A stretch of 64,000 nucleotides of DNA from Ignavibacterium sp. (GTDB lineage Bacteria > Bacteroidota > Ignavibacteria > Ignavibacteriales > Ignavibacteriaceae): assembly GCA_032027145.1 (NCBI GenBank), contig JAVSMP010000001.1:1826903-1890902 (forward strand), written 5' to 3'. Below the pieces are notes generated by a model. The model ran no database searches and was not told the origin of the DNA. It saw only the letters and a list, made by a program, of their open reading frames with translations. The position numbers and the translations under genes are program-made. This document shows, piece after piece, positions 1-64,000 of this stretch. The stretch's first letter is position 1. The number at the start of each line of letters is the position of its first letter.

Positions 1-1500
1 GAACCTAACCGGAAAGTAATTGCTGTTATTGGTGATGGAGCTATGACTGGCGGGATGGCTTATGAAGCAATGAATAACTCGGGCATTCTAAAATCTGATC
101 TTATAGTTGTTCTCAACGATAATAAAATGTCTATTGCTCCAAATGTATGGCAGATATCTAATTACTTTACTGAAATGATTGCACATCCTGAATACAATAA
201 ATTTAAAGGACAGGTCTGGGATCTTACCGGAAAACTTGATCACTTTGGTGACCGGCTTAGAAAAATTGCATCACGGCTCGAAAGCGGTATTAAAGCTGTC
301 GTTACACCGGGGATGCTTTTTGAAGCACTTGGGTTCAGATACTTTGGACCAGTAAACGGACACAACTTATATCAGCTTATCAAGTTATTTGAAAAGACAA
401 AAGAACTTAAAGGACCGATTTTAATCCACACTGTTACAGAAAAAGGTAAAGGATATAAACCTGCTGAAGATCATAGCCAACAATGGCATGCTTCAACTCC
501 GTTCGATAAATTAACCGGTCAGGTGATTAAAAAAGGATCGTCAACTCCTTCTTACACAAAAATATTTGGACAGGCATTAGTAGAAGTTGTAAAATCAAAT
601 CCTAAGGTTGTTGGTATTACAGGTGCAATGCCCGATGGAACAGGTTTGGATTATCTACAGGAACATTGCCCGAAAAATTATTTTGATGTTGGAATTGCTG
701 AGGAACACGGAGTTACATTTGCTGCCGGATTAGCAACTCAGGGAATCATACCTGTGGTCGCCATTTACTCGACTTTTCTTCAAAGGGCTTTTGATCAGAT
801 AATTCATGATATTGCTCTTCAAAAACTGCATGTTGTGTTTGTTATGGATAGAGCCGGTTTGGTTGGTGCTGATGGACCTACGCATCACGGAGTTTTTGAT
901 CTTAGCTATTTGAGAATGATTCCAGGTATGGTAATAATGGCTCCAAAAGATGAAGCGGAACTTCGTAATATGCTTTATACTGCCGTTGAATATAAACAAG
1001 GACCAATTGCTTTAAGATATCCGCGTGGTTCAGCACTTGGTGTAGAAATTAAAGATGGATTTACAGCTTTAGAAATTGGTAAAGCTGAAAAACTAATTGA
1101 AGGTGATGATGTTGCACTTCTTGCATTAGGTGCAATGGTTAATTATTCATTGAAAGCTGCATCAATACTTAAAGAACAGGGAATAAATTGTGAAGTAATA
1201 AATATGAGATTTGCAAAACCCCTTGATTCAGATATGCTTGATTATGTTGCTTCTAAGTTTACTAAGATAGTTACACTCGAAGAAAACAATCTGCCCGGGG
1301 GTTTTGGAAGCGGAGTTGCAGAATACTTTATATCAAAAAATTATAAGAACGATATAAACTTTATCGGCATTCCTGATAAATTTGTTGAACACGGTACTCA
1401 GGAAGAGCTTCATCATTTGCTTGGAATAGATCCTGTTGGTATTGTTGAAAGAGTTACAGCTTTTACACGTTTAAATAAAAACCATGAGGTTCGGTTATAA
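1..1500 (+). CDS. dxs: 1-deoxy-D-xylulose-5-phosphate synthase, 5' end missing
   Basis: Makes 1-deoxy-D-xylulose 5-phosphate from pyruvate and glyceraldehyde 3-phosphate, the entry step of the MEP isoprenoid pathway, in the cytoplasm with thiamine diphosphate. The open frame runs from base 1, so the gene begins upstream of the window; the ATG at 43 is internal. About 499 residues are visible of the usual 620-640. The visible part opens with the TPP/Mg motif GDGAMTGG followed by NN, and holds the family signature DRAGLVGADGPTHHGVFD in the pyrimidine-binding domain (near residues 283-300 of the visible part), then a transketolase C-terminal domain. The stop overlaps the next gene's start by one base (TAATG), suggesting co-transcription. 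Confidence 0.97.
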   Translation, partial: EPNRKVIAVIGDGAMTGGMAYEAMNNSGILKSDLIVVLNDNKMSIAPNVWQISNYFTEMIAHPEYNKFKGQVWDLTGKLDHFGDRLRKIASRLESGIKAVVTPGMLFEALGFRYFGPVNGHNLYQLIKLFEKTKELKGPILIHTVTEKGKGYKPAEDHSQQWHASTPFDKLTGQVIKKGSSTPSYTKIFGQALVEVVKSNPKVVGITGAMPDGTGLDYLQEHCPKNYFDVGIAEEHGVTFAAGLATQGIIPVVAIYSTFLQRAFDQIIHDIALQKLHVVFVMDRAGLVGADGPTHHGVFDLSYLRMIPGMVIMAPKDEAELRNMLYTAVEYKQGPIALRYPRGSALGVEIKDGFTALEIGKAEKLIEGDDVALLALGAMVNYSLKAASILKEQGINCEVINMRFAKPLDSDMLDYVASKFTKIVTLEENNLPGGFGSGVAEYFISKNYKNDINFIGIPDKFVEHGTQEELHHLLGIDPVGIVERVTAFTRLNKNHEVRL

Positions 1501-2501
1501 TGGATAAGGTTAAAATTGGAGTTATCGGATTAGGAGGAGTTGCCCAATTAGTTCATCTTCCGAATTTGGCAAAGATGAGGAATATTGAGTTAACCGCAGT
1601 TGCTGAGACAAATAAAAGTCGTTTAAATACCATCGCTGATAAATTTAATGTAAAAAATAAATATTCAAATTACCTTGACCTGCTTGAGAAAAATAATGTT
1701 GATGCTGTAATTATAACAACTCCCACAAGTACACACACCGAAATTGCAATAGACTGTTTGAATGCTGGTAAAGATGTATTGGTTGAAAAACCGTTGGCAA
1801 GAACTTATAATGAAGCAAAAAAAATTACGGAAGCTGCAAAAAAGAATAAGAGAAAATTAATGGTAGGGATGAATCTAAGATATCGACCGGATACGATGCT
1901 GATCAGAAGTTTTTTGAATTCTGGTGAGATAGGAGACCCTTTCTACTTAAAATGCGGATGGATCAGAAAGCAAAGCAGCAGTCAAAAATGGTTTACAAAA
2001 AAAGAGGAATCCGGCGGAGGTGTAATAATTGATCTTGGAATTCATTTATTTGATTTAGCTCTTTGGCTTTTGAATTATCCGGATATATTATCAGTATCAA
2101 CCCAGAATTTTCATCATTACACAAAGAGCGTTGAAGATACATCAATAAATTGTATTAAATGTAAAGATTCTGCAGTAATCAATCTTGAAGTTAGCTGGTC
2201 ATTACCAATAGAAAGAGATTTTTTCTTTTTAGATGTTTATGGTACTAAAGGTACAGTTTCAGCAAATCCTTTCAGATTGATTAAACGGGTAGAGAATGAA
2301 TATATTAATTTGACCCCAAACCTTCCTGATAATCCAGCAAGTTTATTTAAAAAATCATATATCAATGAGTTAAAAAGTTTTGTTGGTGCAATTATCGGAT
2401 TAAATCCGATTCTCTCTTCCGGTGAAGAGGCTGTGCACAGAATGAAAGTTATTGAAGCAATGTATGAGTCAGATAACAAAAAACTTGAGATAAAACTCTG
2501 A
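1500..2501 (+). CDS. Gfo/Idh/MocA family oxidoreductase
   Basis: A 333-residue NAD(P)-dependent oxidoreductase of the Gfo/Idh/MocA family. The N-terminal Rossmann fold has the nucleotide loop GVIGLGGVAQ (residues 7-16) and the family lysine in EKPLAR (about 97-102); the C-terminal half is the alpha/beta substrate domain. The substrate is probably a sugar or polyol derivative, but nothing in the sequence fixes it. Translation is probably coupled to dxs because stop and start overlap in TAATG. Nothing else links its function to dxs. Confidence 0.9.
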   Translation: MDKVKIGVIGLGGVAQLVHLPNLAKMRNIELTAVAETNKSRLNTIADKFNVKNKYSNYLDLLEKNNVDAVIITTPTSTHTEIAIDCLNAGKDVLVEKPLARTYNEAKKITEAAKKNKRKLMVGMNLRYRPDTMLIRSFLNSGEIGDPFYLKCGWIRKQSSSQKWFTKKEESGGGVIIDLGIHLFDLALWLLNYPDILSVSTQNFHHYTKSVEDTSINCIKCKDSAVINLEVSWSLPIERDFFFLDVYGTKGTVSANPFRLIKRVENEYINLTPNLPDNPASLFKKSYINELKSFVGAIIGLNPILSSGEEAVHRMKVIEAMYESDNKKLEIKL

Positions 2502-2667
2502 ATTAAGCCGTAGAAGACTTTATTTGAAAACTTTACTGGAAAACTTATTTTTTAGTAGTTTTATGCAAAAATCTTGAAATTTTCTCAAATTAGACTGATT
2601 AAGAAATTTAAGTCACTTACCCAAAATTGGAGTGTTGCTTTTAAAAAAATTTAAATCGGCGGAAAGT

Positions 2668-2698
2668 TTGACATAAAACCATTGTTTTATTAGATTAG
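2668..2698 (+). promoter_or_regulatory. Promoter for rplU-rpmA
   Basis: TTG at 2668-2670, a 20-base spacer, then TAGATTAG at 2691-2698. This fits the Bacteroidota -33/-7 pattern TTG-N20-TAnnTTTG with one mismatch. It can also be read as a sigma70-like TTGACA-N17-TAGATT. It lies about 30 bases before the rplU start. The rest of the 227-base gap after the oxidoreductase shows nothing recognisable. Confidence 0.5.
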
Positions 2699-2728
2699 CA
2701 CGCTCAAAATAGAAATTATGAGGAAAAA

Positions 2729-3037
2729 ATGTTCGCAGTAGTAGATATTTTAGGACAACAGTTTAAAGTATCAGAAAATAATAAATATTATGTACCGCGC
2801 TTAACTCAGGAACCTGAAAGTGAAATAACATTTGATAAGGTTTTATTGTTAAGTGATGGTAAGGAAACTAAGGTTGGTAATCCGGTTGTTGAAGGTGCTA
2901 AAGTTACAGCAAAGGTTCTTGAGCATTTAAAAGATGATAAAGTTCTTGTTTTCAAAAAGAAAAGAAGAAAAGCATATCAAAAGTTGAATGGTCACAGACA
3001 ACAATTAACCAGAATAGAAGTTACCCAGATAGGATAA
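2729..3037 (+). CDS. rplU: 50S ribosomal protein L21
   Basis: Ribosomal protein L21, 102 residues, the usual length. It begins [16 protein letters not shown] and ends with the basic 23S rRNA-binding segment, including [17 protein letters not shown] and TRIEV. It is followed after 13 bases by rpmA, the normal bacterial pairing. A GAGG element sits just before the ATG. Confidence 0.98.
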
Positions 3038-3050
3038 AGGAGATTTAATT

Positions 3051-3308
3051 ATGGCACATAAAAAAGGTCAAGGTTCATCACGAAACGGAAGAGACAGTAA
3101 TGCACAGCGTCTTGGTGTTAAAAGATTTGGCGGTGAGAATGTGCTTGCTGGTAATATTTTAGTCAGACAAAAAGGAACAAAATTTCATCCCGGCGTTAAT
3201 GTTAAAAGAGGCGGAGACGATACTTTGTTTGCAGTTGCCGATGGAATTGTAAAGTTTGAAGTTAAACGCGGTGACAGAAAATATGTAAGTGTTTATCCCG
3301 TTAATTAA
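3051..3308 (+). CDS. rpmA: 50S ribosomal protein L27
   Basis: Ribosomal protein L27, 85 residues. It starts directly with [16 protein letters not shown], so it has the mature N-terminus that reaches the peptidyl-transferase centre and no cleavable extension of the Firmicutes type. The conserved GENV and GTKFHPG segments are present. AAGGAG lies 8-9 bases before the ATG. It is the last gene of the rplU-rpmA unit and is followed by a strong terminator. Confidence 0.98.
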
Positions 3309-3330
3309 ATAAACTTTTTTTAGAAATTTA

Positions 3331-3362
3331 AAAACCCGATTCAATTGAATCGGGTTTTTTTA
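3331..3362 (+). terminator. Rho-independent terminator after rpmA
   Basis: A perfect 28-base palindrome with arms AAAACCCGATTCAA and TTGAATCGGGTTTT, followed by further T residues. The flanking A and T runs let it work in both directions. Confidence 0.9.
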
Positions 3363-3384
3363 TTAATCAAAATCATTTTTTAAA

Positions 3385-3417
3385 ACAAACCCAACCTCTT
3401 TAAGAAATTGGGTTTGT
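3385..3417 (-). terminator. Hairpin at the 3' end of the T9SS protease gene (repeat copy 1)
   Basis: Arms ACAAACCCAA and TTGGGTTTGT lie just downstream of the minus-strand stop at 3430. No long U run follows, so termination is plausible rather than clear. Closely related hairpins occur at 11429-11461 and 17966-17998, also after genes encoding a T9SS C-terminus. Confidence 0.5.
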
Positions 3418-3429
3418 GAAAGTAACATT

Positions 3430-6147
3430 TTACTTAAGCAGCATCATCTTTCTGGAAGAAATGTATTCGCCGGATTGTAATCTATAGATGTAAACACCGC
3501 TTGCCAGTTGTGATGCATTAAAGCTTACTTCATATCTGCCAGCAGTTTTTTGTTCATTAACCAATGTTGCCACTTCACTACCAAGTATATCATAAACCTT
3601 AAGTGTAACAATTCCATCTTTTGGCAGTTGGTATTTAATAGTTGTGCTTGGATTAAATGGATTCGGATAATTTTGTGCCAACTCATAAGTTGTTGGTAAT
3701 CCTTCACCTTTGAAGTTCCTTTTTATTAAATTTGATTTTTCAAGGTTAATATCATCCCGCTGGAAATCAGATATAAACAAGTTAACATCTTTACTAACAG
3801 TAGTAAATAATCTCAGAAAGTAATCTCCGCTTTCTATGCCCGAGCAATCCACAAGGTAACCGGTATTATTATATTCATCTACGTTTGATTTGTTATAAGT
3901 AATATTATCAAAGGTACCAATAACCTGATTTGTTGCCGAATTAACAAGCTCACATTTAAAGTTTACATAAAAAATGTCTGTTAATACTGAATCAGCCAGA
4001 GAAGGGTTTACAACATAATAATAATTTGAAAAAATCAGTTCACTTTGAGAGTTTAGATTAAATGATTCAGTTCTTGCAAACTCGTTTAATTCTTCCAAAC
4101 TATTAACAGGCAGCGTATCTATTCTTTCAATAAATTGGATAGTTTGACCATTTAATGACACATCTCCGATATTAAATAAAAACTCCATACCATTTTTTTC
4201 AACAACACCTGCTCTGCCGTAGCTTATATCTGCAATTTCAGTTTCGCCGATTTTTGATAAACCTCCCTGAACAAAATTATTTGTACATTTATTCAACAGG
4301 TATGGAGCGGGTGTTGAAGTATTAAAAACCATTACCTTAATGTTATCGAAACTGCTTCCGTTACTAACCATTGTTTGTATTCCGCTTGTTGATAAATTAG
4401 CAATTGTACTGTAGTTGCCATTAGAGTTTCGTTTAACAAATTTGGAATACAAACCATTACTTTCGCTCCAGGTTATTATTGAACCAGCTGAAGAATTGAT
4501 TGAATTGTTATTTGTAAAATTAACATTGTTACTAAAATTTGTAGAACCACCCCAACTGTTGTTATAACCAGCCTTAACAACGACAGCTTCTCTTTTTAAC
4601 CCGTAGTCATTTTCTTTTGCTATGATTTTTGATTGAGTGTTATTATATGCTCCCAGCCAGCTAACAAGAAGATAGGTTGGTGAGCCACTTGAAACACTTA
4701 TATTAGGATAATTGTTTTTTGTAAAACCACTGCCGTCGGATAAAATATTGATAGGATTGTACCACCAAGTAGCTGTGTTCTTAATATAAGCCTGTTTATA
4801 ATTTATTTTATTTAAGGATTCAAACACAAGATGAAAATTTTGTGGAAATACTGCAATAGACGGATTTATTGAATTGGCATCTGTCTCGGGAATTGAGTTT
4901 TCTGAGCCCCAATTCCAGTTACCCCCAATTTTCCATTTTGTTTTTTCTTTTAATCCTTCAGTGCTGTTTTTCCGATATACAACAGTTATAAAATACGCAC
5001 CAGCACCTACAATGGGTTTTGCATTACCGAAATATGAAACTGGATATTGAGCCAAGAACTGTTCCGATATATAGTGATAAATACCGGAACTTGTAGGTTG
5101 ATAATCTATTAACTTAATATATGTATTAGAAGGATTGCCGGGGGAGTATTTTTCAAAAACTATATAAACAATATTACCGTAATAAGCTATGGCAGGATTT
5201 TTAGCATCAACATCAACCCATTGTTCTTCAGCCCACTGACCATCAAAGTTTGAAGTTAAGCTGTGTGTATAGTAAACATTTCCCATAGATTCATATACCA
5301 AATGATATATCCCGTTATCTGTTCTTACCATTTTACGCTGACTGTTGCTGCTTATACCTGTTGTTGAATTAGACATAAGTTGTCCTTTTAATGTAGCGAT
5401 TGCAACAGCGTTTGGAGAGTTAAATACAATCCCGGTTTCTGCACCCGGAGATTGAATTGTAACACCTGAACCACCCCATCCAATAGGATAGAACTTTCTG
5501 TTTTGACCATTAACTGAAATTATCTGCTCATCAGGCATACCGACTTTGTAGTAGGGTTTATTAGGATTTTGTGGATCAGGTGTTTGTCCCAGGAAGACGC
5601 CTTTGTAAACATCCCCGTCGTAACTGGTTGAATAATCAGGCATAAATGGAGATGGTTGCTCTCTAAAAGGGGCACTCATACCTTGATTGCGTAAACCATA
5701 TGGTGGTTCCGTTGTATCAGCTAACCACGGGTCTTTGAATTTAATATTACCACCACTTAAAGTTGTACCCTCAAGACTGTTTTTGATTGTGATACCAGTA
5801 ATTTTGGGTATGAATCTTGAAAAAACTTGAGTTGTTGTAGCTTTGAGTGAAAGTGTATCCCAATTTCTATAACATTTATTAGAAAGATTATCTTCCCACC
5901 TGTTAAATTTTTCGTAACTCAATGGTTTAAAATCCTGAATAGAAAGGAAATGATGTTTATCCAATGACAAAGTAATTGGTTGCGCCGGAGGAACTGAATT
6001 CCATATTGAGTTATCCCAGTAGGAAGCTTGACCAAATGGTTGATTGTCATTGCCTAATTGCTTCAAATAAAATGTAACAAAAGGTTCAATAAACCCTGTT
6101 GTTATCAGGGAAAATTTCTGAGTGCTTATAGTACCTTTATGCGAGAC
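3430..6147 (-). pseudogene. 3' part of IS-interrupted S8 protease: substrate region and T9SS type A sorting domain
   Basis: This is the downstream remnant of the subtilase gene that starts at 9264. The frame is open from the IS edge; reading from it gives VSHKGTISTQKFSLITTG, the end of a subtilase domain. A TTG at 6066 could be a start, but it would give an 878-residue product without a signal peptide, so independent function is doubtful. The C-terminal 80 or so residues form a T9SS type A signal (QNYPNPFNPSTTIKYQLP, ending SSRKMMLLK). From the stop to about 4678 the DNA appears identical to 11474-12722 in the neighbouring metalloprotease gene. With the IS and one TSD copy removed, this part joins the 5' part in frame, 1476 codons plus stop. 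Confidence 0.88.
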
Positions 6148-6197
6148 TGTATTGGTTCAGCGGAAAATGGAATTTGGTGTTAATTAAATAAGGTAGA

Positions 6198-7157
6198 TTA
6201 GCTTGCATATCTAACCTCAATTCTTTTCAGTTTAGCTTCTTTAAGTTTTCGTTCTCTTACTTTCAGCTTTTCTTCAACTCTGTCAATAAGAAAATCTTCA
6301 GGTGTTAAATAAAACAACGAACTGTGAAGTCTTTTAGTATTGTAGTAATCAATATAAGATGAAATCTGTTTGCGTGCATCATCAAGATTGATTAAAGAGG
6401 TTTTCATTAAGCAGTCCTGATGAATAGTTCTATGGTATCGTTCGATCTTGCCATTACTCTGAGGATAAGCAACAGAGGTTCTTATATGCTGAAGTCCTAG
6501 AAGCTTCAGATATTCAGCAAAGTCTTTGGAAATAAACTGAGGACCATTATCTGAAATGATTCTTGGCTTTGTGCCGGGGTACTTCTCTAAAGCTCTCTGC
6601 AAGGTTAACTGAACATCAAACTGTTGCATACTTCGTCTTAGTTCGTGATGAACTATATATCGTGAGTAACCATCAATAACAGAAATAAGAAACAGAAAAG
6701 TTCCGTGATAGTTAACATACTTAATATCGGTATGCCAGTGCTGGTGAGGAGCTGTTGGCTGATCAAAGCCACCTCCTTTAGAAGATCTTTTAACTTTATT
6801 CCACCTGTTAAGTAAGCCGGCAGCTTTAAGTATTCTGTAAGTAGTAGCAGGCGAAACAGCAACAACATTATCATCAATCATCTTGTAAGTAAGGCGTCTG
6901 TAACCTTCTACGGGATGAACTTTAGCATAGACAATAATGGCTTTCTTCTCCCAGTCCAGGCACCAATGTTCCTTGGAAGTCTTTCCGTTATGGTTATTTT
7001 TTACTCCTTTCCTCTCAATCCAGGAATAATATTTACTGGAACTAATGCCTAAAAGAGGAGTGATGCCTTTAAGCGGAATATCAGTCTTGAGTCTTATGAA
7101 GTTTACAAACTCCACAACATTATCTCTTACGTCAGGTTCAACCCACTTTCTGTTCAT
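6198..7157 (-). CDS. IS3-family transposase OrfB (DDE integrase)
   Basis: Catalytic part of the IS3-type transposase, 319 residues. An HTH_21-like segment (HPVEGYRRLTYKM, about 81-93) precedes the rve integrase core. The catalytic triad is D144 (WHTDIKYV), D203 (ISDNGPQF) and E239 (NGKIERYH), the DD(35)E spacing of the family. The ATG overlaps the orfA stop (ATGA). A run of eight A residues near the end of orfA could allow a -1 frameshift that makes an OrfAB fusion, which in this family is the transposase. Confidence 0.95.
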   Translation of the reverse strand: MNRKWVEPDVRDNVVEFVNFIRLKTDIPLKGITPLLGISSSKYYSWIERKGVKNNHNGKTSKEHWCLDWEKKAIIVYAKVHPVEGYRRLTYKMIDDNVVAVSPATTYRILKAAGLLNRWNKVKRSSKGGGFDQPTAPHQHWHTDIKYVNYHGTFLFLISVIDGYSRYIVHHELRRSMQQFDVQLTLQRALEKYPGTKPRIISDNGPQFISKDFAEYLKLLGLQHIRTSVAYPQSNGKIERYHRTIHQDCLMKTSLINLDDARKQISSYIDYYNTKRLHSSLFYLTPEDFLIDRVEEKLKVRERKLKEAKLKRIEVRYAS

Positions 7158-7480
7158 ATCTCCCCATCTATACTTTTTTTTATTTCGATGTTTTCTTTAA
7201 GCAGAAAGGCTATCGCCTCCTCACGATCTCTTAATTTAGACTGAAGCTTTTCAATCTTTTTCTGTTCCAGGGAGGTTTGTTTCTGATTAACTGATTTACT
7301 CTGAAAAATATCTTTAGCATATTCAAAGAGTTTTTTCTTCCAGTTATAGATGTCGTTAGGGTGAACCTGGTACTTTTCAGCAAGCTGGCTGATGGGAAGA
7401 TTGTTTTCAAGAAGTTCTCTAAGGATAAGAACTTTCTGATCCGGGGAGTAATGTTTTCTTTCTCTTTTTGTTTCGGACAT
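7154..7480 (-). CDS. IS3-family transposase OrfA (helix-turn-helix)
   Basis: A 108-residue DNA-binding subunit. The helix-turn-helix is LPISQLAEKYQVHPNDIYNW (about residues 28-47), as in IS3/IS911 OrfA; the rest, with SLEQKKIEKLQSKLRDREEA, looks like a leucine-zipper coiled coil. It contains the slippery run A AAA AAA near its end (plus-strand 7174-7181). In the -1 frame after that run there is no stop before orfB. Confidence 0.92.
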   Translation of the reverse strand: MSETKRERKHYSPDQKVLILRELLENNLPISQLAEKYQVHPNDIYNWKKKLFEYAKDIFQSKSVNQKQTSLEQKKIEKLQSKLRDREEAIAFLLKENIEIKKSIDGEI

Positions 7481-7542
7481 TAGAATTTCCTTTCTATTTT
7501 TACATTACACAAAATTACGAAATTCCATTTCCTTCTGAAGCA

Positions 7543-9264
7543 TTACAAGACTACAATTGTATAGTATCCAGCGCCAGGGGATTGTAAAAATATTTGTTCA
7601 ACATTGTCCCTATTATTATCACCAGTTATTGCTGCAGAAGATGGACTTGCTGAATTTAATTTATATGGATAATAAGTTACTCCGCCTTTTATTAATCGTA
7701 CATCAAGATCTCTCATAAGTATTGGTCCACCAACCATATTAACCGGTGGTATGTCGTTCCACGTTAAAGTTATTTTTATTGGCTGAGTTCCGTCATTATA
7801 AAGATTACTTATTGTACGCGGTTGACCATTTAACAAATCCATTTCCTGAATTGTTGTCGGGTTAGTCTGATCTAGCGAAATAAGCTGTGCAGCTTTGTAA
7901 GTATTTAACAGACCCCAGCCATATTTATAGTCTGGTCCAGGATGATCACCGGATTCATCGGCAGAATGAATTAGTATAGCCTTAACAGTAGAGGAAAGCG
8001 GAACATATCCACTATGAGTATTTTTGTAATGTTGTAAAAGCAAAGCTATTGAACCAGTAACATTAGGTGCCGCCATAGAGGTACCAGACATATTACCAAA
8101 AGTTAAATTTGGTAAAGTTGAGTAGAGTTCATCCCCATTTGCAACAATATCAGGTTTAATTCTTCCGTCTTTAGTTGGTCCCCAGGAACTGAAATCTGTG
8201 TTTACTTGCTTTACGTCAGATGAATTTTGATATCCATTAAAGATATCATCAATTGCACCAACTGTAATTATATTTTTCGCCACACCATCAGGTGGCAGAC
8301 AATTAAATCCATTGGTTACTTCTCCATCCTTTGGATGATAACTTGTACTAGTAACCCAATTTTGACCATTCCAAACCCAATGTTGAGTATTCGGTTCAGG
8401 GCCTTGTCCACGATCATTGCCTGCTGCCCATACGATTGTATAATATGGAGCATTAAAAGCAATTTCATCGTAGTCAAAACTTGCTTCATTGTAATTTCCA
8501 AAATCCGGATCTTCAATATCCATATTTCCCGCCATCCAATACCAGGCATCTGAGCCCACTTTTCTTAGATCTCCCCATTCCCACCCGGTTATTGTAGCAT
8601 AAGAGTGATTTGAAAGAAGTATTCCGTTTGGAAAATTAGGATCAAGAAGTGCCGCAGCGTTTGTCATTTCAATTACATCTTCATTCCAATCTCTTGAAAT
8701 AATTATCGATTTACTTGCCATTCCTTTAGAATTAAAATTATCATCGTCAGCTACAATAGTTCCAGCAACGTGAGTAGCATGATCATCAATTGGTATGGTA
8801 TCCGGGTCAACATAGAAAACATGTTTCTGACCATAGGTCCCCTCTCTAAAAGATGTATGAAATTCATCAACAGCTCCCCCATCCCATAAACCAATATTAA
8901 TTCCACTTCCATCAAGATTAAATGGCGAAGACCAAACATCGTCCGTTGAAGTGGTTTGAGCAGCCACTCTATTAAAAGTTGTTCTATAAACAGGGCGTCC
9001 ATTTTTTATTTCTTTTAGTTCTATTGTCTTGCCATTTTTTGAACTTCTAATTAATAAATTAGGATTTTTTTTAATTAGATTATTTATTTTTTCTTTGTTT
9101 ATTTCACTTTTTTGTTTCTGTTTCTCCTTAAAAGATTTTAGAGCTAATGTGTCTGTATTACTGATTATTTGTGTTCTAACTTTTTCATCTAAATCATTTT
9201 GGGCATTAATCCTAAGTTGAACCAGACAAAACATTAATAAGAATAATAAAACTAGCTTATTCAT
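7543..9264 (-). pseudogene. 5' part of IS-interrupted S8 subtilisin-like protease
   Basis: A secreted serine protease of family S8, with residues 1-21 as signal peptide (ends LRINAQ). The catalytic triad is complete: D128 (GLWDGG), H162 (HATHVAGT) and S396 (GTSMAAPN), with oxyanion N283 (AAGNDRG). The frame runs into the IS after GYYTIVV and stops one codon later, so it ends inside the C-terminal beta domain and lacks the T9SS signal found in 3430-6147. A truncated product might still fold but would probably not be exported across the outer membrane by T9SS. GAGG precedes the start. The gene follows the lipoprotein gene on the same strand. Confidence 0.88.
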
Positions 9265-9291
9265 TTTTAAACCTCATTTTTGTATTATATT

Positions 9292-9328
9292 ATTGGACAA
9301 AAAAAAGCATAGCACTACAACTGTAGTG
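9292..9328 (-). terminator. Terminator after lipoprotein copy 1
   Basis: On the minus strand, the hairpin CACTACAGTTGTAGTG (9313-9328) is followed six bases later by a run of eight T. It lies between the lipoprotein gene and the S8 protease gene. A second hairpin (CCGTCATAGCA with TGCTATGGCGG, 9357-9385) has T-rich sequence on its plus-strand side. Confidence 0.6.
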
Positions 9329-9418
9329 TTTTTCAGAGTGCTGTTTGTCTATTATACCGTCATAGCAGCGTAATTGCTATGGCGGTTTATTTTATTGGCG
9401 GCGTATAAAACCTCGCTA

Positions 9419-10696
9419 TTAGTTTCTATATAATATTGTTATCAGTGCTTTATCATCCTGCCACCCAATGGTGGCTATTGTATTATTTTTAATTTGAATC
9501 TTTACATAAATATTATTTGACCCCGTATGGATCGAGTTCGAACTGTATCCGTTAAAATGAAAAATTGAGAGGTTTGAACTTAAACCAACAATATCATTAT
9601 ATGATTGACCGTTTACACTGAAAATAGTGTTTAGATCAGGCCTATCAGTTTTTTGCCATTTATCATTTTTATAAAAAACTATTCCATTCCCTGCAGTATA
9701 TACTAAATTATTTGATGCTGCCCAGACAGAATTTAGGAACATTCCCTGAATAACGTTAATTCTTGAAACATTATTATCACCATCTATCCTTAACAAAACA
9801 TTATCTGCAGCACAATACTTAACATATTCACCATTTTTGCTTTGAATTCCAGAAATATCACCTATTACTGATATTGTTCCGCTTTCAATCTTACTCCAGC
9901 TTTGTCCGTTGTAGTGAGCGATCTGCCCATTTACACCCACAGCATATATATTCTGACTATCTGTTCCCCAGAGTTTCCTTATAGATATCGGAACGCAATA
10001 AGTTCCTATTTGTGCTGTATCTGTTAATCGTGCTATCTGACTTCCTTGCATCCCAACCCAAATATCTTTTTCTGAAAATGCAAAAATCGATGAGGCTGCA
10101 TACGCATTTTGGTGCTGCTGTCCACATATCGTATAAAACATAATTCTGTGTAATTTCCATTCACTTCCATCCCAGTGCACTGCGTTATACATTGTGTAAC
10201 CATTAATGCTTGTATCTGCTATCATTATTTCTCCAACTGCCCAGATATTGTTTTCAGCTATTATTGCTACATCGTAAAGTGTGCTGCTGCCAATAGTGCC
10301 AAATGTCCAACTCTGGAAAGTAAAGTTGTGGCTGGTTGTGTCAAGCGTAGTAACAGAAAGTTCATTGCTTTTATTGTTAGATTGCTCAATTGTTGTAATG
10401 AACTTGTATGTTTGGTTTGGCAGCAGGGAATCAATGTAAAGTAGTGAGTCTGCGTTGCTCAGAATAATATTCTGAGTTACGGTATCACCAGTCGGGTTAA
10501 ATTGTTTTAGTGTTATGGTTGCTGGGTGTTGGAGATTGGTAGCAGTTAATTCAATCCACGCTTCAATGCAGGAAACATCTTCAAGCTTTAATTCAAGCGT
10601 TGGCTTTTCGCCATCCGGCGGTGGCGGCTCAGTTGTGTTGCAGGATGCTGAGATTAAGAGTAAGAGTATGAGTGAGAGTAAGGTGATGTTTTTCAT
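9419..10696 (-). CDS. Surface lipoprotein with beta-propeller-like repeats (copy 1)
   Basis: A 425-residue predicted lipoprotein. A hydrophobic leader ends in the lipobox ISASC (Cys19), followed by a proline-rich linker NTTEPPPPDG. Residues about 30-120 look like a fibronectin-III-type domain. The rest holds repeated units of the type NNIWAVG, HWDGSEW, NIYAVG, HYNGQSW, resembling beta-propeller blades. No catalytic motif is seen; a surface-anchored binding role is only a guess. It is the paralogue of 16117-17391: the first ~89 residues and the promoter region are nearly identical and the propeller part has diverged. AAAGG precedes the ATG. Confidence 0.75.
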   Translation of the reverse strand: MKNITLLSLILLLLISASCNTTEPPPPDGEKPTLELKLEDVSCIEAWIELTATNLQHPATITLKQFNPTGDTVTQNIILSNADSLLYIDSLLPNQTYKFITTIEQSNNKSNELSVTTLDTTSHNFTFQSWTFGTIGSSTLYDVAIIAENNIWAVGEIMIADTSINGYTMYNAVHWDGSEWKLHRIMFYTICGQQHQNAYAASSIFAFSEKDIWVGMQGSQIARLTDTAQIGTYCVPISIRKLWGTDSQNIYAVGVNGQIAHYNGQSWSKIESGTISVIGDISGIQSKNGEYVKYCAADNVLLRIDGDNNVSRINVIQGMFLNSVWAASNNLVYTAGNGIVFYKNDKWQKTDRPDLNTIFSVNGQSYNDIVGLSSNLSIFHFNGYSSNSIHTGSNNIYVKIQIKNNTIATIGWQDDKALITILYRN

Positions 10697-10810
10697 ATTG
10701 TTACCTTTGCCTTAAATAGGATTGTTTTGCGTAAATGTTTTTTTCTGTTGAAATGAAATTAAAAGAATAAAAAGATAAAAGAAACGTATCTCTTTTGTAT
10801 CTAAAAATTT

Positions 10811-10849
<39 letters not shown>

Positions 10850-11264
10850 CAATCGTGCCAGAAAGTTTAGTAATTTTTTTCAAAATAACCCTCAAGAAAA
10901 AATTTTTATAAAACAGTAAACTCAGGCAGAGAAACAGTCTTGAAATCAAGGCAGCAAAATTCATTCCTTCGCTAAAGGTTTATTTTCAGAGAGATTTTTT
11001 TTAACCAGGTAAAAAGAGGAAAAAGATAGTGTAAAATTTCCTAAGTTGTAAAAATTATAGTGATAAAATTGTCGTTAAATATTTTTTAGAATGGAACGCT
11101 GATCAGACTGATTTAATTAAGATAATTTAAGATCATAAGCGATCATAAAAATCAGCAGGCTGTTGTAGTAAGATATTATAGTGAACGAACTCCTGTTCGG
11201 TCAGAACGAGTAAATTTGTTTTTTAATTAAAGTTTAATAACCACAAAATTATTTTTCTAAAAGC

Positions 11265-11284
11265 GGACAGGGCAAGCCCAGTCC
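11265..11284. repeat. REP-like palindrome
   Basis: GGACAGGGCAAGCCCAGTCC is symmetrical apart from one A/A mismatch in each arm. It resembles short intergenic palindromic repeats. It is in the segment between duplication units and is absent from the matching place near 17.9 kb. Confidence 0.5.
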
Positions 11285-11428
11285 CTACAAAAAAATATAT
11301 TAGCAACTTATAAACGCAGTATATAGAACACAGTTTCTAATTGTATTAAGAGTCAATTAAAATATTGTGGCGAAAGAACTCCTGTTCGTTCAGGATTTAA
11401 GAAATAATTTTTATTTAAGTTTAATAAA

Positions 11429-11461
11429 ACAAATCCAATTTCTCAAAGAAATTGGGTTTGT
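11429..11461 (-). terminator. Hairpin at the 3' end of the metalloprotease gene (repeat copy 2)
   Basis: Arms ACAAATCCAATTTCT and AGAAATTGGGTTTGT with a 3-base loop lie just after the stop of the gene ending at 11474. Same family as 3385-3417 and 17966-17998. Good stem, weak U tract on the minus strand. Confidence 0.55.
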
Positions 11462-11473
11462 GAAAGTAACATT

Positions 11474-14400
11474 TTACTTAAGCAGCATCATCTTTCTGGA
11501 AGAAATGTATTCGCCGGATTGTAATCTATAGATGTAAACACCGCTTGCCAGTTGTGATGCATTAAAGCTTACTTCATATCTGCCAGCAGTTTTTTGTTCA
11601 TTAACCAATGTTGCCACTTCACTACCAAGTATATCATAAACCTTAAGTGTAACAATTCCATCTTTTGGCAGTTGGTATTTAATAGTTGTGCTTGGATTAA
11701 ATGGATTCGGATAATTTTGTGCCAACTCATAAGTTGTTGGTAATCCTTCACCTTTGAAGTTCCTTTTTATTAAATTTGATTTTTCAAGGTTAATATCATC
11801 CCGCTGGAAATCAGATATAAACAAGTTAACATCTTTACTAACAGTAGTAAATAATCTCAGAAAGTAATCTCCGCTTTCTATGCCCGAGCAATCCACAAGG
11901 TAACCGGTATTATTATATTCATCTACGTTTGATTTGTTATAAGTAATATTATCAAAGGTACCAATAACCTGATTTGTTGCCGAATTAACAAGCTCACATT
12001 TAAAGTTTACATAAAAAATGTCTGTTAATACTGAATCAGCCAGAGAAGGGTTTACAACATAATAATAATTTGAAAAAATCAGTTCACTTTGAGAGTTTAG
12101 ATTAAATGATTCAGTTCTTGCAAACTCGTTTAATTCTTCCAAACTATTAACAGGCAGCGTATCTATTCTTTCAATAAATTGGATAGTTTGACCATTTAAT
12201 GACACATCTCCGATATTAAATAAAAACTCCATACCATTTTTTTCAACAACACCTGCTCTGCCGTAGCTTATATCTGCAATTTCAGTTTCGCCGATTTTTG
12301 ATAAACCTCCCTGAACAAAATTATTTGTACATTTATTCAACAGGTATGGAGCGGGTGTTGAAGTATTAAAAACCATTACCTTAATGTTATCGAAACTGCT
12401 TCCGTTACTAACCATTGTTTGTATTCCGCTTGTTGATAAATTAGCAATTGTACTGTAGTTGCCATTAGAGTTTCGTTTAACAAATTTGGAATACAAACCA
12501 TTACTTTCGCTCCAGGTTATTATTGAACCAGCTGAAGAATTGATTGAATTGTTATTTGTAAAATTAACATTGTTACTAAAATTTGTAGAACCACCCCAAC
12601 TGTTGTTATAACCAGCCTTAACAACGACAGCTTCTCTTTTTAACCCGTAGTCATTTTCTTTTGCTATGATTTTTGATTGAGTGTTATTATATGCTCCCAG
12701 CCAGCTAACAAGAAGATAGGTTTGTAAGCCATTTGAAATACTTATATTAGGATAATTGTTTTTTGTAAAACCACTTCCAGTAGAAACATTAATTGCTGCT
12801 TCATACTGCCAGGGACCCGCGTAACTTTCTGTAACTGCATATTTATACATTATCGAATTCTGACTTTCGTAAACCAAATGAATATGAGCATAACTTTCAA
12901 CCACAGAAGGATTTATAGAATATAAATTTGTTCCCGGGATTGCTGCTTCACTGCTCCAGTTCCACAAGCCGGTATTTATATTAAACCACTTCGTTCTTTC
13001 TTTTAATCCTTCAGTTGAGTTTTTTCTGTATGCAATAAATAATTGAACCTGGTTATATGAGATAACAGGTTTTGCATTACCAAAGTATGATACAGGAAAG
13101 TTAGCTACTTCCTCACATTCATTTGCAACCTGTGTGTAAACACCGCTTGCATTCGGAGCATAGGTTGCTAAATAAATTATTGCATCAGGGCCGTACACGG
13201 GATCATAAAACTCAAGAACAATTTTAACATTATTAACGTGATATTCTATTGCCGGGTTTTTAGCGTTTGTCATTAAAAGTTCTTCCTGCGACCAACTGCC
13301 ATCAAGGTTTGAGGTTAAGCTGTGAGTGTAGTAAACATTTCCCATAGATTCATATACCAAATGATATATTCCGTTATCTGTTCTTACCATTTTACGCTGA
13401 CTGTTGCTGCTTATTCCTGTTGTTGAATTAGACATAAGTTGTCCTTTTAATGTAGCGATTGCAACAGCGTTTGGAGAGTTAAATACAATCCCGGTTACTG
13501 CACCCGGAGATTGAATTGTAACACCTGAACCACCCCATCCAACAGGATAGAACTTCCTGTTTTGACCATTAACTGAAATTATCTGCTCATCAGGCATACC
13601 GACTTTGTAATAGGGTGGTTTCCAAGTATGGTAAACTGGATCGTACCCTTGATTTAAGAAGACGCCTTTGTAACTGCTTGAATAATTGGGATTAAAGGGC
13701 GATGGTCTCGGTAAAAACGGTGCATTCATTCCTTGACTTCTAATTCCATATGGAGGTTCATTAAAATCAACAAGCCAAGGATCCATAAATTCAACCTGCC
13801 CTACGTTAATTCCAGTTGATTCGAGAGAATTTTTGATTGTAACTCCATTTACCGCTTCAGAAAAATGAGATATAACCTCTCTCGTTCCAGATTTAATACT
13901 TAGTGTATCCCAGTTACGATAACGTTTATTATTGAGGTTATCATCCCAATAATTAAATTTCTGATTTGTGCCTGGTTTCCAATTATGACTTGATAAGAAA
14001 TATTTTTTAGTGTTTTCCATAGCCACAGGTTGATCAGGTTCAATATAATTCCAAAAAGAATAATCCCAATATGCAGCCTGCCCGAATGGAGTGCCTGAAG
14101 CATCGAGTTGTTTTATGGCCACACCAGGAATAATGATATATTCCCTTTCAACCAGTGAACTCCAGGTACCATTCAAATAAGTTCTTGCTTTCATTTTTAT
14201 TGTACCTATATTTTCCCATGTATATGTTTTAGGATTAGGAGATATTTCGACTTGATAACCCGGAATACTCGGATCATAAGGTTCTGAGCCATCATTAGTG
14301 TAATTCATAAAACATCTTAAACCTGATTCCCAGCTTAATGTAGTTTTTAATCCTTGCGGGTAGGTTCCACTAATTGGAAAAAGTTCAGGTACAGTAATTT

Positions 14401-15940
14401 CAATTCCGATGTTATAGACTGCTGTTGTAGTTAAACTCGGTATCATTCCAGTCTTAAACGCCTTTGCTTTGATAGTAGTAAGGGTAGTAATCTCTAGTGA
14501 CGGCGGGAATACAGGTGAATTGATAGTAGGCTCTGTGCCGTTTATTGTGTACCTTATAGTTGCGCCGGATGTTGGACAGTATGATGTAACAGTTACGGGA
14601 TTTTCATAAGTGTCAGGTGGCGGTGTGAAGATTGGTTTCGCAACCTGCTGTTGCTCTGAAATTGAAAAAAGATTTGTTCCGCCAAAAGCACCGCCAAATT
14701 GAATCTTAATTCGGTACATTCCATCTGGTACATTTGCAGGAACTGTCCAGACATATTGATTCAATCCATCATTTGCCATTCCAAGTGTACAGACAGTCAT
14801 TATAAAATTATCATACGAATCGAGTAAATCAAGGTTATATGAGCCTCCTTCGTTGTCGATCCATTTTATTGTATCAACTGCACCTTTTTGAAGTGAGACT
14901 CCAGGTTCAGGATGTATAAAAGTAGCAAGTCGGTTTATATTCCATCCTAAATCTTTTAGAATGGCTAGTCCAACCTCGCCGGGTGAATGAATTACTTCTG
15001 CCTGATCGAATTGAGGAGTCATTAAGGAATTGCTATTTCCTTGCGGAAATGTAGCTTCATCAAGATGGGAAATACTGGAGCCTGCTTTCCATCCTGCAGG
15101 TGCATATAGTTTCGGAAGCCTATATCTTCCGTTTTGAATCCAGGCATTATCACCGCTAAAATAAACATTGTCGCTCGTTAGCTTAGTTTTTAGTTCCGTA
15201 GAATGATTGGGATAACTGACCAAGAAATCTAAAGCTGGATAATAGCTGTTTAACGATGTATATATATCATAAATAGATGAATGAGAATTAGTGTCAACGG
15301 GAAAACCACTTTTACCTTTATATCCATAACTTCCGCTTACATTAAAAAAATCAATGTATCCTAATCCGTGTGCTGTTTCGTGCAAAATAACACTTACCAT
15401 ATCGACTTTATCTTTCTGTGGTACACCATCTGTACCAAAATACCAACTTACACTATCATTGGAATTAATATTTATTATCATCTCGTAATCATCATCTTCG
15501 TTTAAATTCTGATTCATAAGATGTTCGGCAAGCGCAATGGGGTATTGTACATTTTCTTTCGGTAAAGAAGGTGAATTATAATAAGTTGTCGGACCACAAT
15601 TAGCTAACGTATATACCCCAGTGCTACTGTAACCCAGATCCTTCCAATTTATAAGTATGTTAATCGTCTGATCAGAATTTATTAAGAATTCCCAGATTTT
15701 TATCGCATATTCTATTGCTGTCCTCGCCTGCCCTGGAGGCATAGGATCAGTGTAGGAAATTTCAAAGTTAGAAGTTGCGATTTTGCCTAGCACTGTTCTG
15801 TATTTATAAATTGAAGGCGGTTCAACTACTGTATAAGCATTATTATGTGTGCCTTCTAAAACAGAGGCGTTATATTGGGGCAGTATGCTAGTGTTACACA
15901 GAGCCCAAAACAACAGGATAATGAAAAAACAGTTTTTCAT
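11474..15940 (-). CDS. Secreted zinc metalloprotease (metzincin-like) with T9SS type A sorting domain
   Basis: A 1488-residue secreted protein, complete. Signal peptide is about residues 1-22. The protease domain carries HETAHGLGYID (H187, E188, H191), a metzincin-type HExxHxxGxxD motif. Residues about 440-515 resemble a chitobiase C-terminal (CHB_HEX_C) domain (ATIRYTINGTEPT), and a second related segment follows (CFMNYTNDGSEPYD). The second half is shared with the neighbouring S8 gene and ends with a T9SS type A signal (QNYPNPFNPSTTIKYQLP, ending RKMMLLK). Export through T9SS to the cell surface or medium is expected. AAAGGAG precedes the ATG. The last ~420 codons appear identical in DNA to the unit 1 copy, pointing to recent conversion. 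Confidence 0.88.
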   Translation of the reverse strand: MKNCFFIILLFWALCNTSILPQYNASVLEGTHNNAYTVVEPPSIYKYRTVLGKIATSNFEISYTDPMPPGQARTAIEYAIKIWEFLINSDQTINILINWKDLGYSSTGVYTLANCGPTTYYNSPSLPKENVQYPIALAEHLMNQNLNEDDDYEMIININSNDSVSWYFGTDGVPQKDKVDMVSVILHETAHGLGYIDFFNVSGSYGYKGKSGFPVDTNSHSSIYDIYTSLNSYYPALDFLVSYPNHSTELKTKLTSDNVYFSGDNAWIQNGRYRLPKLYAPAGWKAGSSISHLDEATFPQGNSNSLMTPQFDQAEVIHSPGEVGLAILKDLGWNINRLATFIHPEPGVSLQKGAVDTIKWIDNEGGSYNLDLLDSYDNFIMTVCTLGMANDGLNQYVWTVPANVPDGMYRIKIQFGGAFGGTNLFSISEQQQVAKPIFTPPPDTYENPVTVTSYCPTSGATIRYTINGTEPTINSPVFPPSLEITTLTTIKAKAFKTGMIPSLTTTAVYNIGIEITVPELFPISGTYPQGLKTTLSWESGLRCFMNYTNDGSEPYDPSIPGYQVEISPNPKTYTWENIGTIKMKARTYLNGTWSSLVEREYIIIPGVAIKQLDASGTPFGQAAYWDYSFWNYIEPDQPVAMENTKKYFLSSHNWKPGTNQKFNYWDDNLNNKRYRNWDTLSIKSGTREVISHFSEAVNGVTIKNSLESTGINVGQVEFMDPWLVDFNEPPYGIRSQGMNAPFLPRPSPFNPNYSSSYKGVFLNQGYDPVYHTWKPPYYKVGMPDEQIISVNGQNRKFYPVGWGGSGVTIQSPGAVTGIVFNSPNAVAIATLKGQLMSNSTTGISSNSQRKMVRTDNGIYHLVYESMGNVYYTHSLTSNLDGSWSQEELLMTNAKNPAIEYHVNNVKIVLEFYDPVYGPDAIIYLATYAPNASGVYTQVANECEEVANFPVSYFGNAKPVISYNQVQLFIAYRKNSTEGLKERTKWFNINTGLWNWSSEAAIPGTNLYSINPSVVESYAHIHLVYESQNSIMYKYAVTESYAGPWQYEAAINVSTGSGFTKNNYPNISISNGLQTYLLVSWLGAYNNTQSKIIAKENDYGLKREAVVVKAGYNNSWGGSTNFSNNVNFTNNNSINSSAGSIITWSESNGLYSKFVKRNSNGNYSTIANLSTSGIQTMVSNGSSFDNIKVMVFNTSTPAPYLLNKCTNNFVQGGLSKIGETEIADISYGRAGVVEKNGMEFLFNIGDVSLNGQTIQFIERIDTLPVNSLEELNEFARTESFNLNSQSELIFSNYYYVVNPSLADSVLTDIFYVNFKCELVNSATNQVIGTFDNITYNKSNVDEYNNTGYLVDCSGIESGDYFLRLFTTVSKDVNLFISDFQRDDINLEKSNLIKRNFKGEGLPTTYELAQNYPNPFNPSTTIKYQLPKDGIVTLKVYDILGSEVATLVNEQKTAGRYEVSFNASQLASGVYIYRLQSGEYISSRKMMLLK

Positions 15941-15988
15941 TGTAATCTCCTTTCAGTTTAAGATTAATTGTTTTATTATTATCTTAAA

Positions 15989-16085
15989 CCGCATACAAAA
16001 AAAAGCATTAGCTTGCAAAGCTTTTGCGCGTTAAAAATTTTTGTATGCAGCTTAACTCATCCCTGCGTGGCAGCGCGGGGATGAG
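15989..16085 (-). terminator. Hairpins between lipoprotein copy 2 and the metalloprotease
   Basis: On the minus strand a small hairpin AGCTTTGCAAGCT (16010-16022) precedes a run of eight T, as in unit 1. A larger hairpin with arms CTCATCCCTGCG and CGCGGGGATGAG (16056-16085) sits next to the lipoprotein stop; its T run is on the plus-strand side. Confidence 0.55.
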
Positions 16086-16116
16086 ATTTTTTTATTTCAT
16101 TAGCATTTACCTCGCT

Positions 16117-17391
16117 TTAATTATTTCTCCTAATAATTGTTATTACTGCTTTTTCTCCTTGCCACCCCACAGTAGAAATCACATTTCCTTTTACATCTAA
16201 TTTCAAAAAAATATTTTCTACCGGCACATTGATCGAACCCCAGTTATAACCATTGAAGTGCAAGATTATCCCTAAAGAGCTTATTCCAAACACATCATTA
16301 TAATTTTGGCCTTTGATTCTATAGAGAGTATTTACCAAAGGATCATTAATTATTTCCCATTTATAATTTTTATATAAGGCATCATTTTCTCCTCCAACAA
16401 CGTATATTAATTGGTTTGTATAACCCCAAATTGAAAAAATATGCATACCGGATTCAGCTTCAATTCTTGATAAATTTTTGTTTGCATCTAACTTCAACAT
16501 CGCATTATAAGCGGCTAAATATTTATTGAAACCCCCATTGCCATCTGATATTCCCCATATATCATTTATGTTCAAATCCGTTCCGCTTTCTATCTTACTC
16601 CAGCTTTGTCCGTTGTAGTGGGCTATGTTGCCATTGTTGCCTACGGCATATAAATCACTACTGCTGCTACCCCACATTTTATTTATTTGCCAACCATCAC
16701 CGTTTGGCATTAATGGCCACCCACTCATATGAACTGTGTAACTTACACCATCCCATTTTATGCCACCATCAAACCATACATCATTTTCTGAAAAAGCAAA
16801 AACTGTTCTTCGAGGATATTCACCGTGCCCAGCAATTTTCTTCAATTCCCAGATTTGTCCGTCCCAATGCACTGCATTATATTTTGTGTAACCGTTAATG
16901 CTTGTATCTGCAACATAAATTTCTCCCACAGCCCAGATATTATTTTCATTTATTATAGCAACATCGTAAAGTGAGCTGCTGCCTGCTGTACCTCCAAACG
17001 TAAATGTTTCAAATGTAAAGTCGTGGCTGGTGGTGTCCATTGTTGTAACGCTTAACTCGCTGCTTGCATTGTTGTATGGCTGCATTGCTGCAAGAATTTT
17101 ATATGTTTGGTTTGGTAGGAGTGAGTCTATGAAAAGTAATGAGTCTGCGTTGCTCAGAATAATATTCTGAGTTACGGTATCACCAGTCGGGTTAAATTGT
17201 TTTAGTGTTATGGTTGCTGGGTGTTGGAGATTGGTAGCAGTTAATTCAATCCACGCTTCAATGCAGGAAACATCTTCAAGCTTTAATTCAAGCGTTGGCT
17301 TTTCGCCATCCGGCGGTGGCGGCTCAGTTGTGTTGCAGGATGCTGAGATTAAGAGTAAGAGTATGAGTGAGAGTAAGGTGATGTTTTTCAT
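16117..17391 (-). CDS. Surface lipoprotein with beta-propeller-like repeats (copy 2)
   Basis: A 424-residue lipoprotein, paralogue of 9419-10696. It has the same leader and lipobox (ISASC, Cys19) and the same N-terminal domain to about residue 89, with Y/F and similar single changes. After that the blade-like repeats differ (NNIWAVGEIYV, DLYAVGNNGNIAHYNGQSW), with one conserved island, HYNGQSWSKIESGT. No enzyme motif. It precedes the metalloprotease gene as copy 1 precedes the S8 gene, so lipoprotein plus protease is the duplicated unit. AAAGG precedes the ATG. Confidence 0.75.
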   Translation of the reverse strand: MKNITLLSLILLLLISASCNTTEPPPPDGEKPTLELKLEDVSCIEAWIELTATNLQHPATITLKQFNPTGDTVTQNIILSNADSLLFIDSLLPNQTYKILAAMQPYNNASSELSVTTMDTTSHDFTFETFTFGGTAGSSSLYDVAIINENNIWAVGEIYVADTSINGYTKYNAVHWDGQIWELKKIAGHGEYPRRTVFAFSENDVWFDGGIKWDGVSYTVHMSGWPLMPNGDGWQINKMWGSSSSDLYAVGNNGNIAHYNGQSWSKIESGTDLNINDIWGISDGNGGFNKYLAAYNAMLKLDANKNLSRIEAESGMHIFSIWGYTNQLIYVVGGENDALYKNYKWEIINDPLVNTLYRIKGQNYNDVFGISSLGIILHFNGYNWGSINVPVENIFLKLDVKGNVISTVGWQGEKAVITIIRRNN

Positions 17392-17965
<574 letters not shown>

Positions 17966-17998
17966 ACAAACCCAATTTCTTTGAGAAATTGGGTTTGT
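17966..17998 (-). terminator. Hairpin at the 3' end of the sugar dehydrogenase gene (repeat copy 3)
   Basis: Perfect 15-base arms ACAAACCCAATTTCT and AGAAATTGGGTTTGT around a TTG loop, just downstream of the stop at 18009. Strong stem without a clear U run. Third member of the hairpin family. Confidence 0.65.
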
Positions 17999-18008
17999 CA
18001 GAGAAAAG

Positions 18009-19700
18009 TTATTTAAGAACTGTCATTTTTCTTGTAGCACTGAATTTTTCAAAAGAGAGTTTATAAAAATAAATTCCGCTTATTAAATCAGATGCATCAA
18101 ATTTTATTGAATAAAATCCTGCTTTCTTTTGTTCATTTAACAATGCTTTTACTTCATTTCCCAGCACATCATAAATTTTTAATGATACGAATCCAGAAAC
18201 CGGTATTTGAAATTCAATAGTAGTAGTCGGGTTAAACGGATTAGGATAATTCTGTCCAAGCATAAAACCATCGGGCATACCCAGATCAACCGAAACTGTT
18301 TTCAAATATTCATAAGACCCATCGTAGTTTATTTGTTTTAACCGATAATGATAAATACCTGACTTAACTGATTCATCAAGATAGGTGTATTCATTTTTCT
18401 CAGTTGTAGTTCCATTACCACTGATAAAAACAAGTTCTTTAAATTCTGTAACATCTGAAGCTCTTTCAATAACAAATCCCGCATTATTTGTCTCGGTAGA
18501 TGTAAACCAATTAAGTCTGACTTTTCCTTGAACAACAGTTGCAGTAAATGAGGTTAATTCAACCGGTACAAGAGTCGGAATAAAAGAATAAATTTTTCCG
18601 TTAAATGATAAAAGATACAATTCATTGCTTTCATCAACTCCAAAAGAAGAAATTGAACCGGCTGCAGTAGTAATTTGTGTATTGGTTGTATTTATTCCGT
18701 CATATTCAAGTGCCCATACTCTTCTGCTTACATAATCACCATAAATATATTTTCCAACCAGTTCAGGAACATTTATTCCGCGGTAAACAAATCCGCCTGT
18801 AATTGAATAACCTAAAGAATGAGAATATTCCCAGATAGGAAATTCATAAGTTCCGTTGCAGCCGCTTGAATTATAAACATGATTTCCTTCATAACATCTC
18901 CATCCATAATTCTTACCTTTTTTGATTATATCAATCTCTTCCCAATCACCCTGTCCAACATCTCCACACCACAAACTATCAGTAACAGGATCGAAACTAA
19001 TCCGCCAAGGATTTCTCATTCCCCAGGCAAAAATTTCTTTTCGTATATTAGTGTTTGTACTATCAACGAAAGGATTATCAGCCGGTATTCCGTAATTAAG
19101 CGGCGCTTGCGGATTATCAACATCAATTCTTAAAATCTTACCTAAGAGTTTAGTAATATTTTGTGCATTATTTTGTGGATCGCCGCCTGAACCGCCGTCA
19201 CCTGAGCCTATATATAGATATCCATCTGGACCAAATACAACCGCTCCGCCATTATGGTTTGAATAAGGCTGATTATATGTAATAAGGATTTGTTCGGAGT
19301 TTTTATCGGCAGAATCTGGATTTGTAGATGAGACCTTAAATCTTGAGATTACAGTTCTCAGTGGACTTGGTGCAGTATAATTAACATAAAAATATCCGTT
19401 AGATTCATAGTTTGGATGAAAAGCTAAACCAAGCAGACCAGTTTCACCACCTGATGTTACACGATCCGTAATATCAAGAAATAGTTTTGTTGATTGCGCA
19501 TTTTCATCGTTTGGAAATACCCGTATTCGTCCATCTTGTTCGACTACAAAAATTCTGTTAGTGCCGTCGCCTGCATTTTGTAAATCCAATGGGTCTGAAA
19601 AGGATAGGTTTGGAAATGCTACCCTGAAGTTAAATTGAGCAAAGTTTGAAGTGCTTATAAGTATTAATAATAATACTATAAGATTCATTTTCTTTACCAT
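18009..19700 (-). CDS. PQQ-type (GSDH) sugar dehydrogenase with T9SS type A sorting domain
   Basis: A 563-residue secreted protein with signal peptide about 1-21. Residues about 25-370 form a glucose/sorbosone dehydrogenase six-bladed propeller: GDGTNRIFVVEQDGRIRVF, GLLGLAFHPNYESNGYFYVNY, HNGGAVVFGPDGYLYIGSGDGG and GKILRIDVDNP are typical. Soluble family members oxidise sugars with PQQ, but some members have other roles. A linker with a VELTSFTATV segment and the T9SS signal (QNYPNPFNPTTTIEFQIP) follow. Strong AAAAGGAGG before the ATG. It lies 20 bases after the GH13-like gene on the same strand, so it may be the last gene of that transcript. Confidence 0.87.
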   Translation of the reverse strand: MVKKMNLIVLLLILISTSNFAQFNFRVAFPNLSFSDPLDLQNAGDGTNRIFVVEQDGRIRVFPNDENAQSTKLFLDITDRVTSGGETGLLGLAFHPNYESNGYFYVNYTAPSPLRTVISRFKVSSTNPDSADKNSEQILITYNQPYSNHNGGAVVFGPDGYLYIGSGDGGSGGDPQNNAQNITKLLGKILRIDVDNPQAPLNYGIPADNPFVDSTNTNIRKEIFAWGMRNPWRISFDPVTDSLWCGDVGQGDWEEIDIIKKGKNYGWRCYEGNHVYNSSGCNGTYEFPIWEYSHSLGYSITGGFVYRGINVPELVGKYIYGDYVSRRVWALEYDGINTTNTQITTAAGSISSFGVDESNELYLLSFNGKIYSFIPTLVPVELTSFTATVVQGKVRLNWFTSTETNNAGFVIERASDVTEFKELVFISGNGTTTEKNEYTYLDESVKSGIYHYRLKQINYDGSYEYLKTVSVDLGMPDGFMLGQNYPNPFNPTTTIEFQIPVSGFVSLKIYDVLGNEVKALLNEQKKAGFYSIKFDASDLISGIYFYKLSFEKFSATRKMTVLK

Positions 19701-19720
19701 AGTTTTGCCTCCTTTTAAGT

Positions 19721-22700
19721 TTATGTTTTTTTTGATTTCGTTTTTTTCTCTCCTGTTTTTGATTTTTTCTTAACCGTTAGTTTAGATTTTTTTGTCTTAG
19801 TTTCAGATAACTTTTTCTTTGTACGTATCGGATTAGTCTTATTCTTAATCTTAGTTTTTATCTTTGCTTTTGTTTTTATATTTGATTTAGTTACAGCCTT
19901 TCTCTTTCTGTGTTTAGGTTTACTTATATCAGTAGCTGCTGTAATATTTTCAATTTTGTATTCACTCTTATTTATTCTATCTAAAATGTCTTTGTAACCC
20001 GTAAATAAATTCTTTAAAGATTCAGTAAAAGATTTTTTTGTAATGTTTTTATAATCAAGCGCGGAATCAAAAACTGAATTGAATAGAACCCATTTAAGCA
20101 GCAGTTCAATTCTTTCTTTGTTAAAGTACTTCTTATCCTGATATTCATTTATTTGAATAAACTTACCTGCCAGATCGTCATTAATAAAATTATTTAATAA
20201 ATCATCAGGATTAGTTAAAAGATAATCAGCTTTGTAGAGAAGCCGGCTTAGCTCATAATATTTGCCTGCATCCTCAAATCTTAAGAAACTAAAAATATCA
20301 AAAAGAGGCTTCCAAAGCAGCAACTGGTCAAATACTTTATAATTAATTTTTTCATCGGATATTGATTGCAATATCTTAAACAATATTTTATTTAACAAGA
20401 GAAAAGACAAGTTATTTTTCCTTTCCCTGTCATTACTGCTGTGTAAAACTGAAATCAGTTCATTCAACCATTTCGGTGGTCTTGCAGAAGACAAAACTTC
20501 CTTAGTAAGATTATTAAACTGGTTAATATTCAAAATGTCAGTTTGAATTGAGATAAGTAAGATATCTTTTTCAATAGTCTTTTGTGAAACCTGTTCCAGA
20601 GTATTTATAATTATCAATAACTCATCATCAAATTTTGGAATTTCAACCTCATCATTATTGCTGTAATCCAATGCCAGTAAAAGTTTACTGAATTTAATAG
20701 ATGTTGAGAAGTGAGTTAATGAATTATGGAATGGTGCTAAATTCATTTCTCCTATTGCCCGCTGAATGGAATCAACACCGCGCCCATTCAACTGATCATA
20801 AAGTTTTTTATATCTGCCATCAACATCATATACTTCTCTGAACTCAAGCAAGACTTTTCTTTGATATCCCATTAAGTGAAATGAGAATCCATTCGAACTT
20901 ATTTCAGTACCCGAAGTAATGTATTCAAGCTGACTAACATAATCCTTAAAAATGTAATAGTGTCCGAAGAATGAAGAAATGTTTAATTCCTTATCAATAG
21001 AAGTTGTTTTTGTTTTTCCCTCTTCACCGTAAGATTTTTCGCATGAATAATAAATTTTTCCGATTGCTTCAGTGTAGGAATTATTGTAAATCACCAGAGC
21101 AGTTTCATTTCCGCTTTTATTAGTAAAAGCAAAAACATTTTCATTGCAGTTTCCGGTTGAATCAATAAAATCGTACAATTCAAAATCAATAACCTGACTG
21201 AATAAATATCTTTTCTTCGTAAGAGGGAAGATTTCTTTTTCATGAAGCCAGACTAAATGTTCATCTATAAATTCAGTATAATAAGAACGCTTATATTCCA
21301 TACCATACTTTTCGGAAAAACCTTCAAGCTGTCCGTGTGCAAACATCGGCAAACCTGGTAAAGTTACGAGCATTGTTGCAACGCCAAAGTACTTATCACC
21401 TTTACCGAATTGATTTATTGCAGTTTCTTCATCCGGGTTACTCATAAAGTTTACATATCGTTTAAGTATTTCTGGATTAAAGGCTAACGTATTTTTTATC
21501 AGTAATTTATATTTCTCATTTTCTTCTTTCATAAACATATGCATAAATGCACTGTTGTAAACACGATGCATTCCAAGAGTTCGAACAAAATAACTTTCCA
21601 TTAACCAGAAAGCTTCAGCAAGTAAAAGGGTGTTTGGCATTTCTGAATTAATACGATCCACAACTTCGCGCCAAAATTCATTTGGCATAATATCATCAAA
21701 CTGAGAGCGTGTCATAGCATAGTCCGAACGTGAAGGAATTGCTCCACCGGTACCGGGAATAGGAAACCATAATCTTTGATAATGCTTTTTTGCAAGAGTC
21801 ATTGCTGCATCAAATCTGATAATAGGAGTTTTTCGTGCAACGTGCATTATAGTCTGGATTAATGATTCACGAACTTCGGGTTTCATCAGATTTAATTGAG
21901 CGGTATCATTCCACGGCATATTCGTTCCATCGTTGCCGTGATAGATATAAGTACGGTTACCGGTATATTTATCAAGCCGCTCGAAAACAACTGCTGCATC
22001 GGTTCTTGAGTAATATTGATCTTCAATCTTTACTTCAACTCTTTCATCATCCGAAAGATTTGGACCGGAAAATTTATAGTTTGGATATGGAGGAATTTTT
22101 GATTGAATAAAATAATCTGGTTTATCAACAACCCATTTGGAATAAATTCCAGTATGATTTGGAACCATATCACTTGATAATCTTATCCCTCGCTGCCATG
22201 CACGGGCTTTAAGTTTTTCAAAAGCAGATTCACCCCCTAGCTCATCAGCAATTTCGTAATTATATAAAGAATAAGCTGATGAAGCTGCTTCAGGATTTCC
22301 CATTATCTGTTTAATTTTTCTGGATGCAGAACTTCGCTCCCAAATACCTATTAGCCACAAAGCTGTAAAATTCCAGCGTGCAAGTCTGTCGAGTTCTTCA
22401 TCAGGAATCTGGTCAAGTGTTTTAATTTCTCTGCCATATTTTTGAGACAACTGAAAAAGCCACACAGAAGCATTCTTGGCAATCATTACAACGCGAGGCA
22501 TCCAATCAAGGTCTTCAGTAAATCTTTTTGTTTCTATCTGATAATATTCATATTCCTCAGGTGATAGTTTTCTGCCCTCAGCAAGCTTTTGTTTTAATGA
22601 TTCGAAATATTTGTAATCAAATTCATAAGAGGGGACAGGTGGAGTTCCTTTTTCACCGCCGCCATGCTGAACAAACAATTTATAATCTTCGTGAATAAGA

Positions 22701-23431
22701 TCCTTGCCTGAAAGAATTTTTGTTAAAACAGATTCATCAATAAAATCTGTCCAGTTTGATCTGATAAAATCTAATTGTTCTTCGATGTTATAAGGACTTT
22801 GAATAATCGGTTTGCGTAAAAAAGAGATTAAATTAAATCCGCCGATCTTTGGTTCATTTTCAAAAAAGATTTCAGTTTGTTCTATTATTTCTTTGTACTT
22901 TGTATCATTGGCAAGCTTTTCATCATTATAAAGTTCTTTAAGCTGATATGTAGCCGGATTTATGTTTTCCAGATTTAATAAAATCAACTCTTCCAGAATT
23001 ATTTCACTATTATTTTTATTTCCTGTTATGCCTTTTAAATAATCATCAGAACTAATCTTATTTTGAAAAACAGACAGCGGTGGAAATTCTTCGATAAATT
23101 TTAATAATGTTTTATTCAGTTCATCTTCACTTAGAGTATTCTTCAGATAATCAATACTGCTTTTGAAAACATTAGCGTTGTTATTTTCCTCGTATTTTCT
23201 GATAAGAAGATGTAATATTTCGTGGAGTAAACCGAGTGCGTTTATTTGTCCTGAGGTTACCTGCATCTCAAATTTGCCTTCTTCGCGTCTGACGGTATTT
23301 ATCTTTTCAGAAATCAGTCTTGCAGCGGAAAAATCTGAAATTATCAGATTTCCTTGCAGAGCAAATAAATTTTCTTCAAATGAATATTTAATTCTTGATT
23401 CTTTAGAGACGTGGAAATAATAAGTAATCAT
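19721..23431 (-). CDS. Large GH13 alpha-amylase-family protein with lysine-rich tail
   Basis: A 1236-residue protein without signal peptide, so probably cytoplasmic. The GH13 barrel lies about residues 310-760: region I DMVPNH (421-426), region II IIRFDAAMTL with nucleophile D541, region III LLAEAF with acid E606. Region IV reads FMSNPDEE (662-669), with P666 where most members have His; the stabilising Asp (D667) is kept. The first ~300 and last ~400 residues match no domain I know. The C-terminal ~75 residues are very rich in lysine (PKHRKRKAVTK to the end), perhaps binding nucleic acid or polyanions. It lies 114 bases after the ATP-grasp-like gene on the same strand. An alpha-glucan substrate is likely but unproven. 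Confidence 0.82.
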   Translation of the reverse strand: MITYYFHVSKESRIKYSFEENLFALQGNLIISDFSAARLISEKINTVRREEGKFEMQVTSGQINALGLLHEILHLLIRKYEENNNANVFKSSIDYLKNTLSEDELNKTLLKFIEEFPPLSVFQNKISSDDYLKGITGNKNNSEIILEELILLNLENINPATYQLKELYNDEKLANDTKYKEIIEQTEIFFENEPKIGGFNLISFLRKPIIQSPYNIEEQLDFIRSNWTDFIDESVLTKILSGKDLIHEDYKLFVQHGGGEKGTPPVPSYEFDYKYFESLKQKLAEGRKLSPEEYEYYQIETKRFTEDLDWMPRVVMIAKNASVWLFQLSQKYGREIKTLDQIPDEELDRLARWNFTALWLIGIWERSSASRKIKQIMGNPEAASSAYSLYNYEIADELGGESAFEKLKARAWQRGIRLSSDMVPNHTGIYSKWVVDKPDYFIQSKIPPYPNYKFSGPNLSDDERVEVKIEDQYYSRTDAAVVFERLDKYTGNRTYIYHGNDGTNMPWNDTAQLNLMKPEVRESLIQTIMHVARKTPIIRFDAAMTLAKKHYQRLWFPIPGTGGAIPSRSDYAMTRSQFDDIMPNEFWREVVDRINSEMPNTLLLAEAFWLMESYFVRTLGMHRVYNSAFMHMFMKEENEKYKLLIKNTLAFNPEILKRYVNFMSNPDEETAINQFGKGDKYFGVATMLVTLPGLPMFAHGQLEGFSEKYGMEYKRSYYTEFIDEHLVWLHEKEIFPLTKKRYLFSQVIDFELYDFIDSTGNCNENVFAFTNKSGNETALVIYNNSYTEAIGKIYYSCEKSYGEEGKTKTTSIDKELNISSFFGHYYIFKDYVSQLEYITSGTEISSNGFSFHLMGYQRKVLLEFREVYDVDGRYKKLYDQLNGRGVDSIQRAIGEMNLAPFHNSLTHFSTSIKFSKLLLALDYSNNDEVEIPKFDDELLIIINTLEQVSQKTIEKDILLISIQTDILNINQFNNLTKEVLSSARPPKWLNELISVLHSSNDRERKNNLSFLLLNKILFKILQSISDEKINYKVFDQLLLWKPLFDIFSFLRFEDAGKYYELSRLLYKADYLLTNPDDLLNNFINDDLAGKFIQINEYQDKKYFNKERIELLLKWVLFNSVFDSALDYKNITKKSFTESLKNLFTGYKDILDRINKSEYKIENITAATDISKPKHRKRKAVTKSNIKTKAKIKTKIKNKTNPIRTKKKLSETKTKKSKLTVKKKSKTGEKKTKSKKT

Positions 23432-23545
23432 AATACTTCGAGATTAAATGATAGAACAGAATTACAAAGATTTGAGTTGAAATATAATAAAATATAGTGT
23501 GAAATAGATTTAAACCTATTTGTTAAGAAAACAAAAAATAAGTCA

Positions 23546-24727
23546 TCATGGATGAAAAGCTATACTCGATCCTATCCATGTCTTATTTTTATTAAAATCC
23601 ACACCCATCATTTTACCTTTACTTGTGCGGATAAGATTATTAACAAGCATTGGCTTTTGATTTCTATCTTTCCATAAAAACATCATACGTATTTCAGCTT
23701 TTGAAAATCCATCGGGGGTTTCGATCAACGGAGCATAATCAACTTTTTGCTGTAAAATATAGTTGTCTTTATTTTTTATAGAATCAAGTTTCTCTTTAGT
23801 AACATCAACTTCAACCCCGAGTCCGGCAAATGAAAAAAGTGGTTTTAAAACAAAATCATTTAAGTTATCAGGATAACTTTCAAGCTGATTTAAGTAATAA
23901 CACTCAGGTACATAATTACCATCAAGCTGAGGCAGAGAAAATTTACTTATCTTAAAAAACCAATCAGGATGCCCTGCCCATTCTGCTTCGATTTCATCTT
24001 TAAAGTTAAATTCAAATTCAAGATTTTTTCTTTCAAGTTCATCAAAGATTACCCGATTATAAATGCGTTTGATTTCAACTTCTTTTCCATCCCTAAAGTA
24101 AAATAATTTTTTTCCTCTTTTCTTAACCTTAGAAAGGCAAACCGTTGTTATTCCTGTTAGTTCTTCAGTAGCCGCAAAATCAATCCGTGTTTTTTGTTTT
24201 TCAGGTTCAATTTCAAGAAGAATTACATTAACCGGATCGTGTTTAGCAAGAATACATTCAGTTAATAAATTGCGGTAAGTAGTTTTATTTAATCCGCTGA
24301 AATAATTATTAAAACCAACCGGTATATCAAAATGTTTTTTTATTGTATCGCTGAGATAAACCTGAAAACCATAAAGAGACGGAAATGCCTGAAGCTCGAT
24401 AAGTTTTGGAATATATTTATCGTCAGTTTTAGTAATAGCAAAATCTAATTGCAAAAATGGCGGATGCTCAAAATTATCAGGAACTTTCAAATGAGCTGGT
24501 ATTGCATCTTCAGATCTCTTTAAGAATTCTTCTTTTTGAATTTGCTCGGTTATATCATCGCAAGCTTTAATTAGTTCACTTGTAAGATCCCTGCTAAGAA
24601 AAAGCGGGGTTTCGCAAACCCTAAAGTCTGGCGGATATCTTAGCACTGAATTCAGATCATCAAGATATGTATGATATAACTGATCAGTAAACTCGCTGTT
24701 AAATTTTTTTCTGATTTCAGGGATCAT
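23546..24727 (-). CDS. ATP-grasp-like ligase (predicted), 393 aa
   Basis: I do not recognise a named family. The C-terminal third resembles an ATP-grasp fold: FVLKPLFSFAGLGVEV (292-307) looks like the lysine and glycine-rich ATP loop, NYILQQKV (322-329) like the hinge strand, and AEIRMMF (344-350) with NNLIRTS (363-369) like the metal-binding end. The N-terminal part (KLIELQAFPSLYGFQ, 108-122) is reminiscent of glutathionylspermidine-synthase-like proteins. It starts one base after the glutamine amidotransferase stop. A role in forming a C-N bond is inferred from fold and neighbours. Confidence 0.6.
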   Translation of the reverse strand: MIPEIRKKFNSEFTDQLYHTYLDDLNSVLRYPPDFRVCETPLFLSRDLTSELIKACDDITEQIQKEEFLKRSEDAIPAHLKVPDNFEHPPFLQLDFAITKTDDKYIPKLIELQAFPSLYGFQVYLSDTIKKHFDIPVGFNNYFSGLNKTTYRNLLTECILAKHDPVNVILLEIEPEKQKTRIDFAATEELTGITTVCLSKVKKRGKKLFYFRDGKEVEIKRIYNRVIFDELERKNLEFEFNFKDEIEAEWAGHPDWFFKISKFSLPQLDGNYVPECYYLNQLESYPDNLNDFVLKPLFSFAGLGVEVDVTKEKLDSIKNKDNYILQQKVDYAPLIETPDGFSKAEIRMMFLWKDRNQKPMLVNNLIRTSKGKMMGVDFNKNKTWIGSSIAFHP

Positions 24728-24728
24728 A

Positions 24729-25562
24729 TTAAGCAGTGATTAAAACCAAATCATTGACAGCATTGTTTAGAAAATTAGGGATAACCGTTTTCCTAGTTAA
24801 TTTTATTTTATCAGGCTGTTCAAGTAAACCTATCATTTCCCAGTATTTGTCTTCGCTATAACGATCAATAATAAATTTCTTTCTCTCATCTTGTTTAAAA
24901 TGGAAAAGCATACTTTCAGGGTCAGCTTCAGGATGAAATTGTGTTCCAACTATTTCATTTGAAATTCTAACAGCAGTGATTGCCGGATTATCTTTGTTTT
25001 CTTCTTCAGGTATTTCCCAGGATAAAATTTTTACTCCGGATTCATTAAGCTTCTTCATATTTGGATTTACAACCTGCCAATGCCGGATATCAGCAGCATA
25101 AAAGGGGTCAGTAAGGCTCTGAAGAATGATATCTTTCTTTCCATCTTCTGTTCTTGTAAAAGGCATAACACCAAATGAATTAATAAATCGCTTATTAACT
25201 TCACCGAACTTAAAATATCTTGCCATCATCTGAAAAGAGTGGCAGATGAAAAAAATATATTTCTTTTGCTCTGAGGTTTGATTGTGATTCCAGATTTTAT
25301 CAATCAGATTAAAATAATCTTTATCCCACTGCTGATTTTCACCTTCAAACGGGCTGCCTGGTCCACCGGATGAAATAAAAATATCATAACTCAAATCAGG
25401 AACATCACCTTTGTATCTTGTTTCAAAAACCGCATACTTCAAATCAATGTTATGGTTCTTTCTGCCAACATCCGAAACAATTTCCTTTATGCAGCGCATT
25501 CCTTCATTTCGTTCGTTGTTATACAGGTCTATTGTTGCAACTTTTATTTGTGTCTTGTTCAT
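24729..25562 (-). CDS. Class I glutamine amidotransferase-like protein
   Basis: A 277-residue protein with a GATase-1 fold. SGGPGS (65-70) forms the oxyanion-side loop, FFICHSFQMM carries the nucleophile C107, and GTQFHPEADPE carries H210 and E212, so the triad is complete. Such domains release ammonia from glutamine and hand it to a partner synthetase. No synthetase domain is fused; the partner is probably one of the adjacent ligases. It lies 48 bases after the carboxylate-amine ligase gene and one base before the ATP-grasp-like gene. Confidence 0.85.
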   Translation of the reverse strand: MNKTQIKVATIDLYNNERNEGMRCIKEIVSDVGRKNHNIDLKYAVFETRYKGDVPDLSYDIFISSGGPGSPFEGENQQWDKDYFNLIDKIWNHNQTSEQKKYIFFICHSFQMMARYFKFGEVNKRFINSFGVMPFTRTEDGKKDIILQSLTDPFYAADIRHWQVVNPNMKKLNESGVKILSWEIPEEENKDNPAITAVRISNEIVGTQFHPEADPESMLFHFKQDERKKFIIDRYSEDKYWEMIGLLEQPDKIKLTRKTVIPNFLNNAVNDLVLITA

Positions 25563-25610
25563 AATAATTAAAAATTTTCCTTTCTGCTATCTTAGAGTTA
25601 CAGGAACGGA

Positions 25611-26723
25611 TTAAAGTTTTAATCCCTTGTAAGTCTCTTCGATAATATAATCAACTACATTCTTCGTATCTCGTGATTGTTCCCAAACAGCAAGCTGTCT
25701 ATCCGCACCGGTTCCCATCTCAATAATTTTATGTATGTAATTTACTTCTTCCCTTGAGTTAAGTTCATCAACAACATCATCTATAAACTCAAGTAATTCA
25801 TCAGCAAGTTTATTGAATTCAACTTCTTCTTTTTTCCCGAAATCAATCAGTTTACTGTTAATACCATAACGAGCAGCCCGCCATTTATTTTCTGCAATCA
25901 GCGCTCTGCGGTACAGACGAAATCCAAGATTCTGTTTTATTAATTTATGAAGTTTTGCAACTACTGCCTGCATTATTGCTGTTAGTGCTATTGTTTCGTC
26001 AATTCTCATCGGTATATCGCATATACGGAATTCTAATGTTTTAAAAACCGGGTGAACACGGATATCCCACCATATTTTTTTTGCATTATCAATACAACCT
26101 GTTTTTACAAGTAAATCAACAAATTTATCATACTCAGATACTCCGTTAAAATAATCAGGGATACCTGTACGCGGAAATCTGTCAAATACTTTGCTTCTAT
26201 AAGATTTAAATCCTGTATTTCTTCCAAGCCAGAAAGGCGAGTTGGTTGACAAAGCAAAAATATGAGGTAAGAAATATCTTGCGGCATTCATAATATGAAT
26301 TGCTACTTCACGATCTTCCACACCGACGTGAACGTGTAATCCAAAAATTAAATTAGCACGGGCAACCTGCTGCATATCATCAATTATTACCTTGTAACGC
26401 GGGTGTTCGGTTATCTTTTGATCTTTCCAATGAGAAAAAGGATGTGTGCCTGCGGCTGCAATTTTGAGTCCGTTCTTCATTGCAAGTTTTGCAAGATCAG
26501 TTCTGAGTTTTGTTACTTGTTCCCGTGCATCTTTTACATCACGGCAAATATCGGTTCCTATTTCAACCACAGATTGATGCATCTCTGCTTTTACATTTTC
26601 CTTAAGTATAATCTTTCCATCTTCAAGGATTTGCTGTATGTGAGATTTTAATTCACGTGTAACCGGATCAACAATTTGAAATTCTTCTTCAACTCCAAGT
26701 GTAAATAAACCAGCCTCTGTCAT
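25611..26723 (-). CDS. GCS2 (YbdK-like) carboxylate-amine ligase
   Basis: A 370-residue glutamate-cysteine-ligase-2 family protein. The N-terminal signature GVEEEFQIVDP (10-20) and the metal/ATP-binding pattern HVHVGVED in the middle (about 129-136) are typical. The family joins a carboxylate, classically glutamate, to an amine using ATP. Substrates cannot be read from sequence; YbdK of E. coli has only weak gamma-glutamylcysteine activity. It lies between the ATP-grasp gene (15 bases upstream) and the amidotransferase, so one operon. AAGAAGAG precedes the ATG. Confidence 0.88.
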   Translation of the reverse strand: MTEAGLFTLGVEEEFQIVDPVTRELKSHIQQILEDGKIILKENVKAEMHQSVVEIGTDICRDVKDAREQVTKLRTDLAKLAMKNGLKIAAAGTHPFSHWKDQKITEHPRYKVIIDDMQQVARANLIFGLHVHVGVEDREVAIHIMNAARYFLPHIFALSTNSPFWLGRNTGFKSYRSKVFDRFPRTGIPDYFNGVSEYDKFVDLLVKTGCIDNAKKIWWDIRVHPVFKTLEFRICDIPMRIDETIALTAIMQAVVAKLHKLIKQNLGFRLYRRALIAENKWRAARYGINSKLIDFGKKEEVEFNKLADELLEFIDDVVDELNSREEVNYIHKIIEMGTGADRQLAVWEQSRDTKNVVDYIIEETYKGLKL

Positions 26724-26738
26724 AGTAACTCTTCTTTC

Positions 26739-27695
26739 TTATTTTATCGGTTTATTGTTTGCAAATGATGTTATAAACGAGCCCCAGGTTAAATTATTCT
26801 GACCTGGTTTATGCGCTTTTACTCTTCTGATAGCCATATTTGCTGCTGCTTCAACTATCCATTCAAAATTTTCCTGACCAACAGAATTTACATCAGCATC
26901 AGGAGCGGGATTACAGAAATCAATTGCATAAGGGATTCCGTCTCTTACAGCAAACTCAACAGTATTAAAATCATATCCTAAAGCTTTGTTTAATTCCAGA
27001 ACTCCATTATGTATTTTATCCAATAATTTTTTCTCAATTGGTTTTGGATTTCTTACATAACGTAAATGATGCGGCTGTTTTGGATCATATTGCATAATGT
27101 GAACATCCTGTCTATCCAGGCAATAACATCTGAAATACTCTGTAAAGATAATTTCTTCCTGAAGCATCATTACAAGCTGTTCAGTTTCGTTATATGCTTT
27201 AAAGAATTCATCCATATTATTCAGCTTATAAACATTTTTCCAGCCGCCGCCGGCAAATGGTTTAAAGTAAGCAGGAAAGCCAACATATTTGAAAATTCCT
27301 TCCCAATCCAACGGGTATGCTAAATTACGGAAAGATCTTTCATTTGTATCCGGCGGATGTTGATTTGACGGGAGGATGACAGTTTTTGGAACAGCAACTC
27401 CAATCTGTGTTGCAAGTGCGTTATTAAAAAATTTATCATCCGCACTCCACCAAAAAGGATTGTTGATTACTGCTGTACCGGTAATTGCTGCATTTTTTAA
27501 CATTGCACGATAGAATGGAACATCCTGGGAAATTCTATCAATCAGAACATCATAACCGAGCGGTTCGCCCTGAATAACTTTATTAATATGAGCTAACTCA
27601 GCTATTACTCCACTTTCTTTTTTGTTATTAACTCTTTCAACAAAAGCGGGTGGAAAAGTATTTTCCTGCCCAAAGAGAATTCCGATCTTTTTCAT
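26739..27695 (-). CDS. ATP-grasp domain protein (RimK-like), first gene of amidoligase operon
   Basis: A 318-residue ATP-grasp ligase. MKKIGILFGQENTFPPAFVE opens the pre-grasp domain; FPAYFKPFAGGGWKNVYKL contains the ATP lysine and the glycine-rich loop; YAIDFCNPAPDAD near the C-terminus replaces the usual metal-binding E-x-N segment with D-x-C-N. It probably activates a carboxylate as acyl phosphate and joins it to an amine, as RimK or D-Ala-D-Ala ligases do; substrates unknown. AAGG precedes the ATG. As the promoter-proximal gene it begins the operon that runs to at least 23546. Confidence 0.8.
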   Translation of the reverse strand: MKKIGILFGQENTFPPAFVERVNNKKESGVIAELAHINKVIQGEPLGYDVLIDRISQDVPFYRAMLKNAAITGTAVINNPFWWSADDKFFNNALATQIGVAVPKTVILPSNQHPPDTNERSFRNLAYPLDWEGIFKYVGFPAYFKPFAGGGWKNVYKLNNMDEFFKAYNETEQLVMMLQEEIIFTEYFRCYCLDRQDVHIMQYDPKQPHHLRYVRNPKPIEKKLLDKIHNGVLELNKALGYDFNTVEFAVRDGIPYAIDFCNPAPDADVNSVGQENFEWIVEAAANMAIRRVKAHKPGQNNLTWGSFITSFANNKPIK

Positions 27696-28001
27696 TCTGC
27701 CAACCTTTTTAATTTTGTTTTTTGCTTATAATATTAAACAGTATAATTTCAATATTCAACTTTATTAATGAATCAAAAAATAATTACATAAATCAAAATA
27801 TGATTCTGAAAAGTTTTTTTTAATCCATGGAAAAATTGATAACAGAAAAATATCTAACCTTAACAATCGTGGGCAAATATAAAAAAAAATGGTTTTATAA
27901 CAAGCATTGACAGTTCTTATTACTTCTGAAAATCCTGATAACCAGGTATGAAGAATTTTTCAATATTTGAATTCTAAATTCGCTATTTTTACATTTCAAT
28001 T
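27696..28001. other. Divergent intergenic region between the amidoligase operon and mutS
   Basis: About 306 A+T-rich bases. The right end holds a mutS promoter candidate (27967-27997). No clear promoter of the TAnnTTTG type was found for the minus-strand operon; near matches such as CAAAAAATA on the plus strand have a wrong spacing. No RNA structure or gene seen. Confidence 0.6.
27967..27997 (+). promoter_or_regulatory. Promoter candidate for mutS, possibly leaderless
   Basis: TTG at 27967-27969, a 20-base spacer and TACATTTC at 27990-27997, one mismatch from TAnnTTTG. The ATG follows only four bases after the -7 element, so the transcript would start at or within a few bases of the start codon. 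No Shine-Dalgarno sequence is visible before this ATG, which agrees. Confidence 0.45.
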
Positions 28002-30626
28002 ATGAAATCTCAAACTCAACAAACGCCATTAATGGCACAGTACTATAAGATTAAGCAGGCTCATCCTGATACAATTTTGCTTTTCAGGGTAGGAGATTTT
28101 TTTGAAACTTTTGAAGAAGATGCAAAAACAACTTCAAAAGTACTTGGTATTACTTTAACCAAGCGTTCAAACGGTTATGCTGGTGATACCCCGCTTGCCG
28201 GTTTTCCCCATCACGCAATAGATAGTTATCTTCCAAAACTTGTGCGTGCCGGTTACAGGGTTGCTGTCTGTGAACAGATGGAAAATCCAAAGTTTGCAAA
28301 AGGAATTGTTAAACGGGAAGTTGTTGAAGTGGTAACTCCCGGAGTTACTCTTTCGGATAAACTTCTTGATCACAAAAAGAACAACTATTTACTCTCAATC
28401 GTAATTCAGGATAAAATTTGCGGACTATCGTTTTGTGATATTTCTACTGCTGAATTTTATGTTTTTGAAATTCCACTGATACAGCTTGGTGATATGATTG
28501 AATCTATCAATCCATCTGAATTTTTAATTCCAAAAAAGGATAAAGAATTTTTAACAGAACTGATTGAAAAGATCAACTCATCTCTTAGAATTACGAAACT
28601 GGATGATTGGATATTTAATTTTGATTTTGCAAATGAACTTCTAAAGAATCATTTTAAAACTCTAACACTTAAAGGCTTTGGAATTGAAAATCTTCCGGTC
28701 GGAATAATTGCAGCAGGTGCGGTTCTCAATTATCTGAATGATACTCAAAGGGTAAATTTAACTCATCTTAACAGAATTTCACTCTACAATCCTGCCGATT
28801 ATATGATACTTGATTACTCGACAAAGAGAAATCTTGAAATAACATTTTCTATGCAGGATGGCGGCAGAGAAGGTTCTCTGATTTCGATTCTTGATAAAAC
28901 ACAGACTGCAATGGGCGGGCGTTTGTTAAAAAAATGGATATCTGCTCCTTTGCGCGAATTAGATCAGATAAAAAAACGCCACGACAGTGTTGAGGAATTA
29001 TTTAAGAACAAAAGAATCAGAAAAAAATTAAATGAACATTTGAGGGAAATCGGTGACCTTGAAAGATTGATCTCAAGAATCTGTACCGGCAAAGCTACTC
29101 CACGCGAAGTTGTTGCACTAAAATCATCATTAAAAATTATACCGGAACTGAAAGAACAATTGAAAGATTCTACTGTTCAGACTTTAAAAACTATTTCTGA
29201 TCAGCTTGATTCAGCAGAAAAAATCGTAGAAAAAATTTCTGCTGCAATTATTGATTCACCGCCTGCATCTATTAATGAAGGCGGAATTATCCGTAATGGT
29301 TTTAGTGCTGAGCTTGATGAACTGAGAGATATTTCTTTACACGGGAAGGAATGGATTGCAGCTTTTCAGCAGACTGAAAGAGAAAGAACCGGAATCCCAT
29401 CTTTGAAGGTAAATTTTAACAATGTGTTTGGTTATTACATTGATGTAAGCCATACACATAAAAATAAAATTCCGGATAACTACATACGCAAGCAAACGCT
29501 TGTAAACAGTGAGAGATATATTACTCCTGAATTAAAAGAATACGAGGATAAAGTACTTAATGCTCAGGAAAAGATAAATGAACTTGAAGCACAATTATTT
29601 AATGAGATCCGCTCGCTTGCTGCAAATGAAACTGAGATAATTCAGAAAAATGCAAAACTGATTGCAATGCTTGATTGCTTTAACAGCTATGCACAGTGTG
29701 CGGATGAATATAACTATGTAAAGCCATTTGTAAATGATTCAGACAAAATCAACATAATACAGGGTCGTCATCCTGTTGTTGAAAGAATTATTGATCCTGG
29801 AAACAAGTTTACTCCAAATGATACTTTTCTTGATAATGATACTGATCAGATTATTTTATTAACCGGTCCTAATATGGCAGGTAAATCTGTTTATTTACGT
29901 CAGGTTGGACTTATAGTTCTGCTTGCTCAAATTGGTTCTTTCGTTCCTGCAAAAGAAGCAGAGATAGGATTGGTAGATAGAATCTTTACACGTGTTGGTG
30001 CCAGCGATAATATTACTGCGGGCGAAAGTACATTTTTAGTAGAGATGCAGGAGGCAGCAAATATTTTAAATAATGCAACTTCAAAAAGTTTGATTCTGTT
30101 AGACGAGATTGGAAGAGGCACAAGTACGTTTGACGGTATATCTATTGCCTGGGCAATTACAGAGTATCTGCACGAAAATCCTGATATTACAGCCAAAACA
30201 TTGTTTGCAACTCACTATCACGAATTAAATGAAATGTCCGAGTTGTTTCCGAAAATAAAAAATTATAAAGTTGAGGTTCGTGAATATGAGGATAAAGTTG
30301 TATTTCTGCATAAAGTAAGTCCGGGCAGGGCAGATCATAGCTATGGAATACAGGTTGCACAAATGGCAGGGCTGCCGCTTTTTGTAACTAACCGTGCAAA
30401 GGAAGTTTTAAACAATCTGGAAAGTAAGGAATTAACTCCTTATGAAGTAAAAAAGGAACGGCTGAAAAAATTAAAATCGATTAATGATAATCAGATTAAC
30501 CTGTTTGAATTTAAAGATGATGAACTGAGAAGTGAAATAAAAAAAATGGAGCTTGATAAAATCACTCCGTTAGAAGCATTGAATAAATTAAATGAATTAA
30601 AAAAGAAGATGAAAGAAAATGATTAA
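28002..30626 (+). CDS. mutS: DNA mismatch repair protein MutS
   Basis: Recognises mismatches and starts methyl-independent or nick-directed repair with MutL. 874 residues, the usual length. The N-terminal mismatch-binding domain has the F-x-E motif in RVGDFFETF (about 29-37); the connector, lever and clamp domains follow; the ATPase has Walker A GPNMAGKS (about 622-629), Walker B LILLDEIGRGTSTFDG and the conserved TLFATHYHEL. It ends in a short helical tail. The stop overlaps the next gene by eight bases. This is the MutS1 form, not MutS2, since there is no Smr domain. Confidence 0.98.
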   Translation: MKSQTQQTPLMAQYYKIKQAHPDTILLFRVGDFFETFEEDAKTTSKVLGITLTKRSNGYAGDTPLAGFPHHAIDSYLPKLVRAGYRVAVCEQMENPKFAKGIVKREVVEVVTPGVTLSDKLLDHKKNNYLLSIVIQDKICGLSFCDISTAEFYVFEIPLIQLGDMIESINPSEFLIPKKDKEFLTELIEKINSSLRITKLDDWIFNFDFANELLKNHFKTLTLKGFGIENLPVGIIAAGAVLNYLNDTQRVNLTHLNRISLYNPADYMILDYSTKRNLEITFSMQDGGREGSLISILDKTQTAMGGRLLKKWISAPLRELDQIKKRHDSVEELFKNKRIRKKLNEHLREIGDLERLISRICTGKATPREVVALKSSLKIIPELKEQLKDSTVQTLKTISDQLDSAEKIVEKISAAIIDSPPASINEGGIIRNGFSAELDELRDISLHGKEWIAAFQQTERERTGIPSLKVNFNNVFGYYIDVSHTHKNKIPDNYIRKQTLVNSERYITPELKEYEDKVLNAQEKINELEAQLFNEIRSLAANETEIIQKNAKLIAMLDCFNSYAQCADEYNYVKPFVNDSDKINIIQGRHPVVERIIDPGNKFTPNDTFLDNDTDQIILLTGPNMAGKSVYLRQVGLIVLLAQIGSFVPAKEAEIGLVDRIFTRVGASDNITAGESTFLVEMQEAANILNNATSKSLILLDEIGRGTSTFDGISIAWAITEYLHENPDITAKTLFATHYHELNEMSELFPKIKNYKVEVREYEDKVVFLHKVSPGRADHSYGIQVAQMAGLPLFVTNRAKEVLNNLESKELTPYEVKKERLKKLKSINDNQINLFEFKDDELRSEIKKMELDKITPLEALNKLNELKKKMKEND

Positions 30627-31260
30627 AAAATTGCTTTTAATTGTACCAATGGTTGGTATTCTGATCTCTTGCGGAAAACAAGATAAAGTTATGAATCTTG
30701 ATGAACTTTATATTAGCAAGTTAGAGCAGGAGAGAGAAAATAAGGATTGGGAATTTACTTATGAATTAAAATCGCCTTTTAATATGGATTCAACTGCTAA
30801 ACAGCAGCCGTTAAAATATTTTGAACCTGCAGCAGAGTTTATCTTTAATTCGAAATTATATAAGAATGAAAAAAAGGATACAATAATAATCTATGGAACC
30901 CGCGGTGAGGAAAGGAGATCACTGATTGAGGGATTCTTTATACTTAATTATAAAGGGAATGATTATAAATTAAATTTATATAAAAGCTTCAGTAATAGCG
31001 GACAAGGATATTATACTATTTTATTTACTGATAAAACAACCGGAAAAGAAACTTATCATGTAGGAAGGTATCTGGACTTTTCTATGAATCCTGATCCTGA
31101 ATTTATTTACGAGATTGATTTTAACAGGGCTTATAATCCGTATTGTGCTTATAGTGATTTATACACTTGCCCTATACCGACTAAAAATGATTATTTGGAT
31201 TTTGAAATCAGAGCAGGTGAGAAAAACTTTCATACTGAATTAAACATGGAGAAGAAGTGA
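30619..31260 (+). CDS. DUF1684 family lipoprotein
   Basis: A 213-residue predicted lipoprotein; the leader ends in LISC with Cys18. The C-terminal part has the DUF1684 hallmark ETYHVGRYLDF, then DFNRAYNPYCAYSDLYTCP and a final IRAGEK. The family's function is not known. It overlaps mutS by eight bases and the DAHP synthase gene by four (GTGA), so the three genes are translated from one transcript. Confidence 0.85.
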   Translation: MIKKLLLIVPMVGILISCGKQDKVMNLDELYISKLEQERENKDWEFTYELKSPFNMDSTAKQQPLKYFEPAAEFIFNSKLYKNEKKDTIIIYGTRGEERRSLIEGFFILNYKGNDYKLNLYKSFSNSGQGYYTILFTDKTTGKETYHVGRYLDFSMNPDPEFIYEIDFNRAYNPYCAYSDLYTCPIPTKNDYLDFEIRAGEKNFHTELNMEKK

Positions 31261-32279
31261 TAGTAATTTTAGAACAAGGTATTTCTGATCAAAACCTTGA
31301 TAATGTTATTAAACACCTTGAAGATTATGGATTTGTTGTTAACAAATCTGTTGGTGAAGAAAGAATAATTTTAGGTGCAATTGGTGTACAGCCGAATTTT
31401 GATACAAGAAAAGTTAAAATATTAGAGGGCGTTAAAGATGTTTTCAGAATTACTGAACCATTTAAACTTGCAAGCAGAAGTTTTAAAAAAGAAAATACTG
31501 TTATTAAAATAAAAGATGTTGAAATCGGTGGTAAAGAAATTAATGTTATTGCAGGTCCTTGTTCGGTTGAAAGTGAAGAACAAATATTTAAAATTGCTCA
31601 GATAGTACATCAAAGCGGAGTAAAAATATTACGCGGTGGTGCATTCAAACCTAGAAGCTCACCTTATGCATTTCAGGGGCTTGGTGAAGAAGGATTGAGA
31701 TATTTACGAAATGCTGCCGATCAGTTTGGTATGCTTGTAATTACTGAAGTGCTCGAAAATTCAATGATTGATCTTGTATATAAATACACAGATATTTTTC
31801 AGGTTGGTGCAAGAAATATGCAGAATTATTCTCTGCTGAAAGAACTTGGCTCAGCAAAGAAACCAGTATTACTTAAACGCGGATTTTCAGCAACAGTTGA
31901 AGACTGGCTTATGTCTGCTGAATATATTCTGGTAAACGGAAATTCTGATGTATTTCTTTGTGAAAGAGGAATAAGAACATTTGAAACATACACACGAAAT
32001 ACTTTCGATATCTCTTCAATTCCTGTCGTTCATAAAAAAAGTCATCTTCCGGTTTTTGCTGATCCATCACATGCAACCGGTCTTAGAGATAAAGTACTGC
32101 CGATGGCAAGAGCAGCAGTGGCAGCCGGAGCTGATGGTATAATGGTTGAAGTTCATTATGATCCTGAAAAAGCTTTATCTGATGGACCGCAGGCTTTATT
32201 GCCTGAACAATTTACTGAATTGATGAGGCAGATTAAATTAATTGCAGAAATAATCGGCAGGAATATTCGCTCTAATTAA
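31257..32279 (+). CDS. aroF: 3-deoxy-7-phosphoheptulonate synthase (DAHP synthase, AroF class I-beta)
   Basis: Condenses phosphoenolpyruvate and erythrose 4-phosphate, the first step of the shikimate pathway. 340 residues; start GTG overlaps the previous stop. Residues 1-75 form a ferredoxin-like regulatory domain as in Thermotoga DAHP synthase; the barrel holds AGPCSVESEEQ, RGGAFKPRSSPYAFQG, VGARNMQNY, LLKRG, DPSHATG and VEVHYDPEKALSDGPQAL, the KDO8P/DAHP synthase ligands. No chorismate mutase domain is fused. The N-terminal domain may allow feedback control by an aromatic amino acid. Confidence 0.95.
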   Translation: MIVILEQGISDQNLDNVIKHLEDYGFVVNKSVGEERIILGAIGVQPNFDTRKVKILEGVKDVFRITEPFKLASRSFKKENTVIKIKDVEIGGKEINVIAGPCSVESEEQIFKIAQIVHQSGVKILRGGAFKPRSSPYAFQGLGEEGLRYLRNAADQFGMLVITEVLENSMIDLVYKYTDIFQVGARNMQNYSLLKELGSAKKPVLLKRGFSATVEDWLMSAEYILVNGNSDVFLCERGIRTFETYTRNTFDISSIPVVHKKSHLPVFADPSHATGLRDKVLPMARAAVAAGADGIMVEVHYDPEKALSDGPQALLPEQFTELMRQIKLIAEIIGRNIRSN

Positions 32280-32344
32280 TACTTACTTTTTACCGTTTGA
32301 ATTACCTATTAATCAATTATCTTAAAAGCAAGATTTCTTTGTAT

Positions 32345-33697
32345 ATGATGAAAACACACGAGAATGATTTTAACAAGACACTGATAATAATGGTTTGTCT
32401 TTTCTTATTTCAGTTTTTTTCTTACGCACAGGATAACCCTTACCGGAAAGTAATCAAAACTTACTTTCCTGACGGCACGATTAAAACTGAAGGAGAATAT
32501 CTTTATGATATTCTTGATGGACATTATAAAGAATATTATCCCAATGGTAAACTCTGGAAAGACTGGAATTATGTAAATGGAAAAGAAGAAGGAATTTCCA
32601 TCTGGTATTTTCCCGATGGTAAGGTAAGTATCGAATGGAATTATATTTACGGTAAAAAAGAAGGAACTTCAAGATGGTTCTATGAAACCGGAGAACTCTG
32701 GGCAGAACAGCAATACAGCGATGGTGTTCTTCAGGGAATAACTTATACATATTATAAAACCGGTGAAAAGCAGGGTGAATGGGTTTATGTCGATGGAGTT
32801 TTGCAAGGTATATCAAAGACCTTTTATAAAAACGGAAATGTTGAAATAGAAAGAAAATTTGTTGACGGAAAACAACACGGAACAACAAGAATTTTTCATG
32901 ATGATAAATCAGTTTCACTCGAAGCTTTTTTTATTGATGATAAATTGCAGGGCGATGTGCTTATTTATGATAAGATGAAAAATATCCGTGTTAAGGATAC
33001 TTATGTTAATGATGAACTGATGAATCGTGTAAGATATGATTATACCGGTAAAGTCGAGTCAAAAGAAGAACTTGTAAAAACGTATTATCCTTCAGGCAGA
33101 CTTGAAGAAGAGAAATATGTTATTGACGGATTAAAGGACGGACCATTGAAGGCTTTTTACGAAAGCGGTTTCCTCAAAGAGGAATGGACATACAATAAAA
33201 ACAACATTGTCGGCAGATCATTTGAGTATTATGAGAACGGAGTGCTCAAGGTTTCATCTGATTATGTTGATGGAGTTAAACGCGGCAATGAAAAATCATA
33301 TTATGAAAATGGAATTCTTAAAGCGGAAACTATTTATGAAAATAATCTTAAAAATGGTATTTGTTTAACTTACCATCCGAACGGAAATCTTGAAAGCATT
33401 GGTAATTATCATCTTAACAGACTTGAAGGAAATTATAAAACTTATTTTGATAACGGTTTACTACATACTGAACAGACAATAATTAATGGGCAGATATCCG
33501 GTAAAAGAAATCTCTATTACAGAAATGGGGCTCTGGAAAAAATTGAGAACTATGTAAATGGCAAGCTCTCCGGCTGGGTTAAAACTTATTATGATGATGG
33601 TATAATGATGAAAGAAGATTTTTATAATAATGGAAGATTACAAACGAGCAAAACTTTCGGAAAAGACGGATTATTGATTTCTACGTATGGTTATTGA
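32345..33697 (+). CDS. Secreted MORN-variant repeat protein (YwqK-like)
   Basis: I choose the ATG at 32345 (or 32348) rather than 32297, because it puts a signal peptide at the N-terminus (TLIIMVCLFLFQFFSYAQ). The mature protein is almost entirely MORN_2-type repeats of about 22-24 residues, e.g. YYPNGKLWKDWNYVNGKEEG and YYENGILKAETIYENNLKNG, some 16 or more of them. Members are often labelled YwqK antitoxin, but nothing here suggests a toxin pair. Probably an extracytoplasmic beta-sheet binding protein of unknown ligand. Confidence 0.8.
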   Translation: MMKTHENDFNKTLIIMVCLFLFQFFSYAQDNPYRKVIKTYFPDGTIKTEGEYLYDILDGHYKEYYPNGKLWKDWNYVNGKEEGISIWYFPDGKVSIEWNYIYGKKEGTSRWFYETGELWAEQQYSDGVLQGITYTYYKTGEKQGEWVYVDGVLQGISKTFYKNGNVEIERKFVDGKQHGTTRIFHDDKSVSLEAFFIDDKLQGDVLIYDKMKNIRVKDTYVNDELMNRVRYDYTGKVESKEELVKTYYPSGRLEEEKYVIDGLKDGPLKAFYESGFLKEEWTYNKNNIVGRSFEYYENGVLKVSSDYVDGVKRGNEKSYYENGILKAETIYENNLKNGICLTYHPNGNLESIGNYHLNRLEGNYKTYFDNGLLHTEQTIINGQISGKRNLYYRNGALEKIENYVNGKLSGWVKTYYDDGIMMKEDFYNNGRLQTSKTFGKDGLLISTYGY

Positions 33698-33787
33698 TAA
33701 TCTAAAATAATAGTAGTAACTTTTTGCACTCAAAAATTGCTGAGCATATAAATAAATTATTAACCAAAAAACATTTATGAGGTATGT

Positions 33788-36328
33788 ATGTATAGATATC
33801 TAATACTCCTTTTGCTTTCTTTCAGTTTCTTCTCATCATTTTCTTCTGCTCAATTCAATTCTCAAAGTTATTGGTCAGATATTGATGAATCACAAATTGA
33901 ACTTCTGAGGGAAAGAGATATTATTCCTGAAGCTTATCGGACTGTAAGTTTAAATGTAGGGCAGATGAAAATCTTATTGCAAACGGCACCTTTAGAATTT
34001 ACAATTGATGCGTCAGAAAGAAATGTTGTAATGGAGCTTCCGTATCCTGACGGAACTATGAAGAAATTTCATATTTACGAATCACCAATTATGGAACCTG
34101 AACTTGCAGCTAAATATCCTGATATAAAGACTTATTCAGGCTATGGGTTAGATGACAGGTATGCATCGATGAGATTTGATATGACTCCGTTAGGATTTCA
34201 CGCAATGGTTCTTTCACCAAACGGAGCAGTTTTTATTGATCCTTACACAGTTGGAGATATTCATAATTACATATCTTATTATAAAAAAGATTACGTAAAG
34301 TTTAATTCAAATTTTGAATGTGAACTGCTTTATGAAGAAAATAAATTAAATGAACTTGAGTATTTAAAAGGTAATAATATTCTGACACCAACTGGTCCAA
34401 CATTGAGAACTTATCGTTTAGCAAATGCAGCAACCGGAGAGTACACCGCATATTTTGGCGGTACTGTTAACGCCGGGTTAGCCGCAGTAGTTACAACAGT
34501 TAACCGTGTTGATGGTGTTTATGAAAGAGAAGCTGCGATAAGAATGGTACTTATTGCAAATAACAATCTGATTATTTATACAAATGGAAGTACTGACCCT
34601 TATACCAATAATAATGGCAGCACAATGCTTGGACAAAATATAAGTAACCTGTCATCGGTTATTGGAAATGCAAATTTCGATATCGGACACGTGTTTAGTA
34701 CAGGCGGAGGCGGTGTAGCATATTTGGGATGTGTTTGTACTAGCAGTAAAGCCGGTGGTGTAACTGGTTCACCATCTCCGGTTGGAGATCCATTTGATAT
34801 TGATTATGTAGCACACGAAATGGGACATCAGTTTGGTGCAAACCATACATTTAACGGAACAACCGGCTCTTGCAGCGGAAATAATAGAAATGCTTCCACA
34901 GCTTATGAACCTGGAAGCGGTTCAACCATTATGGCTTATGCTGGAATTTGTCCCGGACAAGATCTTCAACCGCATAGCGATCCGTACTTTCATACAGTTA
35001 GTTTTGATGAAATAGTTGCATTTACAAATTTTGGAAGCGGTAATGGCTGTGCTTCTTCAACAAGTACAGGTAATTCTGCTCCAACTGTAAATGTACCTGC
35101 AGGCGGATTTTATATTCCTAAAAGTACACCTTTTTCTATTACTGGTTCTGCTACAGATCCTAACGGAGATGCTGTTACTTTTTGCTGGGAAGAATTTGAT
35201 CTTGGTCCTGCCGGTGCACCTGGTTCTCCATCAGGTAATGCCCCGATTTTCAGAAGCTGGAATCCTTCAACATCACCTACAAGATATTTTCCAAGGCTTC
35301 AAAACCTTTTAAACAACACAACTGTTATCGGAGAACTCCTTCCGTCTTATACCAGGGCTTTAACATTCAGATTAACCGTACGGGATAATAAAATGGGAGG
35401 CGGTGGTGTTGATCGCGCTCAATTTCAATTTAACGTTGATGGAAACTCCGGACCATTTGTGGTAACTTCACCTAATACTAATGTAAGTTGGGCAGCACTT
35501 TCAACACAGACTGTTACCTGGAATGTTGCGAATACAAATGCATCACCGGTTAATTGCGCTAATGTAAATATTTTACTATCTACCGATGGTGGTAATACCT
35601 GGCCGATTGTTCTGGCTTCCTATACACCAAATGATGGCAGTGAGGATGTTACAATTCCTGATAATCAGGTAACTACTGCAAGAATTAAAGTTGAAGCAGC
35701 TGGAAATATTTTCTTTGATATATCAAATGTTAATTTCACAATTTCGCAGCCAATACCGGTTGAATTGACACTTTTTACCGCTGTAAGAATTGAATCTGGC
35801 ATTTTACTCAGTTGGGAAACAGCTACCGAAACTAACAACTCTGGTTTTGAAGTAGAAAGAAGCAGAGATTCTGAAAGTTTTACTTCGATAGGATTTGTCC
35901 CTGGGAAAGGTACTATAACTGAAAAATCAACCTACAGTTTTATTGATAATGATATACAAATTGGTAATTACTATTATCGCTTAAAACAAATTGATTTTGA
36001 CGGAACTTCAAAATATTATAATGTAGTATCTGTTGATGCCGGATTGCCAAGAGATTTCTCAGTTATGCAGAATTATCCGAATCCATTTAATCCTAGCACC
36101 TCTATTAAATTTCAACTTCCGGTTGATTCAAAAGTTAAGATTGAGGTATTTAATTCGTTAGGCGAGAAAATTGCTGACTTGCTGAATAATCAGTTATCCG
36201 CCGGATTCCACGATGTATCATTTGATGCTTCTAATCAGGCAAGCGGAATATTTTATTATGTTGTTACCGCATCTGGTGCTGATGGCAGTGAATTCAGATC
36301 AGTTAAGAAAATGGTACTGATGAAATAA
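33788..36328 (+). CDS. Secreted reprolysin-like metalloprotease with T9SS type A sorting domain
   Basis: An 846-residue zinc protease. Signal peptide is about 1-21 (ends SSAQ); a propeptide-like region extends to about 200; the catalytic domain has HEMGHQFGANH (H343, E344, H347, H353), the metzincin consensus with all three His, and a Met-turn segment (TIMAYAG) about 45 residues later. A cadherin-like or PKD-like segment and a linker (PVELTLFTAVR) precede the T9SS signal QNYPNPFNPSTSIKFQLP. Expected on the cell surface or in the medium. A GAGG element precedes the ATG. The ATG four bases earlier is in a frame that stops at once. Confidence 0.9.
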   Translation: MYRYLILLLLSFSFFSSFSSAQFNSQSYWSDIDESQIELLRERDIIPEAYRTVSLNVGQMKILLQTAPLEFTIDASERNVVMELPYPDGTMKKFHIYESPIMEPELAAKYPDIKTYSGYGLDDRYASMRFDMTPLGFHAMVLSPNGAVFIDPYTVGDIHNYISYYKKDYVKFNSNFECELLYEENKLNELEYLKGNNILTPTGPTLRTYRLANAATGEYTAYFGGTVNAGLAAVVTTVNRVDGVYEREAAIRMVLIANNNLIIYTNGSTDPYTNNNGSTMLGQNISNLSSVIGNANFDIGHVFSTGGGGVAYLGCVCTSSKAGGVTGSPSPVGDPFDIDYVAHEMGHQFGANHTFNGTTGSCSGNNRNASTAYEPGSGSTIMAYAGICPGQDLQPHSDPYFHTVSFDEIVAFTNFGSGNGCASSTSTGNSAPTVNVPAGGFYIPKSTPFSITGSATDPNGDAVTFCWEEFDLGPAGAPGSPSGNAPIFRSWNPSTSPTRYFPRLQNLLNNTTVIGELLPSYTRALTFRLTVRDNKMGGGGVDRAQFQFNVDGNSGPFVVTSPNTNVSWAALSTQTVTWNVANTNASPVNCANVNILLSTDGGNTWPIVLASYTPNDGSEDVTIPDNQVTTARIKVEAAGNIFFDISNVNFTISQPIPVELTLFTAVRIESGILLSWETATETNNSGFEVERSRDSESFTSIGFVPGKGTITEKSTYSFIDNDIQIGNYYYRLKQIDFDGTSKYYNVVSVDAGLPRDFSVMQNYPNPFNPSTSIKFQLPVDSKVKIEVFNSLGEKIADLLNNQLSAGFHDVSFDASNQASGIFYYVVTASGADGSEFRSVKKMVLMK

Positions 36329-36372
36329 TCATCATAAAAAAATATTATTGATAATTAAAAGATAAATTTCAA

Positions 36373-36433
36373 TTCGGATTGAAAGCTTATTTGAGTATTA
36401 AACGCACAGATAAGCTTTCTCCGGATTTTTTAT
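36373..36433 (+). terminator. Terminator after the reprolysin-like gene
   Basis: Arms TTCGGATTGAAAGCTTAT and ATAAGCTTTCTCCGGA around a 19-base loop, followed by TTTTTTATTTT. Confidence 0.8.
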
Positions 36434-36551
36434 TTTAAACCATAATAACTGTTCAGCGTTCATTTTGTAATTCCAATTATTATGCGATTGAAATATCAAA
36501 TTAGATTTTTTATTGACTCAATTGTTGTTTTTTAATTGTTATTGATTTGAA

Positions 36552-36563
36552 GAAAACGTTTTC
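36552..36563. promoter_or_regulatory. Palindromic operator-like site
   Basis: GAAAACGTTTTC is a perfect palindrome with a central CG, the form of many LacI-family operators. It is about 245 bases upstream of the pnt -33 element, rather far for a simple operator, and no LacI-type regulator is in the window. Confidence 0.3.
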
Positions 36564-36796
36564 AATCAACTTTCACTTTAGCAAAACAATTGAAAATGAA
36601 ATCAGAATACTAATCAAATAAGATTAAAATTAAGTTTAAGAAACCTCTGAAGAACAGATTCTAAAATTATTTTCATTCCCGTGAAGTTATACTCCTTACA
36701 AATAATTTAAATATTAAAGCAATAAAGAATGTCAAGGCGTAGTTTTTTATAAAACTTTATTTATGAAACAACCGTAATGGTTTTCTTAAAAAATTA

Positions 36797-36827
36797 TTGG
36801 ATAAACCTTCATTCATCTTTACTTTTG
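36797..36827 (+). promoter_or_regulatory. Promoter for the transhydrogenase operon
   Basis: TTG at 36797-36799, a 20-base spacer and TACTTTTG at 36820-36827: a full match to TTG-N20-TAnnTTTG. The GTG start follows 40 bases later, with GAGGAG at 36855-36860. Confidence 0.65.
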
Positions 36828-36867
36828 TATTAAATATTTTTTATTCTATTATCAGAGGAGATGTTCT

Positions 36868-38013
36868 GTGATAATTTCAGTTCCAAAAGAAATAATGTCG
36901 GGCGAAAATCGGGTTGCTTGTGTTCCGGATGTTGTTTCAAAATTAATTAAAGCAGGCTACGAAGTTCAGATTGAAAAAGATGCCGGCATAAATGCTGGTT
37001 TCACAAATGAACATTATCAAAAAGCAGGCGCCAAAATTATTGACAATCTTACTGACCTGTATTCCAACGCTGATTTGGTATTGAAAGTTCAGCGTCCAAT
37101 CGAACATCCTAACGCGGGCAAACACGAAATTAGCTTGCTAAGAAAAGGTACAATACTGATTTCCTTCGTTCATATACTCCAATATTCTGATATTGCAAAA
37201 AAGTGTGCTGAAAATGGTATCGATTTAATTTCAATGGATATGATTCCAAGATCAACACTAGCTCAAAAAATGGACGTGCTAAGTTCTCAGGCAAATATTT
37301 CGGGTTACAAAAGTGTAATTATGGCTGCCAATGAACTCGGTAAAATATTTCCGCTTATGATGACAGCGGCTGGAACGATTTCTCCTGCCAAAGTAGTTAT
37401 TATGGGTGCAGGAGTTGCAGGGCTTCAGGCTCTTGGAACTGCTAAAAGATTAGGCGCTGTTGTTGAAGTTTCTGATATACGAACTGCTGTTAAAGAAGAA
37501 GTTCAAAGTCTCGGCGGAAAATTTATCGAAGTGGAAGGTGCAGAAGATATGCAGGATGCCGGCGGTTATGCTAAAGAAGCATCAGCAGAGTTTTTACAAA
37601 AACAAAAAGAAACAATCTTTAAGCATGTTACCGAAGCTGATATTGTTATCACTACCGCGCTTGTACCCGGTAAAAAAGCTCCGATACTTGTAACCGAAGA
37701 GATGATAAAAAATATGAAACCAGGCAGTGTGGTTTTGGATATGGCGACCGAATTCGGCGGCAATTGTGAAATTAGTGAAAGAGATAAAACTGTTAAGAAG
37801 CATGGTGTTACTATAATAGGCGAATCAAACTTACCATCATTGGTTCCAACTCACTCAAGTGAGATGTATGCCAGAAATATTTTAAATCTTATTCTGCATA
37901 TCAGCAAAGAAGGTAAAGTAACTATAAACCTTGATGATGAAATTGTAAAAGGATCTTTAATTACTCTTAATGGAATAATTATTAACCAACGGGTTAAAGA
38001 TTTGATAAAATAA
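36868..38013 (+). CDS. pntAA: NAD(P) transhydrogenase subunit alpha part 1 (NAD(H)-binding domain I)
   Basis: First of three subunits of the proton-translocating transhydrogenase, which reduces NADP+ with NADH at the cost of the proton gradient. 381 residues, start GTG with GAGGAG eight bases upstream. The AlaDh/PNT N-terminal domain opens MIISVPKEIMSGENRVA; the NAD site is VVIMGAGVAGLQALGTAKRLGA; the mobile loop and RQD-like region lie in SDIRTAVKEEVQSLGGKF. The split alpha gene (this plus the next) is as in Rhodospirillum-type enzymes. Confidence 0.94.
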   Translation: MIISVPKEIMSGENRVACVPDVVSKLIKAGYEVQIEKDAGINAGFTNEHYQKAGAKIIDNLTDLYSNADLVLKVQRPIEHPNAGKHEISLLRKGTILISFVHILQYSDIAKKCAENGIDLISMDMIPRSTLAQKMDVLSSQANISGYKSVIMAANELGKIFPLMMTAAGTISPAKVVIMGAGVAGLQALGTAKRLGAVVEVSDIRTAVKEEVQSLGGKFIEVEGAEDMQDAGGYAKEASAEFLQKQKETIFKHVTEADIVITTALVPGKKAPILVTEEMIKNMKPGSVVLDMATEFGGNCEISERDKTVKKHGVTIIGESNLPSLVPTHSSEMYARNILNLILHISKEGKVTINLDDEIVKGSLITLNGIIINQRVKDLIK

Positions 38014-38036
38014 AGTTTAATTAATAAGGGTTAATC

Positions 38037-38321
38037 ATGGAAGAATATATGTTTTTAATGCATGTGTATGTTTTTGCACTTGCAATTTTTGTAGGATTTG
38101 AACTCATCACAAAAGTTCCACCAACACTGCACACACCGCTTATGTCTGGTTCAAATGCTATATCAGGAATTACAATTGTTGGAGCGATACTTAGTGCAGG
38201 ATTAGAGCAATTTACAATAAGCACAATCCTTGGTTTAATTGCAGTTATATTTGCTATGATAAATGTGGTAGGCGGTTTTCTTGTTACCGATCGTATGTTA
38301 AAAATGTTCAAAAAGAAGTGA
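38037..38321 (+). CDS. pntAB: NAD(P) transhydrogenase subunit alpha part 2 (membrane)
   Basis: A 94-residue membrane subunit with three to four transmembrane helices (YVFALAIFVGFELI, ISGITIVGAILSAG, ISTILGLIAVIFAMINVVGG), the second half of the alpha chain in split enzymes. KVPPTLHTPLMSGSNAISG is the conserved segment before helix 2. It ends MLKMFKKK and is followed after eight bases by the beta gene. Confidence 0.93.
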   Translation: MEEYMFLMHVYVFALAIFVGFELITKVPPTLHTPLMSGSNAISGITIVGAILSAGLEQFTISTILGLIAVIFAMINVVGGFLVTDRMLKMFKKK

Positions 38322-38329
38322 GTTAAAAA

Positions 38330-39739
38330 ATGAAAATAGCCATAGAAATAATTTATCTTATCTCCTCAATTCTTTTCATTTTTGGTATCAAGTTTTTAGG
38401 GTCTCCTAAAACTGCAAGAAAAGGAAATCTTTTTGCCGCTATCGGAATGTTCCTTGCAATTGCAGCAACTTTATTTGATCAGCAGGTTCTCACTTTCCAA
38501 TGGATAATTATAGGTTCAATAATTGGTTCACTGGTAGGAATTATTTTAGCAGTTAAAACTCCAATGACCGGTATGCCTCAAATGGTTGGAATGTTAAATG
38601 GATTTGGCGGAGGTGCTTCAACATTAGTTGCTCTTTCGGAATATTTTAAGAAAAACCCAAATTATCCGGTTGATCAGGGTTTGGTTTTTAATCTTCCTAT
38701 TGATCAGGGAATAGCTATTATTTTAAGTTTACTTATCGGAGGTGTTACATTTACCGGATCAATGATTGCATTTGGAAAACTGCAGGGAATCGTTACCGGT
38801 AAAGTTGTAAGATATCCATTGCAGCATCCTCTTAATGCATTGCTTGCATTATTTGTTCTTGGAGCGGGAGCTTATGTTGTGATAAATCCTTCGATGATGA
38901 GTATCGTTATTCTTATTACTGTTGTTTCATTGGTTCTCGGTGTTTTGTTGGTGCTTCCGATAGGCGGTGCTGATATGCCGGTCGCGATATCTTTGTTAAA
39001 TTCTTATTCCGGGTTAGCTGGTTCGACCACCGGATTTGTGCTGGCTAATAATGAATTAATAATTGCAGGTGCTCTTGTTGGTGCTTCGGGTATTATTCTG
39101 ACTAACATCATGTGTAAAGCAATGAACCGTTCTTTGATGAATGTTGTACTTGGCGGCTGGGCAAATGCTGGTGCAGCTGCAGCATCTTCAACAACATCTC
39201 CCAAAGGTGATGTTAAATCTATTGATGCTGAAGAGCTTGCAATGCTGCTTGATTCCGTAAGCAGTGTTATAATTGTTCCGGGATATGGAATGGCTGTTGG
39301 TCAGGCACAGCACGCTGTTCGTGATTTGGTAAATCTTTTGGAGAAAAAAGGTGTAAAAGTAAGATTTGCTATTCATCCGGTTGCTGGTAGAATGCCCGGA
39401 CATATGAATGTGCTTCTTGCCGAAGCTCAGATTCCTTATGATAAACTTCTGGCTATGGAAGATATCAACGATGATTTTCCAAATACTGATGTTGTGATTG
39501 TTATTGGTGCTAACGATGTTGTTAATCCGGCTGCACGGCATGATAAGAACAGCCCTATTTACGGAATGCCTATACTTAATGTTGACTATGCAAAAACCGT
39601 TATTATTAACAAACGCTCTATGAATGTTGGTTATGCCGGTATTGAAAATGAACTTTTCTTTTACCCAAATGCACTTATGTATTTTGGTGATTCAAAAGAA
39701 GCGATAAGCAAACTTGTTAATGAAATAAAAAATCTATAA
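38330..39739 (+). CDS. pntB: NAD(P) transhydrogenase subunit beta
   Basis: A 469-residue beta subunit: about eight to nine membrane helices in the first 270 residues, including the channel segment with GGADMPVAISLLNSYSGLAG, then the NADP(H)-binding domain III with VIIVPGYGMAVGQAQHAV, HPVAGRMPGHMNVLLAEA and VIGANDVVNPAAR. Completes the PntAA-AB-B enzyme. Followed by a terminator. Confidence 0.96.
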   Translation: MKIAIEIIYLISSILFIFGIKFLGSPKTARKGNLFAAIGMFLAIAATLFDQQVLTFQWIIIGSIIGSLVGIILAVKTPMTGMPQMVGMLNGFGGGASTLVALSEYFKKNPNYPVDQGLVFNLPIDQGIAIILSLLIGGVTFTGSMIAFGKLQGIVTGKVVRYPLQHPLNALLALFVLGAGAYVVINPSMMSIVILITVVSLVLGVLLVLPIGGADMPVAISLLNSYSGLAGSTTGFVLANNELIIAGALVGASGIILTNIMCKAMNRSLMNVVLGGWANAGAAAASSTTSPKGDVKSIDAEELAMLLDSVSSVIIVPGYGMAVGQAQHAVRDLVNLLEKKGVKVRFAIHPVAGRMPGHMNVLLAEAQIPYDKLLAMEDINDDFPNTDVVIVIGANDVVNPAARHDKNSPIYGMPILNVDYAKTVIINKRSMNVGYAGIENELFFYPNALMYFGDSKEAISKLVNEIKNL

Positions 39740-39763
39740 TCATAATTCCATATAATTTTTATG

Positions 39764-39798
39764 ATTTCCCCAATAAGTGTTTTTTATTGGGGATTTTT
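39764..39798 (+). terminator. Terminator after pntB
   Basis: Arms TCCCCAATAA and TTATTGGGGA around a short T-rich loop, followed by TTTTTAT. Confidence 0.85.
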
Positions 39799-39880
39799 AT
39801 TTCCACTATCAGCTCTGTTTAAGCTCATTTCTTAGAATTATATTTGCAAAAACAATTTAACTTTTTGATACAGGCATATC

Positions 39881-41101
39881 GTGAAAAAAATATTTGTTTT
39901 ATTTCTGGCTCTGTCTTTTTCCTACAGCTTTCCGCAAGAAGTTGTAATTAAGAGCTTAAAAACTTTTGTTCAGGGCACTCCTGATATTATTCCGGTTTTA
40001 AGTAAACCCGGTGACAGGTTAGTAATCGAATTTGATGTTAAATCAGATTATCCGCCAAACATTAATATTTTATTTAAATTTTGTGATAGGAACTGGAATC
40101 CTACAAATAACATTTTTTTATTAAATCAGGGGAATAACACCGCATATACGCTGGATTATTTTTCTCTGCCTACTACTGTTGAAGATGCAAAATATCATTA
40201 CACTAATTTGTTTCCGGATAAAAATGGCTACGTTAGTTTTCCATTCTCAGGTAAATGGCGTTTTTTCATTGTTGATTCACAGGATACTTCAATTGTGTTT
40301 GCCGAAGGAAAATTTTATGCATTAAAAAATCAGGTTATGCTGCAATCAAAGGCTATCAGAGAAACATTGGATGATAAAACATATTATCCTCCTCAGCTTG
40401 GTCATACTTATTGGGTTACAACCGAAGCTCAGCCTAAAGATGATTTCTTTCCCTTTTTTATCGACGAGGTTGAAATTATAGTTAATCATCTTCTCTATAA
40501 TCCAATCAAAGTTCAAAGAACTTCAACTGATCATAACAGGGTTTTTGAATGGGACGGAGGATCAAAAATAAAATTTATTGCTAAAGATGTAAGACCCGGC
40601 AATGAATACAGACAGTTAAATCTGATGGATGTAAATATATATAACTCAAAGAACGTAAAAGCTCAGTTTGATGGGATGGAATATTCAAGGTTTTTATTGC
40701 AGAGTTTTAAAGATAACAACGGAAGCTTTACGCTTAAATACCCTAAAGATATGTATTCGACCTATATGAATGTTCTTTTTCAGATTAAACCACCGCAGGA
40801 AGTTTATGGCGATGTTTATCTTGTTGGTGCTTTTAATGATTGGAAATTATCCGACAATAATAAAATGAAATTTAATGGTGATCATTACGAACTTTCTCTT
40901 GAGCTAAAACGCGGTATTTATGATTATCAGTATGTTGTTGTTAATGGCGACTATAAAGATGTTACTAATCAGGACTGGATAATTTTGGAAGGTAACAACT
41001 GGCAGACAACTGATGATCTTAATATTTTCCTCTGGTACCGCGATCCTGAATACGGCGGCTACGATAAAATAATTGGTTATACAATAATTCAAACAAGATA
41101 A
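39881..41101 (+). CDS. DUF5103 protein, type IX secretion system plug-like
   Basis: A 406-residue exported protein with GTG start and signal peptide (MKKIFVLFLALSFSYSFPQE). It matches my knowledge of the DUF5103/T9SS plug-protein family (FVQGTPDIIPVLSKPGDRLVIEFDV, then RVFEWDGGSKIKFI and DYQYVVVNG near the end). In Bacteroidota a plug of this type associates with the SprA translocon; here that role is inferred. A TATATTTG element at 39839-39846 may be its -7 box, without a good -33. It fits the four T9SS-signal proteins in this window. Six bases separate it from the next gene. Confidence 0.8.
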   Translation: MKKIFVLFLALSFSYSFPQEVVIKSLKTFVQGTPDIIPVLSKPGDRLVIEFDVKSDYPPNINILFKFCDRNWNPTNNIFLLNQGNNTAYTLDYFSLPTTVEDAKYHYTNLFPDKNGYVSFPFSGKWRFFIVDSQDTSIVFAEGKFYALKNQVMLQSKAIRETLDDKTYYPPQLGHTYWVTTEAQPKDDFFPFFIDEVEIIVNHLLYNPIKVQRTSTDHNRVFEWDGGSKIKFIAKDVRPGNEYRQLNLMDVNIYNSKNVKAQFDGMEYSRFLLQSFKDNNGSFTLKYPKDMYSTYMNVLFQIKPPQEVYGDVYLVGAFNDWKLSDNNKMKFNGDHYELSLELKRGIYDYQYVVVNGDYKDVTNQDWIILEGNNWQTTDDLNIFLWYRDPEYGGYDKIIGYTIIQTR

Positions 41102-41106
41102 ATTTT

Positions 41107-42096
41107 ATGAAAAAACTAAATGTTGGTGTAATTGGAGTTGGTCATCTTGGTAAACTGCATACAAAAATGTTTACTCATATTTCCAATTGTAGCTTAGTTG
41201 GTGTATTTGATTTAAATTATGAGCTGGCTAAAACAACTGCCGCTGAGTTTAATACTACTGCTTTTCATTCAATGGATGAATTGCTTGAAAATGTTGAGGC
41301 AGTTTCAATTGCTGCAACAACAAGTGCACATTACGAAACTGCTAAAAGATGCTTTGAAAAGAACATCCATGTATTTGTGGAAAAACCAATCACTTCTGCA
41401 ATAGAGCAGGGCGAGGAATTAGTTAAGACTGCTAAAGAAAGAAATCTGAAATTTCAGATAGGTCATATTGAAAGATTTAATCCGGGATTAATTTCTCTTG
41501 AATCTTTTATATCTGATCCGATGTTTATCCAATCGGACAGGCTTTCACAATTTAATCCCCGCGGAACAGATGTTGCTGTTGTATTGGATTTAATGATCCA
41601 TGATATAGATATTATTTTAAGTTTTATAAAAAGCGAAGTAAAACAGATAGATGCAAACGGTGTTGCAGTAGTTTCGGATCATATCGATATTGCAAATGCA
41701 AGGATACAATTTGAAAACGGAGCTGTTGCAAATGTTACCGCAAGCAGAATATCGCAGAAGAAAATGCGTAAGATGCGTATCTTTCAGAAGGATCATTATA
41801 TCTCACTTGATTTCGTAACCGGTGCATCAGAAATATACCGTTTACTTCCGGTTGATCAGCCGGCTTTACCAACTTCAATTTCTTTTGGAGAAATTGGTGT
41901 TGGCGATAAAAAGAAAAGGCTTATTTATGAGCAGCCCGAAATTAAAGAAGTAAATGCACTTAATTATGAACTTCAGCTTTTTGTGGATGCGGTCCTGAAT
42001 GATAAAAAAATTGTTGTTACAGGCGAAGACGGTTTACGAGCGCTTAAAGTTGCTGAAATTATAATTCAAAAAATCGAACAATCAAAAGGAAACTAA
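41107..42096 (+). CDS. Gfo/Idh/MocA oxidoreductase (possibly a nucleotide-sugar dehydrogenase)
   Basis: A 329-residue NAD(P) oxidoreductase: GVIGVGHLGKLHTKMF nucleotide loop, VEKPITSA with the family lysine, then QIGHIERFNPG, MIHDIDIILSF (catalytic-region His and Asp) and the C-terminal substrate sheet. The HIERFNP segment recalls the GnnA-like UDP-GlcNAc 3-dehydrogenases that serve lipid A synthesis; this is a weak recollection, supported only by an LptD-like gene nearby. It is distinct from the oxidoreductase at 1500. Confidence 0.88.
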   Translation: MKKLNVGVIGVGHLGKLHTKMFTHISNCSLVGVFDLNYELAKTTAAEFNTTAFHSMDELLENVEAVSIAATTSAHYETAKRCFEKNIHVFVEKPITSAIEQGEELVKTAKERNLKFQIGHIERFNPGLISLESFISDPMFIQSDRLSQFNPRGTDVAVVLDLMIHDIDIILSFIKSEVKQIDANGVAVVSDHIDIANARIQFENGAVANVTASRISQKKMRKMRIFQKDHYISLDFVTGASEIYRLLPVDQPALPTSISFGEIGVGDKKKRLIYEQPEIKEVNALNYELQLFVDAVLNDKKIVVTGEDGLRALKVAEIIIQKIEQSKGN

Positions 42097-42097
42097 A

Positions 42098-42703
42098 ATG
42101 AAAAAATATTTTTCAATTGTAATTGTACTTGCTTTGGTTATTTCAGGATGCAGTGTTTACAAGACTTTGACTAATTTATCGCGTCTGCAATTTAAAGTTG
42201 GACAGGTAGATGGATTTGAGATAAACGGAATTTCAATTTCGGGTAAATCAAAATTAAGTGATTTCAATCCATTGGATTTAATTAATCTCTCTTCAGCTTT
42301 TGCAAAAGGAACATTACCGGCATCTTTTGTTCTGAATGTTGAAGCAAAAAATCCGAATGACGGAACAGGTGGTTATCAGAAATCTGATGCTACACTTCAA
42401 AACTTTAAATGGCGTTTGTTTCTTGATGATAAGGAAACTGTTTCAGGTGAACTTGATAAACCGGTTACTGTTCCCGGTACCGGCAATATTACAACAATTC
42501 CATTGAGAATTAATCTGGACCTTGTTAAGTTTTTTGAAGACCGCGGGTATGAAAGTATTGTAAATCTTGCTTTAGCTTTAGGAGGTGTGAAAGGCTCATC
42601 TTCCAAAGTAACACTCTATGCTACGCCCACGGTAAGCTCTGCTTTTGGAAATATTACTTATCCGGGTGAATTAAAATTAGTTGATACTCAATTTTCAAAA
42701 TAA
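42098..42703 (+). CDS. LEA type 2-like lipoprotein
   Basis: A 201-residue lipoprotein; the leader ends in ISGC with Cys18. The mature part resembles an LEA-2/WHy beta-sandwich: ASFVLNVEAKNPNDG, then LFLDDKETVSGELDKPVTVPGTG. Function of bacterial members is unknown. It follows the oxidoreductase by one base and overlaps the ROK gene by one base (TAATG). Confidence 0.75.
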   Translation: MKKYFSIVIVLALVISGCSVYKTLTNLSRLQFKVGQVDGFEINGISISGKSKLSDFNPLDLINLSSAFAKGTLPASFVLNVEAKNPNDGTGGYQKSDATLQNFKWRLFLDDKETVSGELDKPVTVPGTGNITTIPLRINLDLVKFFEDRGYESIVNLALALGGVKGSSSKVTLYATPTVSSAFGNITYPGELKLVDTQFSK

Positions 42704-43683
42704 TGTTAAAGAATACACCAATGACTAAATCTGAAAAATATGCTTTAGGTGTTGATATCGGAGGTACTAATATCAAGATCGGTATTGTATCTGACCGCGG
42801 AAAATTAATTAAAAGTCATTCAGTTAAAACACAGCCTGAAAGCGGTCCGAAAAAAGTTATCTCTAATATCTGTAAAGGTATTGATGAAACACTTGAGAAA
42901 AACAAACTAAAGATTCAGGGAATTGGTGTCGGCTGTCCGGGTGTTGTGCAAATTAAAAAAGGCATTGTTGAAAATGCACCTAATCTGCCGGGCTGGAAAA
43001 ATGTAAAGCTTGGACAAATACTTAAAAACAGATATGGATATAAAATTCATATTGAAAACGATGCTAATGCTGCAGCTATAGGCGAATTGATTTTTGGCGC
43101 TGGTAAAAAGTTTGACTCGTTTGTAATGGTAACACTTGGTACTGGTGTCGGCGGTGGAATTGTTTTCGATAAAAAAATATTCAGGGGTGAGTTTGGAGCT
43201 GCTGGCGAAGTTGGACATATTTCTATTGATATTAATGGACCTAAATGTAATTGCGGATCAACAGGCTGTATTGAAGCTTATGCCGGTAATGCGTATTTAA
43301 GAGAAATTGTGAGAAGCGAATTACCGGAACACCGTGATTCGGAAATATGGAGGTTAATTGAAAATGATTTATCTAAAGTATCTCCGAAAATAATTCAGCT
43401 TGCTGCTGAGAAAAATGATGCTTATGCAAAATTTGTTATTGAAAGAATGGGCAGACAACTCGGTGCTGCTTTAGCATCTTTAAGCAATCTGCTTGATATT
43501 AGTACATTTATAATCGGAGGCGGCGTTGCAGGTTTTGGTAAACCTTTGTTCGATTCAACCAGAAAAACTATTGCAAACAGAGTACTGTTACCTTTAAGAC
43601 AAAGAGTTTTAGTTATACCTGCTAAATTAAAAAATGAAGCTGGAATAAAAGGCGCATCTTCGTTGGTGTTTTATAACAACTAA
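42703..43683 (+). CDS. ROK family sugar kinase (glucokinase-like)
   Basis: A 326-residue kinase. Phosphate-1 motif GVDIGGTNIKIG (about 16-27), ENDANAAAIGE with the catalytic Asp, TLGTGVGGGI, the ROK zinc site HISID...CNCGSTGCIE, and the C-terminal ATP segment IIGGGVAGFG. ROK kinases phosphorylate glucose, N-acetylmannosamine or related sugars; glucokinase is the commonest, but the substrate is not certain. The start at 42703 is coupled to the preceding stop; 42721 is an alternative. Confidence 0.9.
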   Translation: MLKNTPMTKSEKYALGVDIGGTNIKIGIVSDRGKLIKSHSVKTQPESGPKKVISNICKGIDETLEKNKLKIQGIGVGCPGVVQIKKGIVENAPNLPGWKNVKLGQILKNRYGYKIHIENDANAAAIGELIFGAGKKFDSFVMVTLGTGVGGGIVFDKKIFRGEFGAAGEVGHISIDINGPKCNCGSTGCIEAYAGNAYLREIVRSELPEHRDSEIWRLIENDLSKVSPKIIQLAAEKNDAYAKFVIERMGRQLGAALASLSNLLDISTFIIGGGVAGFGKPLFDSTRKTIANRVLLPLRQRVLVIPAKLKNEAGIKGASSLVFYNN

Positions 43684-43712
43684 CCGAACAAAGATTTATT
43701 AATGATATTCAG

Positions 43713-46268
43713 ATGTTGATTAAAAGAAATTATAGTTTTTACTTGTTGTCGTTTCTTGCTTTTTTTCTTTTGCAGGAAAAATTCTTTTCACAGCAAACCG
43801 ATTCATTAATAGTCTCTTCTGATTCCATATTAACTTTAACTGATACTTTATCAATTCCAAAACCATCCGGCAAAACCTTTGATGTTGATACTACTGTTTT
43901 TGCTGCATCAAAAGATTCATTGATATTTTTTGTTAAAGAAAAAAAAATGAATATATACGGAAAGAGCAGTATTAACTATAAGATTACCGAGATTAAAAGT
44001 GAAAATATATTTATTGACTTTAACTCAAATAATATAAATGCTGTGGGAGTTCCCTCCGATACTCTTGAAGGTAAACTTGACGGTACTCCTGTACTTAAAG
44101 AAGGTACTGAAGTGTACGAAGGTCAAACTATGAAATATAATTTTAAAACAGGGCAGGGGATTATTTCATTAGCAAAGACAGAGCAGGATGGCTCAAGTTA
44201 TACCGGTACAAAGATTAAAAAAGTTGATAAAGAAACTTACTTTATTGAGGATGGCATTTTTACAACCTGCGACGATAAGGAGTGTCCTCATTATTATTTT
44301 ACCGCAAGTAAGATGAAGGTGATTCATAAAGAACAACTAATTGCTGAGTGGATTTTTATAAATTTTGGCGGTGTACCTTTACCGATACCATTACCTTTTG
44401 CGGTTTTTCCGATTGAATCCGGCAGAAGATCAGGCATTATCCCTCCAACGTTTGGTTCTGATGGATTATATGGAACATATTTCTCAAGGTTTGGTTATTT
44501 CTGGGCGATTAATGATTATACAGATGTGAATCTTACTGCTGATTATTATACTCGCGGAAGCTTTAAACTTGATTCAAGATTTCGATATTCGAAACGTTAT
44601 AATTATTCCGGTAATGTTGAAGGAAGTTATGGGAGATTTGTACTTGGTGAAGAAACAGATGCAAACAGATCTGAAAGTACCGATTGGCGGATTCGCTGGA
44701 ATCATAATCAGACAATTACACCAACATCTCGTTTTGATGCTAAACTTGAATTCTTATCGGGTAATAAAATCCAGCGTAACATAAGTGATGTTAACGAACT
44801 TCTCAGGAATGAAGCATTCTCAAATGCAACTTACTTCAAACAGTGGGAAGAATCAGGCAACAGTATGTCAATCAGTTATTCAAGAACACAGAACTTTGAG
44901 AATAATAATATTTCTGAAGTTCTGCCAAGTCTGTCTTTTTCACTTGCACAAAAATATCCGTTCAGGAAAAATACTGGCGGGCAGGAATGGTATGAAAGTT
45001 TTGGATTTAATTATTCAGGTCAGTTTCAGAATAACAGGGAGAAAATAGCTGGTCATCTTAATATCAGAGGCGGAATACAACATAACATTAATGCGTCATT
45101 ATCTCCGAAGATCGGTTACTTTAGTATTTCTCCAAATTTCAGGTATAATGAAAGCTGGTATAATAAGCGTATTGAGAGATCACCTGCTGTCGATGATTCA
45201 GGTAAATATTTTATTAAGACAGATGATGTAAATGAAATTAATTTGGTCAGAACTTTTTCGATGGGTGTTTCTGCCTCAACTAAATTTTATGGAATGTTTA
45301 ATATCAGATCGCTTGGAATTGAAGCAATAAGACATATTGTAACACCATCGCTCAGTTATAATTATTCACCTGATTTTTCTACTCCATTTTGGGGTTATTA
45401 TGATTCTTATGTTGATTCATCAGGTAAGATTGTTGAATACAACAAATTTGAGAGAGAAATATTCAGTAAACCTTCAGGACAGGAACAGCAGAGTATTAGT
45501 TTTTCAGTCGGGAATGTTTTTGAGATGAAAACAAAAACTGATCCAACTGATACAACATCAAAAGCAAATAAGATTAAATTGTTGGATGTACGAGCCAATA
45601 TAAGTTATAACTTTGCTGCTAAGGAATTCAAATTTTCCAATTTGAATTTACAATATCAGACACAGGTAAGTGATATATTCAATATGCAGGCTTCTACTTC
45701 ATTTTCTCCTTACGACTATGATGAGAAAGGAAATGTTAATAAATATTTAATCGATCAGGGTAAAGGATTATTGAGATTAACCAACTTAAGTTTTTCGATG
45801 TCTTTCTCAATTTCAGGTGAAAGAATTAAATCAACCGAAACAGATACACGAACGACACTACAGCAGGATCAATATTTACAAGCATCTGAAAGAAGTATTT
45901 ATCAGGGATTGTATAATGAGAAGGAAGCTGATTTTTCTATTCCGTGGGATCTTTCGCTAAATTATAATTACAACGAATCGCGTCCCTTACCATCAAGAAT
46001 TAATAAGAACTCAAATATAAGCGGAAGCTTTAATTTTAATCTAACTCCGAAGTGGAAGTTTTCCGTTACAAGCAGCTATGATTTAACCAGACATGAATTT
46101 TCAGCACCGCAGATAAGAATCTCGCGTGATCTACACTGCTGGGTTATGAACTTTACCTGGAATCCAATAGGTACTTTCCGGGGATATAACTTTGAGATTA
46201 GAGTTAAAGCACCTCAGTTACAGGATCTTAAAGTAACAAAACGTGATCAGTTCTTTGAAGGAAGATAA
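43713..46268 (+). CDS. lptD: LptD-like outer-membrane LPS assembly protein
   Basis: An 851-residue outer-membrane protein with N-terminal signal sequence. An OstA-like beta-jellyroll comes first (LIFFVKEKKMNIYGKSSINYKITEI..., with ESENIF-type strands) followed by a large beta-barrel with the LptD-type FPIESGRRSGIIPPTFGS segment (about 230-250) and many alternating strands. Ends with a barrel strand FEIRVKAPQLQDLKV. It is annotated in Bacteroidota as a putative LPS-assembly protein; the disulfide cysteines of E. coli LptD are not obvious. The NYN gene follows by two bases. Confidence 0.82.
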   Translation: MLIKRNYSFYLLSFLAFFLLQEKFFSQQTDSLIVSSDSILTLTDTLSIPKPSGKTFDVDTTVFAASKDSLIFFVKEKKMNIYGKSSINYKITEIKSENIFIDFNSNNINAVGVPSDTLEGKLDGTPVLKEGTEVYEGQTMKYNFKTGQGIISLAKTEQDGSSYTGTKIKKVDKETYFIEDGIFTTCDDKECPHYYFTASKMKVIHKEQLIAEWIFINFGGVPLPIPLPFAVFPIESGRRSGIIPPTFGSDGLYGTYFSRFGYFWAINDYTDVNLTADYYTRGSFKLDSRFRYSKRYNYSGNVEGSYGRFVLGEETDANRSESTDWRIRWNHNQTITPTSRFDAKLEFLSGNKIQRNISDVNELLRNEAFSNATYFKQWEESGNSMSISYSRTQNFENNNISEVLPSLSFSLAQKYPFRKNTGGQEWYESFGFNYSGQFQNNREKIAGHLNIRGGIQHNINASLSPKIGYFSISPNFRYNESWYNKRIERSPAVDDSGKYFIKTDDVNEINLVRTFSMGVSASTKFYGMFNIRSLGIEAIRHIVTPSLSYNYSPDFSTPFWGYYDSYVDSSGKIVEYNKFEREIFSKPSGQEQQSISFSVGNVFEMKTKTDPTDTTSKANKIKLLDVRANISYNFAAKEFKFSNLNLQYQTQVSDIFNMQASTSFSPYDYDEKGNVNKYLIDQGKGLLRLTNLSFSMSFSISGERIKSTETDTRTTLQQDQYLQASERSIYQGLYNEKEADFSIPWDLSLNYNYNESRPLPSRINKNSNISGSFNFNLTPKWKFSVTSSYDLTRHEFSAPQIRISRDLHCWVMNFTWNPIGTFRGYNFEIRVKAPQLQDLKVTKRDQFFEGR

Positions 46269-46270
46269 CA

Positions 46271-46723
46271 GTGACGGGTTATATAATAGACGGAAATAAT
46301 CTTATCGGTAAAATTAGCAGTCTCTCAAAAATTCAGAAAAAGGACAAACAAGCTTCAAGAGAAAAACTTGCCTTAATGATAGAACGATTTTTTCACGATA
46401 AAAAGACTAATGTTAGTCTGCATTTTGATGGATATCCCGGGATAAAGATAAACGCCGGAAAAATTAAATTGATATACTCAGAAAGTAATACAGCAGATGA
46501 AAAAATTAAAAATCAAATTGAAAAATCTAAATCACCTGGAACAATAACAGTTATTACTTCTGATTCCAATCTTGGTCAGTTTGCAAAAGTATGTTCCTGC
46601 AAAGTAATTAAAAGCGAAGATTTCGCCAGACAGTTAAACTGTAATAAATCAGATAAGGATGAACAATCAATAATTGACTCAATGAAAAATGATGATGAGT
46701 TTAAAAAATTGTTTGGTGTTTAA
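46271..46723 (+). CDS. NYN domain protein, YacP-like
   Basis: A 150-residue protein starting GTG. GYIIDGNNLIGK at the N-terminus carries the acidic residue and Asn pair of the PIN/NYN nuclease fold, and ITVITSDSNLGQFAKVCSCKVIKSEDFA holds the later acidic positions. YacP (Rae1) of Bacillus is an endoribonuclease; activity here is inferred. Two bases after the lptD stop. Confidence 0.75.
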   Translation: MTGYIIDGNNLIGKISSLSKIQKKDKQASREKLALMIERFFHDKKTNVSLHFDGYPGIKINAGKIKLIYSESNTADEKIKNQIEKSKSPGTITVITSDSNLGQFAKVCSCKVIKSEDFARQLNCNKSDKDEQSIIDSMKNDDEFKKLFGV

Positions 46724-46754
46724 AGAATGATGTATTTGGAAAAAATAATTATTA

Positions 46755-46836
46755 AACTCATCCCCCGATTTTTTCTCTAAGGAATAGAAGGGGCAGGTGT
46801 TCCCTCTCTTTTTAAGAGAGTGAAGAAGGGTGAGTT
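46755..46836. repeat. Imperfect inverted-repeat intergenic element
   Basis: Begins AACTCATCCC and ends GGGTGAGTT, with a small internal hairpin CTCTCTTTTTAAGAGAG (46804-46820). A second, shorter degenerate copy lies at 46914-46947 (AAACTCATCCC ... GGAGTGAGT). Looks like a small non-coding repeat family. Confidence 0.6.
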
Positions 46837-46960
46837 AGATTGATAAAGAAAAAACTTTTCACTAAAAAAACTTCTTATAGAATAAAGTTATATCAGGTTC
46901 TTTAAACTCATCCCAATTTCAATTTCTTAAAGGGGGAAGGAGTGAGTAGTTGAGTAGTTA

Positions 46961-46996
46961 AAAAAAGCCGATGAGTAATCTCACCGGCTTTTTTTA
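46961..46996. terminator. Bidirectional terminator between the NYN gene and secF
   Basis: Arms GCCGATGAG and CTCACCGGC, one mismatch, flanked by A and T runs. Serves the convergent secDF and NYN transcripts. Confidence 0.85.
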
Positions 46997-47014
46997 ATTG
47001 ATACCAAAATAGTT

Positions 47015-48157
47015 TTATGAAAACTGAACTTTCTTTTTTGATTTTTCAGAATATTCAAAAACGAATGAACAAGCTACAAATATGGATGAATACGTACCGA
47101 TAACAATACCAAACAGAAGTGTAAATGCAAAAGCTCTTAATACATCTCCGCCAAGCAATAATAAAACAAATACTGCAAGCAGAGTTGTGAAAGATGTAAT
47201 TATTGTTCTGCTCATAGTTTGATTAATACTCTTATTCATCACTTCGTATATTGACTGTGTTTTATGGAGTTTCAGGTTCTCTCTTACACGGTCAAATACA
47301 ATAACAGTATCGTTAATTGAATAACCAACAAGAGTTAAAAATGCTGCAACTATCGAAAGATCTATATCAAGATTTAACCCCGGGATTACCCCGTATAAAG
47401 CTGCATATAAACCCAATGTGATTAACACATCGTGAAACAAAGCAGCAACTGCTGCAACTGCAAATACAAGTTTAAATCTGAATCCGAGATAAATAAGTAT
47501 TACTAATAACGATAATAAAACTGCTATTACAGCATCGCGTTTTAGTTCTTCACCAACTTTTGGTCCTACTTTATCCTCTTTAAGTACAATAAACTCATTG
47601 TCTTTAAACTTATCTTTTAAGTTTATTTTAATCCAATCTGAAATAGCAACTCTTACATTCATCTGTGTATTGTTCAGTTCCTCAGACACTTTACTTGTCT
47701 GGAATCCAAACGAAGCTAACTGATTAACAACGAGGTTTGTTGTATCGGGGGTTGGGAATGAATAGGTGACAGAATTATTAGTTTTTTCTACAACATTAAA
47801 AGCAACACCAGGTACTATCTGTTTAATATCTTCTTCAATATTGTTTACTACTTTAGGATAAACATCAGCAGGTATATCCTGCATTTCAGTCCTGATTAAT
47901 ACACCGGTTTCTCCGCCAAAAGTCCTTACCTCAACATTGCCAAGTCCGATATTTTCAACATTAGTTCTTATCTGTGAAATATTGATTTGTTTATCAAACT
48001 GCAGAACAATTTCTGCACCGCCCTTAAAATCAATACCGAAGCTTAACCCGCGGAAAATTATATTAACTAATCCGATTAAGAACAAAGCAAGAGAGACCAT
48101 ATAGAAAAATCTTCTCTTACTTAAAAAATCTACATTTAAATTATGAAAAACTCGCAT
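47015..48157 (-). CDS. secF: Protein translocase subunit SecF
   Basis: A 380-residue RND-type membrane protein that with SecD uses the proton gradient to complete Sec-dependent export. Helix 1 (FYMVSLALFLIGLVNIIFRG) is followed by the conserved GIDFKGGAEI, a periplasmic P4 domain and five more helices, including GYSINDTVIVFDRVREN. It follows secD after 25 bases. Confidence 0.96.
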   Translation of the reverse strand: MRVFHNLNVDFLSKRRFFYMVSLALFLIGLVNIIFRGLSFGIDFKGGAEIVLQFDKQINISQIRTNVENIGLGNVEVRTFGGETGVLIRTEMQDIPADVYPKVVNNIEEDIKQIVPGVAFNVVEKTNNSVTYSFPTPDTTNLVVNQLASFGFQTSKVSEELNNTQMNVRVAISDWIKINLKDKFKDNEFIVLKEDKVGPKVGEELKRDAVIAVLLSLLVILIYLGFRFKLVFAVAAVAALFHDVLITLGLYAALYGVIPGLNLDIDLSIVAAFLTLVGYSINDTVIVFDRVRENLKLHKTQSIYEVMNKSINQTMSRTIITSFTTLLAVFVLLLLGGDVLRAFAFTLLFGIVIGTYSSIFVACSFVFEYSEKSKKKVQFS

Positions 48158-48182
48158 TTATGATTTAACTCCTAAATAAAAA

Positions 48183-50117
48183 TTAACCGATACTGATTTT
48201 GGCTCCCTTTGCAACAAGGTAGTCCATCATAAGTTTTGTTATAACTAATGCACCAAATAACGAAGTAGCAATACCAATCATAAGTGTTAATGCAAAACCC
48301 TGAACAGGACCGGTACCGAACTGATATAAAATAACTCCTGTAAAGAATGTTGTAATATTGGAGTCTATGATTGCAGAATATGCTCTGGAGAAACCGCTAT
48401 CAACAGATGCTCTCATTGTTTTACCTGTTGCCATTTCTTCTCTAATTCTTTCAAAGATAAGAACGTTGGCATCCACAGCCATACCAATTGTTAACACAAT
48501 ACCGGCAATACCTGGTAATGTAAGAGTAGCATTGAATCCGGCTAATACTCCTAAGATAAAAAGTAACACAAGAACAAGTGCAAGCGAAGCTATTGTTCCG
48601 GCTTGTCTGTAATACAATATCATAAATAAACCCACAAGTAGGTAGCCAAACAGCGCAGAGTTAAACCCGCTTGAAACAGAATCCTGTCCGAGTGAAGGTC
48701 CAACAATCCTTTGTTCGATAACATCAACCGGTGCCGGAAGTGCACCTGCTTTTAGAACAATCTCTAAAAGTTTTGCTTCATCAAGATTTGCAGAGCCTTC
48801 AATTTGTGATCTGCCGCCCGGAATTTTACCCTTTATATTCGGAGCTGTAAAAACTACCCCATCAAGCATAATAGCTAATCGTTTTCCTACATTTGCACCT
48901 GTAATTCTTGCCCATTCAGTTGCACCTTCTGAATTCATTTCCATATTTACAATTGGTGAAGAAGTATTTGGATCAAGATTAGCTTGTGCGTCTGTTATAA
49001 CACCGCCGGTCAACTCAGGAGTTTTATTTACCAGGTAAAGTACAAAAATCTTTTTTGCATCCTGTGTGTTAATAGGTTTTGCTGAAAATACAAACTCAAC
49101 ATTATCAGGAATAACTTTTTGGACTTCGGGTAATGTTAACCAATACTCTACTTTATTTTTATCTTCCTGACTTACATAAGCATCAGCAAAAGGACTTTGC
49201 GGATTTAGTACTGCAGCCGAAAAGAATGGATGCTGTTGCTTAAATTCTTCTTCGGATAATTGCTTTGTTGTATCGTTAGCAGCAGTTGTATCAGATTTTT
49301 CTAAATTCTCTGTTGAAGCAATATCATTACCAATCGAATCTTTTACACCGGATTTTGTTCTTTTAGCTAGTACATCATCAATACGCTGCATAATAGGAAA
49401 GGTTAATTCAGCATCCTTAACCAATCTGAACTCTAACAATGCTGTGCCCTGTAATAATTGCTTGGCTTCTTCTTCTTTTGCAACTCCCGGCAGTTCAACA
49501 ATAATTCTTCTGCTACCTTGTCTTGAAATTGAAGGTTCAGAAACACCGTATTGATCAACTCTGTTTCTGATGATCTCCATTGCACGGTTTACTGCATCTT
49601 CAGAAGATTGCTTTAACTCATCAAGAATTTCGCTATCCTCTTGTCTGATTGTACCATAGTACCTGCTTAATCTTATATTTCTTTTCTGGAATTCTCTACC
49701 AATAATATTAACAACTGATTCATCAGTAACTGCAGCTTCTTTCTGAGCATCTGCAATTACTGTCTTGAAAACATCATCAGGATTGTTTGCAATCTTTTCT
49801 AATAATTTTGCAGTGTTAACCTCCAGTACAACCCTCATACCGCCTTGAAGGTCCAAACCAAGTTTAATTCTCTTTTTTCTGGCATCAAGTATTGAAGGAT
49901 CAGCTACTTTAATACTGTCCTCTGTAAGAGTTACAATCTGCTCGATTTTATCTTTTGGTAAATCAGGATATTGCTTTTTTAACTCATTTCTTTTGGTTTC
50001 AAGAGCAGTAGTTAAAAATTTCGTGTTCTGATAATCCTGATAAGTCGGGTAAAGCAGGTAAATACTTAATAAAACCGCTGCCAGGACTAAAATGATTTTA
50101 AATCTGAATTCTTTCAT
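48183..50117 (-). CDS. secD: Protein translocase subunit SecD
   Basis: A 644-residue SecD. One N-terminal helix, then LGLDLQGGMRVVLEV, a large periplasmic P1 domain containing NRVDQYGVSEPSISRQGSRR and VELPGVA, and the membrane part with GIVLTIGMAVDANVLIFERIREE carrying the proton-pathway Asp. A Ser/Thr-rich insertion (SIGNDIASTENLEKSDTTAA) in the periplasmic domain is unremarkable for this phylum. Promoter at 50165-50195. Confidence 0.96.
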   Translation of the reverse strand: MKEFRFKIILVLAAVLLSIYLLYPTYQDYQNTKFLTTALETKRNELKKQYPDLPKDKIEQIVTLTEDSIKVADPSILDARKKRIKLGLDLQGGMRVVLEVNTAKLLEKIANNPDDVFKTVIADAQKEAAVTDESVVNIIGREFQKRNIRLSRYYGTIRQEDSEILDELKQSSEDAVNRAMEIIRNRVDQYGVSEPSISRQGSRRIIVELPGVAKEEEAKQLLQGTALLEFRLVKDAELTFPIMQRIDDVLAKRTKSGVKDSIGNDIASTENLEKSDTTAANDTTKQLSEEEFKQQHPFFSAAVLNPQSPFADAYVSQEDKNKVEYWLTLPEVQKVIPDNVEFVFSAKPINTQDAKKIFVLYLVNKTPELTGGVITDAQANLDPNTSSPIVNMEMNSEGATEWARITGANVGKRLAIMLDGVVFTAPNIKGKIPGGRSQIEGSANLDEAKLLEIVLKAGALPAPVDVIEQRIVGPSLGQDSVSSGFNSALFGYLLVGLFMILYYRQAGTIASLALVLVLLFILGVLAGFNATLTLPGIAGIVLTIGMAVDANVLIFERIREEMATGKTMRASVDSGFSRAYSAIIDSNITTFFTGVILYQFGTGPVQGFALTLMIGIATSLFGALVITKLMMDYLVAKGAKISIG

Positions 50118-50164
50118 ACATAGTATATTATTTGTGACGAAAAGGTCTTTAAAAAAATAGCTGT

Positions 50165-50195
50165 CAAACTTAAGGCTAACGTCTTAGAAAGTCAA
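50165..50195 (-). promoter_or_regulatory. Promoter for secDF
   Basis: On the minus strand TTG (50195-50193), a 20-base spacer, then TAAGTTTG (50172-50165): a full match to TTG-N20-TAnnTTTG, 47 bases before the secD start. Confidence 0.6.
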
Positions 50196-50365
50196 TAAAA
50201 ATTAAGGGGTTAAGGGCAATTCGTTTGATAATAATGCAGTTTTTTGTGTGATTTATTGATATTTGATTTATTATCATCAAAGCAATAATTCAATTGTGAT
50301 TATTATGGAAAACTTAAAGTTCAGGTATTGCTGAATAAAAATAATCTTGCTTCAAGTGACTTTAA

Positions 50366-50443
50366 AATAAAAAGTCCCGGCAACCGAAGCCACCGGGTTT
50401 ATCCTAAAAGATAGACTTGGGGGAGGATCTAACTTCTAGCGAC
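50366..50443 (-). ncRNA. Predicted small RNA upstream of secD
   Basis: A full promoter match (TTG-N20-TATGTTTG, 50478-50448) is followed after about 50 bases by a terminator hairpin with arms CCCGGTGGC and GTTGCCGGG around a TTCG tetraloop (50376-50397) and ACTTTTTATTTT. The transcript would be about 75-80 nt and contains the C-rich segment GATCCTCCCCCAAG, complementary to Shine-Dalgarno sequences. No start codon with a convincing small ORF was found. Not recognised as a known RNA family. Confidence 0.5.
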
Positions 50444-50447
50444 ACTA

Positions 50448-50478
50448 CAAACATATCATAATTAGTATAATCAATCAA
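50448..50478 (-). promoter_or_regulatory. Promoter of the predicted small RNA
   Basis: TTG at 50478-50476, 20-base spacer, TATGTTTG at 50455-50448, on the minus strand. Confidence 0.55.
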
Positions 50479-50867
50479 TACCATTAATGTTTAAATTATA
50501 ATTTAAATTTTGGGATGATTTAGTTTTCTGATAATCTAAATGATGATAAAAAGCAGAGGTTGGATCGGTGTAAATCAAAAAGATTTGTATTCTCTGTTGA
50601 AATGCATAATATATTTTAGAAAGGCTGCCTAAACTTTAAGCATACTTATTAAAGTAGTAAATTTGATTAAGAGTGCTTAGCTTAAAAATGTTTTAAAATT
50701 ATTTCCAGCAAGAGTTTAATAGATTGGCAAAAAATTGATTAATCAGTTAACATCAGTTTAATCTGTTCAATCCGTGTTCCAATGGGTTAACTTTTCAGTT
50801 CTAACTAAATAACATTTAATGCAGGTAAAAATAATACTCCGTTAGGAGTGAAATATTTACAGAGTTA
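50479..50867. other. Intergenic region between the small RNA and the PNP gene
   Basis: No gene seen. A stretch at about 50735-50785 (ATTAATCAGTTAACATCAGT and following) has the look of a dispersed intergenic repeat of the kind also near 11.1 and 17.8 kb, but the similarity is loose. No clear terminator for the PNP gene was found. Confidence 0.4.
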
Positions 50868-51689
50868 TTATATAGACTTAATAACAGCCTTAACAAGCTT
50901 TGCAAAAGTATCTTTAACTCTGTCAGCAGTTTCTGTAACCTCGGAATGTGAGAGCTTTTGATTTGATATACCTGCAGCAAAATTAGTAATACAGGAAACA
51001 GCAGATACTTTTATTCCGAGATATGCAGCATAAACTGCTTCCTGAACAGTGGACATACCAACTGCATCTGCTCCAAACGCCTTAAAAAAATTAATTTCAG
51101 CGGGAGTTTCATAAGTTGGACCCTTTGTATAAAAATAAACGCCCTCTGCAAGTCTGATGTTTTCACGGATCGCAGCTTTTTTGATGATTACATTTAAATC
51201 AGCACTTGGCAGATCAACAAAATTGTTTTTTGCTATTGGATTAGTCAGACCGATCAGATCAGTTAATTCCTTTTTGATTAAAATGCCATTGAATGATGTA
51301 ATAAGCATTAAATCGCCGGGAATAAAATTTTTGTTTATTCCGCCAGCAGCATTTGTTAGCAGCAGTTTATCAGCACCAAGTTTATACGAAATAAAAACAG
51401 GTATAACACATTCGTCGATATCATACCCTTCATAAAAATGAACTCTGCCCTGAAAAAGAATCAACTTCTTACCTTCATACTCTGCAAAATGTATTTTCCC
51501 TTTATGTCCAACAACTGTTGAAACCGGGTAACCGGGAATATCTGAAGTTGAAATGGATTTATTAATATTAACCTGCTCAGCAAAATCTCCAAGACCGCTG
51601 CCTAAAATTATTGCAATCTCAGGTTCAAATGGTATTTCTGACTTTAAATAATCAATAAGATTTTTGTATTTAATATTTAAGTTAATCAT
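50868..51689 (-). CDS. Purine-nucleoside phosphorylase
   Basis: Splits purine nucleosides with phosphate to free base and (deoxy)ribose 1-phosphate. 273 residues, the trimeric PNP (PunA/XapA) type: ILGSGLGDF (phosphate site), VVGHKGKIHFAEYEG, RVHFYEGY, LLTNAAGGINKNF, and GADAVGMSTVQEAVYA with SCITNFAAGI near the end. The start overlaps the transporter stop by one base (TGATG). Confidence 0.95.
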   Translation of the reverse strand: MINLNIKYKNLIDYLKSEIPFEPEIAIILGSGLGDFAEQVNINKSISTSDIPGYPVSTVVGHKGKIHFAEYEGKKLILFQGRVHFYEGYDIDECVIPVFISYKLGADKLLLTNAAGGINKNFIPGDLMLITSFNGILIKKELTDLIGLTNPIAKNNFVDLPSADLNVIIKKAAIRENIRLAEGVYFYTKGPTYETPAEINFFKAFGADAVGMSTVQEAVYAAYLGIKVSAVSCITNFAAGISNQKLSHSEVTETADRVKDTFAKLVKAVIKSI

Positions 51690-53047
51690 CAGAATGAAAA
51701 GAACAATCCTGCTAAAGTTGCAGTTAATAAAGTAGTAATTACTCCTCCGACAACTGCTTTAATTCCAAGAGCTGCAATATCAGACCTGCGGTTTGGTGCA
51801 AGCGGACCTAACCCGCCTATTTGTATTGCGATAGAAGAAAAGTTTGCAAATCCGCATAAAGCATAAGTAGCCATAAGGATTGATTTTTCATTTACAAGCT
51901 TACCGGTTTGCACAAGAGTGCTCATATCAGAATAAGCAACAAATTCATTCAGGACTACTTTCGTTCCGAGTAAACTTCCGAATGAAAGAGCATCCTGCCA
52001 GGGTACACCAATTCCGAAAGCAATAAACTGCATTACCGAACCAATCAATAATTGAAAACTTAACGGCTGACCGAAATTAGCAATGCAATAAGCATTCAAA
52101 CCAATTAAATCACCAAGACCATTTAATAAATAGTTTATCAATGCAATAAAAGCAATAAATGCAATAAGCATAGCACCAACATTCAATGCAAGCTGTAATC
52201 CATCACCGGCACCATTTGCAGCAGCTTCAATTATATTTTTAGATGTTTTTTCAATTTTTACTTTTACTATTCCTTTAGTTTCTGATTCTTTAGTTTCCGG
52301 AATCAGGATTTTGCCAATCATCATTGCACCAGGAGCCGCCATAAAACTTGCACCAAGTAATTGTGTAGCAAACATCTGTTGTGCTGTAAACAATTCAACC
52401 CCGTGTGAGGCAGCATAAGCGCTTCCGAGCATTTGAATATAAGCTGCCATTACACCTCCGGCAATTGTAGCCATCCCGCCGATCATTATTGTAAGAAGCT
52501 CGCTTTGTGTCATTCCTTTTATAAAAGGTTTAACCATAAGAGGGGCTTCAGTTTGTCCCACGAAAATATTTGCAGTACAGGATAGTGATTCAGCACCGCT
52601 TGTTCCCATAACTTTTGCCATTATCCAAGCCATAGCCTGAACAATTTTTTGCATTACTCCGAGATAATACAAAACCGACATCAGACTAGCGAAGAAAATA
52701 ATTGTTGGTAAAACTTGAAACGCAAAGAACATTCCGGTGCTGCCTTCGTTACCGGGAGAAAGTGCAAGATTACCGAACACAAACTTTGCACCTTCGGTTG
52801 TAAAGTTTAGTATTAATACAAAAACATAACTGACACTGTTGAAAAAATCTTTGGGCCATCCAAACGGAGCAAAGAACCGGCTTAATGAATCGCCGCGTAG
52901 AATTAATATGGCAAATATTATCTGAAGAAAAAAACCTGATATTACTAATCTCCAGTTTACACTTTTCTTATTATTAGAGATAAGAAAGGCAATTCCGATT
53001 AATAATGCTAATCCGAATAAGCCTCGGAAAAAAGATTCAAAATCCAT
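51689..53047 (-). CDS. nupC: Concentrative nucleoside transporter, NupC/CNT family
   Basis: A 452-residue membrane transporter with the CNT signature FVGQTEAPLMVKPFI in the core and LPTIIFFASLMSVLYYLG and GVPWQDALSFGSLLGTKVVLNEFVAY segments. It imports nucleosides with a cation gradient. An insertion KETKGIVKVKIEKTSKNIIE lies between the two halves. Six bases after the tdk stop. Position between tdk and PNP agrees with supply of both enzymes. Confidence 0.94.
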   Translation of the reverse strand: MDFESFFRGLFGLALLIGIAFLISNNKKSVNWRLVISGFFLQIIFAILILRGDSLSRFFAPFGWPKDFFNSVSYVFVLILNFTTEGAKFVFGNLALSPGNEGSTGMFFAFQVLPTIIFFASLMSVLYYLGVMQKIVQAMAWIMAKVMGTSGAESLSCTANIFVGQTEAPLMVKPFIKGMTQSELLTIMIGGMATIAGGVMAAYIQMLGSAYAASHGVELFTAQQMFATQLLGASFMAAPGAMMIGKILIPETKESETKGIVKVKIEKTSKNIIEAAANGAGDGLQLALNVGAMLIAFIAFIALINYLLNGLGDLIGLNAYCIANFGQPLSFQLLIGSVMQFIAFGIGVPWQDALSFGSLLGTKVVLNEFVAYSDMSTLVQTGKLVNEKSILMATYALCGFANFSSIAIQIGGLGPLAPNRRSDIAALGIKAVVGGVITTLLTATLAGLFFSF

Positions 53048-53052
53048 TTGTA

Positions 53053-53628
53053 TTATTCCTCAGTTGGGATGTAATGACACTTGCGGCAGCGTGCTTCATA
53101 AACATCGGCAGCGCCAACTATTACTCTTTCAGGTGATGTTGTTTTACGCTGAGTTCTGTCAGCAGGATTGCCGCATACAACACAAATTGCGAGTGATTTG
53201 GTTATATACTCAGCAATTGATAAAATCTGAGGCATTGGGTCAAAAGGAATTCCTTTGTAATCCATATCCAATCCTGCAACGATAACCCGTTTACCTTTAT
53301 CTGCAAGTTTGTTGCAAACATCAAGCAGATCATTTGAAAAAAATTGTGCTTCATCAATACCAATTACTTGTGCATCTTCAACAAAATCAAAAATTTCATT
53401 TATATCTTTTATAGTTATTGACGGAAGGGATTGCTCACTATGTGATACAATAGCATTGTTTGAATATCTGGTATCAATCTGAGGTTTGAAGATAATAACT
53501 TTTTGTCTGGCAATTTTGGCTCTCCTCAGCCTTCTGATAAGTTCTTCGGTTTTTCCACTGAACATACATCCGGTTATTGCTTCGATCCAGCCTGTTTCTT
53601 TCGGTACAGCGTGAAGTGTTGGTTCCAT
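53053..53628 (-). CDS. tdk: Thymidine kinase
   Basis: Phosphorylates thymidine. 191 residues, the TK1-like type: P-loop [12 protein letters not shown] (about 19-30), [10 protein letters not shown] (Walker B, catalytic Glu), lasso with [11 protein letters not shown] and zinc cysteines CVVCG and CRKC. It follows cdd after one base. Confidence 0.97.
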
Positions 53629-53629
53629 A

Positions 53630-54025
53630 TTATTTATTTAAATCCTTATCTCCAAAAGCAAATGGTAATAACTCTGAAGTTTTAAAAATTTTACTTTCGT
53701 TTTTACCATTAGTGCAGATTATATCAATCTCTCCGCAATGATCAAATATTATCTGTCTGCAAGCACCGCAGGGCGTTATATAATCCGGTGAATCGCTTAC
53801 AATTGCAATTGCAGTAAATTTTCTTTCACCTTCGGACATTGCTTTAAATATTGCAGTCCGTTCAGCACACAATGTTAAGCCAAATGTACTATTCTCAATA
53901 TTACATCCAGTATATATTTTATTATCCTCTGTTAAAAGTGCTGCCCCGACATGAAAATTTGAGTAAGGCGGATGAGAGTTCCGTTTTGCCTCAATAGCTT
54001 TTTGTATTAGTGTCTTATATTCCAT
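53630..54025 (-). CDS. cdd: Cytidine deaminase
   Basis: Deaminates cytidine and deoxycytidine. 131 residues, the tetrameric class: [10 protein letters not shown], then [20 protein letters not shown] (zinc Cys and catalytic Glu) and TPCGACRQ (two more zinc Cys). First gene of the salvage operon, divergent from the polysaccharide locus with 147 bases between. Confidence 0.97.
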
Positions 54026-54102
54026 AATTCTATTCGGAAAAATATTCTTAATTTTTTTCAGTTCAAATTATCAGACCTGAGAGTTATATAAAATAATTGG
54101 TA

Positions 54103-54134
54103 TTGTCATATCTGGGCTAATTATATTAACTTTG
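54103..54134 (+). promoter_or_regulatory. Promoter for the surface polysaccharide locus
   Basis: TTG at 54103-54105, a 21-base spacer and TAACTTTG at 54127-54134, 38 bases before the first ATG. Confidence 0.6.
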
Positions 54135-54172
54135 TATTAAATATTGTTAACTATCTCAGAGATTGCCCTTAA

Positions 54173-55393
54173 ATGGAAAATGAAGTAAAAAACAAAATCC
54201 CAAGTTTATCTGACTACATTTATATTCTCTTTAAATGGAAGAGATTCTTAATAGTTAATCTATTAGTAGTTGGCTTAATTACCACAGGATTAGTATTTCT
54301 TATCCCTAATCAATATAAAGCTACTGCAACAATTATGATACCTCCGGATAACCAAATGGGATTGGGTGGACTATCAAGTTTATTAGGTGGTAAATCATCA
54401 ATAGCTTCAATGGGTTCAAAATTATTTGGTGTTTCAAATACATCAGAAGATCTGTTACTCGGAATTCTTAATAGTCGGACAGCTTTAGTAGATGTAATAA
54501 ATAAGTTTAATTTAGTGGAGTATTATGAAATAGATGATAATAATTTTGATGAAGTTTTGAAAGCCTTTAGAAGTGATCTTTATTCTAATCCTAATGAATT
54601 TGGGATGATTGAATTTAGTGTAATTAATAAAAATCCGAATGTTAGTGCAAAGATTGCAAATTATTTAGTAACACTTGTTGATAGTATGAATATTGAGTTT
54701 AATATTCAGCGAGCAAAAAACAACAGACTATTTATTGAAAAAAGATACCTTCAAAATGTTGCAGATTTAAAGAAAGCAGAAGATTCATTATTTAAATTTC
54801 AAAAAAAATACGGAATAGTTGCTGTTCCTGAACAACTTGAAGTTACAGTTAAAGCCGCAGCAGAAATTGAATCTGAACTTATGAAAAAAGAAATGGAATC
54901 TTATTTTGTTTTAAATGGTTATGGTGAGACCTCACCTCAATATTTAGGTCTTAAATCAGAAATCGATTTATTAAAGAAAAAAGTACAGGAGTTAAAGAAT
55001 TCTAATGATTTAGGTTCATCATCAAATATACTTTTCCCATTTAAGCAAATGCCAAATATTGCGATGCAATATTTGCGTACTTATAGAGAAGTTGAAATTC
55101 AACAATCTATATTAGAAATAGTATTACCAATGTATGAGCAAGCAAAAGTAGAAGAACAGAAAAGTATTCCTACAATCATGTTAATTGATAAAGCAACTGT
55201 TCCAGAAATAAAATATAGCCCTAAGAGAAGTGTGATTGTCATTGGTATGTTGTTTTTAATGTTACTATTTCTTATACCTGCTATTTTTGTATTTGAACAT
55301 ACATTATCTTTAAAAGAGTTTAAAAACCCTTTACAGCAGAAGCTATATAGTCTTGCAGTTAAAATATCAAAATTTTATAGACTAAGATTTTAA
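54173..55393 (+). CDS. Wzz/GumC-type chain-length determinant protein
   Basis: A 406-residue inner-membrane protein that sets polysaccharide chain length. Helix 1 is about residues 24-45 (LIVNLLVVGLITTGLVFLI) followed by the Wzz motif PNQYKATATIMIPPDN, a long periplasmic coiled-coil region (LQNVADLKKAEDSLFKFQKK and LKSEIDLLKKKVQELKNS), and helix 2 about 345-368 after the proline-rich KATVPEIKYSPKRS. No C-terminal tyrosine kinase, so it is the PCP-1 like or kinase-free PCP form. Confidence 0.88.
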   Translation: MENEVKNKIPSLSDYIYILFKWKRFLIVNLLVVGLITTGLVFLIPNQYKATATIMIPPDNQMGLGGLSSLLGGKSSIASMGSKLFGVSNTSEDLLLGILNSRTALVDVINKFNLVEYYEIDDNNFDEVLKAFRSDLYSNPNEFGMIEFSVINKNPNVSAKIANYLVTLVDSMNIEFNIQRAKNNRLFIEKRYLQNVADLKKAEDSLFKFQKKYGIVAVPEQLEVTVKAAAEIESELMKKEMESYFVLNGYGETSPQYLGLKSEIDLLKKKVQELKNSNDLGSSSNILFPFKQMPNIAMQYLRTYREVEIQQSILEIVLPMYEQAKVEEQKSIPTIMLIDKATVPEIKYSPKRSVIVIGMLFLMLLFLIPAIFVFEHTLSLKEFKNPLQQKLYSLAVKISKFYRLRF

Positions 55394-55401
55394 TCTATAA
55401 A

Positions 55402-56727
55402 ATGATTTCTTTAATAGTCTCCTTTGTATCGTTAGTTGCTATAGTTATTGCAAGAATAACATTTAAAAGATGGTTTAATCATCTCTCTCTTTATGTAATC
55501 ATTTGGTGTACTATGATATTACTTTATGATTTGAAGCTGTTCCCATACGATGATATTCTTCCACTTACTTGGTTTTATATAATCTCATCCTGTCTTTGTT
55601 TTATTTTTGGAATTTTTACTATTATTTCCGCAAGGAAACTTTTTCCACTTGTAGAACGAAACACTGAAGAATCTAAAAAATCAGTAAAAATTTTTGTTGA
55701 TGGAGGAACCACTGTAAGATATGCAATTTTATTTTTTAGTATTATAAGTATTATTGGTGCAGTACAACATTGGATAATTTTAATTGAGAAATTTGGCAGT
55801 ATTCCTGGAGTTTTAATTAATGCTAATGCGATTTATATATTGAATACTCGTGGGGGTATTAAAGGGCAGGTTCCATTTATTTCAAATTTTGGTTATGTGT
55901 CCATTTTTTTTTCAGCGATCTATACAGCGTATAATAAAAAATTTACTCTTCTAACTTTTCTACCTTTTTTGGGAATTATTATTAAAGAAGTTGCTACAGT
56001 TGGAAGAGCAGGAATGCTCTTAGCTTTGATGGAATTCCTTTTTACTTTTTTATTATTTAGGCACCAATTAAACTTTATCTCTGTAAGACTATTCAAGTTT
56101 TCAAAAAAGAATGCTTTAATTTCCTTTACTTTTTTGATTATATTATTTATTACCAGTGCATCACTAGTTAGACTTAGCCGTGGTGCTACAGAAACTTACT
56201 CTGGTACTAACCGATCGTTAAGTCAATTTAAAGATAATTTAATTCTGTCACCTTCATTGTATCTTTATCTAAGTGGTCATATTGGAGTATTAAACAAGTA
56301 TTCTCAAGGGGATGGAGAGAATACAAGTTTTGGGCAGAATACATTTTTAACATTCTATCACATATTGGATAAACTTGGAGTTATTAAAAGATCTTCTGAT
56401 TATCAGAAAGGTTACTTTACGCCAATGTGGATAAATACAGGAACCTACATTCGCGAACTGCATGCAGATTTTGGTTTAACTGGTGTATTTTTAATTCCGT
56501 TTCTTTTAGGACTAATTGTTACATGGTTATGGTATGGGTTGTTTAAAAATAATAGTCTCATTATTCTATCAATAATGGTTTACCTTTATATAATTATTGG
56601 GTTTTCTTTTTTAGTAATGATTACTAGAACAAGTTATTGGTCTATCAGTCTTTTACTTATTATAATTAGTATAAAAGTAATTGAGAAAATAGTAATTTTT
56701 GTTTACCATAAAAGACTCAAACGATGA
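55402..56727 (+). CDS. O-antigen/exopolysaccharide polymerase (Wzy-like)
   Basis: A 441-residue protein with about 11-12 predicted membrane helices and one large periplasmic loop (about residues 265-360), the layout of Wzy polymerases that join undecaprenyl-linked repeat units. Sequence conservation in this family is low, so the call rests on topology and position between wzz and wzx. Its end overlaps the flippase start (ATGA). Confidence 0.75.
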   Translation: MISLIVSFVSLVAIVIARITFKRWFNHLSLYVIIWCTMILLYDLKLFPYDDILPLTWFYIISSCLCFIFGIFTIISARKLFPLVERNTEESKKSVKIFVDGGTTVRYAILFFSIISIIGAVQHWIILIEKFGSIPGVLINANAIYILNTRGGIKGQVPFISNFGYVSIFFSAIYTAYNKKFTLLTFLPFLGIIIKEVATVGRAGMLLALMEFLFTFLLFRHQLNFISVRLFKFSKKNALISFTFLIILFITSASLVRLSRGATETYSGTNRSLSQFKDNLILSPSLYLYLSGHIGVLNKYSQGDGENTSFGQNTFLTFYHILDKLGVIKRSSDYQKGYFTPMWINTGTYIRELHADFGLTGVFLIPFLLGLIVTWLWYGLFKNNSLIILSIMVYLYIIIGFSFLVMITRTSYWSISLLLIIISIKVIEKIVIFVYHKRLKR

Positions 56728-58226
56728 AAAAAAAGGAAAACCAAATTGAGTTTAGTCGGAATTCAATAGTAAGAAACTTATTTTATAATTTATTTGGTTA
56801 TGGATTACCCGTACTTTGTGCAATATTCTTTATTCCACCACTGATCACTAAACTCGGTAATGAGAAATTTGGAGTACTTACATTATCTTGGATTATTATT
56901 GGATATTTTAGTTTTTTTGACTTGGGGATAGGGAAAGGTCTTACAAAAATTGTTGCTGAATTATTAGGATTAAAAAAGTTTCAACAAATTCCTGAAATAT
57001 TTTGGACATCTCTATTTTTAATGTTGAGTATTAGTCTATTAGCTACCGTTTCATTATTATTCTTTGTGCCAACATTTAATGAAGTATTTAGTATCTCCAA
57101 AGGAATGAGTAGCGAATCGCAAAGTACATTTTATTTACTAGTATGTTCAATTCCAATTGTCTCAACCTCAGCTGGATTAAGAGGTATTTTGGAAGCATAT
57201 CAGAAGTTTGGGATAATTAATATAATTAGAGTCTCTTTGGGAGTGATGACTTTTATCGGTCCTTTTTTCATCCTTTTGTTTACTAACAATTTGTTTTGGA
57301 TAGTACTTTTTCTTATTGTAATCAGAGTAATAATTTGGATTGTATATTTTATACAATGTTTAAAAGTTAATAGTGATTTATTTTACCACATCAGAATAAA
57401 AATTAGTTCGATTAAACCAGTTATAAATTTTAGTATTTGGATTACTATTGCTAATATTATTGGTCCAATTATTTTATATGCTGATAGATTCTTAATTAGT
57501 TCAATAATATCTGCTAAGTCATTAATATATTACACTACTCCATATGAAATAATAACAAAAGTACAAATTATTCCAGTAGCTCTTTCTGGTGTTTTATTTC
57601 CCTTATTTTCTACAACATATTCTTATGATCAGGCAAAATCAAACAGATTATTTATTAAAGGAATAAAATTGACCTTTTTAATTATTTTCCCCATTACTCT
57701 GTTCACATTATTTTTTTCTCACGATGGTATTAGCTTTTGGTTAGGAGAAGATTTTGCCAATAATAGCTCACTTATACTTCAGTTTTTATCTATTGGTGTC
57801 TTAGCAAATTGTCTTTCAACAATTCCAGATAGTTTTTTCCAAGGAATTGGAAAACCTAAAATATCAACGATAATTATGTTAATTGAACTCCCATTCTATA
57901 TTGCAATTATGTATCTATCTATTCATACTAAAGGTTTAGTTGGTGGAGCAATTGTATTCATGATCGGTGCTATAATTAACTCACTAATAATGTTTTCTAT
58001 TTCCTACTTTAAGTATAATATTCCATTGAATTTAAAAGTTATTGCACTCAATTTTACAATGTTTATTTTTGGTTTATTAATCGTATATTATTTTAGCATT
58101 TTAACAATCAAAATAATTTCATTTGTGCTTCTAATTTCTTTATTTGTGTATGGCAATTGGAAAACGATAATTGACAATGATGATAAAAATTATCTTGTAT
58201 CATTTATTAAAACGAAAATTAAGTAG
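56724..58226 (+). CDS. Wzx-like oligosaccharide flippase
   Basis: A 500-residue membrane protein with about 12-14 helices of the polysaccharide biosynthesis (MVF/MOP) family. The N-terminus shows the usual NLFYNLFGYGLPVLCAIFFIP, then LGNEKFGVLTLSW and FDLGIGKGLTK. It flips lipid-linked repeat units across the inner membrane. Coupled to the polymerase by a four-base overlap. Confidence 0.85.
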   Translation: MKKKENQIEFSRNSIVRNLFYNLFGYGLPVLCAIFFIPPLITKLGNEKFGVLTLSWIIIGYFSFFDLGIGKGLTKIVAELLGLKKFQQIPEIFWTSLFLMLSISLLATVSLLFFVPTFNEVFSISKGMSSESQSTFYLLVCSIPIVSTSAGLRGILEAYQKFGIINIIRVSLGVMTFIGPFFILLFTNNLFWIVLFLIVIRVIIWIVYFIQCLKVNSDLFYHIRIKISSIKPVINFSIWITIANIIGPIILYADRFLISSIISAKSLIYYTTPYEIITKVQIIPVALSGVLFPLFSTTYSYDQAKSNRLFIKGIKLTFLIIFPITLFTLFFSHDGISFWLGEDFANNSSLILQFLSIGVLANCLSTIPDSFFQGIGKPKISTIIMLIELPFYIAIMYLSIHTKGLVGGAIVFMIGAIINSLIMFSISYFKYNIPLNLKVIALNFTMFIFGLLIVYYFSILTIKIISFVLLISLFVYGNWKTIIDNDDKNYLVSFIKTKIK

Positions 58227-58296
58227 GAATAAGGACATTGAAATTTTCTCTTTAAGAAAGTTGAGATATAGTAATTATGGATAAAATTGCATTGTG

Positions 58297-59136
58297 ATGA
58301 TTAAATTGAATAACTACATTAAAAAACTTTTTTTACAGAAATCAAACTCCTATCATATTATCAAAAAATTATTATTTGAAAAAAACGGTATAGAGATAGG
58401 TGGACCATCTAAATTATTTTTTAAAAATGACATCTTCCCTATATATTCTATAGCAAAAAATATAGATAACTGTAATTTTTCAAATACTACAGTTTGGGAG
58501 GGGAAGATTGTTGAAGGCAATACGTTTAGATTTAATAAAAAACGACCACCAGGATATCAATATTTGCAGGATTCGACCCAATTAACCGCTATAAAATCAT
58601 CTGAATATGATTTCCTCCTAAGCTCACATGTGATTGAACATATTGCAAATCCCATCAAAGCTTTAATTGAGTGGAAAAGAATATTGAAAGATGATGGTGT
58701 TTTAATTATAGTTTTTCCGCACAAAGATGGAACATTTGATCATAGAAGATCAGTGACAACTCTTAATCATCTAAAAGAGGATTTTTCTTCTAATATTTCT
58801 GAATATGATTTAACTCATTTAGATGAAATTCTCGAACTCCATGACTTGAAAAAAGATTTAGCTGCGGGAGATTTTGAGAGTTTTAAAACAAGATCTTTAA
58901 ATAATTTTAAAAATAGATGTTTACATCATCATGTATTTGATTCTTATTTAGCAATGAACTTAATAGACCATTTAAAATTTGAGATACTTTCAATTGAAGC
59001 TTTACTACCTTACCATATTATTTTGATTGCTAAAAAATCTAATGATTTTGATAATAAAAAAATATTTAATTTATTTTATAATGGTAGTATTTTTAGTCCA
59101 TTTCCAACAGACCAAGCAAAACAAAAGAAACTTTAA
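58297..59136 (+). CDS. SAM-dependent methyltransferase-like protein
   Basis: A 280-residue frame; I prefer the ATG at 58297 over the GTG three bases earlier. The motif I equivalent is GIEIGGPSKL, and LLSSHVIEHIANPIKALIEW plus ILKDDGVLIIVFP match class I methyltransferase (Methyltransf_11) motifs IV and V. It probably methylates a sugar or lipid-linked intermediate; acceptor unknown. About 68 bases follow the flippase gene. Confidence 0.75.
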   Translation: MIKLNNYIKKLFLQKSNSYHIIKKLLFEKNGIEIGGPSKLFFKNDIFPIYSIAKNIDNCNFSNTTVWEGKIVEGNTFRFNKKRPPGYQYLQDSTQLTAIKSSEYDFLLSSHVIEHIANPIKALIEWKRILKDDGVLIIVFPHKDGTFDHRRSVTTLNHLKEDFSSNISEYDLTHLDEILELHDLKKDLAAGDFESFKTRSLNNFKNRCLHHHVFDSYLAMNLIDHLKFEILSIEALLPYHIILIAKKSNDFDNKKIFNLFYNGSIFSPFPTDQAKQKKL

Positions 59137-59205
59137 TACTTATATAGTAAGTAAAATCTTTAAGTTGATTTATGACATTACTAATGTAATTGATAACCAA
59201 ATTAA

Positions 59206-60060
59206 ATGAAGAAAATCGCTGCTGTTGTCACATTATATAATCCTGATTTGAGTGTTTATGAAAATATAATCACCTATGCAAATCAAGTTAAAGTTGTTTA
59301 TGCTGTGGATAATTCTGATTCTGAAATTTCTGACAGTATTTTGGAAAAAATTAAAAGTATCCAAAATTTAATATATATAAGCGAGTCAAAAAATCTCGGT
59401 ATTGCAAAATCATTAAATATTGGTGCAAATTTTGCGATGAAAGCGAACTTTGATTACCTTCTTACTATGGATCAGGACAGTAAAGCTTCAGAAAAAATGG
59501 TAAATATTCTTTTATCAGTAATGTCTTCACACCATAAGATTGCAATAGCAGCTGCTGAACACTTTAATCCTTCTTTTCATCACATAAGTGGTGAGTTTTA
59601 TTGCAAAGATGTATTGTATACGATGTCAAGTGGAAATCTATTAGATTTATCAATTTACAATATTGTGGGCGGTTTTAAAGACGAATTATTCATAGACTAT
59701 GTTGATCATGAATACTGCCTTAGATTGAATAAATTGGGCTATAGGGTTATTATAACAAATGATACCTTAGTATTTCATACTTTAGGGAAGTCGGAAAAGA
59801 AAAAAATCCTTGGTGTCAACTTATATCCAACGCATCATTCACCATTAAGATATTATTATCGCACGCGAAATCGATATTACGTAAATAAATTATATATCTC
59901 GCATTTTCCAAAATATGTTAGGGAGGACCATAAAAATCAACTTAGGGAATTTATCTATCTATTATTTGGAGAAAAACAAGTTTTAAAGAAAATTAAATTG
60001 ATCCTACTTGGATATTTAGATTACAGAAGAAATAAGCTTGGGAAATATGAATCAGACTAA
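59206..60060 (+). CDS. Glycosyltransferase family 2 (rhamnosyltransferase-like), copy A
   Basis: A 284-residue GT-A enzyme: AAVVTLYNPDLSVYENI, VDNSDSE, ESKNLGIAKSLNIGA, and the D-x-D-type LLTMDQDSK (about 82-92), then FIDYVDHEYCLRL. This matches the rhamnosyltransferase-like GT2 branch (RfbF-like). Donor and acceptor unknown. Its last 14 bases overlap the next gene. Confidence 0.88.
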   Translation: MKKIAAVVTLYNPDLSVYENIITYANQVKVVYAVDNSDSEISDSILEKIKSIQNLIYISESKNLGIAKSLNIGANFAMKANFDYLLTMDQDSKASEKMVNILLSVMSSHHKIAIAAAEHFNPSFHHISGEFYCKDVLYTMSSGNLLDLSIYNIVGGFKDELFIDYVDHEYCLRLNKLGYRVIITNDTLVFHTLGKSEKKKILGVNLYPTHHSPLRYYYRTRNRYYVNKLYISHFPKYVREDHKNQLREFIYLLFGEKQVLKKIKLILLGYLDYRRNKLGKYESD

Positions 60061-60904
60061 TTTACGTATCTCGGGTGTTGTAGTACTCTACAATCCTGAA
60101 GAAAGCTTTATTGAAAATCTGAAATCTTATTTACACGAAGTTAATAATTTATTTATAATAGATAATTCGCCTAAGAAAAACGATTTTATTTGTAGGAATA
60201 TTCAATTTTTAAATAATATTAAATATGATATTAATAGTAATAATCCTGGTATTGGCATTACATTAAATATTGCAATTAAAAAAGCTTTGGATGAAGGTTA
60301 TAAGTATGTACTTACTATGGATCAAGATAGTAAATTTGAAGAAAGTGCGCTTAAGAAATTAATTTCTAAAATAGAAGATGAGAATATCGGAATTTATTCA
60401 CCCTTTCATAAAAACAAATATTTTACTAATCCTCCCATAACTCAAGAAATCGAAGAAGTTTCTGATGTTATGACTTCAGGAAATATTTTGAACCTTGAAG
60501 CAGTAAAAAAGATTGGATTATTTAGAGAAGATTATTTTATAGATTATGTTGATGTTGAATATTGTTTACGATTAAGAAAAAATGGTTACAAAATTTTAAG
60601 AGTTAACAATTCTTTTCTTGTGCATAATGAGGCAAATCTTTCAAAAAAAAGTTTTTTTGGAAAAACTGTTTATCCTCCAAATCATAAACCGTTTAGATGG
60701 TATTATAAAATTAGGAATTATCTGTATCTGAAACAGGAATATCAAATAAATTTCCCCGAGTATTTTAAGAAAGAATCAAAAAATATTCGTAACAATATCA
60801 TTAAAGTGGTTTTGTTTGAACAAAATAAAATTCTAAAATTAAAAATGATGATTAAAGGTTATCTCCATTATCGGAAACACATAACAGGTAAGCTTCCAGA
60901 ATAA
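60047..60904 (+). CDS. Glycosyltransferase family 2 (rhamnosyltransferase-like), copy B
   Basis: About 285 residues from the ATG at 60047; a TTG at 60038 would add three. Same architecture as the preceding gene: GVVVLYNPEESFIENL, IDNSPKK, YVLTMDQDSKFEE, FIDYVDVEYCLRLRKNGY, and a similar C-terminal YYKIRNYLYLK. It looks like an old tandem duplicate of copy A; each probably adds one residue of the repeat unit. Confidence 0.88.
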   Translation: MNQTNLRISGVVVLYNPEESFIENLKSYLHEVNNLFIIDNSPKKNDFICRNIQFLNNIKYDINSNNPGIGITLNIAIKKALDEGYKYVLTMDQDSKFEESALKKLISKIEDENIGIYSPFHKNKYFTNPPITQEIEEVSDVMTSGNILNLEAVKKIGLFREDYFIDYVDVEYCLRLRKNGYKILRVNNSFLVHNEANLSKKSFFGKTVYPPNHKPFRWYYKIRNYLYLKQEYQINFPEYFKKESKNIRNNIIKVVLFEQNKILKLKMMIKGYLHYRKHITGKLPE

Positions 60905-60905
60905 A

Positions 60906-61853
60906 ATGAATTTTTCAATTATAATAGTAAACTATAATTTATCCAAAGAAATAAGTATTTGTCTTGATAGTATTTATAAAAATCTTAATACAACAGATTT
61001 TGAAATAATAATTTTTGATAATAACTCGGATGAAACATCGCTCGATTTAATAAAAAGAAAAGTTCAATCTATCAATTCTAAAAATATCACTTTAATCTTA
61101 AATGATAAAAATATTGGTTTTGGTCAAGCTTGTAATCAGGCTGTATTAAAGGCTAGTGGAAAAATTTTATTTTTTTTAAATCCTGACACATTGGTATTAG
61201 AAAATTTGTTTTATTCAATACAGAGTGAGTTTGGAAAAGAAGTATTTTCTGATCATGTAGTTGGATTAAATGTTCACAAACACTTTGCAATAGACAATTC
61301 AGCAGGGTTATTTCCTAATTTGTTCTTAGAAACATGCAATATTGTTTCGCTGGGCAGAATAATTGAAGCTTTTTATATAAAAGTTTTGACTTATCTTAAT
61401 GGTAGAAAAAAAATAAAAGTTGATTGGGTAATGGGCGCTGCATTTTTTATTCCTAAAGAATTATTTGTAAATATTGGCGGGTTTGATTCTGATTATTTTT
61501 TATATTTTGAAGAGCTTGACTTATTTAAGAGAATAAAGGATAAAGGTTATGATGTGTATTACTTCCCAACAAATAATGTTTTACACGATGGAAGTGTAAG
61601 CACGAAGAAAAATTATTATTTTTTTACAAAGCTCTTTTATAAAGGCAAGTTAATATTCCTACAAAAACATTCGTCAACAAAAAAGTTCACTATATTTAAA
61701 TTCCTTTTACAAATTCATTTTATATTTCAAGTTATTCTTTGGAATTTATTAAAGAGTAAGTTTCCTGATAAAGCAAATGGAAAATTAAAGGCTTTTAAGG
61801 AGTTAAGGATGTTTGTAAGTGATCCAATTAATATTTCAAATAGCTCTACTTAA
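60906..61853 (+). CDS. Glycosyltransferase family 2 (WbbL-like)
   Basis: A 315-residue GT-A enzyme: FSIIIVNYNLSKEISICLDS, IIIFDNNSDE, LNDKNIGFGQACNQAV, FLNPDTLV (D-x-D equivalent), VDWVMGAAFFIPKELF and YFLYFEELDLFKRI, as in WbbL-like rhamnosyltransferases. One base after the previous stop. Confidence 0.88.
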   Translation: MNFSIIIVNYNLSKEISICLDSIYKNLNTTDFEIIIFDNNSDETSLDLIKRKVQSINSKNITLILNDKNIGFGQACNQAVLKASGKILFFLNPDTLVLENLFYSIQSEFGKEVFSDHVVGLNVHKHFAIDNSAGLFPNLFLETCNIVSLGRIIEAFYIKVLTYLNGRKKIKVDWVMGAAFFIPKELFVNIGGFDSDYFLYFEELDLFKRIKDKGYDVYYFPTNNVLHDGSVSTKKNYYFFTKLFYKGKLIFLQKHSSTKKFTIFKFLLQIHFIFQVILWNLLKSKFPDKANGKLKAFKELRMFVSDPINISNSST

Positions 61854-62981
61854 ATGAAAATAGCAGTAAACTTACTTCCTTTTCGTGAAAAGATAGCAGG
61901 TGCCGGCAAGTATGCTAAAAAAATTGTTGAATATCTTGCACAGCTAGATAAAATTAATGAGTATTATTTATTTATATCCGAAAAAGGTAAGATTAACTTT
62001 GATAACCTACCTAAAAATTTTCAATTTGTCCTTGCTGGTTTTAACCCGGAGAATGTTTTTTGCAGAATCTTTTGGGAACAGTTTGTTTTCCCTTATAGGC
62101 TTAAAAAGCTAATGCCAGATATTGTTTTTACTCCTTCGGTTGCTGTCCCAATTTTTTACAAAGGTAATTTTTTTACAACAATCCACGATCTTGCATATAA
62201 GTTTAATGAGTTTAAATATTCTAGAACTCGAAGAACCTATATCAAATTCATAACAAATTTGGCTGTCATTAAATCGAAAGTGATATTTACAGTTTCTAAT
62301 TTTTCAAAAGGACAAATTGAAAAAGAATTCAATTTAGAAAACAAAAAAGTCATCGTTACTTATAACGGTGTTAGTGAGGCTTTTTTTTATGATGTTAATA
62401 GGAGTATAATAGATGAGTTTAGAAAGAAATATCAATTGCCTGAAAAATTTTTATTATATGTTGGTGCAATAGAACCGGGCAAGAACCTAAGTAAATTATT
62501 TAGGATGTTAAAAAATTTACAAGATCGTAATAATGATTTAAAAACTCTTGTGCTTACATCAGGTATCGGTTGGGATACCAATAGCCTTAACGAACTGATT
62601 GTTGAATTAGATTTAGAAAAAAACATTATAAAACTTCCATATCTTAAAGAAGAAGAAATGCCAATACTCTATAAGAGTGCATCTGTATTATTATATCTGT
62701 CAGAGTATGAAGGATTTGGGATTCCGGTTCTCGAAGCTATGGCAGCTGGCACACCAATAGTAACTTCAAAATCAGAAGCAATTTTAGAATTCTCCAAAGA
62801 GGCTGTTTATTCAGTTAATCCTGAGGATGTTAATTCTATTGTTAAAACATTAGATTTAATCCAAAAAGATCCAGAGATGAAACAGTGCAAGATAAAGAAG
62901 GGAAAAGAAATTGCGTCTAATTATAGTTGGTTAAATTCATCTAAGTTAATTTACGAAGAGTTCCTAAAAAGCTATTCTTGA
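61854..62981 (+). CDS. Glycosyltransferase family 4
   Basis: A 375-residue GT-B enzyme. The N-terminal domain has the glycine-rich GAGKYAKKIVEYL; the donor site is FLLYVGAIEPGKNL followed by SEYEGFGIPVLEAMAAGTPIV, the E-x7-E motif region of GT4. It starts right after the previous stop. Donor sugar unknown. Confidence 0.92.
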   Translation: MKIAVNLLPFREKIAGAGKYAKKIVEYLAQLDKINEYYLFISEKGKINFDNLPKNFQFVLAGFNPENVFCRIFWEQFVFPYRLKKLMPDIVFTPSVAVPIFYKGNFFTTIHDLAYKFNEFKYSRTRRTYIKFITNLAVIKSKVIFTVSNFSKGQIEKEFNLENKKVIVTYNGVSEAFFYDVNRSIIDEFRKKYQLPEKFLLYVGAIEPGKNLSKLFRMLKNLQDRNNDLKTLVLTSGIGWDTNSLNELIVELDLEKNIIKLPYLKEEEMPILYKSASVLLYLSEYEGFGIPVLEAMAAGTPIVTSKSEAILEFSKEAVYSVNPEDVNSIVKTLDLIQKDPEMKQCKIKKGKEIASNYSWLNSSKLIYEEFLKSYS

Positions 62982-62988
62982 ATGCGTT

Positions 62989-63795
62989 ATGAATCAATAC
63001 GATGATAAAAAGATTATGATCTCAATAGTGATCATCTCTTGGAAGATGAAAGACTTGCTTCAAAGTTGCCTTCGATCAATTTATAAGTTTACAAAAGATA
63101 TTGAATTTGAAATTATAGTGATTGATAATCATTCAAAGGATGGCACATCAGAAATGGTTCAATCAGAATTTCCAGAAATAAATTTAATACAAAATTCAGA
63201 AAACCGCGGTGTTGCTCCTGCACGAAATCAGGGTATGAAAGTAGCAAGGGGCAAATATGTTTTGATTCTTGATGCAGACGTTGAACTTACTGAAAATTCA
63301 ATTTTAAAATTATTTCAGTATATGGAAGATGATAAAACTTGTGGAGTTGTTGGAAGTAAACTTATTGGTACAGACCATCAGCTTCAGTTCTCTTGCAAAA
63401 GATTTCCAAATTTTCTGTCATTTATTTTTAGACGACTTGAACATTTTGATGTTATTAAAAACTCCAAGACTCTTCGTTATCATACTATGCAGGATTGGGA
63501 TCATAAAGAAATTAAGGAAGTGGATTATCTCATTGGTGCATGTCAATTCATACGTTATGATGTAATAAAAAAGATTGGGATGTATGATGACAAAATATTT
63601 TATGGTCCTGAGGATATTGATTTTTGTTTAAGAGTTTGGAAAGCTGGGTGGAGGGTAGTTTATTTTCCAAAGACAACAATAATTCACCATGAACAGAGAA
63701 TCACAAAAAAGAAATTTTTTTCCTCAATCTCAATGAAACACTTAATTGGTATTCTTTATATTTATCGAAAATATAATTTTAAAATTGGCAGATAA
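62989..63795 (+). CDS. Glycosyltransferase family 2
   Basis: A 268-residue GT-A enzyme: ISIVIISWKMKDLLQSCLRS, IVIDNHSKDGTSEMV, ENRGVAPARNQGMKVARGKY, VLILDADVELTENS (D-x-D) and GPEDIDFCLRVWKAGW. Eight bases separate it from the GT4 gene. It is the fifth transferase of the locus. Confidence 0.9.
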   Translation: MNQYDDKKIMISIVIISWKMKDLLQSCLRSIYKFTKDIEFEIIVIDNHSKDGTSEMVQSEFPEINLIQNSENRGVAPARNQGMKVARGKYVLILDADVELTENSILKLFQYMEDDKTCGVVGSKLIGTDHQLQFSCKRFPNFLSFIFRRLEHFDVIKNSKTLRYHTMQDWDHKEIKEVDYLIGACQFIRYDVIKKIGMYDDKIFYGPEDIDFCLRVWKAGWRVVYFPKTTIIHHEQRITKKKFFSSISMKHLIGILYIYRKYNFKIGR

Positions 63796-63802
63796 CCTTT
63801 AA

Positions 63803-64000
63803 ATGCCCAAATCCAAAGAAAAAATACTTCTTCTCCTAACTGATTTTTTAATGATTAACCTTGCCTGGTTTGTTTACAGCTATATTCGGTTGGAGACAGG
63901 CTGGTTTGCGTTAATTATTGCTCCCGAGTTTCTGTTGCCGATGCTCGTTATTTACTTTTATTGGCTTATCATTTTTACGTTTGTCGGAATGTATCGCACC
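63803..64000 (+). CDS. Start of a polyprenyl glycosylphosphotransferase (sugar transferase), cut by the window end
   Basis: The first 66 residues are visible: MPKSKEKILLLLTDFLMINL with two predicted membrane helices and ending FVGMYRT. This looks like the N-terminus of WbaP/CpsE-type undecaprenyl-phosphate sugar-1-phosphate transferases, which start repeat-unit synthesis. The catalytic C-terminal domain lies outside, so the call is tentative. Confidence 0.6.
   Translation, partial: MPKSKEKILLLLTDFLMINLAWFVYSYIRLETGWFALIIAPEFLLPMLVIYFYWLIIFTFVGMYRT

What the first reader, a model, noticed from the sequence alone, without database searches (positions are those of the whole stretch)
3403..13620. 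Two different protease heads (S8 serine and zinc metzincin) on a C-terminal half that is patchily identical in DNA
The last 1276 bases (3403-4678 and 11447-12722) look identical, 4690-5250 versus 12730-13300 is strongly diverged, and about 5265-5560 versus 13315-13610 is again about 97% alike. This mosaic suggests repeated gene conversion, with the non-homologous catalytic domains kept apart. It reads like a modular system in which proteases of different classes share one targeting and display module.
Basis: partly seen in the sequence, partly recalled or inferred. Interest (0 to 1): 0.7.

Follow-up and report, generated by a model that had tools for sequence, protein, structure and literature searches.

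The report
Mosaic surface proteases with swapped heads
Two neighbouring bacterial genes carry unrelated protein-cutting heads on the same secreted tail, and comparison with relatives shows that the units are patchworks assembled by repeated DNA exchange between genes and between species, a possible natural way of giving one display scaffold new enzymes.

Summary
In detail: 1,277 bases are identical, the next 538 are 57% alike, then 281 are 98% alike. Two corrections. The S8 gene is cut by an IS3-family element at 6148-7547. The repeat unit is two genes, a lipoprotein-like propeller protein plus the protease, and its 5' end is homogenised too.

Relatives show more than conversion between two copies. 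The metzincin-like gene is a three-source mosaic: the head follows its G002 orthologue (dS 0.066), S2 and S4 follow the S8 copy, S3 follows a differently headed gene of G005 (dS 0.083; baseline 0.70-1.17). The 14.6-kb island has G005-like edges and is absent from G002. The site that holds the metzincin-like unit in G002 is empty here.

Tails of this kind occur in 39 of 79 genomes searched, this one included, on S8, M10, M43, trypsin-like, phospholipase-C-like and uncharacterised heads. All 30 evaluable genes with an S1 match have the lipoprotein upstream, against 5 of 17 without.

Best reading: a type IX-secreted modular surface hydrolase system whose heads are swapped by homologous recombination in shared arms. 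It works like Tannerella KLIKK proteases but is not one.

The parts
3402..4678 (-). S4: 3' part of the S8 unit's tail (end of propeller, Ig-like region, T9SS sorting domain, stop codon and 3' end), identical to 11446-12722
3430..6066 (-). Tail ORF of the S8 unit (878 codons as listed; its TTG start is an ORF-listing artefact of the IS split)
   Evidence: PF18962, 41.8 bits against cut-off 27
6148..7547 (-). IS3-family insertion element (two transposase ORFs 7154-7480 and 6198-7157; flanked by AGAC/AGAC on the + strand) that splits the S8 gene; 1 of 4 full copies found in the genome
   Evidence: 4 differences in 1,400 to copy 3
7543..9264 (-). S8 subtilase head (signal-peptide-like start; catalytic D, H and S motifs seen by eye; last 5 bases of this ORF lie in the IS)
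9419..10696 (-). Partner lipoprotein-like gene of the S8 unit (P0006, 425 aa)
10461..10872 (.). 5' arm: start of partner gene plus upstream region, identical to 17156-17575 apart from one 8-base gap
11446..12722 (-). S4 of the metzincin-like gene, identical to 3402-4678
12746..13412 (-). S3 of the metzincin-like gene: patch of G005 (L051) type, about 96% DNA identity, dS 0.083
13400..13620 (-). S2 of the metzincin-like gene: patch of S8-copy type, about 98% to 5341-5561
13660..16600 (-). Payload block of G002 type: C-terminal part of the partner gene, whole metzincin-like head, S1 (16201-16500 is equally like a G005 contig)
11474..15940 (-). Intact metzincin-like protease gene, 1,488 aa (HETAHGLGYID; PF13290; PF18962)
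16117..17391 (-). Partner lipoprotein-like gene of the metzincin-like unit (P0007, 424 aa; predicted Ig-like domain plus propeller)
3376..17956 (.). 14.6-kb island absent from the corresponding site of G002
2701..3200 (+). Left island flank of G005 type (99-100%) beside an otherwise G002-like region
18009..19700 (-). GSDH-family gene with T9SS sorting domain; its 3' part (to about 18700) is G005-like, the rest G002-like or mixed

Best explanation
Shown by sequence: two tandem two-gene units (propeller lipoprotein-like gene, then hydrolase head + S1 + propeller + Ig-like region + type IX sorting domain) sit in a 14.6-kb island whose edges are of G005 type; the second unit carries a G002-type (native-lineage) payload (partner C-terminus, metzincin-like head, S1) between arms of other origin. 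Inferred history: the island entered by homologous recombination in the flanking genes; a unit was duplicated in tandem; the payload of one copy was replaced by the native metzincin-like payload through crossovers in the partner gene and at the S1/S2 border; the other locus was lost here (or never held it); one propeller stretch (S3) was overwritten by a G005-type gene; the 3' arm was homogenised again; an IS broke the S8 copy. Inferred function: the tail is the common export, anchoring and glycan- or surface-binding module (T9SS), the head supplies the hydrolase, and the lipoprotein, probably co-transcribed, is a partner that goes with the S1-bearing tail across catalytic classes, most likely a surface docking or latency factor. 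Identical arms let new heads be plugged into an expressed, exported scaffold.
For: Mosaic: sliding identities; 0 of 2,000 shuffles reach the A-B, B-K5 and B-M2 segment scores; S1 tree B+M2 100/99, B+A rejected p 0.0014, B+K5 p 1e-86; S2 B+A 81/86, B+M2 rejected p 0.022, B+K5 p 1.4e-5; S3 B+K5 95/92, B+A rejected p 0.004, B+M2 p 0.005. Timing: dS 0.066 head to G002 (baseline 0.013-0.086 in 7 flanking genes), 0.083 S3 to G005 (baseline 0.70-1.17 in the same 7), 0.000 S4 to the S8 copy over 324 codons. Import of the island's edges: gene 2729-3037 dS 0.000 to G005 but 0.565 to G002, GSDH gene 0.296 and 0.53; painting; G002 without the island. Second locus: the G002 site of the metzincin-like unit is empty here, while G006 has the unit some kilobases from the same fumarase-like gene. 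Modularity. Partner: 30 of 30 against 5 of 17; 26 of 41 partner homologues lie within 8 kb of a tail match, random mean 0.67, maximum 6. Export: sorting domain over cut-off in both tails, SprA_N 170 bits and 150 scored sorting-domain matches in the genome. Folds.
Against: No population data: donor and order of events are inferred from six genus members, this one included, several of them metagenome assemblies by title. In G002 the unit is flanked by a 407-base direct repeat (95%) of the neighbouring gene, of which this genome has one copy: excision here or insertion there would both fit, so the direction of the move is open. The perfect S4 identity could be inflated by consensus polishing of repeats. 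S1 is dS 0.150 from G002, above the baseline, and the partner's residues 130-424 as a whole are 0.466; 16201-16500 is 96-100% like a G005 contig as well as 97-99% like G002, so the left border of the payload is not clean. S2 is short (81/86). The AU groups were chosen after the sliding window was seen. 15 of 41 partner homologues stand away from any tail match, and a G005 partner C-terminus has ordinary genes behind it. The S1/partner rows are not independent, and both matches fade with divergence. M10 and phospholipase-C-like heads were found on tails without an S1 match and without a partner. The S8 unit is now broken.
Confidence: 0.62

Rival explanations
1. Ordinary tandem duplication inside one genome, head replacement, then gene conversion between the two copies only.
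For: Tandem units with identical 5' and 3' arms; S2 groups the two copies and S4 is identical.
Against: S3 groups with G005 at dS 0.083, the island's edges are of G005 type, and the payload lies at another locus in G002 and G006.
Confidence: 0.15
2. Assembly artefact: the identical and patchy stretches come from repeat collapse, chimeric joins between strains, or short-read polishing of repeats.
For: G005 contigs end in or beside these repeats; S4 has no difference in 415 codons; how this genome was sequenced is unknown to me.
Against: The reading frame runs through every junction of the 1,488-aa gene, the IS has an intact target repeat, the G005-type flank and S3 match an independently assembled genome, and both empty sites are seen in single-contig assemblies.
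Confidence: 0.1
3. Uneven constraint: the similar patches are slowly evolving parts of two old paralogues, the dissimilar ones fast parts.
For: Some positions in S2/S3 (around SQRKMVRT and YHLVYESMG) are conserved in the relatives aligned.
Against: Synonymous sites show the same pattern between the two copies: dS 0 in S4, 1.39 in S3, 2.85 in S1; S4 differs freely between species (1.8-2.3 to K2 and K5).
Confidence: 0.02
4. Same architecture, other purpose: the partner lipoprotein is an inhibitor that protects the cell from its own surface proteases, as potempins are thought to do for KLIKK proteases (potempin role recalled, not read).
For: Lipoprotein-like gene upstream on the same strand, as reported for all KLIKK proteases; the C-terminal part of the partner lies in the same G002-type block as the head.
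Against: One partner family goes with S8, metzincin-like, M43, HExxH and uncharacterised heads alike, which fits a tail partner better than a class-specific inhibitor.
Confidence: 0.25

Closest known systems
KLIKK proteases of Tannerella forsythia (PMC4404884; abstract and first of two parts of the Results read)
   Same: T9SS-type cargo; [quoted passage not shown] each gene is preceded by a putative lipoprotein gene.
   Different: The shared part there is a 30-residue motif plus an 86-residue CTD ending KLIKK with a variable stretch between; here it is an approximately 800-residue S1 + propeller + Ig-like region plus CTD, ending MMLLK. The KLIKK lipoproteins share no significant similarity with one another; here they are one family. 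Mosaic exchange between species was not described in what I read.
Porphyromonas gingivalis RgpA/Kgp/HagA adhesin domains (PMC5266723; abstract and section on haemagglutinin-like adhesins read)
   Same: T9SS surface proteases whose C-terminal adhesin modules are near-identical between genes and are reshuffled by recombination, incongruent with strain phylogeny.
   Different: Heads are gingipains (or none in HagA); modules are cleaved-adhesin and DUF2436 domains, not a propeller; no partner lipoprotein payload in what I read.
Photorhabdus PLL/PHL lectins and CylK (fold only)
   Same: The propeller of the tail model superposes with Z 26-31, rmsd 2.9-3.2, 307-328 residues.
   Different: 10-14% identity; propellers match one another generally; no binding site tested; not fused to proteases or a sorting domain as far as I know (recalled).

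Membership tests
Type IX secretion cargo (type A sorting domain) | C-terminal Por_Secre_tail domain | tested here: met
   PF18962 41.8 and 40.9 bits (cut-off 27), TIGR04183 43.2 and 42.3 (cut-off 23):
Type IX secretion cargo (type A sorting domain) | Secretion machine in the same genome | tested here: met
   SprA_N PF14349 170.2 bits, over cut-off, in a 2,325-aa frame; other components not tested
Type IX secretion cargo (type A sorting domain) | Sec signal peptide and actual export | not testable with these tools
   Hydrophobic N-termini seen by eye; no predictor, no experiment
KLIKK proteases | C-terminus ends in KLIKK | tested here: not met
   Both tails end SSRKMMLLK
KLIKK proteases | Several catalytic classes on one C-terminal module | tested here: met
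KLIKK proteases | Lipoprotein gene upstream | tested here: met
   Both window units; 37 of 49 evaluable tail ORFs within 4 kb; here one homologous family, unlike KLIKK
Gingipain/HagA adhesin system | Gingipain catalytic or cleaved-adhesin domains | tested here: not met
   No such Pfam match in either gene
Peptidase S8 (subtilase) | Pfam S8 model over cut-off; catalytic Asp/His/Ser | tested here: met
   125.8 bits against 21.8; DGG, HATHVAGT and GTSMAAP seen; nearest solved structures SubHal 5fax and 1wmd
Metzincin metalloproteases | HExxHxxGxxH/D zinc motif | tested here: met
   HETAHGLGYID; pattern found
Metzincin metalloproteases | Curated family model over cut-off | tested here: not met
   No Pfam protease model at E 0.001; NF038122 35.7 bits against cut-off 80; no PDB sequence relative. 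Hence 'metzincin-like' only
IS3 family insertion sequence | IS3 transposase, two overlapping ORFs, target repeat | tested here: met
   NF033516 181.9 bits (cut-off 160), 4-base overlap, AGAC repeat
PLL-type propeller lectins | Glycan-binding propeller | tested here: inconclusive
   Fold match Z about 27; binding not tested

The most novel reading that the evidence does not exclude
An exchangeable-cartridge system: two-gene payloads (C-terminal part of a surface lipoprotein plus catalytic head plus S1) are moved between loci and species by homologous recombination in two conserved arms (promoter and lipoprotein N-terminus on one side, propeller and sorting domain on the other), so that one exported, lectin-like display scaffold is loaded with hydrolases of several classes, somewhat as toxin tips are exchanged on conserved delivery proteins.
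Probability: 0.4. Interest if true: 0.75.

Novelty: new variant of a known kind. Interest (0 to 1): 0.62.

Why it matters
Shared C-terminal domains on type IX cargo and reshuffled adhesin domains are known from oral pathogens. Here a much larger shared tail, one recurring lipoprotein partner family and a dated, three-source mosaic are seen in bacteria whose named relatives are Ignavibacteriales metagenome genomes, with the exchanged block and its arms mapped to within some hundred bases. This makes head swapping on a surface scaffold directly testable (partner binding, glycan binding, strain comparison), and it points to naturally modular secreted hydrolases. In the held open-access library I saw no description of this tail, the partner family or the mosaic, but only the top of each list was seen: 15 of 183, 12 of 31, 12 of 81, 10 of 36, 8 of 79. 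Subscription papers are not covered.

Tried and rejected
Uniform divergence: rejected. Conversion between the two local copies as a full account: rejected for S3. A class-specific inhibitor as the obvious role of the partner: weakened because one family accompanies many heads. PDB sequence search with the metzincin-like head gave only a hit to titin at E 0.33. Pfam and NCBIfam gave nothing for the partner at E 0.001. Of 20 heads scanned with Pfam, 10 had no family at E 0.01 and 1 only a BNR repeat under cut-off; I did not resolve them. One search clustered 36 heads of 60 or more residues, some of them cut by contig ends. The three AU tests for S4 could not run because A and B are identical. 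Foldseek ranks for the tail (GH43, PorZ, sialidases and others) had TM 0.09-0.25 of the query, too weak for a family claim. In one search, 49 ORF rows were evaluable; for the table I dropped two downstream pieces of one broken gene (L067), leaving 47, and sorted them by hand by where the tail match begins (up to 126, or 204 and more). The coordinates were copied by hand. The IS chance figures printed use rough gene lengths and are not relied on. Because this leaves the direction of the move open I lowered the main confidence from 0.66 to 0.62 and the novel case from 0.42 to 0.40.
Full report
The two stretches are as described: identical over 1,277 bases (3402-4678 and 11446-12722), 57% alike over the next 538, 98% over 281 (5270-5550), 60% beyond. 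In one search the longest run of agreement between the two copies over the 1,800 polymorphic columns of a six-sequence alignment is 798, while 2,000 shuffles never exceed 48.

Anatomy. On the minus strand the region reads: GSDH-family gene (18009-19700), partner lipoprotein-like gene P0007 (16117-17391), metzincin-like protease (11474-15940), partner P0006 (9419-10696), S8 head (7543-9264), IS3-family element (6148-7547), S8 tail (3430-6066). The IS splits the S8 gene; the same sequence AGAC stands on both sides (6144-6147 and 7548-7551, read). Four full copies are in the genome; the window copy differs from copy 3 at 4 of 1,400 positions, so the break is probably recent. Both proteases belong to two-gene units, and the unit's 5' end is homogenised too: seven successive 60-column windows at 100% (10461-10872 and 17156-17575, one 8-base gap), then 92-97%. 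So the outer ends are alike and the middle differs.

A three-source mosaic. I compared the tails with homologues in four other genomes (G002 twice, G004, G005, G042). B is the metzincin-like gene, A the S8 copy, M2 the G002 orthologue of B, K5 and K2 genes of G005 and G002 with an unrelated, uncharacterised head. From about 14258 to 13650 B follows M2 (83-100% per 60-column window); from about 13590 to 13400 it follows A (about 98%); from 13412 to 12746 it follows K5 (88-100%, mean about 96%), where A is at 44-78%; from 12722 to 11446 it equals A, and K5 is at about 71%. Shuffles never reach the corresponding segment scores (0 of 2,000 each). Trees by segment put B with M2 in S1 (100/99), with A in S2 (81/86), with K5 in S3 (95/92); the competing groupings tested are rejected (p 0.0014 and 1e-86 in S1; 0.022 and 1.4e-5 in S2; 0.004 and 0.005 in S3), with the caution that the groups were chosen. 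In S4 A and B are identical, so no test could run.

Dates. Synonymous distances: in seven flanking genes, this genome to G002 0.013-0.086 and to G005 0.70-1.17. Two genes at the island's edges break the rule: the gene at 2729-3037 is identical to G005 (0.000) but 0.565 from G002, and the GSDH gene is 0.296 and 0.53. The metzincin-like head is 0.066 from G002, the native distance; S1 is 0.150. S3 is 0.083 from G005, about a tenth of the baseline. S4 is 0.000 between the copies (324 codons; 91 more in the sorting domain), while the partners' first 95 codons are 0.094, so the 3' arm was probably homogenised after the duplication. Painting in 100-base windows shows G005-type DNA (89-100%) at 2701-3200, 3401-3900, 11101-11900, 12801-13400 and 17801-18700, G002-type (89-100%) at 13701-16600 (of which 16201-16500 also matches G005 at 96-100%), and nothing for the S8 head (7601-9400) in the loci held from G002, G004, G005 and G006; whole-genome DNA search of seven relatives gave one listed match there, 69% over 291 bases in G005 (list cut).

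Two empty sites. In G002 the left and right flanks of the island abut: 14.6 kb (3376-17956) are absent. Conversely, the flanks of the G002 locus that holds the metzincin-like unit are contiguous in this genome (L162), and about 6.3 kb with the unit are missing. In G002 a 407-base direct repeat (95%) of the neighbouring gene brackets the unit; recombination between such repeats would remove the unit and leave what is seen here, but insertion in the G002 lineage would fit as well. G006, of another genus, has the unit some kilobases from the same fumarase-like gene (name recalled) as G002, which favours that place as the older one. The borders of the G002-type block (about 16600 inside the partner gene, about 13650 at the S1/S2 border) lie in the shared arms.

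One kind of tail, many heads. A tail search without the sorting domain matches 39 of 79 genomes, this one included. Heads of the ORFs recovered fall into 17 sequence clusters (36 heads). Of 20 heads scanned, catalytic families over the Pfam cut-off are S8 (L074), M43 (L053, L079), M10 (L050 in this genome, L057), trypsin-like (L084) and zinc-dependent phospholipase C (L069); L076 has an HExxH motif and sub-cut-off matches to DUF6055 and DUF2268; L080 has a sub-cut-off M10 match; 10 have none. The M10 and phospholipase heads sit on tails without an S1 match and without a partner. S8 and metzincin-like heads on S1-bearing tails with a partner also occur in other families of the order (L074, L080), so these fusions look old; what is recent is the exchange of pieces.

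A recurring partner. Homologues of P0006/P0007 lie upstream on the same strand within 4 kb of 37 of 49 evaluable tail ORFs, within 500 bases of 27. Sorted by S1, after dropping two pieces of one broken gene: 30 of 30 genes whose tail match includes S1 have the partner, 5 of 17 without it do (Fisher p 1.2e-7; relatives are not independent and both matches fade with distance). In six complete genomes 26 of 41 partner homologues lie within 8 kb of a tail match (random placement mean 0.67, maximum 6); 15 do not, and in G005 a partner C-terminus that is 97% like P0007 is followed by ordinary genes. The partner has a nearly invariant Cys at position 19 after a hydrophobic stretch (lipoprotein signal judged by eye).

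Folds. The partner model (pLDDT 87.6) is an Ig-like N-terminal domain (by strand pattern) and a propeller (best Foldseek hit YCF48; Z about 28 to virginiamycin B lyase). The tail model (pLDDT 76.5, pTM 0.69) has a propeller at 239-617 that superposes on CylK (Z 30.8, rmsd 3.1, 328 residues) and Photorhabdus lectins (Z 26-28), followed by beta-rich regions and the sorting domain. Propellers match one another widely, so lectin function is a suggestion only. The genome has SprA and 150 scored sorting-domain matches, all over cut-off, of 183 candidates.

Mechanism. Shown: mosaic, three sources, two empty sites, IS break, tail on many heads, partner association. Inferred: the order of events, export, surface binding, docking of the partner. 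The simplest history is import of an island with G005-type edges by recombination in its flanking genes, tandem duplication of a unit, replacement of one payload by the native metzincin-like payload through the shared arms, a further S3 exchange, renewed homogenisation of the 3' arm, and IS inactivation of the S8 unit.

Known parallels. KLIKK proteases and gingipain adhesins show that T9SS proteases of oral bacteria share or reshuffle C-terminal modules; this system works like them but shares neither the KLIKK ending nor the gingipain and adhesin domains. The papers listed by searches 46, 86 and 87 include none whose title or abstract start describes this tail or Ignavibacteriales mosaics; beyond PMC4404884 and PMC5266723 I saw listings only.

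Noticed in passing
G000:C1:1217015-1218414 (L050 5016-6415): A second copy of the same IS interrupts another tail gene of this genome, one with an M10 matrixin head. Of seven related IS copies listed for G006, one splits a tail gene (L165 11973-13377), one splits a partner gene (L165 5245-6648), one abuts a tail match (L063 18049-19452) and one lies next to a tail gene (L063 9600-11003). The IS seems to favour, or to be tolerated in, these units.
   Followed up: partly
window 2701-3200: The gene at 2729-3037 (ribosomal protein L21 by recall) is identical in DNA to the G005 species but 10% different from the far closer G002: an allele swap beside the island.
   Followed up: partly
L055 3890-8066: Three tandem partner genes stand before one tail gene in G002; G006 has a similar array (G006:C1:1998316-2002964). 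The partner family itself seems to expand and recombine.
   Followed up: no
L056 6740-7146 and 13520-13925: A 407-base direct repeat (95%) of a neighbouring membrane-protein-like gene brackets the metzincin-like unit in G002: a possible excision or insertion scar.
   Followed up: partly
L056 8854-11634: The G002 metzincin-like gene is broken into three ORFs and reads HETAHGLGYNG where the window has HETAHGLGYID; decay or sequencing error.
   Followed up: no
L134: A tail and partner pair occurs in a record titled Calditrichota (Dive96_bin10.75), so the pair may reach beyond the order.
   Followed up: no
L049 4206-8000 (tail match G000:C1:610499-612106): A further intact tail gene of this genome with a head of no Pfam family and no partner homologue within 4 kb upstream.
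   Followed up: no
L069: A phospholipase-C-like head (PF00882) on this kind of tail, without a partner homologue within 4 kb upstream; the head of L059 clusters with it. Heads are not only proteases.
   Followed up: partly
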